Shown here: one piece after another, positions 1 through 36,421 of the stretch
Numbering within the stretch: the first letter of the stretch is position 1
Layout: every line of letters begins with the position of its first letter
Source of the DNA: an uncultured Actinomycetes bacterium
Lineage (GTDB): Bacteria > Actinomycetota > Acidimicrobiia > Acidimicrobiales > RAAP-2
Assembly: GCA_903825035.1 (NCBI GenBank)
Contig: CAIJYV010000018.1
Location: forward strand, 1 to 36,421
DNA length: 36,421 bases
Direction: 5' to 3'
Notes under the pieces: model-generated
What the model was told of the DNA's origin: nothing
What the model saw: only the letters and a program-made list of their open reading frames with translations
Database searches by the model: none
Translations under genes and position numbers: made by a program

Positions 1-473
1 CAGCGATTTGGGGCATCGTCGTCAGGCGGTTCAGAAACGATCAGGTATCCCCCAACTTTCAGGAACCTTACGGCGCATTCTGCTGTAACCGCGGGAGGAC
101 CGAAGCTCCTCGCTGTTACCAATTCAAAGGTTTCTTGGTAGTCGAGTTCCCGTGAGAGCTCTTCGGCACGCGCTTGAAGGGCGATAGCCTGTCCGGGCGC
201 ATCTGGGAATTCAAGTACCTCCTGGAGGAAGAATACCCGCTTTTCCATGGCATCCATTAGAACCGCAGGAATAGCCCACTCCTGCAAAAGAACTAGTCCA
301 GGCAGTCCACCACCACTTCCAAGGTCTAAGAAGTTCTCTGGGGGAGTAGGTGAGACTGAATTCCAGGCCGCAATAAACCCCTTGGCGTGTTCGATCTGGT
401 TCTCAAGTGGTTGTGGCGACAAGAAGCCCCGTTCCCTTGAAATTTCAAGGGAACGGGGCAACCAGTCGTTCAT
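1..473 (-). CDS. rsmG: 16S rRNA (guanine-N7) methyltransferase RsmG, C-terminus outside window
   Basis: RsmG (GidB) uses S-adenosylmethionine to methylate G527 of 16S rRNA (E. coli numbering). Reading the minus strand from the ATG at 471-473, the protein begins MNDWLPRSLEISRERGFLSP and soon shows the SAM-binding glycine motif LDLGSGGGLPGL. The frame then stays open to the window edge, where it reads FLKVGGYLIVSEPP, a late strand of the Rossmann methyltransferase fold. The missing C-terminus is due to the window boundary, not to a visible mutation. The start lies 9 nt after the jag stop codon, so it is probably the last visible gene of the rpmH-rnpA-yidD-yidC-jag operon. No strong ribosome-binding site is seen. 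Codons 6-16 coincide with a perfect 32-bp palindrome that could fold in the mRNA just behind the start codon. Confidence 0.93.
   Translation of the reverse strand, partial: MNDWLPRSLEISRERGFLSPQPLENQIEHAKGFIAAWNSVSPTPPENFLDLGSGGGLPGLVLLQEWAIPAVLMDAMEKRVFFLQEVLEFPDAPGQAIALQARAEELSRELDYQETFELVTARSFGPPAVTAECAVRFLKVGGYLIVSEPPDDDAPNR
427..458. repeat. Perfect 32-bp palindrome inside the rsmG 5' coding region
   Basis: The half-site CCCCGTTCCCTTGAAA (427-442) is followed directly by its exact reverse complement (443-458). As RNA it can form about 14 base pairs closed by a four-base loop, starting 15 nt after the rsmG ATG. There is no U-tract on either side, so it does not look like a simple intrinsic terminator. 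It could limit rsmG translation, serve as a processing or decay boundary at the jag-rsmG junction, or be a DNA operator. It does not match the usual parS consensus. The palindrome is directly visible; its function is unknown. Confidence 0.9.
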
Positions 474-482
474 CACGGCAGT

Positions 483-1322
483 TTATGCTGGGGCAATTAC
501 CACGAAACGGCGTGGCTCTTCACCCTCAGAACGAGTAGTAATACTCGAATTTTCGGTAAGTGCGTCGTGAACTGCCTTACGGTCAGCTGAACTCATGGGC
601 TCAAGCGCACGCTCTTCGCCCGATTCAACAACTTCTTCGGCAACCTGTTGGGCAAAGCGACCAAGAGCTGCGACACGGCGCTCACGGTACTGTGCAACAT
701 CCACCAGAATTCGGTCGGTACGTCCCGTAACCTTCGACTGAACCAGTGTACGGGTTACCTCTTGGAGGGCCTGCAAGGTGGTGCCTCGGGGACCAACCAG
801 GACCCCGAGTTCAGTGGGAGGCTCGTGATTGATTGAAATTTCAACGGTTTCCGCATCAATTTCCTTAACGGAGACCGTTGCGGTGATCTGCATCGACTTC
901 AACAAACCTTCAAGGAACTCTTTTCCGATTGAGCCTTGCTCGGCTAATGGAACAGTGGTTGACACTTTCTCCTCCTGGTTAACGCGCTCTCTTGGAGCAC
1001 GAGGCTTATCGGAACGTGGGCGTTGGCTTTCATTTTCCTTACGCGCTGAACCCTCAGGCTTTGGCCCGCGATCAGGACGATCAGTCCGGGGGCGACGCTC
1101 TCCCGAAGGGCGACTAGTGCGCCCAGAGGTGCGCTTAGGACGAGGTCCGGCTGGGCGAACTCGCGCCTTTACTCGGGCCTCTCCCTTAGCTTTACCGAAA
1201 ATGCTGGTTTTGGGCTCTTCTAGAACCTCAATTTCAGCATCATTACGGCCAACACCCAGGTGGGTGAGGGCACGCTCGGTGGCTTCTTCTACTGATTTAC
1301 CAGTGGTTTCTACCCAATCCAT
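483..1322 (-). CDS. jag: Jag/KhpB RNA-binding protein (Jag_N, KH, R3H)
   Basis: This is a 279-residue cytoplasmic RNA-binding protein of the Jag/KhpB family, which is linked in other bacteria to cell elongation and RNA regulation. Residues 1-55 match the Jag N-terminal domain (start MDWVETTGKSVEEATERAL). Residues about 57-120 are a charged Arg/Pro/Lys/Glu-rich linker of low complexity. A KH domain with the loop GPRG (177-180) follows, and then an R3H domain with R248 and H252 in the RxxxH spacing. The ATG overlaps the yidC stop codon by one base (TAATG), so translation is probably coupled. Position next to yidC and rsmG is the standard arrangement in Gram-positive bacteria. Confidence 0.95.
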   Translation of the reverse strand: MDWVETTGKSVEEATERALTHLGVGRNDAEIEVLEEPKTSIFGKAKGEARVKARVRPAGPRPKRTSGRTSRPSGERRPRTDRPDRGPKPEGSARKENESQRPRSDKPRAPRERVNQEEKVSTTVPLAEQGSIGKEFLEGLLKSMQITATVSVKEIDAETVEISINHEPPTELGVLVGPRGTTLQALQEVTRTLVQSKVTGRTDRILVDVAQYRERRVAALGRFAQQVAEEVVESGEERALEPMSSADRKAVHDALTENSSITTRSEGEEPRRFVVIAPA

Positions 1323-2221
1323 TAACGGTCCTTCCTTTTACGCTTGTTCTTAGCCCGTGGCTGAGCCGCGGGCTTCGATGTTGAGGTTTTGCTGTCATTG
1401 GCGGCTGGGAGCTCTCGCTCTACTGGCTTGCCAGTAGTTACCACACCGGTGCGGAACATGACATCTTGAGTAATAATACGAATAACTGATGAAACAACCA
1501 TGTAAAGTACGACAGCCGCAGGAATTACCATGTAAAAATATGCAAAAAGAATAGGCATGAAGCGTTGGGTCATCTTTTGTTGGCCTGACATTTCTTGACC
1601 AGCCTTCATGCTGCGTCGGTTCAGCTGAGCCATCTGGAAGTACTGAAGCCCAACAGCGAAGAGGACGATCCCATAGAAGGGGATTGCGGCGGCCGTCGAA
1701 GCGTGGTGGCTAAAGAGCTTTAGGCTCATATCCATGCCAAAAACATCGATTTTTCCGTGGCTAAGGACCAGGTTATGGAACATCTTCGAGTTGGTAGGGA
1801 TGTAATTCGGATGGGCGATTAATACCCCGTTTTGCAGGACCTGGTTTGAAAGTCCCTTGATTACTGAGTACAAAATAAAAAGGAAGGGCGCCTGGAGTAA
1901 AAGTGGCAAGCAACCACCGATTGGGTTGGCTCCCTCCTCGCGATAGAGCTTCATCATCTCTTCGTTTAAGAGGGCGCGATTCTCAGGACCCTTGTATTTT
2001 GCCTGCAATTTCTTGATTTCTGGCTGTAGCCGAGCCATAGCCTGCATGGACTTGGTGCTCTTAACCGTAAAGGGCGTCAAAGCTCCCATAATCACAATGG
2101 TCAGCAGGGTGATAGCCAGGCCGTAATTGGGCACAATTCCATAGAAAAAGGCCATAATCCAACCAAATAGGTGGAAAATTGGTTGGAAAACCGTGCCAAG
2201 TGCGTGGGTAATGGTATGCAT
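1322..2221 (-). CDS. yidC: Membrane protein insertase YidC
   Basis: YidC inserts and folds proteins in the cytoplasmic membrane, alone or with SecYEG. The 299-residue protein has five hydrophobic stretches, including one around residues 33-53 and the family hallmark NPIGGCLPLLLQAPFLFILY near residues 98-117. It also has the basic cytosolic hairpin PEIKKLQAKYKG and a Lys/Arg-rich C-terminal tail (PRAKNKRKRKDR) of the kind that contacts ribosomes. Length fits actinobacterial YidC; there is no large periplasmic domain as in Gram-negative forms. The ATG overlaps the yidD TGA (TGATG) and its own stop overlaps the jag start, so it sits in the middle of a tightly coupled operon. Confidence 0.97.
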   Translation of the reverse strand: MHTITHALGTVFQPIFHLFGWIMAFFYGIVPNYGLAITLLTIVIMGALTPFTVKSTKSMQAMARLQPEIKKLQAKYKGPENRALLNEEMMKLYREEGANPIGGCLPLLLQAPFLFILYSVIKGLSNQVLQNGVLIAHPNYIPTNSKMFHNLVLSHGKIDVFGMDMSLKLFSHHASTAAAIPFYGIVLFAVGLQYFQMAQLNRRSMKAGQEMSGQQKMTQRFMPILFAYFYMVIPAAVVLYMVVSSVIRIITQDVMFRTGVVTTGKPVERELPAANDSKTSTSKPAAQPRAKNKRKRKDR

Positions 2222-2463
2222 CAGTTAACTTTCTCTTCTTTTGTAGGTACAAGATCGACTCCATGGGAACCACCTGGTCGGCAGCGGACAATTCGACGAG
2301 CTGCTAAGCCGGAACCTTTCACCGCTCCGTGAAGCTCAATGGCCTCAAGGGCGTAGTTTGAGCAAGATGGTACAAAACGGCATGGGGAGATTTTCCCAGC
2401 GTTTAGGTGCTGGTATAGGCGAATTCCTTTGACCAAGAATCGTGAAAAAAGGCTATTTTTCAA
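2221..2463 (-). CDS. yidD: Membrane protein insertion efficiency factor YidD
   Basis: YidD is a small membrane-associated helper of protein insertion. The core ISPCRFVPSCSNYALEAIE, with its conserved cysteines, and the later arginine pair in AARRIVRCRPGG are diagnostic. I place the start at TTG 2461-2463, giving 80 residues beginning MKNSLFSRFLVKGIRLYQ, the usual family length and N-terminus. An in-frame ATG at 2512-2514 would add 17 residues encoded wholly within the conserved 3' end of rnpA, and is less likely. With the TTG start the gene overlaps rnpA by 11 nt. Its stop overlaps the yidC ATG. The family is certain; the exact start is not. Confidence 0.88.
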   Translation of the reverse strand: MKNSLFSRFLVKGIRLYQHLNAGKISPCRFVPSCSNYALEAIELHGAVKGSGLAARRIVRCRPGGSHGVDLVPTKEEKVN

Positions 2464-2788
2464 TGGTTTTGCACCGCTCGAGAGCGATTTGGAGGTGGTT
2501 GCGAAGGTCGTCATAGGTGAGTTTCGGAGTCTCGATGCCCACCCTGATCAGGTAATTCCCTGATTTTAGCGTAGGGGACATCTCGTCACAGAGTGCCCGA
2601 AGTCGGCGGCGGATGAGGTTTCGCTCTACCGCATTGCCTACTTTTCGACTGATTGCGAAGGCCACGTTCACTCCGCTGGTGGGACTGCCATCTTGGACAA
2701 AACTGATCCGAAGAGGGCCACTAGAACCACGAGCTGAGGGCCGGGCGAAGAGCGCAAACTGTCGACGGGTGTGAACCCGTCCGGGCAT
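2453..2788 (-). CDS. rnpA: Ribonuclease P protein component
   Basis: RnpA is the protein subunit that helps the RNase P ribozyme remove tRNA 5' leaders. The 111-residue protein shows the family signature GNAVERNLIRRRLRAL, the RNR motif that contacts RNA, in a basic protein of normal length. The N-terminus MPGRVHTRRQFALFA fits the family start, where an aromatic residue follows the RxxxF pattern. It begins 4 nt after rpmH and ends inside yidD, the classic rpmH-rnpA-yidD order. The frame is intact. Confidence 0.95.
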   Translation of the reverse strand: MPGRVHTRRQFALFARPSARGSSGPLRISFVQDGSPTSGVNVAFAISRKVGNAVERNLIRRRLRALCDEMSPTLKSGNYLIRVGIETPKLTYDDLRNHLQIALERCKTIEK

Positions 2789-2792
2789 GCTC

Positions 2793-2927
2793 TTATACCG
2801 TCAGGCTGTGGCGTCCCTTGTCGCGACGAGCCTTAAGAACTGCTCGACCGGCACGGGTGCGCATACGGGCACGAAAACCGTGAGTTTTAGCCCTTTTACG
2901 CTGATTTGGTTGATACGTACGCTTCAT
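2793..2927 (-). CDS. rpmH: 50S ribosomal protein L34
   Basis: L34 is a very basic protein of the large ribosomal subunit. The 44 residues begin [20 protein letters not shown] and end GRHSLTV, both typical of L34. The ATG at 2925-2927 is preceded by a good ribosome-binding site (AGAGGA, about 7 nt upstream on the minus strand). The frame continues open upstream, but those codons have no similarity to L34 and are not part of the gene. rpmH is the first gene of the leftward operon; its promoter is at 2998-3026. Confidence 0.97.
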
Positions 2928-2972
2928 GAAATCCTCTTCTAAATTCAAGTCCGCTCGACGATGCCTCCTGGA

Positions 2973-2996
2973 GTGCAACCGCCCGCTGAGTTGCAC
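2973..2996. repeat. Inverted repeat at the predicted rpmH transcription start
   Basis: GTGCAAC (2973-2979) and GTTGCAC (2990-2996) form 7-bp arms around a 10-nt centre. A third partial copy, GTGCA, lies at 3004-3008. If the promoter at 2998-3026 is correct, transcription starts at about 2991. The repeat would then either fold as a hairpin at the 5' end of the rpmH mRNA or act as a start-site operator. The arms are seen in the sequence; the role is inferred. Confidence 0.6.
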
Positions 2997-2997
2997 A

Positions 2998-3026
2998 ATG
3001 TTAGTGCATGGCGACTGGTCGCGCAA
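2998..3026 (-). promoter_or_regulatory. Predicted rpmH operon promoter
   Basis: On the minus strand, TTGCGC (3026-3021) is followed by a 17-nt spacer and TAACAT (3003-2998), a plausible sigma-A-type -35/-10 pair. The start would be near 2991, giving a leader of about 64 nt before rpmH with its own ribosome-binding site. It reads away from dnaA. Confidence 0.5.
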
Positions 3027-3058
3027 AGTTCACCCCTCTGGTTGGGTGTTATGGTTAT

Positions 3059-3074
3059 CTCCCCCGAAGGGGAG
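3059..3074. other. GC-rich hairpin with UUCG-type loop between rpmH and dnaA
   Basis: CTCCCC (3059-3064), CGAA and GGGGAG (3069-3074) form a perfect 6-bp stem. Read on the minus strand the loop is UUCG closed by a C-G pair, one of the most stable RNA tetraloops. It lies upstream of the predicted rpmH promoter and about 64 nt before dnaA, so on the plus strand it may be in the dnaA leader. No U-tract follows on either strand. Confidence 0.5.
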
Positions 3075-3101
3075 TTGTCCGAATGGCGCGCCTTTACCCC
3101 C

Positions 3102-3110
3102 TGTGGATAA
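3102..3110 (-). promoter_or_regulatory. Perfect DnaA box upstream of dnaA
   Basis: TGTGGATAA here is the exact reverse complement of the consensus DnaA box TTATCCACA. It sits 27 nt before the dnaA start codon, a position suited to autoregulation of dnaA or to an accessory origin site. Confidence 0.75.
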
Positions 3111-3137
3111 AGTCGAAGTCATTCTGTGGAGGAACCG

Positions 3138-4505
3138 ATGTTAAGTAGTGAAGAGTTTTGGAGTGGGCTACGAGAGTCCATACGGCACAACGCCACCGAG
3201 TCAATGTGGTTGGCGGGTCTTAATGCACTGCGTCTTGTTGATTTCCACGACAACCTTTTAGTTATTGGTGTCCCGAACGAAATTCAGAAGAGTCGGATCC
3301 AACAGCGTTACCTCGGCTTTATTGCTGAACAAGCCTCAGCTCTTGTTGGTCAACAGGTCGAAGTGTCGCTTACCGTAAATGAAGCGTTGATGGCTGAACC
3401 CTACATGGAAGAGTTCCACACACCTCGTGAGACCGTAGTGCAAGAGGTGCCTGTGGCACGATCTGAACGCTCAGTCAAGCTAGACCCTCGTATGACCTTC
3501 GCAACCTTTATCGAGGGCCCCTCTAACGCCTTCGCCGCCACCGCAGCGTTAGCGGTCGCGGAGATCCCTGGTCGCTCGTACAACCCACTCATCATCCACG
3601 GAAACTCGGGTTTGGGTAAGACCCACCTACTCCACGCAATCGGTAACTACATTCAGGAAAACTATCCTGAGCGTCGGGTTCGTTACGTCACCACTGAGAC
3701 ATATTTGAACGACTTTTTGGACGCGATTCGTTCAAAGACCCAGCTCGCAATGCACACCCGGTACCGTGAAATTGACGTCTTTTTGATTGATGACTTTCAG
3801 TTCATGGAGACTCGTGGACCAGCTTTTGCTGAAGAGGTTTTTCACACCTATAACGCGCTTCGAGACGCTGGTAAGCAAGTGGTCTTAACTTCCGATCGTT
3901 CGCCGCGTGATCTTGGATGGTTAGACGAGCGATTCCGTACTCGTTTGCTCCAGGGTCTTATTACCGAAGTTGATCAACCTGATCTTGAAACTCGTATCAA
4001 CATCTTGCGTTCTAAATCTGAGGCCGAGGGTGTTCGGTTGCCTGACGATGTTGTTGAGTGGATTGCTCGGCGCGTACGTGACAACATTCGTGAACTTGAG
4101 GGATCTATCACTATGCTGCGCGCATTTTCTAATTTGCGCCAGGAGCCAATCTCACTCGAGCTCGCTAAGAAACATCTCACCAACTTAGGTTCGGAACAGA
4201 TTGTGTTGAAGCCCGAAACAATCCTTAAGGTTGTTGCGGATTTCTATGGTTTGAGTGTTGATGAGGTTCGTGGATCTAAACGCCTTCGTCCATTAGTTCA
4301 CGCTCGCCACGTTGCGATGTACCTATTCCGTGATTTGTTAAATAACTATTCGTACCCAATGATTGCTCGAATATTTGATGGACGAAACCACACCACTGTT
4401 ATCTCAGCGGTTGAGAAGGTAAAAGAACAGCTCCCTATTGACCCGGTTTTATTGGATGAAGTAAACAAACTAAAGAGAAAGTTGCAGGGCGACACGCGCG
4501 ACTAG
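3138..4505 (+). CDS. dnaA: Chromosomal replication initiator protein DnaA
   Basis: DnaA binds DnaA boxes and opens the origin. I chose ATG 3138 because a strong GGAGG lies 5 nt upstream, giving 455 residues; an in-frame GTG at 3126 is part of that ribosome-binding region. Domain I is at the N-terminus (FWSGLRESI). The AAA+ domain has Walker A GNSGLGKTHLL near residues 154-164, Walker B FLIDDFQF and an arginine-finger region (DERFRTRLLQGL). Domain IV carries the DnaA signature RNHTTVISAVEKV. Domain II is short. The gene is flanked by a perfect DnaA box upstream and the presumed oriC downstream. Confidence 0.98.
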   Translation: MLSSEEFWSGLRESIRHNATESMWLAGLNALRLVDFHDNLLVIGVPNEIQKSRIQQRYLGFIAEQASALVGQQVEVSLTVNEALMAEPYMEEFHTPRETVVQEVPVARSERSVKLDPRMTFATFIEGPSNAFAATAALAVAEIPGRSYNPLIIHGNSGLGKTHLLHAIGNYIQENYPERRVRYVTTETYLNDFLDAIRSKTQLAMHTRYREIDVFLIDDFQFMETRGPAFAEEVFHTYNALRDAGKQVVLTSDRSPRDLGWLDERFRTRLLQGLITEVDQPDLETRINILRSKSEAEGVRLPDDVVEWIARRVRDNIRELEGSITMLRAFSNLRQEPISLELAKKHLTNLGSEQIVLKPETILKVVADFYGLSVDEVRGSKRLRPLVHARHVAMYLFRDLLNNYSYPMIARIFDGRNHTTVISAVEKVKEQLPIDPVLLDEVNKLKRKLQGDTRD

Positions 4506-4755
4506 TTGTGTACAAGGTGCGGACACTCTTGTTTACAAGTGGTGTTCTTCCTAGGAGTAATCCACATAACGTCAAAGTTGATAGAACAAGGTTTAAAGAG
4601 TTTTAGACACCTCTGTGTGTTTTGAAGGTTTGGGTTGAATCCGCTTTATCAGGAGTTTTACGAAGTAATCAACAATCCACAGACCTACTACTACTTATCT
4701 CTTTATATAAATCAAATCAACAAGTTGTAACTGCAGTCCGTTAGAAAGGCGAAGT
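4506..4755. other. oriC: Probable replication origin (oriC) between dnaA and dnaN
   Basis: This 250-nt non-coding stretch between dnaA and dnaN contains several DnaA-box-like 9-mers: TGTGTACAA at 4507-4515 (reverse TTGTACACA), TGTTTACAA at 4530-4538 (reverse TTGTAAACA), TAATCCACA at 4558-4566 and CAATCCACA at 4673-4681. An AT-rich run at about 4690-4732, including TTTATATAAATCAAATCAAC, could be the unwinding element. Genes to the left run leftward and genes to the right run rightward, as expected around an origin. The boxes are few and mostly one base off consensus. The region must also hold the dnaN promoter. Confidence 0.65.
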
Positions 4756-5853
4756 ATGAAATTTAAATCTGAAAGAGACATTCTGGCTGAGGCACTAAGT
4801 GCTGCTGGTCGCGCTGTCTCGAATCGTGTCCTTGGGGCCCCGTCGGGCATCCTCCTAAACCTCCAAGGAAACCAACTCACCGTTACAGGAACTGACACCG
4901 ACCTCACCGTGCGAACAACTTTTATGGTTGTTGGTTCAGAGGATGGTTCGGTAGTTGTACCAGCTCGGCTTATTGGTGACGTTGTTCGCTCCTTAGAATC
5001 AGGTGCGGTTTCGGTTCACACCGAAGGAGAGAACGTTGAGGTTGAACTCAACAACGCACGGTTTAATCTGCGCACCTTTCCTGTAGCTGATTACCCAAAA
5101 ATTTCTCCAATTACCGGTTCAATCGTGGAAATTCCAGCTGGTGACCTAGCGCACGGATTGGCTCAAACTATTCGAGCGGCAGCAACCGATGACGCCCGCC
5201 CACTGCTCACGGGTGTTTTATTGACCTCAGAAGGGGAGAACCTACGACTGATCGCCACCGACTCTTATCGTCTAGCGGTACGTGACGTCCTGGGGGTTCC
5301 TCCGTTCAATTCCTCAAAAGATCTCTTGGTTCCCGCACGCGCGTTAAGTGAGTTACAACGGGCCGCAGCGAGCTTGGGTGATGAAGCGACCATAGGTATT
5401 ACCGTGACCGATTCAGAGATTTCGTTCGTTGTGGGAGAGACCTCCATTGCGTCTCGACTTATTGATGGAAACTACCCTTCGGTGTTGCAGTTGATTCCAG
5501 CGAGCTTTTCTAACCAACTACGGATTGCGAAAGACACCCTTTTAAATTCACTCCGCCGGGCAAAACTTATGGCTAAGGACCACAATGCCTCGGTTCGTCT
5601 AACCTTAAAAGAATTGACTCTTGAGATTCGTACCCAAAGTCAAGACTCCGGTGATGTGGAGGACAAAATCCAAGCTGATTATTCAGGCGAAGAAATCACT
5701 ATCGCCTTCAATCCACAATTCTTAATAGAAGGAATCGAATCAATTGATGGGGATGAGATTATTTTGGAACTATCTGACTCTGTTCGACCAGCGTTGATTC
5801 ACGGAGTTGAAGATCAGAAGTTCAAATATCTGTTGATGCCCGTTCGTATTTAA
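4756..5853 (+). CDS. dnaN: DNA polymerase III beta subunit (sliding clamp)
   Basis: The beta clamp is the ring that tethers DNA polymerase III to DNA. The 365-residue protein starts MKFKSERDILAEALSAAGRA and has the three repeated clamp domains. Recognisable segments are PILTGVLL-type RPLLTGVLLTSEG (domain 2 entry), ATDSYRLAV, and the C-terminal YLLMPVRI, which forms part of the client-binding pocket. Length is normal. An AAAGG ribosome-binding site precedes the ATG. recF begins 11 nt downstream, so dnaN, recF and the DUF721 gene form one operon. Confidence 0.98.
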   Translation: MKFKSERDILAEALSAAGRAVSNRVLGAPSGILLNLQGNQLTVTGTDTDLTVRTTFMVVGSEDGSVVVPARLIGDVVRSLESGAVSVHTEGENVEVELNNARFNLRTFPVADYPKISPITGSIVEIPAGDLAHGLAQTIRAAATDDARPLLTGVLLTSEGENLRLIATDSYRLAVRDVLGVPPFNSSKDLLVPARALSELQRAAASLGDEATIGITVTDSEISFVVGETSIASRLIDGNYPSVLQLIPASFSNQLRIAKDTLLNSLRRAKLMAKDHNASVRLTLKELTLEIRTQSQDSGDVEDKIQADYSGEEITIAFNPQFLIEGIESIDGDEIILELSDSVRPALIHGVEDQKFKYLLMPVRI

Positions 5854-5864
5854 AAGAGGCACTC

Positions 5865-6947
5865 GTGGGGCTACACGAACTCACCGTTCGTAATTTCAGA
5901 GTCTTTGAAGAGTTTTCTTTCAATCCAGACCCTGATGCCGTTACGGTTTTTGTGTCCCCTAATGGAACCGGGAAGACTTCAGTCTTAGAGGCGGTTTACT
6001 GTCTAGGGACCTTGGGTTCTTTCCGCACGAGTAGTTCGAGCAACTTAATTCGTAACGGTCTTTTTTTAGCCGAGGTTCACGGCGTAGTGTTCCAACACGA
6101 GAGAAGACTTCAAATCGATCTCACCTTGAACAAACACGAGCACCGCACTACAAAACAGATGTTGGTAAACGGAAAGAGACCGAACTCTCGTGCGTTATTA
6201 GCTGAGCTCATGCCAATCACAATCTTTACTCCTGAGGGCGTAGAAATTATCCGCGAGAGCGGATCTCACCGACGTCAATTCCTGGACCTACTCATCGGAG
6301 ATGTTTCACCCGCACAAGAAGAAAAAATTGCCACTTTCATACGAGTGCTTAAACAACGGAACGCATTCTTAAAAGCACTCGAGAAACAAATGCCATCTCC
6401 AGCAACCGAAGCGGAATTGAACGTTTGGACTTACCAGTTTGTGGAAGCGGCCGAAGAACTCAACACACTCCGCTTAGGAATAGTTGAGCAACTAATTCCT
6501 CTGGTCCAAGAGAAATATTCTCAAATATCACAACAAAAAGATGAAATTAATTTGCACTTCCAAAACTCATGGTCAGGCGATCTCGCTAGCGCACTAGTTT
6601 CAGAACTCAGACACGAAGTTCTAAGAGGATCGACTGTTATTGGACCCCACCATGACGATTTAGTAATTGAGTTGAATGGTCGTGACTCACGACACCAAGC
6701 TTCACAAGGTGAGCAAAGAACCCTTGCTCTCGCCCTACGTCTCGCGGGGCACGAATTAGTCAAGAGCACGCGTGGCGTTGACCCGCTACTACTACTAGAC
6801 GATGTGTTTAGCGAACTTGACCCCTATCGCAGCGACCAACTCCTAGAACTCCTCCCTAAAGGACAAACTTTGGTTACCACCGCCTCACCCCTTCCATCAG
6901 GAATGGATCCAGCAGTGGTTATTGATTTAACTAAGGCGCGGTCATGA
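5865..6947 (+). CDS. recF: DNA replication and repair protein RecF
   Basis: RecF is an SMC-like ATPase that helps load RecA at gaps in damaged DNA. The GTG start at 5865 follows AAGAGG and gives 360 residues beginning MGLHELTVRNFRVFEEF, the canonical RecF opening. The nucleotide site is SPNGTGKTS at residues 31-39, the ABC-type signature is SQGEQRT, and Walker B is LLLLDDVFSELD. The first P-loop residue is Ser where RecF usually has Gly, but the GKT core is intact. The stop codon overlaps the next ATG (ATGA). Confidence 0.97.
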   Translation: MGLHELTVRNFRVFEEFSFNPDPDAVTVFVSPNGTGKTSVLEAVYCLGTLGSFRTSSSSNLIRNGLFLAEVHGVVFQHERRLQIDLTLNKHEHRTTKQMLVNGKRPNSRALLAELMPITIFTPEGVEIIRESGSHRRQFLDLLIGDVSPAQEEKIATFIRVLKQRNAFLKALEKQMPSPATEAELNVWTYQFVEAAEELNTLRLGIVEQLIPLVQEKYSQISQQKDEINLHFQNSWSGDLASALVSELRHEVLRGSTVIGPHHDDLVIELNGRDSRHQASQGEQRTLALALRLAGHELVKSTRGVDPLLLLDDVFSELDPYRSDQLLELLPKGQTLVTTASPLPSGMDPAVVIDLTKARS

Positions 6948-7249
6948 GCCGACGCACTGAGCGAATCGTGCCGCTCAGCGAAATGCTGGACGTGTTCGCA
7001 AGTCGGCTAAAAAAGGTCGATCTCAGAATTATTGACGATATCCAGGCGCTCTGGCCGACCATTGTTGAGCCCATCGTTGCTCAGCGGTGCCAACCAGAGA
7101 TGATTAAAGACGGAGTGTTAATTATTCGAGTTCCCTCAGGAGCTTTTGCACAGAGAGTAATTAGTGACACCCCATTAATTCTGAGCGGATTTTCAGTCCT
7201 GGGGGAGAAGGCGCCACGATCCCTAAAAACCAGAATCAGCGAGGCGTAG
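6944..7249 (+). CDS. DUF721 (DciA-like) protein
   Basis: This 101-residue protein belongs to the DUF721 family, whose member DciA loads or assists the replicative helicase in bacteria without DnaC or DnaI. The family pattern is seen in LWPTIVEPIVAQRCQPEMIKDGVLIIRVPSGAFAQ, written here in parts: LWPTIVEPIVAQRC and GVLIIRVPSGAFAQ. It overlaps recF by 4 nt (ATGA) and is the last gene before gyrB, the standard actinobacterial location. It lacks the long N-terminal region of some actinobacterial members. Helicase loading is inferred from the family, not shown here. Confidence 0.85.
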   Translation: MSRRTERIVPLSEMLDVFASRLKKVDLRIIDDIQALWPTIVEPIVAQRCQPEMIKDGVLIIRVPSGAFAQRVISDTPLILSGFSVLGEKAPRSLKTRISEA

Positions 7250-7260
7250 AGGCCCATTTA

Positions 7261-7276
7261 GGGACCTTTGGGTCCC
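7261..7276. terminator. Hairpin between the DUF721 gene and gyrB
   Basis: GGGACC (7261-7266), TTTG and GGTCCC (7271-7276) form a 6-bp stem just after the DUF721 stop codon. Flanking ATTTA and AAATT add A/T bases on both sides, but there is no clear U-run. It may end the dnaN-recF transcript or protect its 3' end. Confidence 0.35.
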
Positions 7277-7296
7277 AAATTCCCCCTGTGGTCGGG

Positions 7297-9291
<1,995 letters not shown>

Positions 9292-9304
9292 GAGGTTATT
9301 TACT

Positions 9305-11950
9305 ATGGCCACTCCAAAAAAACCAGCTAAAGCCACTCCAAAGAAGACAACCAAAGCTCCCGCTAAAAAAGCGGTAGCGAAAAAAGCGGCACCGGCCAAA
9401 AAGGCCGCGCCTGTGAAGAAGGTTGCTCCCACTAAGGCCGCAACCGTCCCCGCTAAAAAAGAGCTCGCCAAAGTTGCCGCCGGGGGAGCCAAGCCTCCAA
9501 TTAATCCTCCACTGACCGACGAGGTCGAGGGCTACATTGAGCCAATCGAAATCAACTTGGAGATGGAGCGATCCTTCCTCGAGTACTCGATGTCAGTTAT
9601 CGTGTCTCGCGCCTTACCTGACGTCCGCGATGGTCTAAAGCCCGTTCACCGTCGAATCCTGTACTCGATGTTCGACCAAGGACTTCGTCCTGACCGGCCT
9701 CACACCAAGTGCGCCAAGGTTGTTGGTGAAGTTATGGGTACGTATCACCCACACGGTGACAGTGCTATTTATGACGCCATGGTCCGAATGGTGGTCGATT
9801 TCTCGATGCGTCACCCCTTGATCAGCGGTCACGGTAACTTTGGTGGAACGGGCCCCGACGAAGGTGCTGCGGCTATGCGTTACACCGAATGTCGTCTCGC
9901 TCCGCTTGCACTCGAGATGCTCGATTCAATTGATGAAGAGACCGTTGATTTCCAACCTAACTACGACAACTCAACTCAAGAGCCAATCGTTCTGCCCTCA
10001 CGTTTCCCAAACCTTCTCGTCAATGGCTCGCAAGGTATTGCAGTTGGAATGGCCACGAAGATCCCACCCCACAACTTGGGTGAAGTGAGCGATGCCGTTC
10101 TCCACCTGTTGGCGAACCCGAAGGCTACCGACGACGAATTGATGAAGTTCGTCAAAGGACCCGACTTCCCAACTGGTGCCCAAATCCTTGGTCGCCAAGG
10201 AATTCTGGATGCGTACAAGACAGGCAAGGGCTCCATCAAGCTCCGCGCCGTGGCCGAGATTGAAGAAGGTACCCGCGATACACGAATTGTGGTGACACAG
10301 TTCCCGTACGAGGTCTCGGTTGAATCAATCGAGCAAAAGATCTCCGACTTGGTTAACGCCAAGGAAATTGAAGGAATCGCTGCGGTTCAAAACGACTCAG
10401 CTGGGCGTCAACCACGTCTGGTTATTCGACTCAAGCGTGATGCCAACGCCAACGTAGTTCTTAACAAGCTCTACAAGAACACCTCACTCCAAACAACCTT
10501 CTCAGTCAACTTGTTGGCACTGGTTGATGGAGTGCCACGCACCTTGACGCTTTCCCAGGCACTCGGCCACTACATCACCCACCAGGTTGAAGTCATTACT
10601 CGCCGCAGCCAGTTCCGTTTGCGCAAGGCCGAAGCTCGTGCACACATTGTCGAAGGTTTGCTCAGGGCAATCGACATGTTGGACGCAATTATTAAGACCA
10701 TCCGTGCTGCTGACGACCGCTCAGCCGCTCGCGATGCATTAATGAAGGCACCGTTTAAATTCACCGAGGAGCAGGCCAACCACATCCTCGACATGACCCT
10801 GGGTCGATTGACGAAGCTCGGTCGTATTGAACTCGAAGAAGAGATGAAGAAGCTCCGTGAGACTATTGCTGAACTCACCGCAATTCTGAAGTCCGACGCC
10901 AGGCTCCGCGCAGTCATTTCAGATGAACTAACCGTCATCCGAAATAAGTTTGCAAACGAGCGTCTGACTCAAATCATCAATGACCCGGGTGAATTGGGTG
11001 TTGAAGATTTGATCCAAGATGAACAAATTGTGATTACCATCACGAAGTCCGGGTACGTAAAGGCAATGGCGGGCGACACCTTCCGTGTTCAAGCACGTGG
11101 TGGTCGCGGAGTCAAGGGTGCGAAGTTGAAAGACGACGACTTTGTCGATCAAATCATTCACACCACGAGCCACGCCTACTTATTGTTGTTCTCGAACCAA
11201 GGACGGGTTTTCCGTCTCCGCGGTCACGAGTTCCCAATGAAGGAGCGCACCGCCAAGGGAACCTCAATCGTCAACCTTTTGAGCTTGCACCCCGGTGAGT
11301 CAATTCAGGCGGTTGTGAGTACCGAAGACTTCCCGAAGGACAAGTTCTTAGTGTTCGCTACCAAGAATGGAACTATTAAGAAGACCGCTTTCTCTGAGTA
11401 CGACAAGAGTCGCCGCGAGGGCTGGATCGCTATCAACTTGCGTGACGGGGATGAAGTGGTCCGCGTGGTCGCAACTTCGGGCAAAGACGAGATCATGATT
11501 GTCACCTACCGAGGACAAGGCATTCGCTTCAGCGAGAAGGATGTTCGAAACATGGGTCGAGACTCGACCGGCGTTCGTGGCATCAACTTGAAGACCGGTG
11601 ACCACGCAATTTCTCTCGATGTAGTTCGAAAGGGCGCCGATCTCTTCGTTGTTACCGACGCTGGTTTTGGCAAGCGAGTGGAAGTCGATAAGTTCAGCGT
11701 TCAAGGCCGTGGAGGTCAAGGTGTGCGTGCGGTGAAAATTACCGCCAGCCGTGGGTTCGTGGTCGCTGCAATGATGGCTACACCTACTGACGAGGTTTTG
11801 ATGGCGTCGAGTGACGGAGTCATGATTCGGACCTCAGTGTCTGACATCTCGATCCAAGGTCGAGACGCTAGTGGTGTGCGAGTTATGAGTTTGGACAAAG
11901 ACTCTCAGGTTGCCACCGCCGCGGTGGTGCCGACCTTCACCGAGGACTAA
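9305..11950 (+). CDS. gyrA: DNA gyrase subunit A with Lys/Ala-rich N-terminal tail
   Basis: GyrA cuts and rejoins DNA in gyrase. The ATG at 9305 follows a clear GGAGG. Residues about 1-65 are an extension rich in Lys, Ala and Pro, with repeats of the type AKKAAPAKKAAP. The conserved core begins around residue 75. The catalytic tyrosine is Y193 in AAAMRYTE. The quinolone region reads HPHGDSAIYDAM, keeping Ser153 and Asp157, the residues associated with sensitivity. The GyrA-box of the C-terminal beta-pinwheel is QARGGRG. The 881-residue length exceeds the common 820-870, mainly because of the tail, which resembles histone H1 or topoisomerase-I-like DNA-binding tails. The 3' end overlaps the converging dsbA-like gene by 4 nt. 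Confidence 0.98.
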   Translation: MATPKKPAKATPKKTTKAPAKKAVAKKAAPAKKAAPVKKVAPTKAATVPAKKELAKVAAGGAKPPINPPLTDEVEGYIEPIEINLEMERSFLEYSMSVIVSRALPDVRDGLKPVHRRILYSMFDQGLRPDRPHTKCAKVVGEVMGTYHPHGDSAIYDAMVRMVVDFSMRHPLISGHGNFGGTGPDEGAAAMRYTECRLAPLALEMLDSIDEETVDFQPNYDNSTQEPIVLPSRFPNLLVNGSQGIAVGMATKIPPHNLGEVSDAVLHLLANPKATDDELMKFVKGPDFPTGAQILGRQGILDAYKTGKGSIKLRAVAEIEEGTRDTRIVVTQFPYEVSVESIEQKISDLVNAKEIEGIAAVQNDSAGRQPRLVIRLKRDANANVVLNKLYKNTSLQTTFSVNLLALVDGVPRTLTLSQALGHYITHQVEVITRRSQFRLRKAEARAHIVEGLLRAIDMLDAIIKTIRAADDRSAARDALMKAPFKFTEEQANHILDMTLGRLTKLGRIELEEEMKKLRETIAELTAILKSDARLRAVISDELTVIRNKFANERLTQIINDPGELGVEDLIQDEQIVITITKSGYVKAMAGDTFRVQARGGRGVKGAKLKDDDFVDQIIHTTSHAYLLLFSNQGRVFRLRGHEFPMKERTAKGTSIVNLLSLHPGESIQAVVSTEDFPKDKFLVFATKNGTIKKTAFSEYDKSRREGWIAINLRDGDEVVRVVATSGKDEIMIVTYRGQGIRFSEKDVRNMGRDSTGVRGINLKTGDHAISLDVVRKGADLFVVTDAGFGKRVEVDKFSVQGRGGQGVRAVKITASRGFVVAAMMATPTDEVLMASSDGVMIRTSVSDISIQGRDASGVRVMSLDKDSQVATAAVVPTFTED

Positions 11951-12594
11951 CTCTCGCGTTCAGCCCAGGTTTGTTCGAGTGCTCGGGCGTAACCATCAAT
12001 ACCTTGTGCCCCGACGACGAGGTACTTGCCGTCAAAGACCATGGCTGGTACGCCGGATATGCCATAGCTCTGTGCGGTGGCTTCATCAGACCTGACTTCG
12101 TCGACGAATTGGTCAGACTCCCACAAACCATCAACCCCGCTGACACCAACCTCTTCGGCGAGTTCGTTCAGAGTCGTTCGATCGCTGATGAGGCGGCCTT
12201 CAGAGAAATAGGCCTGAAAGAGTCGTTGCGCCATCACAGCATCGAGGGCTTGGGTAGCGGCCAGGGCAATCAGTCGGTGAGCGTCAAAGGTATTGGCAAC
12301 CTTAGCGATGGCAAAAGACCAATGCATCCCGAGCTCAGCGGCTTTAGCTTCTAGATCTCGGTGCATCGACTGAGCGCGCTCAATAGGCATTTGGTATTTG
12401 TCGGCCAACATTCGCTCCAGAGAGAGGTCCGGATTGTAGGTGGTAGTCGGATCAAGCTCGAAAGCGTGAGTGCGAATCTGAACTTGGTCGGCGTGGGGAA
12501 AGGATTCCAGTGCCTTTGAAAGTTGTGCGCTGCCGAGGTAACAAAAGGGGCAAACTACGTCACTCCAAATATCAATAACTAGTGGTGTCGTCAT
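11947..12594 (-). CDS. DsbA-family thiol oxidoreductase, FrnE-like
   Basis: This 215-residue protein has a thioredoxin fold with an inserted helical domain, as in FrnE and 2-hydroxychromene-2-carboxylate isomerase relatives. It starts MTTPLVIDIWSDVVCPFCYL, with an active-site CPFC (C15, C18), and has the cis-proline region GISGVPAMVFDGKY. No signal peptide is visible, so it should act in the cytoplasm, as FrnE proteins do. The substrate is unknown. It converges on gyrA with a 4-nt overlap of stop codons and has no partner gene. Confidence 0.9.
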   Translation of the reverse strand: MTTPLVIDIWSDVVCPFCYLGSAQLSKALESFPHADQVQIRTHAFELDPTTTYNPDLSLERMLADKYQMPIERAQSMHRDLEAKAAELGMHWSFAIAKVANTFDAHRLIALAATQALDAVMAQRLFQAYFSEGRLISDRTTLNELAEEVGVSGVDGLWESDQFVDEVRSDEATAQSYGISGVPAMVFDGKYLVVGAQGIDGYARALEQTWAERES

Positions 12595-12671
12595 GGAACT
12601 ATCGTGCCACGTTCTTGACCCACAGCGCCGAAACAGCAGTTTTCAAGTCGATCGGCCCAAATGACCTATCG

Positions 12672-12700
12672 TTGTTCGGTGACTACTTACTTTCTAGCGT
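12672..12700 (+). promoter_or_regulatory. Candidate promoter of the ABC-F gene
   Basis: TTGTTC (12672-12677), a 17-nt spacer and TAGCGT (12695-12700) resemble a sigma-A promoter. The start would fall near 12707, with an AGGTAGG ribosome-binding site just before the TTG start at 12722. Confidence 0.4.
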
Positions 12701-12721
12701 CCGCATCCAGGTAGGTTCACG

Positions 12722-14320
12722 TTGATTATTGTCCAAGAACTAGGTATCGAAATCGGCGCCCGCCGTCTTCTGACCCCCGTTTCCTTTACAGTCGGCAACG
12801 GCGACAAGGTGGGCTTGGTGGGCAGGAATGGCGCTGGAAAATCGACCCTCCTTTCAGTTTTGCTCGGCGCTCACCCCGAGCACTTGCGCATCAGCGGTTC
12901 AGTGAAGCATCAGGGAACCCTCGGGCACCTTCCCCAAGAGCCAGTACCTGGTGGATTGGGCGTGGAGCCAATTGGTCTCTCGCACGTCCTCAGTGCCCGT
13001 GGCCTAGACCTTATTGACGCCCAAATGCAGAAGGCTCGCCACGACATGGCCGAAGACCCCAACGAAGAAAATATTTCAAGATTCACCTCACTCGAAGAGC
13101 AATTTCGCGAAAAGGGTGGCTACGAGGCTGAATCAGAGGTCGCTCGACTCGCTGCCGGTTTGGGGTTGCAAGAAGAGTTTTTGCTAGAGGACCTGGATTC
13201 GCTATCTGGAGGTCAACGCCGTCGTATTGACCTTATGCGTGTTCTCTATCAAGATCCAGAAACAATGGTTTTGGACGAACCAACCAACCACCTCGACAAA
13301 GCGGCCAAGCGTTGGTTATTTGACGAACTCGACAAATACCGCGGAACCTTGTTGGTCATTAGCCACGACCTGCCCTTGCTCGATAAATCAATTGACCGGG
13401 TTTTGGCCTTGCGTGATGGTCAGTTGCGTGAATACAAGGGAAACTACTCCAAGTTTCTGCAACTCGAAGAAGAGCGCACGGTGCGAGAAGAAAAGGTCGC
13501 AGCCGGTCAAGACGCCAAGATCGAACAATTCACCAAGCTGGCCGACTCTATGCGAGGACAAACCGCGGCTCGAGCACGACTCGCCAAAGTTCTAGACCGC
13601 AAGGTTGAGAAGCTCGAAGATTCTAAAATTGAAGTGACTAAGCGTGAGAAGAAGGTCACCTTCCGATTGCCGGTGCCCGCCAGAAGTGGCGATGTGCCAA
13701 TGACCGTTGAACATATCTCGGTCACCTACGACAAGACGCCGATTTTGCGTGACACCAACTTCATTACCCGTCGAGGCGACCGAATCGTCATCGTCGGAAA
13801 AAACGGTGCCGGTAAGTCGTCACTCCTGCGCTGTCTCGCCGGCACACAAGCTGCCAATACCGGAGTGGTGAAATTTGGCGCCAACGTCAGTGTTGGGTAT
13901 TTTGCTCAGGAAAACGAGCAAATCGACTTCACTAAGACGGTGCTCGGAAACCTTGATAATTCGAAGGTGGAGACCGAAATGCAGCGGCGAGCAATGCTCG
14001 GGGCGTTCGGATTGAAGGGCGAAGCGGCGAATCAGATGCCTCGCACCCTTTCTGGTGGTGAGCGAGCGAAATTGGCCCTCGCCATGCTCGCTTCTTCAGA
14101 GGCCAACCTGTTGCTCTTGGACGAACCGACCAACAACCTCGACCCCGCAAGTGTCGAAGCCCTTGGCGAGATGATGCGCCAGTGGAAGGGAACAATTGTT
14201 GCGGTGAGTCACGAACGTGGATTCGTCGAAGCGCTGGAACCAACACATGCCGTACTGCTGCCAGAGGAATACTTTGACATCTGGGATGAGGGCTACATGG
14301 ACCTTATCGAACAACGCTAA
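12722..14320 (+). CDS. ABC-F family ATPase (ribosome-associated)
   Basis: ABC-F proteins have two ATPase domains and no membrane part; they act on the ribosome E site as translation factors or as antibiotic target-protection proteins. The 532-residue protein has Walker A GRNGAGKSTLL (34-44), signature LSGGQRRR and Walker B MVLDEPTNHLD in domain 1. Domain 2 has GKNGAGKSSLL (about 359-369), LSGGERAKLALAML and LLLLDEPTNNLD. Between them lies the charged linker (about 240-310, for example VREEKVAAGQDAKIEQFTKL) that reaches toward the peptidyl-transferase centre. The start is TTG with AGGTAGG upstream. Sequence alone does not tell whether it is housekeeping or a resistance factor; the setting suggests housekeeping. 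Confidence 0.93.
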   Translation: MIIVQELGIEIGARRLLTPVSFTVGNGDKVGLVGRNGAGKSTLLSVLLGAHPEHLRISGSVKHQGTLGHLPQEPVPGGLGVEPIGLSHVLSARGLDLIDAQMQKARHDMAEDPNEENISRFTSLEEQFREKGGYEAESEVARLAAGLGLQEEFLLEDLDSLSGGQRRRIDLMRVLYQDPETMVLDEPTNHLDKAAKRWLFDELDKYRGTLLVISHDLPLLDKSIDRVLALRDGQLREYKGNYSKFLQLEEERTVREEKVAAGQDAKIEQFTKLADSMRGQTAARARLAKVLDRKVEKLEDSKIEVTKREKKVTFRLPVPARSGDVPMTVEHISVTYDKTPILRDTNFITRRGDRIVIVGKNGAGKSSLLRCLAGTQAANTGVVKFGANVSVGYFAQENEQIDFTKTVLGNLDNSKVETEMQRRAMLGAFGLKGEAANQMPRTLSGGERAKLALAMLASSEANLLLLDEPTNNLDPASVEALGEMMRQWKGTIVAVSHERGFVEALEPTHAVLLPEEYFDIWDEGYMDLIEQR

Positions 14321-14386
14321 GGGCCAGAGGGCTCCGCACGTAATCGGATTTCACCTAGAGTGAAGTTCAGATTGCGAAAGGTTGTT

Positions 14387-15298
14387 ATGTCTGAACTGCT
14401 GCGAATTTCGAAAGAGCACCACGTATTTCACTTCGACGCGAACGCCGAGCCAATCGTGGTGGTCGACCCTGGCACCACCTTGGAGATTCAGACTTGGGAC
14501 TGTTACACCGGCCAGGTCACGAGCGAAGCCGATACCCACCGAACCATCAACAACGATTTAATTAATTCCGCCACGGGGCCAATCGGGATTCGCGGGGCCG
14601 AGCCCGGAGACTCACTCTCAGTTACCTTGATCAACATCCAGCCTGACGAAATTGGCTCAGCGATGTGCCAGCCCGAGTGGGGACAATTGGGTCACCACGT
14701 CAAGGACGCCACTCGGATGTTTCAAGTGAGAGATGGAATTGTTCGAATGAACGACCGAGTCTCATTTCCCGCCTCGCCAATGTTCGGGGTTATTGGTGTC
14801 TCGCCAGAGTCTGGTTCGATTTCTACGATGCCCGCCGGACGACACGGCGGAAATATGGATAACAACCTTCACGGCATCGGTGCCACCATTCACCTTCCCG
14901 TGTTCCAACCTGGCGCACAATTAGGTATTGGAGACATGCACGCCTCCATGGGAGATGGTGAGATCTGCGGCACCGGTGTGGAGATTGGTGGCATCGGGAC
15001 AATCCGAGTGGACCTAATTAAGGGGAAGCACGGCAACTGGCCGGTTACCGAAACAGCTGACTCGATCATCACGCACGGCACCGCCGAAGACATTAATGAA
15101 GCGATGGCCATTGCCTGCGAAGAGGCCTACCGACTGTTGGTCGACGAATGGGACTTCAGCCCGGAAGATGCATTTATCTTTTTGTCCGTCACGGGTGACT
15201 TAGGGGTGGCTCAAAACGTGCACCCGTGTCCGGGCACGGTAATAGGAAAGATGAAGTTCCCAAAAATAGACGCGGTTCCAAGACCCTTTCGGATCTAA
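14387..15298 (+). CDS. Acetamidase/formamidase family protein
   Basis: Members hydrolyse formamide or acetamide to ammonia and the acid, supplying nitrogen. I chose ATG 14387, with AAAGG upstream, giving 303 residues starting MSELLRISKEHHVFHFD. Family features include the early segment NAEPIVVVDPGTTLEIQTWD, the glycine-rich GRHGGNMDNNLHGIGATIHL, GDMHASMGDGEICGTGVEIG, and a late SVTGDLGVAQNV. The length is near the usual 300-400. It is a single gene with no amide transporter or urease nearby, so the natural substrate is uncertain. It converges on the heliorhodopsin gene, 17 nt away. Confidence 0.9.
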   Translation: MSELLRISKEHHVFHFDANAEPIVVVDPGTTLEIQTWDCYTGQVTSEADTHRTINNDLINSATGPIGIRGAEPGDSLSVTLINIQPDEIGSAMCQPEWGQLGHHVKDATRMFQVRDGIVRMNDRVSFPASPMFGVIGVSPESGSISTMPAGRHGGNMDNNLHGIGATIHLPVFQPGAQLGIGDMHASMGDGEICGTGVEIGGIGTIRVDLIKGKHGNWPVTETADSIITHGTAEDINEAMAIACEEAYRLLVDEWDFSPEDAFIFLSVTGDLGVAQNVHPCPGTVIGKMKFPKIDAVPRPFRI

Positions 15299-15308
15299 TC
15301 GCCCTTAC

Positions 15309-15344
15309 AAAAAAATTAGTGGGGGGCTGCTTGTGCGCCAAGCA
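15309..15344 (-). terminator. Possible terminator overlapping the heliorhodopsin 3' end
   Basis: On the minus strand TGCTTG (15344-15339) and CAAGCA (15333-15328) form a 6-bp stem inside the last heliorhodopsin codons. Seven T residues follow at 15315-15309, directly after the stop codon. The gap between stem and T-run is longer than in a classical intrinsic terminator. Confidence 0.35.
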
Positions 15345-16077
15345 CGGCTGCAAAAATTTGCCAAGCCAGAACTGATTTGGCAATGAAGCTCAACCAAATG
15401 TAGAGGCGTTCTCCCGCCAGGTAGTCCTTAAACCGGCCAACTTGCTTGTACTGAAGCCACTGCACCAGCGCGAAGCAGTTGAACAGAGCAAAGATTGAGA
15501 AGTAGATCCCATAGACAAATCCAGGGGCGTGTTGACTTGCACCTGGAGAAAACAAATAAAGACCCAAGGCAATCCACGGGAACGCCCCAGCCACGCAGCC
15601 AAGCCAGAAGGGTTGCATTGAGCCACCGGGCTTTCCGTAGCGCTCTTGCATCCAACCAAAACCAATCATTGAGGCATTTACGCCGACTAATCCCAGCAGA
15701 GCAGCGATGTCACCAACACCAGTGATCTGGGCGATCGCAAAAATCATGATTGATGAGGAGATGGAGTATTCCAACCAGCGGTAGGGATTGCGGTTCTTGG
15801 CGAGATTGTCTAGGTACGACTGTTGCCGAGGGAAAGCCACCGTGAAGTGGGCAAGCGAAGAGAGCAAGAAGAAGATTCCAATGAGCAGCGCGGTCGATAC
15901 CGACCCGTAGGAAACCATTTGGAATTTTCCAGATCCGGGCTGGCCGGCCATGTATCGAGCAAAAACTGGAAGAGCAAAATTGTTCGCCAGGGCAAAAATC
16001 GCAATGGCGGAACCCAGATGCAACACACCGGCGATGGTGTTTAACTTTCGGAGTTGCTTAATTTGTTCGGTAAGCAT
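15316..16077 (-). CDS. Heliorhodopsin
   Basis: Heliorhodopsins are retinal-binding seven-helix photoreceptors, distantly related to type 1 rhodopsins and inserted with the N-terminus inside. The 253-residue protein matches the family along its length. Helix 1 contains AGVLHLGSA (H20). Helix 3 contains RWLEYSISSSIM, with E103 as the expected Schiff-base counterion. Next comes GVNASMIGFGWMQERY, then PGFVYGIYFSIF, and helix 7 contains SFIAKSVLAWQIF, with K234 as the retinal-binding lysine. H77 corresponds to the second conserved histidine. All key residues are present, so it should bind retinal. No retinal or carotenoid synthesis gene is in the window. Known members do not pump ions strongly and their role is unsettled. 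Confidence 0.95.
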   Translation of the reverse strand: MLTEQIKQLRKLNTIAGVLHLGSAIAIFALANNFALPVFARYMAGQPGSGKFQMVSYGSVSTALLIGIFFLLSSLAHFTVAFPRQQSYLDNLAKNRNPYRWLEYSISSSIMIFAIAQITGVGDIAALLGLVGVNASMIGFGWMQERYGKPGGSMQPFWLGCVAGAFPWIALGLYLFSPGASQHAPGFVYGIYFSIFALFNCFALVQWLQYKQVGRFKDYLAGERLYIWLSFIAKSVLAWQIFAAVLGAQAAPH

Positions 16078-16099
16078 CGAGCCCTACTTTCATCTGCGA

Positions 16100-16115
16100 C
16101 ACTAAATCGCTAGTG
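16100..16115. repeat. Short inverted repeat upstream of the heliorhodopsin gene
   Basis: CACTA (16100-16104) and TAGTG (16111-16115) flank a 6-nt centre, 23 nt before the heliorhodopsin ATG. It could be an operator or lie in the leader. The 92-nt gap 16078-16169 holds nothing else clear except a TAGATT hexamer on the minus strand near 16124-16129. Confidence 0.35.
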
Positions 16116-16169
16116 AATTCAATCTAACCGAGACAAACCGTAAGCATTGGGCAATTCCTAGTTGGGTGT

Positions 16170-17264
16170 TTACCAACCAGCGAGTTGTTCGAAGAGGCTC
16201 ACCATCTGTTGTAGCGAGAATTGCATCGAGGCTCGGCCAACTTGGTATTCATATCGCTGCAGATTTGTGCTCTCACTGAGAAAGATGCCCGGCAGAGTCA
16301 TAATCTTCTGCTCGGAGGCAATTTTGCGCACACGAGCTTCCATTTCTTCTTTGGTGGCGGAAAACCGCAGGTGCATCATCGGGCTGCGAACCTCATCGGG
16401 CAACACCTCTATTCCTTCGATGGTGCGGAGTTTCTTTGAGAGCGCGACCGCCCGACGGTAGTAAGGCCCCATATCTTTGGGGCGAGTTTTCACAACCTGC
16501 AATGCCGATGCGGCATAGGGCCAGAGCATGTAGGCACGTCCACCATGGCGAGTGCGCCACAGAGAAACCTCGTCAATAATGTCGGACTTTCCCGCTACAC
16601 AACTTCCCGTTATGCCGCCAAGACCCTTGTAGAACGAAACGTACACGGTATCGAAGAGAGCGCAGATGTCCTTGATGGATTTCTTCGCGGTGGTGGCATA
16701 ATAGGGAGCCGCTTCCCAGAGTCGCGCACCATCAAGATGCAGTGCCACCCCCTTTTTCCTTGCCCACTTTGCTTGCGCCACGAGCTCATTCCAAGTCGGC
16801 AAATACCCGCCCATGTCACGCTGAGGGAGCTCCAAGAGTAGAGCCCCCACTGGCTCTTTGATTTCGTTTAGCGAGTCCAGCGTTATGGGTCCTTGAGGTC
16901 CACCCGAATTGGCTATCACTTCTTGCAAACCATGCAGACGAGCAAAAGCATGTTCCTCGTGAGTTCTAAGGTGCGTCATCTGGTGAAAGGCAACCCGTGG
17001 GTTTCGGGCGTGATCGCATAGGACGCGCAATGTTGCCTGCTGCGTCATTATTCCTGTCGGCATAAACAGCGCCTTTTCTTTACCTAGCAGCGAGGCGACG
17101 AATTCCTCGAGTTCGGTAACAACGCCACCAACACCGTATACATCCATTTTCGTATCGGTCGCGATTTGAGCCAAGAGTGAATCTGCGGTGCGAGGCCCAT
17201 CACCAGCCAGAAACCGAGTGCATTGTGTAACAAGAGTGCTTAACGGGGGGAGGGACTTAGCCAT
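16170..17264 (-). CDS. Threonine aldolase / beta-eliminating lyase family, PLP-dependent
   Basis: These fold-type I PLP enzymes cleave L-threonine or L-allo-threonine to glycine and acetaldehyde. The 364-residue protein shows DVYGVGGVVTELEEFVASLLG at the start of the large domain (seen as YGVGGVVTELEE). It also shows HLDGARLWEA, whose Asp178 contacts the pyridine nitrogen, and SFYKGLGGITG with the PLP lysine K213. It is slightly longer than the usual 335-350 residues owing to an N-terminal extension rich in basic and Ser/Thr residues. There is no ribosome-binding site. TAAACT ends 6 nt before the ATG, so the mRNA is probably leaderless. Substrate preference within the family cannot be read from sequence. 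Confidence 0.9.
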   Translation of the reverse strand: MAKSLPPLSTLVTQCTRFLAGDGPRTADSLLAQIATDTKMDVYGVGGVVTELEEFVASLLGKEKALFMPTGIMTQQATLRVLCDHARNPRVAFHQMTHLRTHEEHAFARLHGLQEVIANSGGPQGPITLDSLNEIKEPVGALLLELPQRDMGGYLPTWNELVAQAKWARKKGVALHLDGARLWEAAPYYATTAKKSIKDICALFDTVYVSFYKGLGGITGSCVAGKSDIIDEVSLWRTRHGGRAYMLWPYAASALQVVKTRPKDMGPYYRRAVALSKKLRTIEGIEVLPDEVRSPMMHLRFSATKEEMEARVRKIASEQKIMTLPGIFLSESTNLQRYEYQVGRASMQFSLQQMVSLFEQLAGW

Positions 17265-17270
17265 GGGGTG

Positions 17271-17276
17271 AGTTTA
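17271..17276 (-). promoter_or_regulatory. -10 element giving a leaderless threonine aldolase mRNA
   Basis: TAAACT on the minus strand is followed by six bases (CACCCC) and then the ATG, so the first transcribed base is expected to be the A of the start codon. Confidence 0.55.
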
Positions 17277-17287
17277 CGACGCCAACC

Positions 17288-17297
17288 TCGAATTCGA
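17288..17297. repeat. 10-bp palindrome shared by two divergent promoters
   Basis: TCGAATTCGA is a perfect palindrome in the 57-nt gap between the threonine aldolase gene and the exported repeat protein. It lies at about the -35 position of both predicted promoters, so a bound regulator could affect both. Confidence 0.4.
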
Positions 17298-17309
17298 ATG
17301 GTGGGCACC

Positions 17310-17315
17310 TAGTAT
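17310..17315 (+). promoter_or_regulatory. -10 element giving a leaderless mRNA for the exported repeat protein
   Basis: TAGTAT is followed by six bases (TTTGCT) and then the GTG start at 17322. There is no Shine-Dalgarno sequence. Confidence 0.55.
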
Positions 17316-17321
17316 TTTGCT

Positions 17322-18314
17322 GTGAAGCCAAACTTTAAGACGCCACTTTTTCTTGCAACATGTTTTCTCTCAGTCCTGATCATTGCTTCAGCCGCTGTGA
17401 TTACGAGCAATTCACCATCTCACACAAGCTGCACCATTAATAATGGGCTGAGTATTTGTAGCGACGGAACAAAGACATCGGCGCCGGGCAGTACTCAGGT
17501 ACGCGCGCTTTCAACTTCGGTGGCGAAATTAAGCGCCTCCCTCAGTGCGGTACAAACTGAAAACCAAACCATCGCTCGCAGGATTGTTGCGCTCACGCAA
17601 CAGGTCGAGAGGGCCGCATCCGCTTCGACTTTGGTTAACGATTTTCGCTTAGCACTGGCGGGATCTGCAACAGCCCATCAGGTAAGCACTCTGCGAGCAG
17701 CTATTGCCGCGTTAGCGACACCAAGTCAGATTCACAGCGATCTATTAAGTGTGATAGCGCACACAGCAACTGCAGATCAAGTAACGGCCATTCAAACCGC
17801 TTTGGCGACGACGGTCACCTCGTCGCAGGTTCAGTCGGATCTGGAAGCTGCACTGAGCGGTCTGGCGACCTCGGCACAAATTTCCACTTTGGAAACCGCT
17901 CTCAGCAATGCGGTTACTCCAAGCGATTTGACGAATGCCCTTAACTCAGCTCTCGCGGGAACCGCATCCGCTGCACAGGTTTCAACGGTTCAGACCACCT
18001 TGGGCACACTTGCTACAGCGGCTAATTTGGCCACTTTGCAGACGACCGCCACCGCCCTTCAAGCTTCAGTCAGCAACATTTCGTCGCAGCTCACGACATT
18101 GCAAGCTGCGGTGACCACCGCAATCACTACGCTCGGAACTACCTTGAGGGGCACTAATAGCGCAGTCACCTTGACAGCCATCTATAGCGAACTGCTTTCA
18201 GTGAGCACGTCCATAGCTAGTTTGGCTCAAGCAAATCAGGTAACGACTGCGCAAACCACCCTCAACAGCATTCTGGCCACGGTGCAAGCAATCCAGACGG
18301 CAGTCTCTCCCTAA
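17322..18314 (+). CDS. Exported or membrane-anchored repeat protein of unknown function
   Basis: I do not recognise this 330-residue protein. It starts at GTG with a basic N-terminus (MKPNFKTPLF) and a hydrophobic segment at about residues 8-28, a signal peptide or anchor. Two cysteines follow (C37, C46), then a helical region. Residues about 98-247 are about nine tandem repeats of 16-17 residues with the pattern xATxxQVxxLxxALxx, for example TADQVTAIQTALAT and TSAQISTLETALSN. The remainder is Ala/Thr/Ser/Leu-rich and probably coiled coil. Aromatic residues are almost absent. The repeats recall the helical ATKADLxxL repeats of some structural proteins, but no homology can be claimed. It is single and likely leaderless, next to tRNA-Leu. 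Confidence 0.75.
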   Translation: MKPNFKTPLFLATCFLSVLIIASAAVITSNSPSHTSCTINNGLSICSDGTKTSAPGSTQVRALSTSVAKLSASLSAVQTENQTIARRIVALTQQVERAASASTLVNDFRLALAGSATAHQVSTLRAAIAALATPSQIHSDLLSVIAHTATADQVTAIQTALATTVTSSQVQSDLEAALSGLATSAQISTLETALSNAVTPSDLTNALNSALAGTASAAQVSTVQTTLGTLATAANLATLQTTATALQASVSNISSQLTTLQAAVTTAITTLGTTLRGTNSAVTLTAIYSELLSVSTSIASLAQANQVTTAQTTLNSILATVQAIQTAVSP

Positions 18315-18331
18315 TAAGAGAGCGCTGGCAG

Positions 18332-18414
18332 TGGGCGAGGCGGGACTTGAACCCGCACATCCTTTCGAATACCAGCACCTGAAGCTGGCGTGTCTGCCAT
18401 TTCACCACTCGCCC
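18332..18414 (-). tRNA. tRNA-Leu (anticodon CAG)
   Basis: The minus strand folds as a class II tRNA of 83 nt. It has an acceptor GGGCGAG/CTCGCCC, anticodon stem CCAGC/GCTGG around loop TTCAGGT (anticodon CAG), a long variable arm (ATTC GAAA GGAT) as in Leu tRNAs, and a T-arm CGGG TTCAAGT CCCG. The discriminator base is A. The 3' CCA is not encoded. A -10-like TATTCT lies 10 nt upstream. Confidence 0.93.
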
Positions 18415-18424
18415 ATCGACTTAA

Positions 18425-18430
18425 AGAATA
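18425..18430 (-). promoter_or_regulatory. Candidate -10 element of tRNA-Leu
   Basis: TATTCT on the minus strand ends 10 nt before the mature 5' end. A weak ATATTT lies 17 nt further upstream. The rest of 18415-18559 holds only the start region of the next gene. Confidence 0.4.
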
Positions 18431-18559
18431 TCTCAAAGCTAGTTGTGAAATATCAGGAGAGTAGAACAGAAATAATTAAGGCCTTCTTAAACAGTAGGTC
18501 TCCAAGTATCAATTGAGGCGGCCAGAGCGTCACTTAGCGTTTTGTTGGTAGGTTATAGT

Positions 18560-19612
18560 ATGTATACGTATCATTTGATAAAGCAAACAAAAGTCACTCT
18601 TGTAACAACTTGTTTGTTGGGCTTAGCAATGCTGCCTCTTCCAATGTTTGTAACCGGCGAGAAGTTTCATTCGGTAATTGGAAAATTTTCAAGTTTTAAC
18701 GCAGCAGATTCCGCTGCGAACCTTGGTGTGACGGAGCAAGTGAATGGCGTTACGAGTCCAATTTCTGGCGGAGGAACCGAAACCTCATTTTCTCTTCCAA
18801 ATGTCGGTGTACTGAGTACACCAACGCCACCGATTGGATTCAATCCCCTTACAGCTTCCGACGGCGAACTTCGGGCATATGACTTTCCGGCGCGCCCAAG
18901 TAACCTCATCGACCTTCTGAATTGGAATGCGGCCATGGGCTCGTTCAAGGCGGATAGTGCCCCTTCACAAATTCTGAATTAAAGTGCGCAGACCACAAGT
19001 AAATTCAACGTTTATTACGGAAACTGGTCTGGCTTTACGGCCGGAACGGTTGGAACAACTGGAAACAGATACGTGGCGGTCAAAGCTGACGTAGTTGTTC
19101 CTTCTCACCCTGGTACCTGTTCAACAAATAATGGCATTGGCATTTGGGTTGGTCTTGGGGGAGCGTCGTCGAGTAGGGGTGATCTTGCCCAACAAGGTAT
19201 CGAGTGCGGAGCGCCTCTGGGTACCGGAGACGTGGTTTACCAGAACATGAGTGCCGAACAGAGCCTTAACCGAGTCAACTTCTTCCTTGAAGACATTACG
19301 ACTGGCGCTGCACACTCTTGCCATGTTGACAATGCACCAGGCTGGAATTTCAATGGTGATACGGCCGACTATGTAGTCGAAGCGGTTAATTTCAATGGTG
19401 GCAGCCCGACCCCGTTAGCCTTTGGGAATATCAATTTTTCCAACAGTAGTGCCCAACTGAACTCTACTGGTCTCTGGGCCGACTTTGGCTCGCAGCCTAC
19501 AGATAAATTTTTCCAAGGTTCTAGCCCGAGTGTATTCTGCTTCGGCCCAAGCACGATCGGGCCAGACAAACTGACATTCAATGTTGCGTGGCATTCTGCG
19601 ACGTGTAAGTAG
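18560..19612 (+). pseudogene. G1-family glutamic peptidase homologue interrupted by an in-frame TAA
   Basis: The frame from ATG 18560 (GGTAGG about 8 nt upstream) encodes a signal peptide (TLVTTCLLGLAMLPLPMF) and a propeptide with PIGFNPLTASDGELRAYDFP, a pattern seen before bacterial G1 peptidases. It ends at TAA 18980-18982. Without any shift, the same frame then continues KFNVYYGNWSGF, GIGIWVGLGG, DLAQQGIECG, DTADYVVEAVNF and NINFSNSSA to a TAG at 19610-19612. These match the eqolisin-like beta-sandwich, with the catalytic Gln in AQQG (19190-19195) and Glu in VVEA (19379-19381). The second half has no start of its own; GTG 19073 lies inside the fold. Secreted peptidase, therefore, but broken by one nonsense codon, or read through. 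Confidence 0.75.
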
Positions 19613-19614
19613 CC

Positions 19615-20181
19615 ATGATGGCGATTCTGAAAGTATGGGGTGTATTGATGAGGCGTTTATCCTTGCTGCTCTCTATCGGCATGTGTGCCGTGTTCCTTCT
19701 TCAAGCAATTGAGGTCTCTGCCGATGGCTCAACTCTAAAGTCAAAAGTAAAGTCTGAAAGCTATGCATTCACTGGATCTGCGTGTTCGATCCAGTCACTA
19801 AAAATTGAGAGCATCGAATCACCAGTTGTGTTCCCAGCTGCATTTCTTCGGGAGCAAATTCTAGAGTTCACAATTGCGACGATTAATGGAGGCTGCACCT
19901 ACTCTAAAATCGAGAATTTTTCAGTTGGAATCCGCATCGCGGGAGAAATGCACAGAGTTTCGAAGCAGGTTTCTATGAGCAATGGCAATAATCAAGGCAA
20001 TAATTTGAAACTTGATTTCTATATAGTCTCACTCGAAAACCAGCAGAAATCTTGTAAGCCAGCCTACATTTCGAAAGCAGAACTGGGGATTGGGAGGCAG
20101 AAATTTAGGAGCCAATTTAAAGCGCGTTCGCTCTACTTTTGTGGTGTTAAAAACACCGGTTTAATAGTACAACGAAGTTGA
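19615..20181 (+). CDS. Small secreted cysteine-containing protein, unknown
   Basis: I do not recognise this protein of up to 188 residues. The ATG at 19615 comes 2 nt after the stop of the G1 peptidase homologue; a second ATG at 19648 would give a cleaner signal peptide (MRRLSLLLSIGMCAVFLLQA). The mature part has four cysteines (in SACSIQ, NGGCTY, QKSCKPA and LYFCGV), which could form two disulfides. The alternating pattern suggests beta strands, as in IRIAGEMHRVSK and KLDFYIVSLEN. Its tight spacing to the peptidase homologue suggests shared transcription, so it could be an inhibitor, partner or unrelated surface protein. Base composition looks more AT-rich than the neighbours. Confidence 0.65.
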   Translation: MMAILKVWGVLMRRLSLLLSIGMCAVFLLQAIEVSADGSTLKSKVKSESYAFTGSACSIQSLKIESIESPVVFPAAFLREQILEFTIATINGGCTYSKIENFSVGIRIAGEMHRVSKQVSMSNGNNQGNNLKLDFYIVSLENQQKSCKPAYISKAELGIGRQKFRSQFKARSLYFCGVKNTGLIVQRS

Positions 20182-20228
20182 ACTTTTAGCTGGCGGCCGT
20201 CAGAATGAAGTAGTGCGAGGTTCCAGTG

Positions 20229-20245
20229 TTGTGTCAACTACACAA
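20229..20245. repeat. Inverted repeat upstream of fhaA
   Basis: TTGTGT (20229-20234) and ACACAA (20240-20245) flank CAACT, in the 143-nt gap before fhaA. It may be an operator or a small hairpin. No convincing -35/-10 pair is seen in this gap. Confidence 0.35.
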
Positions 20246-20324
20246 AGGTACCAATTCGGTTTCTGAGGTACAGATAAATAAGACTAAGGGCGATGGGAAC
20301 CGATTCCGGTAAGGTTGGATAGTC

Positions 20325-20972
20325 ATGGTTCTAAAAAATGTAGAAAACCGCCTAGAGCGATTGTTTTCCAAGCCCTTCTCGAAGACCTTCAAGTCGGGCT
20401 TGCAGCCAGTCGAAATTGCTTCGCGCATCCTGCGCGAGATCGACCTGACGCGCCGACTCAGCGGGCAAGGTCCAGTTTCGGCGAATGCCGTCCGAGTCTG
20501 GCTAGGGCCAGAAGACGCCGAACGATTTGATGGCTTCCAGCAACCACTCATTCAAGAGCTAGAAGAAGCGGTGCGCCAGCACGCAGTTTCGGAAGGGTAC
20601 AGCTTCGCTGGACCAGTCAAGGTCGAAATTTTCCTCAACGATGACCTTTCATTAGGTGACGTCGAAATCGCGGTCCGCTTTGTTGGCGGTGCTGCCCAGC
20701 CCAAGTTCATCTGTTCGGACGGACGCTCTTTCCCAGTCGGCGATCAGCCACTGATTATCGGTCGTAGTCCTGATGTGGACGTAACTATCAACGACTCCAA
20801 TGTTTCTCGACGTCACGCTGAAGTATGGCGCACCCCAGAGGGGGTGGCGATTCGCGACCTGGGCTCAACTAACGGAACTATTGTTAATGGTCACGTAATT
20901 GACGCGGTGTCGCTCTCACCTCGTGACGAAGTCTCGATTGGAAATGTTCGATTCAGAATTGAAATGGCCTAA
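20325..20972 (+). CDS. fhaA: FhaA-like protein (DUF3662 plus FHA domain)
   Basis: FhaA proteins read Ser/Thr phosphorylation and in mycobacteria bind the pseudokinase MviN to control peptidoglycan precursor flipping. Residues 1-120 match DUF3662 (start MVLKNVENRLERLFSKPFSK), and residues 142-215 are an FHA domain with IIGRSPDVDVTINDSNVSRR, HAEV and DLGSTNGTIVNG, which supply the phosphothreonine-binding Arg, Ser and Asn. At 215 residues it lacks the long disordered middle of mycobacterial FhaA (about 527 residues). AAGG lies 10 nt before the ATG. The stop overlaps the fhaB ATG (TAATG). Confidence 0.92.
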   Translation: MVLKNVENRLERLFSKPFSKTFKSGLQPVEIASRILREIDLTRRLSGQGPVSANAVRVWLGPEDAERFDGFQQPLIQELEEAVRQHAVSEGYSFAGPVKVEIFLNDDLSLGDVEIAVRFVGGAAQPKFICSDGRSFPVGDQPLIIGRSPDVDVTINDSNVSRRHAEVWRTPEGVAIRDLGSTNGTIVNGHVIDAVSLSPRDEVSIGNVRFRIEMA

Positions 20973-21406
20973 TGGAAATCGCGGCCACTAACTATGCAGC
21001 AATTGTCAGACCGCTCCAGCTACTCGTCTTAGCGGTTGCTGGAATTTTCTTGCTACGCGTGTTGCGAGTGGCGGCAGTCTCCGCACGCCCCACTGATGGA
21101 ACTGAAAAGAAGGGCCGCGGACTAGCTCTCGAAATTATTGAGCCCCTCGACCGCGCCGGTGAGCGTGTTGATATTGAGGGCTCGATGGTTCTGGGACGCG
21201 CCCCTGATTGTCAACTGCGGATTGCTGATAATTACCTCTCGTCGCACCACGCTCGCTTCCAAAATGATGGTGGCGACTTGACTATTGAGGACTTGGGATC
21301 GACGAACGGCACGTACGTCAATCAAGAAGCCGTTGAAGAAAGAATTCACCTTGAACGAGGAGACATTGTTCAAGTCGGGGGAATCTTGTTTGAGGTAATT
21401 CGTTGA
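20972..21406 (+). CDS. fhaB: FhaB-like FHA-domain protein
   Basis: This 144-residue protein has one N-terminal transmembrane segment (about residues 6-28, RPLQLLVLAVAGIFLLRVL) and a C-terminal FHA domain (about 65-144) with VLGRAPDCQLRIADNYLSSH, HARF and DLGSTNGTYVN. In mycobacteria FhaB (FipA) is phosphorylated by PknA/PknB and binds division proteins. Here it is anchored to the membrane with the FHA domain inside, ready to bind phosphorylated kinase or partners. It overlaps fhaA by one base and pstP by four. Confidence 0.92.
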   Translation: MEIAATNYAAIVRPLQLLVLAVAGIFLLRVLRVAAVSARPTDGTEKKGRGLALEIIEPLDRAGERVDIEGSMVLGRAPDCQLRIADNYLSSHHARFQNDGGDLTIEDLGSTNGTYVNQEAVEERIHLERGDIVQVGGILFEVIR

Positions 21407-22581
21407 CCCGTTGGCGTTACGCCTCGGCAACTGATACTGGCGTCGTTCGCCAGGTGAATCAAGACGCGCTCTACGTAGATGAGAATCTCGCCGTTGTCGC
21501 CGACGGAATGGGTGGACACGCGGCCGGTGAGGTCGCCTCAGCGATGACGATTGACATTGTTTCTAAGTCCTTTAAGGATGAGCCGACCTTGGAGGGGCTG
21601 GAGCGTTCGATTGAACGGGCCAACAGTGATGTTCTCGCTGACGCGAAAGCTAACCCGTCTCGATATGGCATGGGCACAACCGTTATTGCCGTGGGGCTCG
21701 TTACCGAAGGCGAGAACCGTGTTGCGACTCTCTTCCACGTGGGCGACTCTCGGGCGTACCAAATTCGTGGAGGTGCTATTCGTCAACTCAGCCAAGACCA
21801 CAGTGTCGTGGAAGAGTGGGTTCGAATGGGCAAGCTCTCACCCGCGGAAGCGGCTACTCACCCCAAACGGCACCAGCTAACTCGCGCCATTGGCGTTGAA
21901 GATCGACTAAACGTCGACGTCATGTCTCTGTCGGTACAGGTCGGAGACCGAGTTCTCCTGTGCAGCGACGGGTTAACTAATGAGTTGACCGATGAACAAA
22001 TCGCCAAGATTGCAAGTGGCGAACCAGATCTAGATAAGGCAGTTTCGATCCTGGTGGCGCAGGCAAATAGCAATGGCGGGCGGGACAACATTTCGGTGGT
22101 GCTGGTCGAGTTCGATGAGGTAACGCTCAGCGAAAATCCAGTACGGAAAACCCAATCATCCATCGCAACCCCACCGAGCGAACGGACGGTAGCGAAGGCG
22201 AGTTCACGCAAATCCCGCCGCCGCTCCCGTCGTGGTTTTGGTTGGCGCACCTACGCTTTTATTGCGGCCGGCGCTGCGGTGGTGGTGGGGTTTTTCGCCA
22301 TTCTCCATTGGTACGCCTACTCGTCGTATTACGTGGGTGACGACAATGGAACAGTTGCGGTCTTCCAGGGCACCCCAGGTGGCGTCGTAATCTATCAACC
22401 AGTCAAGGTATTGGACACCACATTCATGATGAACGAACTTCGTCCCGCCGATGCACTTCTTGTGCAACACGGCATAATCCAGCCCACCCTCGAAGCTGCG
22501 CTCAATGAAGCGAACTACCTTCACAGCGCCTTTTTGTTAAGCAATCCGACTACTACCACCACAATCAAGGGACAGGGTTAA
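21403..22581 (+). CDS. pstP: PP2C-family Ser/Thr protein phosphatase PstP
   Basis: PstP removes phosphates from PknB and its substrates. The TTG start (TTGA overlap with fhaB) gives 392 residues. The metal-dependent PP2C core shows NQDALYVDENLAVVADGMGG, GMGTTVIAVG, HVGDSRAYQIRGG, LCSDGLTNELTDEQI and GGRDNISVVLVE, covering all metal-ligand aspartates. A basic juxtamembrane stretch (SSRKSRRRSRRG) precedes one transmembrane segment at about 277-299, with a short external domain of about 90 residues. It is shorter than mycobacterial PstP (about 514). The pbpA start follows 2 nt after the stop, whereas rodA is usually found between them. Confidence 0.94.
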   Translation: MTRWRYASATDTGVVRQVNQDALYVDENLAVVADGMGGHAAGEVASAMTIDIVSKSFKDEPTLEGLERSIERANSDVLADAKANPSRYGMGTTVIAVGLVTEGENRVATLFHVGDSRAYQIRGGAIRQLSQDHSVVEEWVRMGKLSPAEAATHPKRHQLTRAIGVEDRLNVDVMSLSVQVGDRVLLCSDGLTNELTDEQIAKIASGEPDLDKAVSILVAQANSNGGRDNISVVLVEFDEVTLSENPVRKTQSSIATPPSERTVAKASSRKSRRRSRRGFGWRTYAFIAAGAAVVVGFFAILHWYAYSSYYVGDDNGTVAVFQGTPGGVVIYQPVKVLDTTFMMNELRPADALLVQHGIIQPTLEAALNEANYLHSAFLLSNPTTTTTIKGQG

Positions 22582-22583
22582 CA

Positions 22584-24074
22584 ATGGGTCGGCGCATGAG
22601 CTCAATGGCAGTAGTGATCCTGCTGCTCTTTGGTGTACTCGCCATTCAAGCTGCCAACATCCAATTCGTTAAAGCCCCCTCACTCAATAATTCCAAGGAA
22701 AATCCTCGGATCACCTTCGCCGCGAGTAACTACCCACGTGGAGACATCACGGCGGCCGATGGCGAGCTCTTGGCGCATTCGGTGGCTACGGGTTCTACCT
22801 TTAGTCGTCAGTACCCGTTGGGCTCACTCACCGCAGGTGTAGTCGGGTTCTCTTCGGCGTATTACGGAACATGGGGACTTGAGGCGCAATACGACTCGTA
22901 CCTAACGGCACACCCTCAACCACCACACAGTTTTGTGCAGGTGCTCGCTCCAACCAGTGCCGCCAACAATATTTCGATCACTATTGTCCCCGCACTGCAA
23001 CGCGCGGCGATGAAGGCGCTACATGGCCAAGATGGGGCAGTGGTGGCAATCAATCCCACTACCGGCGCGGTACTGGCGATGTACTCGAATCCGACTTACG
23101 ACCCGAACCTCTTTGCTTCACAGAGTTACACCACAGTTAAGAATGCGTGGGTGGCCGGCACTAAGAAGAACGCGAATGGTTTCGCCGCTCTTGCACCGGT
23201 GGCCATCGCTCAGTCGTTCCCACCGGGATCAACTTTCAAGGTTGTGACCACCGCTTCGGTACTTACTTCCGATCCGGGTTTGTGGTTGAAGTCGTATCCA
23301 CAGATGCGAGAGACACCACTTCCAACATCGAAATTAACCTTGTCAAACTTTGGTCACGAAAAGTGCGGCGGAACAATCTCACAAATGTTGCCCCCCTCTT
23401 GTGACACCGGTTACGCACTGCTGGGTCTGGACCTTGGCGGTGCATTTCTCTCTGCTACGGCCGACTCCTTTGGTTACAACCAAACGCCACCCTTGGACCT
23501 ACCAGGCACACAGTCGTCGTCATTTCCCACCGCGACCCAACTCGCCAGCGACCTACCGGGCACCGCCTATTCGGCCATTGGCCAAAAGGACGTTCGAGCA
23601 ACGGCATTACAGAACGCTTTAGTCGCTGCGGGTATTGCCAACCAGGGCGTGATCATGGTCCCGCACCTGTTGAACTCGGTGACTGCGTCAGATGGTTCGC
23701 TGCTGCGTCAATACGAGGCCAAGACATGGCAGACCCCACTTTCGCCCTCGCAAGCGGGGCAAATCAAGCAACTAATGGTGAATGTGGCCCGGTTTGGAAC
23801 CGCTGCAGGCATCTTCCCTTCATTCCTCCAGGTCGGGGCTAAGACCGGAACCGCGCAGGTGGGAAACGCCGCAAAAAATACCGACGACTGGATGATTGCG
23901 TTCTCGCCAGCCAGCCACCCGACTATTGCCGTCGCGGTCGTCTTGCCCTTCCAACCCACTGGGGCGGAAGGTGCCACCGCTGCCGGCCCGGTAATGAAGT
24001 GTGTTCTAGAGGCTGCGTACGCTGTGAGTACCGGAAAGCCAGCGAGCGGAACCTCAACAACCTGCCCGAGCTAG
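22584..24074 (+). CDS. pbpA: Class B penicillin-binding protein PbpA (transpeptidase)
   Basis: PbpA cross-links peptidoglycan outside the membrane. The 496-residue protein has an N-terminal anchor (about 8-25) and a dimerisation domain (ASNYPRGDITAADGELLAHS). The transpeptidase domain has the serine motif STFK (S216, K219), second motif SCD (S272-D274) and KTGT (K420-T423). The second motif is usually SxN in class B enzymes, so Asp at the third place is notable. Length matches mycobacterial PbpA. It lies in the fhaA-fhaB-pstP-pbpA-pknB operon and is probably controlled by phosphorylation. No rodA partner is adjacent. Confidence 0.94.
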   Translation: MGRRMSSMAVVILLLFGVLAIQAANIQFVKAPSLNNSKENPRITFAASNYPRGDITAADGELLAHSVATGSTFSRQYPLGSLTAGVVGFSSAYYGTWGLEAQYDSYLTAHPQPPHSFVQVLAPTSAANNISITIVPALQRAAMKALHGQDGAVVAINPTTGAVLAMYSNPTYDPNLFASQSYTTVKNAWVAGTKKNANGFAALAPVAIAQSFPPGSTFKVVTTASVLTSDPGLWLKSYPQMRETPLPTSKLTLSNFGHEKCGGTISQMLPPSCDTGYALLGLDLGGAFLSATADSFGYNQTPPLDLPGTQSSSFPTATQLASDLPGTAYSAIGQKDVRATALQNALVAAGIANQGVIMVPHLLNSVTASDGSLLRQYEAKTWQTPLSPSQAGQIKQLMVNVARFGTAAGIFPSFLQVGAKTGTAQVGNAAKNTDDWMIAFSPASHPTIAVAVVLPFQPTGAEGATAAGPVMKCVLEAAYAVSTGKPASGTSTTCPS

Positions 24075-24116
24075 GCAGACTAATCAGTCAAAATAAAGCG
24101 TAGGCTAGAAGGAATT

Positions 24117-26015
24117 ATGGAGCCAGTAAACGACCCGCGGCTATATTCAAACCGCTATCAGGTAACCCACCTCATTGCTCGAGGTGGGATGGCGCTCGTC
24201 TACCGTGCCGAAGACAAGATGCTCAATCGTCCGGTGGCTCTCAAGATTCTCTACCCTGAATTAAGCAAAGACCGAAACTTCGTCGAGCGATTTCGCCGAG
24301 AAGCTCAAGCTGCTGCCAACCTCTCTCATCCGAACATTGTTCCGGTTTACGACTGGGGCGAAGATGACGGGGCGTACTTCATTGTTATGGAACTCATCGA
24401 AGGTAAGACGTTGGCCGAGATGTTACGCGGTGGCAAAAAAGTTACGCCCGCGCGAGCAGTTCAAGTTATTGCTCAAGTGGCTGCCGCTTTGGGTTTCGCT
24501 CACCGATCTGGTGTGGTTCACCGCGACGTTAAGCCGGGAAACATCCTGCTGACATCAGATGGTCAGGTAAAAGTAACGGACTTTGGTATTGCCCAAGCAG
24601 TAGCGAGCAAGGATCACCTTGCCGAAGAGGGTTCGGTAATGGGAACCGCTACCTACTTTTCACCTGAACAGGCCGAAGGTTCAGCGGCCGATGGCCGCAG
24701 TGACGTCTATTCACTCGGGGTGGTCTTGTACGAAATGCTCGTCGGGCGCCCACCATTTACCGGTGACAGCCCGCTCGAAGTCTCAACGCAGCATGTGAAT
24801 GCCAAGGTGCCAGCACCCACTGTCTTTAATCCCAAGGTACCCGCCGAGTTAGAGGCCATCGTGATGATGGCGTTATCGAAGTCACCAAAGCAGCGTTACC
24901 AAACCGCTGAGGAACTTCGAACCGATCTGCTTCGATTTGGCGAAGGACAGCCAACTCGAGCCGCTGGCCCAGCTTCGGGCGCGTTCGCTGGTTCAGACTC
25001 CACCCGTGCAGTGGGGCGAGTCTCAAGCTCCGGTGAGCGTACGCAGGCCGTACCAATTATGACTGGACCTCGCACCGACGTGCGCCGCAAGCGACGTGTG
25101 AATTCTGGACAGATTATGGGCGCAGCTGCCTTGGTACTGGCCGTTGCCGCGCTGACTTACTTCTTTGTTGGTACAGCGAGTTCCAACACCATGCCGAATG
25201 TGATTGGTCAGCAAGCCGCACAAGCAGTAACCACGCTGAAGGCAGATGGTTTGGTCATCACGTCAACGAAGATGGTGGCATCAACTAAGCCGAAGGGCTC
25301 GATCATTTCAACAGACCCAGCTGCGGGTGCTCATATCACCAAGGGTGAGTCAGTCACGCTTCGCGTAAGTCTCGGGCCAAGTACAGCGCCCGTTCAGATT
25401 CCTAACGTATTGAATCTAAGCCTCTCCGATGCCGAGAGTATGTTGCTCAATCTCGGGCTCAATCCGAAGTTGCAGCTCACTTCAGCACCACCGACTGCGA
25501 ACGCGGTGCCGGACACTGTCTTGATGCAGAACCCACCAGCTGGCTCGCAGGGGCATACCGGTGACACCGTGGTAATTACGGTGCTGCAGCCTGGTGTGAA
25601 CTTCCCAATGCCTGATATCTCGGGTGACACCACGATTGCCGCTGCCACCGCGCTGGGTCAGATTGGATTGACCGTGAGCGCCACTTCCTCAACGCAATGT
25701 TCGAACAAGGTTGCCACCGGTAATGTCGCGGCAACGATTCCAGCAGCGGGAACGAGTGTGAAGGCGGGATCGGCCATTCAGCTAGTGACCTCCTCGGGGG
25801 TTTGCACGGTTACGGTGCCAAACGTGTCTAACCCAATGGTCTCGACAGCCTCAGCCACGGCAACCCTTCAGGCCCAAGGATTTGTAGTCGCAGCACCAAT
25901 CTTGACCCAGGCCATGGCCGGGTGCCTTACTAGTGGTGACATCGACTCCCAGAGCCCAGCGGCCGGTACTTTGGTGCCATACGGGTCCACAATTACCCTC
26001 ACCGCTTGTCCCTAG
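24117..26015 (+). CDS. pknB: Ser/Thr protein kinase PknB with four PASTA domains
   Basis: PknB is a membrane kinase that senses cell-wall fragments and regulates growth and division. The 632-residue protein has a cytosolic kinase domain (about 14-275) with ARGGMALVYRAED, K43, HRDVKPGNIL (D137), DFGIA (155-159) and GTATYFSPEQA. A basic juxtamembrane linker leads to a transmembrane helix at about 333-352, and four external PASTA domains follow (about 358-425, 425-495, 495-565, 565-632). The last two PASTA domains carry four cysteines; the first two have none. The ATG follows AGAAGG. PknA, the usual neighbour, is absent, so PknB may be the main kinase here. Confidence 0.96.
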   Translation: MEPVNDPRLYSNRYQVTHLIARGGMALVYRAEDKMLNRPVALKILYPELSKDRNFVERFRREAQAAANLSHPNIVPVYDWGEDDGAYFIVMELIEGKTLAEMLRGGKKVTPARAVQVIAQVAAALGFAHRSGVVHRDVKPGNILLTSDGQVKVTDFGIAQAVASKDHLAEEGSVMGTATYFSPEQAEGSAADGRSDVYSLGVVLYEMLVGRPPFTGDSPLEVSTQHVNAKVPAPTVFNPKVPAELEAIVMMALSKSPKQRYQTAEELRTDLLRFGEGQPTRAAGPASGAFAGSDSTRAVGRVSSSGERTQAVPIMTGPRTDVRRKRRVNSGQIMGAAALVLAVAALTYFFVGTASSNTMPNVIGQQAAQAVTTLKADGLVITSTKMVASTKPKGSIISTDPAAGAHITKGESVTLRVSLGPSTAPVQIPNVLNLSLSDAESMLLNLGLNPKLQLTSAPPTANAVPDTVLMQNPPAGSQGHTGDTVVITVLQPGVNFPMPDISGDTTIAAATALGQIGLTVSATSSTQCSNKVATGNVAATIPAAGTSVKAGSAIQLVTSSGVCTVTVPNVSNPMVSTASATATLQAQGFVVAAPILTQAMAGCLTSGDIDSQSPAAGTLVPYGSTITLTACP

Positions 26016-26038
26016 GTCGAGCAACTAACATTTCTCCG

Positions 26039-26308
26039 ATGGCCAAACGCATAGAGTCCCCAAAACCTAAACAGGGCCAATACCTTTCTCCCACCGATAG
26101 CGGACGTATCACGAAAAAGCGTGTCGTTGAGTCCAAGCAGAGCTCCGCTCACTTGGGAGTTGCAATTTTAGAATTGTTTGCTTTTGGTCTCTTTGTGATT
26201 GCTCTTAACTACCTACAAGTTTTGCCAGGATCTACCTCACCTTGGTATTTGCTGGTGGGTTTAGGCTCGCTCTTTGGCGGTTTTTATCTCGCCACCAAAT
26301 ATCAGTAG
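26039..26308 (+). CDS. crgA: Cell division protein CrgA
   Basis: CrgA is a small actinobacterial divisome protein that helps place FtsZ and recruit septal PBPs. ATG 26039 gives 89 residues: a basic cytosolic N-terminus (MAKRIESPKPKQGQYLSP), then two transmembrane segments (about 38-58, LFAFGLFVIALNYLQVL, and 65-83, WYLLVGLGSLFGGFYLA) and a short basic end. The layout matches CrgA, and crgA lies near pknB in mycobacteria too. An in-frame TTG at 26006 overlaps the pknB end but adds unrelated residues. It converges on trpA with a 7-nt gap. Confidence 0.85.
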   Translation: MAKRIESPKPKQGQYLSPTDSGRITKKRVVESKQSSAHLGVAILELFAFGLFVIALNYLQVLPGSTSPWYLLVGLGSLFGGFYLATKYQ

Positions 26309-26315
26309 AAATTTT

Positions 26316-27080
26316 CTAGATAGCTGCGCGAAGCGAAGCTACGAATGCAGTCACTTCTGCCTGATTCGCCCCAGCGAGCAGCAACTTCACCAGTGCCGAG
26401 CCGACAATGACGCCATCGGCGACTTTGCTGGCTTGGGCGGCTTGTTCGGGTGTGGTGATGCCAATTCCGATGTAGGCGGGAATGTCCGAGTGCTCGCGAA
26501 TTAGTGACACGACATCTCCACCAGTTCCTTCGTCGCTGGCAGCGCCAGTAACGGCCATGCGTGCTGAAGCGTAAGCGAAACCTTCCGTCGAGGCGACCAG
26601 AGTCGCGGCCCGGTGAGTACTCGTCGATGGTGCCACCATGAGGATTGTGGCAATGCCGTTCTCATCGCAGGCTGCACGCCATTCAGCGGACTCCTCTAGC
26701 GTCAAGTCGGGAATGATGGCCCCAGAGATCCCCGCGCGCTTTAATTTGCTTGCCGCCGAGTTAAGACCTTCGTGAAGAAGGACGTTGTAATAGGTCATAA
26801 CAATCAAGGGAACACCGAAGGAGTGCTGAGCGAGTTCGTCCACTACCGAATCAAGGGTTGTCCCACGCTCCAGCGCCTTAGTACCAGCCTCTTGAATTAC
26901 CACACCGTCCATCAAGGGATCGGAAAACGGGAGACCGATCTCAATGGCGTCGGCCCCACCGGCAATCAAAGCGTCGATTGTGGTGGTCCAGTCATCTGAA
27001 AGTCCCGCCATGAAATAAGGAACGAGAGCCGTGCGACCTTGGTCGCGTACAGCACGTAAGGCGGTTTCCAACGCTTTCAT
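26316..27080 (-). CDS. trpA: Tryptophan synthase alpha subunit
   Basis: TrpA splits indole-3-glycerol phosphate into indole and glyceraldehyde-3-phosphate and passes indole to TrpB. The 254-residue TIM barrel has the catalytic pair E47 and D58 in EIGLPFSDPLMDG, plus PLIVMTYYN and the phosphate-binding GIGITTPEQA and GVIVGSALV. The ATG overlaps the trpB TAA by one base. It is the last gene of trpC-trpF-trpB-trpA. Confidence 0.97.
   Translation of the reverse strand: MKALETALRAVRDQGRTALVPYFMAGLSDDWTTTIDALIAGGADAIEIGLPFSDPLMDGVVIQEAGTKALERGTTLDSVVDELAQHSFGVPLIVMTYYNVLLHEGLNSAASKLKRAGISGAIIPDLTLEESAEWRAACDENGIATILMVAPSTSTHRAATLVASTEGFAYASARMAVTGAASDEGTGGDVVSLIREHSDIPAYIGIGITTPEQAAQASKVADGVIVGSALVKLLLAGANQAEVTAFVASLRAAI
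26321..26341. terminator. Possible bidirectional terminator hairpin at the crgA/trpA junction
   Basis: TAGCTGCG and its near-complement CGAAGCTA (one mismatch) form an 8-bp stem around CGAAG, overlapping the last codons of trpA between the converging crgA and trpA genes. It lacks a proper U-tract, so termination is only plausible. Confidence 0.3.
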
Positions 27081-28258
27081 TATTTACCGTCGAGCATTTC
27101 TTTAACTTGAGCTACGTCCTTGTCACCGCGTCCAGACAGATTCAACAAGACGGTTGAGCCCGTGGGCAGCGATTTGCCCGCTTCCTTGGCTATCCAGGCC
27201 ACGGCGTGAGCGGTCTCGAGCGCGGGGATGATACCCTCGTATCGACTGAGGAGCGACAACGCATCCAAGACTTCGTCGTCTTGGATGGACACGTATTCGG
27301 CGCGACCCGACGAGGCCAAGTGGGCGTGTTCTGGTCCGATGCCGGGGTAATCAAGACCGGCCGAGATCGAGTGCGCCTCACGAATTTGCCCGTGGGGATC
27401 TTGGAGCAGAAGCGATTTCATGCCGTGCAGAACCCCAGGTTCTCCCGATGCGATGGCCGCTCCGCCCGCTGCTTCAACACCGATGAGGCGACTGGTGTCG
27501 TTAGCAAAGCCGGCAAAAATTCCCGCGGCGTTGCTTCCGCCACCTACGCACGCCACGATGGCGTCTGGGACATTTTCTTCAAACTCTTGCATCTGATCGC
27601 GAGCTTCTTTACCAATGATGCTTTGGAACTCTCGAACCATCCACGGGAAGGGGTGGGGCCCCATAACTGAACCCAAGCAGTAGTGGGTATCGCTTACGCA
27701 CGTAACCCACTCTCGCATTGCTTCGTTGACCGCATCTTTTAAGGTGCGTGAGCCAGAGGTAACGGGAACAACCTTCGCTCCCAGTAATTCCATCCGAAAG
27801 ACATTGAGAATCTGGCGTTGAGTATCTACTTCGCCCATGTAGACGGTGCACTCGAGACCCAGTCGTGCTGCGGCGGTCGCCGAGGCAACTCCGTGTTGAC
27901 CCGCGCCAGTCTCAGCAATCATGCGAGTCTTCCCCATACGACGAGTGAGCAAGGCTTGACCGACGACATTGTTCAATTTGTGCGAACCAGTGTGGGCGAG
28001 GTCTTCGCGCTTGGCGTAGAGCCGAATTCCGAGAGCCTCAGAGAGTCGGGGTAATGGAGTTACGGGTGTTGGTCGTCCTCCAAAAATTCGCAACGTGGTG
28101 TGAAACTCATCACGAAAGGCCGGATCGGCCCAGGCGTCGCGAAAGGCGGCGTCGAGTTCACTGACTGCGGGGTAGAGGGCTTCGGGGATGAACCGTCCGC
28201 CAAAATCGCCGAATCGACCGTCGTCGCTGGGGGTTCCCATAATTTCAAGTTGTGCCAT
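27080..28258 (-). CDS. trpB: Tryptophan synthase beta subunit
   Basis: TrpB is the PLP enzyme that joins indole and serine to make tryptophan. The 392-residue protein has the PLP lysine K94 in [20 protein letters not shown], the phosphate-binding GGGSNAAG and the C-terminal [10 protein letters not shown]. It is a standard TrpB1-type length. The start overlaps the trpF TAA by one base, so synthesis is coupled along the operon. Confidence 0.98.
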
Positions 28259-28878
28259 TACTGTTCCTCGAAAGCCCGTTGGGCCGTAGTGATGAATGCT
28301 GAAACTTTGTCCAAATCTTTAATTCCTGGAGCGCTCTCCACGCCACTTGAAACATCTACACCGTAGGGGTGAAAGGTGCGGATTACGTCACCCACATTCA
28401 AGGCGTTAAGGCCTCCAGCAAAGATAAGGGGAAGCGGGAGGTCTAAGGAACCAAAGGAGTGGAAGTCGTTAATCTCACCGGACCCCGGTGAGGGGTTATC
28501 GAGCAAGAGAGCGTCGAGCCCTTTGAATGATTCTGAGTTAGAGGTTCCCCGATGCGAAACGGCGAAGGCGAGTAAATCGCGCTCTTTGATTTCTTGAAGA
28601 ATTTTTGGTGTTGGAGTGTCATGCAACTGTACGGCGTCAAGTTCAACCGTATTGAAAATCCTGACAATCTCAGACTCAGGCAAGTCCTTCATAACCCCAA
28701 CACGAAGAGTCGAACTTGTAGCCGATGAGAGCAACCGAGCTTGTTCCAGCGTCACTTGGCGCAAACTTGGCGCAAAAATGAAACCAACCGAGTTGGCCCC
28801 GTGCTCAATGGCAAAAACGGCATCCTGTACCTGCGTGAGCCCACAAATCTTGATGAGGTGATCAGGTAGTTGTTTCAT
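28258..28878 (-). CDS. trpF: Phosphoribosylanthranilate isomerase
   Basis: TrpF converts phosphoribosylanthranilate to CdRP. The 206-residue TIM barrel shows [11 protein letters not shown] with the catalytic Cys12, [32 protein letters not shown] and [10 protein letters not shown] separate trpF is informative, because most Actinomycetes lack it and use PriA (a dual-function HisA). It overlaps trpC by four bases (ATGA) and trpB by one. Confidence 0.95.
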
Positions 28879-29654
28879 GAACGAGCGACGTTGGCAAACT
28901 CATGCAGTAGTTGAGCCGGGTGATTGCTGGTGACAAATCGCTCGCCAACGAGTACCGCATCAAAGCCCGCCCGGCTTGCCGCAACGACATCCTCTGGTCT
29001 GCGCAGGCCGGACTCGCATACTTTCACCACCTGTGACGGAAGTGATGAAGCAAGTCGAGCAGCGTGATCTGAATCAACCTCGAACGTTTGTAAGTTGCGC
29101 TGATTAATTCCAATTATCGTCGCACCAATCGCTTCGGCGCGCCTGGCCTCTTCGCTCGAGTGGATCTCCACTAGGGCATCGAGACCTAGCTGGGTTGCCA
29201 ACTGGTGAAACTCGGTCAACTCTGCGTCACTGAGTATCGCCACAATCAACAAAATCGCATCGGCACGCACGTCATACGCGTCGAGTACATCGTTTGGACT
29301 AATAGTGAAGTCTTTGCGCAATAGTGGAAGGGAGTTATGTTCTCGAATGGCTCGCAAATCGTCAAGCGACCCACCAAAACCCTCTTCGTCGGTGAGTACC
29401 GAGATAGCGCTAGCCCCATTTTCTTTGTAGAGCGAGGCCATCGTTACGGCATCTAAATCTTCGGCGAGCCATCCTTTCGAGGGGCTCTTACGCTTAATTT
29501 CAGCGATTACCGCAATGGAGCTTCCTGATTGTAGGGCGGAGCGAAGACGAGGGACTCGGGGCGTGGCCTGTTGCGCACGATCCTGCCAAATTCGCTTGTC
29601 GCTCTCTGCACGGATGCGGTGACGAGCGACAATGTCGTCCAGGTAGGTTCCCAT
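28875..29654 (-). CDS. trpC: Indole-3-glycerol-phosphate synthase
   Basis: TrpC closes the indole ring to make indole-3-glycerol phosphate. The 259-residue protein begins MGTYLDDIVARHRIRAESDK and shows AEIKRKSPSKG (E52, K54), LLRKDFTISP, GINQRNLQTF, VCESGLRRPEDV and DAVLVGERFV, the normal catalytic set. It is the first gene of trpC-trpF-trpB-trpA. There is no ribosome-binding site: TACAAT on the minus strand ends 6 nt before the ATG, so the operon is probably transcribed as a leaderless mRNA and has no room for a trp attenuator. Confidence 0.97.
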   Translation of the reverse strand: MGTYLDDIVARHRIRAESDKRIWQDRAQQATPRVPRLRSALQSGSSIAVIAEIKRKSPSKGWLAEDLDAVTMASLYKENGASAISVLTDEEGFGGSLDDLRAIREHNSLPLLRKDFTISPNDVLDAYDVRADAILLIVAILSDAELTEFHQLATQLGLDALVEIHSSEEARRAEAIGATIIGINQRNLQTFEVDSDHAARLASSLPSQVVKVCESGLRRPEDVVAASRAGFDAVLVGERFVTSNHPAQLLHEFANVARS

Positions 29655-29660
29655 TAACTA

Positions 29661-29666
29661 ATTGTA
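29661..29666 (-). promoter_or_regulatory. -10 element giving a leaderless trpCFBA mRNA
   Basis: TACAAT on the minus strand, then TAGTTA, then the trpC ATG. The spacing puts the first transcribed base at the start codon. Confidence 0.6.
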
Positions 29667-29741
29667 GGGGGAGGGCCTGTCGAAAATCATTGACGGGGAG
29701 ACCAAGGGTCCCAACACTGTTCAACATTAGGATTGCGGACT

Positions 29742-30617
29742 ATGGAACTTTCTCTTCAGTCACTCACAACCGCCGATGGTCGAATTCTTGAATACGGGAC
29801 GATCGGAAATCCCAGTGGCAAAACGGTCGTTTTCCACCACGGTACACCGGGCTGCGTCTTTACCTTTATGCAGTACCAAGAACTGCTCAAAATGGGGGAC
29901 TTCTTCGTCATTGCCTATTCTCGAGCGGGATATGGGGAGTCGACTCGGCATGAGGGAAGAACAATCGCAGATGTCGTGGCCGATATTGGCGCCATCCTTG
30001 ACCGAGAGGGTCGTACGTCGTACGTATCGGTTGGCTGGTCTGGTGGTGGACCACACTCATTGGCCTGTGCGGCACTTGATCTTCGTTGCACCGGTGCACT
30101 CTCGGTAGCGGGTGTCGCACCAACCGATGCAGATTTTGACTGGACCGAAGGGATGGGTCAGGGAAATATCGATGAGTTTGAACTGGCTAAAAAGGGTGGT
30201 GCCGAATACGAAGAACACGCTCGTGCTGCGGGGGAGACCTTTAAAGGTGCAACTGTGGACAACGTAGTCGAACTATTTGGCGACGTCATGTCTGAGGTGG
30301 ACAAGCAAGCTTGGGCTCCGTTGTACTTACGTGAGCGTGCAGCGATGGAATATGCCCACGCTTTTTCCATAAGTAGCGATGGATTCTTTGATGACGACCG
30401 GGCGTTCTTGAAGCCCTGGGGCTTCTCGGTTTCAGATATTACGGTTCCAATCTCTCTGTGGTACGGAAGTAATGACCTCATGGTCCCGTCCTCACACGGA
30501 GATTGGCTCACCCGAACTATTCCTGGCGCTACAGGGCACTATTTCGCGGCCGATGGCCACATGTCAATTTGGCTTAATCACCTCGAAGAGATAGCGAAGG
30601 ACATTTTGTCAAAGTAA
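29742..30617 (+). CDS. Alpha/beta hydrolase
   Basis: This 291-residue protein is an alpha/beta-hydrolase-fold enzyme of unknown substrate. ATG 29742 gives MELSLQSLTTADGRILEYGT. It has the oxyanion motif HHGTPGC (32-38), the nucleophile elbow GWSGGGPHS (S100), an acidic residue in YGSNDLMVP and the histidine in AADGHMSIW. Helical segments between 130 and 210 probably form the lid. It sits between trpC and trpD without overlap and has no known link to tryptophan synthesis. A TAGGAT hexamer ends 8 nt before the ATG, suggesting its own promoter and a very short leader. Confidence 0.9.
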   Translation: MELSLQSLTTADGRILEYGTIGNPSGKTVVFHHGTPGCVFTFMQYQELLKMGDFFVIAYSRAGYGESTRHEGRTIADVVADIGAILDREGRTSYVSVGWSGGGPHSLACAALDLRCTGALSVAGVAPTDADFDWTEGMGQGNIDEFELAKKGGAEYEEHARAAGETFKGATVDNVVELFGDVMSEVDKQAWAPLYLRERAAMEYAHAFSISSDGFFDDDRAFLKPWGFSVSDITVPISLWYGSNDLMVPSSHGDWLTRTIPGATGHYFAADGHMSIWLNHLEEIAKDILSK

Positions 30618-30638
30618 GGCGAAGGCTCTCTCCGCACT

Positions 30639-30644
30639 TAAACT
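30639..30644 (+). promoter_or_regulatory. -10 element giving a leaderless trpD mRNA
   Basis: TAAACT is followed by six bases (CAACTT) and the trpD ATG at 30651. The same hexamer and spacing precede the threonine aldolase gene. Confidence 0.6.
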
Positions 30645-30650
30645 CAACTT

Positions 30651-31670
30651 ATGGCAACCGAGTTCACTCGAAATGTATTGACCCCGCTAGTCCGAGGCGT
30701 GAGCTTCGAGCGAGCGCAGGCCCGTGCAGCTCTCGAGGAAATTCTCTCGGGGCAGGTAGAAGATATTGCTATCGGCGCATTCCTCACCGCACTCACCAGC
30801 AAGGGGGAAACAAACGAAGAGATGACCGGTTTCGTCGATGCCTTGATCTCTAAGGCGATTACCTTCTCGCTCCCTGAAGGAGCGCTGGATATCGTCGGAA
30901 CCGGTGGTGATCAGCTCGACTCGGTGAACATTTCGACCATGGCCTCTCTGTGCGTCGCGGGAACTGGGGTAAAGGTAGCCAAGCACGGCAACCGGTCAGC
31001 TTCTTCTTCGGTGGGTTCAGCAGATGTTCTCGAAGGACTCGGTGTCAATATTGCAGTTGATATGGCGGTCGTTAAAGAATGTCTCGCTGAGGCCAGTTTC
31101 GGTTTCATGTTCGCGCCGGTTTTTCACCCCATGCTCGGAAAAATTGCCCCAATCCGTCGAGCGCTAGGTTTTCGAACAATATTTAATGTCCTCGGGCCAC
31201 TAGCAAATCCAGCCCAGGTGAATTACTCGCTTATTGGCGTAGCCCCAAAGGAGATGCTGTCAAAGATGACCAGCGTAATTGCGTCGCGTTCGATGACTTC
31301 GGCCGCGCTCGTTACCGCGGAAGATGGACTGGACGAACTTTCGTTAAGTGGAGCCTCGAGCGTCAACTTTGTCGAAGGCAGCTCAATCCGCGAAGAGAGA
31401 ATTGATGCGAGCAAGATTCTTGGGGTTCATGCCACCACCGACCAACTTCGAGGCGGTGACGTGCTGCACAATGTTGCGGTGGTTCGTAACTTCTTAGCCG
31501 GTGAACAGGGGCCGATATTTGACGCTTCTTGTGCGAATGCCGCCCTGGCGCTACTGGTCGCGAAACGCTGTGATTCACTCGAGTCAGGTTTTGAGCTCGC
31601 TCGCGAGAGCGTGCTGACCGGTGCGGCCCAACGAGTGCTTGATCGACTCGTAGCTGTTTCGAACGACTAG
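30651..31670 (+). CDS. trpD: Anthranilate phosphoribosyltransferase
   Basis: TrpD joins anthranilate and PRPP. The 339-residue protein has the PRPP-binding GTGGDQLDSVNIST (from residue 83), KHGNRSASSSVGSADVLE, and FAPVFHPMLGKIAPIRRALGF in parts, covering both substrate sites. Length is normal and it is not fused to TrpG. It converges on trpE, with the two stop codons sharing CTAG (31667-31670). Confidence 0.97.
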   Translation: MATEFTRNVLTPLVRGVSFERAQARAALEEILSGQVEDIAIGAFLTALTSKGETNEEMTGFVDALISKAITFSLPEGALDIVGTGGDQLDSVNISTMASLCVAGTGVKVAKHGNRSASSSVGSADVLEGLGVNIAVDMAVVKECLAEASFGFMFAPVFHPMLGKIAPIRRALGFRTIFNVLGPLANPAQVNYSLIGVAPKEMLSKMTSVIASRSMTSAALVTAEDGLDELSLSGASSVNFVEGSSIREERIDASKILGVHATTDQLRGGDVLHNVAVVRNFLAGEQGPIFDASCANAALALLVAKRCDSLESGFELARESVLTGAAQRVLDRLVAVSND

Positions 31671-33187
31671 GTCGAAGGATCAGCCAGCTCAAGAGCCAGC
31701 AGCGGTGCACTAGCCTTAGAAATGCACTCCTCATACTCAAACTCGGGTGAAGAATCTGCGACGACTCCACCCCCGGCTTGAACCGTTGCGATTCCGTCTC
31801 GGAGCGCCACGGTGCGAATAGTGATGGCAAAGTCCGCGTCCCCGTTAAGGGCAAAGTAGCCAACCGCGCCACCGTATGGCCCACGGTGAACAGGTTCAAA
31901 CGAGTCGATTAGCTCCATGGCTCTAACTTTTGGGGCACCACTCAGTGTTCCAGCGGGAAAGAGAGCGTTGAGGGCATCAAAGGAAGTCCAACCTTGCTTG
32001 AGCCTTCCACTGACCTGAGAAACGAGGTGCATGAGATGGCTAAATCGCTCGACTTTGGCTAATGAGTCGACTCGCACGGTGCCGGTTTCGGCTACTCGGC
32101 TTACGTCGTTACGCCCGAGGTCCACGAGCATCATGTGTTCAGCGATCTCTTTCTCGTCTCCCAACATCTCCAGTTCCAGGGCGTGGTCAGCCTCGTCAGT
32201 AGCACCACGGCGTCGAGTGCCAGCGATAGGTCGAGTGTGAACGACACCCTTGTCAACCTGGACAAGCATTTCTGGTGAAGCCCCTACCAATTGAGCTTCA
32301 CCGGTATCGAGCAGGTACATGTAGGGCGACGGATTCAGCGACCGCAGGATTCGATACAGAGTCAAGGGGTCCACCGCAGTCTCACGCTTAAATTGCTGAC
32401 TCGGCACCACCTGAAAAATGTCGCCAGATCGAATGTGTTCCTTGGCCCTAACGACTACGTTGCAGTACTGCTCCTTGCTGAAATTCGACAGGCGTTGGGC
32501 AATCGCTCTAATTTCGACACCCTCTTTGCGAAGCGGGGCGGTAGCGACGAGTTCTTCGATCTCCGGACTATGGGCAGTCGGGGAAGAGAGAAGGATGTCT
32601 ACGAGATAGGAAAGGCGCTCGGCTGCCTTGGAATAGGCCTGATCTCCATCGGAATCTACCAACGCGCCAACTATCACAGTGGTGGAATGGCGTACATGGT
32701 CAACCACAATCATCGAGCGTGCGAAGGAGAAGTCCACATCGGGCCAGAGCGCACCTTCGTCTGGTCGAGGAAGGTTCTCGAGCCGGCGAACGTAGTCATA
32801 GGAAATGTAGCCAATTGCTCCAGCGAAAAGACCAGGCAGCTCTGGTTGCTCCGCGGCACGATATCGAGACAGAAGAGTCCTAATTATGTCGAGTGGGGGA
32901 GTCGTAGAGTCCATCACGACACCATCGCCTTCGGTGATGGTGGTCTCCCCAGTACGAAGGGAGCGGACTCGCCATAGGCGGTCCAGTCCAATGAAGGAAT
33001 ACCTCCCTGTTTCCTGGGCGAGTGCGGCACTTTCGAGCAGCACAAATGCCGACTCATCACGCAAGCGGTCGTAAATCGTGATTGGCGTGGCGCGGTCGAG
33101 CTGGAGGGTTGTTGAGAGAGCGATGAAATTGTCGCCGTCACGGACTCGAGCGGCAAACGACTCTTCGTCTAGCGATGGCGTCCACAT
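31667..33187 (-). CDS. trpE: Anthranilate synthase component I
   Basis: TrpE makes anthranilate from chorismate using ammonia from TrpG. The 506-residue protein has an N-terminal domain with LLESA (about residues 50-54), the motif that binds tryptophan for feedback inhibition, and a chorismate-binding domain with DIFQVVPSQQF, RPIAGTRRRG, MLVDLGRNDVSRVA and LSGAPKVRAMELID. A tryptophan-sensitive enzyme is therefore expected. It is transcribed away from trpG, with 41 nt between the starts. TACGCT on the minus strand ends 8 nt before the ATG, suggesting a very short leader. Confidence 0.97.
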   Translation of the reverse strand: MWTPSLDEESFAARVRDGDNFIALSTTLQLDRATPITIYDRLRDESAFVLLESAALAQETGRYSFIGLDRLWRVRSLRTGETTITEGDGVVMDSTTPPLDIIRTLLSRYRAAEQPELPGLFAGAIGYISYDYVRRLENLPRPDEGALWPDVDFSFARSMIVVDHVRHSTTVIVGALVDSDGDQAYSKAAERLSYLVDILLSSPTAHSPEIEELVATAPLRKEGVEIRAIAQRLSNFSKEQYCNVVVRAKEHIRSGDIFQVVPSQQFKRETAVDPLTLYRILRSLNPSPYMYLLDTGEAQLVGASPEMLVQVDKGVVHTRPIAGTRRRGATDEADHALELEMLGDEKEIAEHMMLVDLGRNDVSRVAETGTVRVDSLAKVERFSHLMHLVSQVSGRLKQGWTSFDALNALFPAGTLSGAPKVRAMELIDSFEPVHRGPYGGAVGYFALNGDADFAITIRTVALRDGIATVQAGGGVVADSSPEFEYEECISKASAPLLALELADPST

Positions 33188-33195
33188 GTCTAGAG

Positions 33196-33221
33196 AGCGT
33201 AGTGGCTTAGACCACTAGGCT
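33196..33221. promoter_or_regulatory. Divergent trpE/trpG promoters with an inverted repeat
   Basis: In the gap between trpE and trpG, the minus strand has TACGCT (33201-33196) for trpE and the plus strand has TAGGCT (33216-33221) for trpG, 7 nt before GTG 33229. Both overlap the inverted repeat TAGTGG-CTTAGA-CCACTA (33200-33217). A protein bound here would block both promoters, so this is a good candidate operator. No leader peptide or attenuator fits in the gap. Confidence 0.5.
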
Positions 33222-33228
33222 TTTGCCC

Positions 33229-33870
33229 GTGAGCAAGACCATCTTGGTAATTGACAACTTTGACTCATTCGTTTACAACCTGGTTCACTACGTCGGCGAG
33301 CTGGGGGCCGAAGTGGTCGTGGTGCGCTCGAACGAGGTTGATCTCCAATCAATTTCGAGAGACCGGTATGCCGGTGTCCTCATCTCACCGGGGCCGGGGC
33401 ACCCTCGTGAAGTAGAAATTCTGGAACAGGTAATCATGCGATGTGAATCCCTAGAGATTCCTCTGTTTGGTGTCTGTCTTGGCCACCAGGCCATGGGGCT
33501 GGCTTTTGGCTCCGAGGTTATCTTGGCTCCGGCTCTCGTGCACGGGCGAGCCACGGAAATTGAACACGACGGCAAAGGGATTTTCGCCGGATTACCCAGC
33601 CCGCTGCGTGTTGGGCGCTATCACTCTCTTGTTGTAGAAAATGTTCCAGATGGATATGAGGTTTCAGCAACCGGAGACGGACTAATTATGGCGCTGCGAC
33701 ACAAATCACTGCCCTTCGAATGCGTGCAGTTCCACCCGGAGTCGATCTTGACCCAGGGTGGACACCGCATGATTGCCAATTGGCTCTCGGGGCTCGGCAT
33801 TAGTGACGCGCTCACCCGAAGTGAGTCGGCCGCTGCAACATTGCCGACCTTAGAAAAAGTCGCCCAGTAA
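33229..33870 (+). CDS. trpG: Anthranilate synthase component II (glutamine amidotransferase)
   Basis: TrpG supplies ammonia from glutamine to TrpE, and often also to PabB. GTG 33229 gives 213 residues starting MSKTILVIDNFDSFVYNL. The class I amidotransferase site has PGPGHP, GVCLGHQAMG (nucleophile C83), RYHSLVV and QFHPES. A C-terminal tail of about 20 residues rich in Ser/Ala extends beyond the usual end. An in-frame TTG at 33223 is possible, but GTG fits the TAGGCT element better. In mycobacteria trpG/pabA also lies near pknB. Confidence 0.95.
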   Translation: MSKTILVIDNFDSFVYNLVHYVGELGAEVVVVRSNEVDLQSISRDRYAGVLISPGPGHPREVEILEQVIMRCESLEIPLFGVCLGHQAMGLAFGSEVILAPALVHGRATEIEHDGKGIFAGLPSPLRVGRYHSLVVENVPDGYEVSATGDGLIMALRHKSLPFECVQFHPESILTQGGHRMIANWLSGLGISDALTRSESAAATLPTLEKVAQ

Positions 33871-33877
33871 CTGCGCC

Positions 33878-34834
33878 TTAGATGTGGTTGGCGGGAATCT
33901 GTCCGAGCCGCCCAGCTTGATAGTCATCGAAGGCTTGTTGTAACTCGGCTCGGGTGTTCATTACGAATGGGCCGTAGGCAGCCACGGGTTCTCCGATTCG
34001 CTCACCACCCATGATGTAAACCTCCATGGCGCCGGTACTCGAGTGTTGCTCTGCGTCAGCGCTCAACACGAGGTAATCGCCGTCAACGTGGACCGCCATC
34101 TGGCCTGAGCTAATTGGCGCACGCTCAGTACCCACCGTGCCCTGACCGTCCAGGACGTACGTCAATGCGTTGTACTGGGGGTTCCAGGGAAGCGCCACCG
34201 ATCCACCGGGGAAGAGGGTGAGGTGAACGATTGAAATTGGGGTGTGGGTTACCCCGGGTCCGGCGAACTCGCCGAGATTGCCCGCGATTACGCGAATCAC
34301 CGAATCACCGTTGTCGTTGGTAACAAGTGAAATTGCGCTCGCCCCAATGTCTTGGTAGCGAGGGGTTGCCATCTTCAACTTCGACGGAAGGTTGACCCAC
34401 AGCTGCACACCGTGAAAGAGTCCACCACTGTCAATCAATGAGTCTGGTGGTCGCTCGATGTGCAAGATACCCGCTCCGGCAGTCATCCACTGAGTCGCAC
34501 CATTTTCAATGACGCCACCACCACCAATCGAGTCTTGGTGCAAGAAGGTGCCTTCCATCATGTAGGTCACTGTTTCGAACCCACGGTGTGGGTGCCACGG
34601 GGTTCCTTTGGGCTCACCGGGACCATAGTCAATCTCACCCATTTGATCCATGTGGATGAAGGGGTCGAGGTCGGTGATATCGATTCCCGCGAAGGCTCGT
34701 CGGACTGGAAAGCCTTCGCCCTCGAGACCGCGTGGTGCGGTAGTGATTTGCTTAACTCGTCGGGCTCGAGCGCCCTCAGCAGGGGAGGGAACCTTTGGCA
34801 GTTCGAGTGGATTATCTACGGTGATTGCAGGCAT
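33878..34834 (-). CDS. Pirin family protein
   Basis: Pirins are double cupin proteins; bacterial members include quercetinases and regulators of metabolism. The 318-residue protein has the first-cupin metal site HPHRGFETVTYMMEG and HIERP, where H81, H83, H125 and E127 match the iron ligands of human pirin. The segment ATQWMTAGAGILHIE is characteristic. The second cupin (about 195-290) lacks these ligands, as in the family. Function cannot be fixed from sequence. The gene is probably leaderless and converges on trpG. Confidence 0.93.
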   Translation of the reverse strand: MPAITVDNPLELPKVPSPAEGARARRVKQITTAPRGLEGEGFPVRRAFAGIDITDLDPFIHMDQMGEIDYGPGEPKGTPWHPHRGFETVTYMMEGTFLHQDSIGGGGVIENGATQWMTAGAGILHIERPPDSLIDSGGLFHGVQLWVNLPSKLKMATPRYQDIGASAISLVTNDNGDSVIRVIAGNLGEFAGPGVTHTPISIVHLTLFPGGSVALPWNPQYNALTYVLDGQGTVGTERAPISSGQMAVHVDGDYLVLSADAEQHSSTGAMEVYIMGGERIGEPVAAYGPFVMNTRAELQQAFDDYQAGRLGQIPANHI

Positions 34835-34840
34835 GAATCA

Positions 34841-34846
34841 ACAGTA
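34841..34846 (-). promoter_or_regulatory. -10 element giving a leaderless pirin mRNA
   Basis: TACTGT on the minus strand is followed by six bases (TGATTC) and then the pirin ATG. No Shine-Dalgarno sequence is present. Confidence 0.5.
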
Positions 34847-34899
34847 CCGAGGACTAAATAGTCGCGTGCACAATTTGCAAATCATTCGCAATTATTTTG

Positions 34900-36243
34900 C
34901 TACTGACCCACGTAGTACTTGGCCACCGACTCGAGCGCCTTGTCCAGCATGGCAACCCCACGCTCGGCCTCTTCTCGAGTAATGGTGCAAGGGGGCACCA
35001 TGTGCAAACGGTGATAATTCATCATCGGCAGCAACCCTTGGGCTTTGCAGGCGGCCATGAGTTCACCCATGGCCGCTGAGGTCCCGGCGTAGGGTGCGAG
35101 TGGTTCCTTCGTGCGGCGGTCTACAACGAGGTCGAGGGCCCAGAAGACACCCACACCACGGACTTCGCCAATTACCTTGTGCTTTTCGACGAGTGCTCGC
35201 AAGCCCGGTCCGAGAACCTCTTCGCCAATGAGCCTGGCGTTTTCGATAACACCTTCGTCTTCCATGGCCCGCATGGCCGCTACCGCTGAAGCAACAGCCA
35301 GTGGGTGACCCGAATAGGTCAACCCGCCGGGGTAAACGCGATCGTTGAAGAAGGTCGAAATGGCCTCGTTAATAATCACTCCACCAAGGGGAACATACCC
35401 TGAATTCACACCCTTGGCGAAGGTAACGAGGTCTGGGGTTACGTCAAACAATTCATGAGCAAACCATGCACCAGCTCGACCGAAACCAGCCATGACTTCG
35501 TCCGCGATGTAAATAATTCCATACTTGTTACAGATCTCACGAACTCCCTGCAGATATCCCTTTGGCGGCACCATGATTCCAGCGGTGCCGGGGATTGTCT
35601 CCAAGATAATGGCGGCGATGGTGTTGGGACCTTCGAATTGAATTGTTGACTCAAGATAGGCAAGCGCTCGCTCACACTCCTGCTCTTCGGTCTCTGAGAA
35701 GAAAGCAGATCGATAGAGGAAGGGACCAAAGAAGTGAACGACACCAGCGGTACCGGTGTCGTTAGCCCAACGGCGGTGGTCGCCCGTCAAATTTATGGAC
35801 GTGGTCGTAGCCCCGTGATAACTGCGGTAGGTCGACATGACCTTGTTTCGGCCAGTGAACAGGCGCGCCATGCGAATGGCGTGTTCGTTTGCCTCGGTTC
35901 CACCATTCGTGAAGAAGACTTTGTGCGCACCCTCGAAGGCATGATCGAGAATCATCTCGGCGGCAACGTATCGGGCTTCGTAACCATGTTGCGGAGCAAC
36001 GGTCGCCAATTTGCCGGCTTGTTCTTGAATAGCCTGTACTACCTTGGGGTGCTGGTGGCCAATATTCACGTTAACCAACTGGGAGCTGAAATCTAAATAC
36101 GTTGTGCCATCTTCGAGGGTCAGCGAAGTTCCGGCCGCAGACTGCACCATCATGGGGTTAATGGATCCTTGCGCGGACCATGAGTGAAATACCGCGGCCT
36201 TCTCGCGTTCGAGACTGGTCATTTCAGAGCGATTGGGTTTCAT
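34900..36243 (-). CDS. Class III aminotransferase, taurine/omega-amino-acid type
   Basis: This 447-residue PLP enzyme is a class III (omega) aminotransferase. It shows YLDFSSQLVNVNIGHQHPKV, close to taurine-pyruvate or taurine-2-oxoglutarate aminotransferases, then FTNGGTEANEHAIRMAR, YRSYHGAT, IYIADEVMAGFGR (D248) and TFAKGVNSGY with the PLP lysine K277. The donor could be taurine, beta-alanine or another omega-amino acid; no sulfoacetaldehyde or other pathway gene is beside it. AAAGGA lies about 7 nt before the ATG, and a TATTCT hexamer at 36263-36268 predicts a leader of about 13 nt. Confidence 0.92.
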   Translation of the reverse strand: MKPNRSEMTSLEREKAAVFHSWSAQGSINPMMVQSAAGTSLTLEDGTTYLDFSSQLVNVNIGHQHPKVVQAIQEQAGKLATVAPQHGYEARYVAAEMILDHAFEGAHKVFFTNGGTEANEHAIRMARLFTGRNKVMSTYRSYHGATTTSINLTGDHRRWANDTGTAGVVHFFGPFLYRSAFFSETEEQECERALAYLESTIQFEGPNTIAAIILETIPGTAGIMVPPKGYLQGVREICNKYGIIYIADEVMAGFGRAGAWFAHELFDVTPDLVTFAKGVNSGYVPLGGVIINEAISTFFNDRVYPGGLTYSGHPLAVASAVAAMRAMEDEGVIENARLIGEEVLGPGLRALVEKHKVIGEVRGVGVFWALDLVVDRRTKEPLAPYAGTSAAMGELMAACKAQGLLPMMNYHRLHMVPPCTITREEAERGVAMLDKALESVAKYYVGQ

Positions 36244-36303
36244 GGCAACGTCCTTTACGTCAAGAATACCGAGAACATCCCCTACAACCGGCGTCGAAAT
36301 CTG

Positions 36304-36327
36304 GGGACGTCCCCTTGGGTCCGTCCC
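36304..36327. other. Hairpin between tRNA-Ile and the aminotransferase gene
   Basis: GGGACG (36304-36309) and CGTCCC (36322-36327) form a 6-bp stem around a 12-nt loop that itself contains CCCTTGGG. It lies just after the tRNA-Ile 3' end on the minus strand and may be a processing or termination signal, though no U-run follows. Confidence 0.3.
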
Positions 36328-36333
36328 ACGAAT

Positions 36334-36410
36334 TGGTGGGGCTAGTAAGAATCGAACTTACGACCTCGTCATTATCAGTGACGCGCTCTAACCGACTGAG
36401 CTATAGCCCC
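36334..36410 (-). tRNA. tRNA-Ile (anticodon GAT)
   Basis: The minus strand gives a 77-nt tRNA: acceptor GGGGCTA/TAGCCCC, D-stem GCTC/GAGC, anticodon stem CGTCA/TGACG around CTGATAA (anticodon GAT), variable AGGTC, T-arm GTAAG TTCGATT CTTAC, discriminator A and an encoded CCA. All stems pair perfectly. Confidence 0.96.
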
Positions 36411-36421
36411 TACAGGGGTAC

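Follow-up and report, generated by a model that had tools for sequence, protein, structure and literature searches.

The analysed DNA, a stretch of 36,421 nucleotides from an uncultured Actinomycetes bacterium (hereafter the window), carries a reading frame at 18560-19612 that encodes a secreted peptidase-like protein in two parts, flanked by a tRNA-Leu gene and by a gene that we take, from its sequence, to be an FHA gene (Table 1). A single TAA is the sole internal stop of this frame, which is open on both sides, just as the preliminary description of this DNA had it. The first half, 140 residues long, opens with hydrophobic residues resembling a signal peptide and carries a propeptide motif, PPIGFNPLTASDGELRAYDFPARP. 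The proposal that signal peptide and propeptide end at the TAA therefore stands for the propeptide half, which runs to 18979, while the signal peptide is a judgement by eye. The second half shows no plausible start of its own, again as first described: the earliest ATG, GTG or TTG past the stop is the GTG at 19073, which lies 30 codons in and comes after the NWSG strand, the first strand of the domain.

Table 1. Features in and around the interrupted peptidase frame, with positions in the window.
Feature	Position	Strand	Basis
tRNA-Leu (anticodon cag), bordering the extra stretch on the left	18331..18414	-	tRNA call
Extra 1.9 kb from tRNA-Leu(CAG) to the FHA gene, with the broken peptidase gene and a small ORF	18415..20324		Locus comparison
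First half, 140 aa: signal-peptide-like N-terminus (by eye) and propeptide with motif PPIGFNPLTASDGELRAYDFPARP	18560..18979	+	Translation, order-wide matches
In-frame TAA stop	18980..18982	+	Sequence
G1 (Peptidase_A4) domain remnant, 209 aa, without a start codon ahead of the domain	18983..19609	+	PF01828 match, homologue alignment
Junction lacking ~32 profile positions, the AWYE strand with the 70's loop; second-half residues 78-81	19214..19225	+	Profile
TAG closing the peptidase frame	19610..19612	+	Sequence
Small secreted-looking ORF, starting 2 nt past the final stop of the peptidase frame	19615..20181	+	ORF, Pfam scan
FHA gene (presumed), right border of the extra stretch	20325..20972	+	Genus-wide matches

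The second half belongs to MEROPS family G1, the eqolisins, which include scytalidoglutamic peptidase (SGP, also scytalidopepsin B), aspergilloglutamic peptidase (AGP, also aspergillopepsin II) and bacterial pepG1, and which are marked by an acid optimum and by activity that pepstatin does not inhibit. It matches the Pfam model Peptidase_A4 (PF01828) with E 1.4e-9 and 38.2 bits, above the curated cut-off of 22.3, and it keeps the NWSG and WVG.GG motifs of the family as well as the catalytic Gln and Glu columns that are invariant in the aligned homologues; the N-terminal propeptide in the first half also resembles that of the homologues found in this analysis. A wider profile matched AGP (E 1.4e-28) and SGP (E 7.9e-27) in the PDB. 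Counting residues by hand along this alignment, we equate the window Gln with SGP Q53 and the W-Y-E motif with W67-Y68-E69, and the alignment, together with PMC6154417, equates the window Glu with SGP E136. Published work describes the Gln/Glu dyad as strictly conserved across family G1 (PMC3009609), the AGP fold as two-sheet (PMC8147669), and Q53 as positioned by W67 and the strictly conserved E69, with a 70's loop that moves in when substrate binds (PMC6154417). A single-sequence PDB search returned one match at chance level, an NCBIfam scan of four proteins assigned no family, and AlphaFold models were poor, with a mean pLDDT of 41.0 for the window domain and 39.7 for an uninterrupted homologue used as a control (three sequences each).

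The claim that the catalytic domain continues in the same frame with both catalytic residues kept is thus sustained by the Peptidase_A4 match and the two catalytic columns. The further claim that the motifs after the stop are intact does not survive comparison over the whole domain, which lacks the W67/E69 strand and the 70's loop that should stand between the catalytic Gln and Glu. On a profile built from nine homologues the window domain splits into positions 2-65 and 98-223 (position 65 being second-half residue 78 and position 98 residue 81), with two residues between, and in the alignment with these nine sequences it is gapped where the others have the AWYE motif. The profile was then run against 772 open frames from the fetched loci, each 150 aa or longer, five loci of the window's own gene or of its FHA gene being left out; 84 matched at E 1e-8, and removal of duplicates and contained copies left 66 rows. 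The segment is covered by 64 of these rows, the remaining two not reaching it, and measures 23-40 residues in all 64 (including L084, which joins the profile only at position 70), as against 2 in the window; these counts come from a profile seeded with segment-bearing sequences, which may favour segment-bearing rows. The Glu column holds E in 60 of the 64, and W or F stands two places ahead of it in 62. Loss of the segment leaves the reading frame intact. Given two lesions, one of them the missing W67/E69 strand and 70's loop, reading through the stop would not be expected to yield a normal peptidase, and the window domain, even if translated, would probably not function as one. The case serves as a caution that catalytic residues conserved past a stop do not prove a domain intact.

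Relatives indicate that the two halves were once a single gene. When the first half was compared with 298 genomes of the order, matches were found in 13 at E 1e-4 or better and in 20 at E 0.01 (own genome counted in both), the best outside the own genome having E 3.3e-16 with 42% identity over 79 residues. Several of these matches carry the same propeptide motif at the front of an open frame of 393-452 aa, and eight loci (L030, L031, L032, L033, L034, L035, L036 and L043) each consist of one open frame of this length in which a propeptide region is followed by the domain. Two relatives with an uninterrupted gene can be named, Actinomycetes bacterium DBS1-2.bin61 (L121, the same sequence as L030 of genome G165) and YP3.bin99 (L122). 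Both have propeptide and domain in the same order as the window, whose domain is 36% and 34% identical to theirs, but in each the gene is one open frame and the segment is present. Since relatives carry the counterparts of both halves within one uninterrupted frame, we are dealing with one split gene and not with two chance frames. Three first-half matches with internal stops, in G120, G185 and G060 (E 9e-4 to 2e-3), were dismissed as chance, no G1 domain being found in any frame of their loci.

These searches found no close sibling of the window peptidase gene. BLAST of the second half alone in 60 relatives gave no match, a single-protein scan of the genome contig collection with the second half found no relative, and there was no match in the plasmid collection. 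The read-through protein matched 8 of the 395 genomes of the class, own included; the only other genus member among them was G604, whose gene is uninterrupted and shows 27% identity across the matched part. The Pfam model detects G1 genes of more distant kinship in 12 of 36 other genomes of the genus. The own genome has another G1 domain within a 737-aa frame; this protein carries Ig-like N-terminal repeats, recognised by eye, and no visible propeptide of the window type.

The broken gene lies in DNA that most of the examined loci of the genus lack at this place. The FHA gene is found in 56 of 61 genus genomes at E 1e-59 or better (own included); a threshold of E 0.001 raises this to 60 of 61, the four added genomes matching only at ~1e-9. 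In 13 same-genus FHA loci, mostly taken from among the best matches, the distance from tRNA-Leu to the FHA gene is 74-89 nt in 11, as against 1910 nt in the window. The remaining two gave no tRNA call: in L109 the contig stops 127 nt past the gene, and in L118 it stops 759 nt past it. Both flanks were aligned for eight of the 13 loci, with a conserved tRNA on one side and a conserved FHA start on the other. We read the 1.9-kb stretch next to the tRNA gene as a lineage-specific insertion. A repeat search of 16000-20700 gave no direct repeat at the borders of the stretch, its one two-copy 20-mer lying in a neighbouring ORF, and promoter and terminator scans gave counts no higher than in shuffled sequences. 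The small ORF at 19615-20181 had no Pfam match over the cut-off and no tblastn match in the fetched loci. A small secreted or membrane-anchored ORF also follows the G1 gene in G332 (L090/L091) and in G604 (L107). On the other side of the tRNA gene, positions 17322-18314 encode a secreted-looking Ala/Thr-rich protein with coiled-coil-like repeats, which likewise had no Pfam match over the cut-off and no match among the fetched loci.

Our preferred account, which we hold to be probable, is that the window gene, which once encoded a secreted acid peptidase of G1 (eqolisin-like) type, is an accessory gene in decay, an ordinary pseudogene. In this lineage, a G1-type acid peptidase gene would have arrived in the interval from tRNA-Leu to the FHA gene, an in-frame deletion may have removed the active-site strand and the substrate loop, and a nonsense codon would then have arisen at the junction of propeptide and domain, although the two lesions may have occurred in the other order. 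What could still be translated is at most a secreted propeptide fragment of 140 residues, the domain past the stop being a presumably untranslated relic. A single translated secreted precursor would be expected of a family member, and the gene is uninterrupted in relatives, whereas the window gene is broken by the TAA. Relative to its homologues it carries more than one change, the stop and the missing segment, the latter probably disabling in itself. Because the catalytic domain is not intact, decay is likelier than readthrough, and a single nonsense change is not the whole story. Several observations nevertheless speak against decay. Past the TAA, the 209 codons of the second half hold no other stop and show no visible frameshift, as would be expected if constraint had been lost not long ago or were still present. 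That the missing segment leaves the frame unchanged may point to its loss at a time when translation of the gene still went on, and breaks are a minority in the family, with a stop inside the match in 2 of 126 listed survey rows. Of the single substitutions possible in the second half, ~3% would create a stop, and no such stop is present; at an expectation of three stops, fewer than ~97 neutral substitutions are likely to have occurred since constraint ended, so that the decay is probably not ancient.

Other explanations were weighed against decay. The TAA could be a base-calling or assembly error, the true gene then being one open frame for a secreted G1-like protein with a shortened and probably inactive domain. 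The genome is a draft of 37 contigs, the frame is open before and after the TAA, and one base would account for the stop. However, one wrong base neither explains nor restores the missing segment, which is a separate abnormality, and stops and frameshifts also occur in the G1 genes of a few other genomes; we regard an error as unlikely. Programmed or leaky readthrough, giving a little full-length protein, would suit two halves in the same frame of which the second is without a start. Yet TAA closes 10 of the 20 other window genes whose stops were read, one of them presumably gyrA, so that the codon has not been reassigned as a whole; the 100 nt of RNA after the stop are no more structured than chance (z -1.18); and the product would still be without the W67/E69 strand and the 70's loop. 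A readthrough gene would be expected to show a stop conserved at the same place, followed by constrained sequence. No homologue examined has a stop at the window position; in two G332 copies one lies ~28 residues further on. With TAA an ordinary stop in the window, no notable RNA structure and an incomplete domain, programmed readthrough was rejected, and readthrough of either kind appears extremely improbable.

Instead, the halves might work apart from each other, the first as a secreted propeptide by itself, for example one that inhibits peptidases in trans, and/or the second as a domain with its own start. The 140-residue first half is complete as far as the junction and holds the better conserved stretch, the one with the 42% match over 79 residues at E 3.3e-16, but no start codon stands ahead of the domain, and the own genome's other G1 protein, lacking a visible propeptide of this type, offers no obvious partner in the cell. 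We consider this very unlikely. Even less credence is given to a narrower form, in which the truncated gene persists because of what its first half encodes: released and secreted, this G1 propeptide would inhibit G1 peptidases of the cell or of its neighbours, the domain being a relic. The preliminary description had offered a very recent nonsense change, a sequencing error or readthrough. Our results agree with a decay that is probably not ancient; one change is not sufficient, and readthrough is unsupported. Comparison of the whole domain with its homologues has turned a possible case of readthrough into that of an ordinary decayed gene.

Broken G1 peptidase genes also turn up elsewhere in the order. 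PF01828 matches were found in 64 of the 298 genomes, and the two listed rows with a stop inside the match are the G332 copies on contigs C3 and C39, both with TAG. Further broken copies are one on C53 of G332, with frameshifts, and one on C5 of G257, split between frames, while G165 has a copy on C33 that is out of frame with its propeptide and a truncated copy on C68. This count is a lower bound, breaks upstream of the match having been looked for in only some rows, and most rows lie in open frames. Short frames in G051 (C37), G096 (C60) and G067 (C27) are cut by the contig end and were not counted as broken. G165 is a single genome that holds uninterrupted (L121/L030), truncated and frameshifted G1 genes (L049/L103 and L056/L087).

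The G332 copies on C3 and C39 (L090 and L091; also L041 and L054) are near-identical genes with a common in-frame TAG, 13 residues past the conserved domain-start Trp, and the frame is open after it. They resemble the window gene in having an in-frame stop near the domain start followed by an open domain frame, and differ from it in that the stop is TAG and lies ~28 residues further on, the W-E segment is present, and there are two near-identical copies. A third copy in G332 (L084, on C53) has no stop at the place of the TAG and is broken by frameshifts. Between the TAG and the final stop, L090 and L091 differ in 12 codons, nine silently and three with a change of residue, two of the latter adjoining the final stop. 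These differences were considered as a sign of translation past the stop and rejected as such, since they are clustered and the third copy agrees alternately with one copy and the other, a pattern that fits conversion between the copies.
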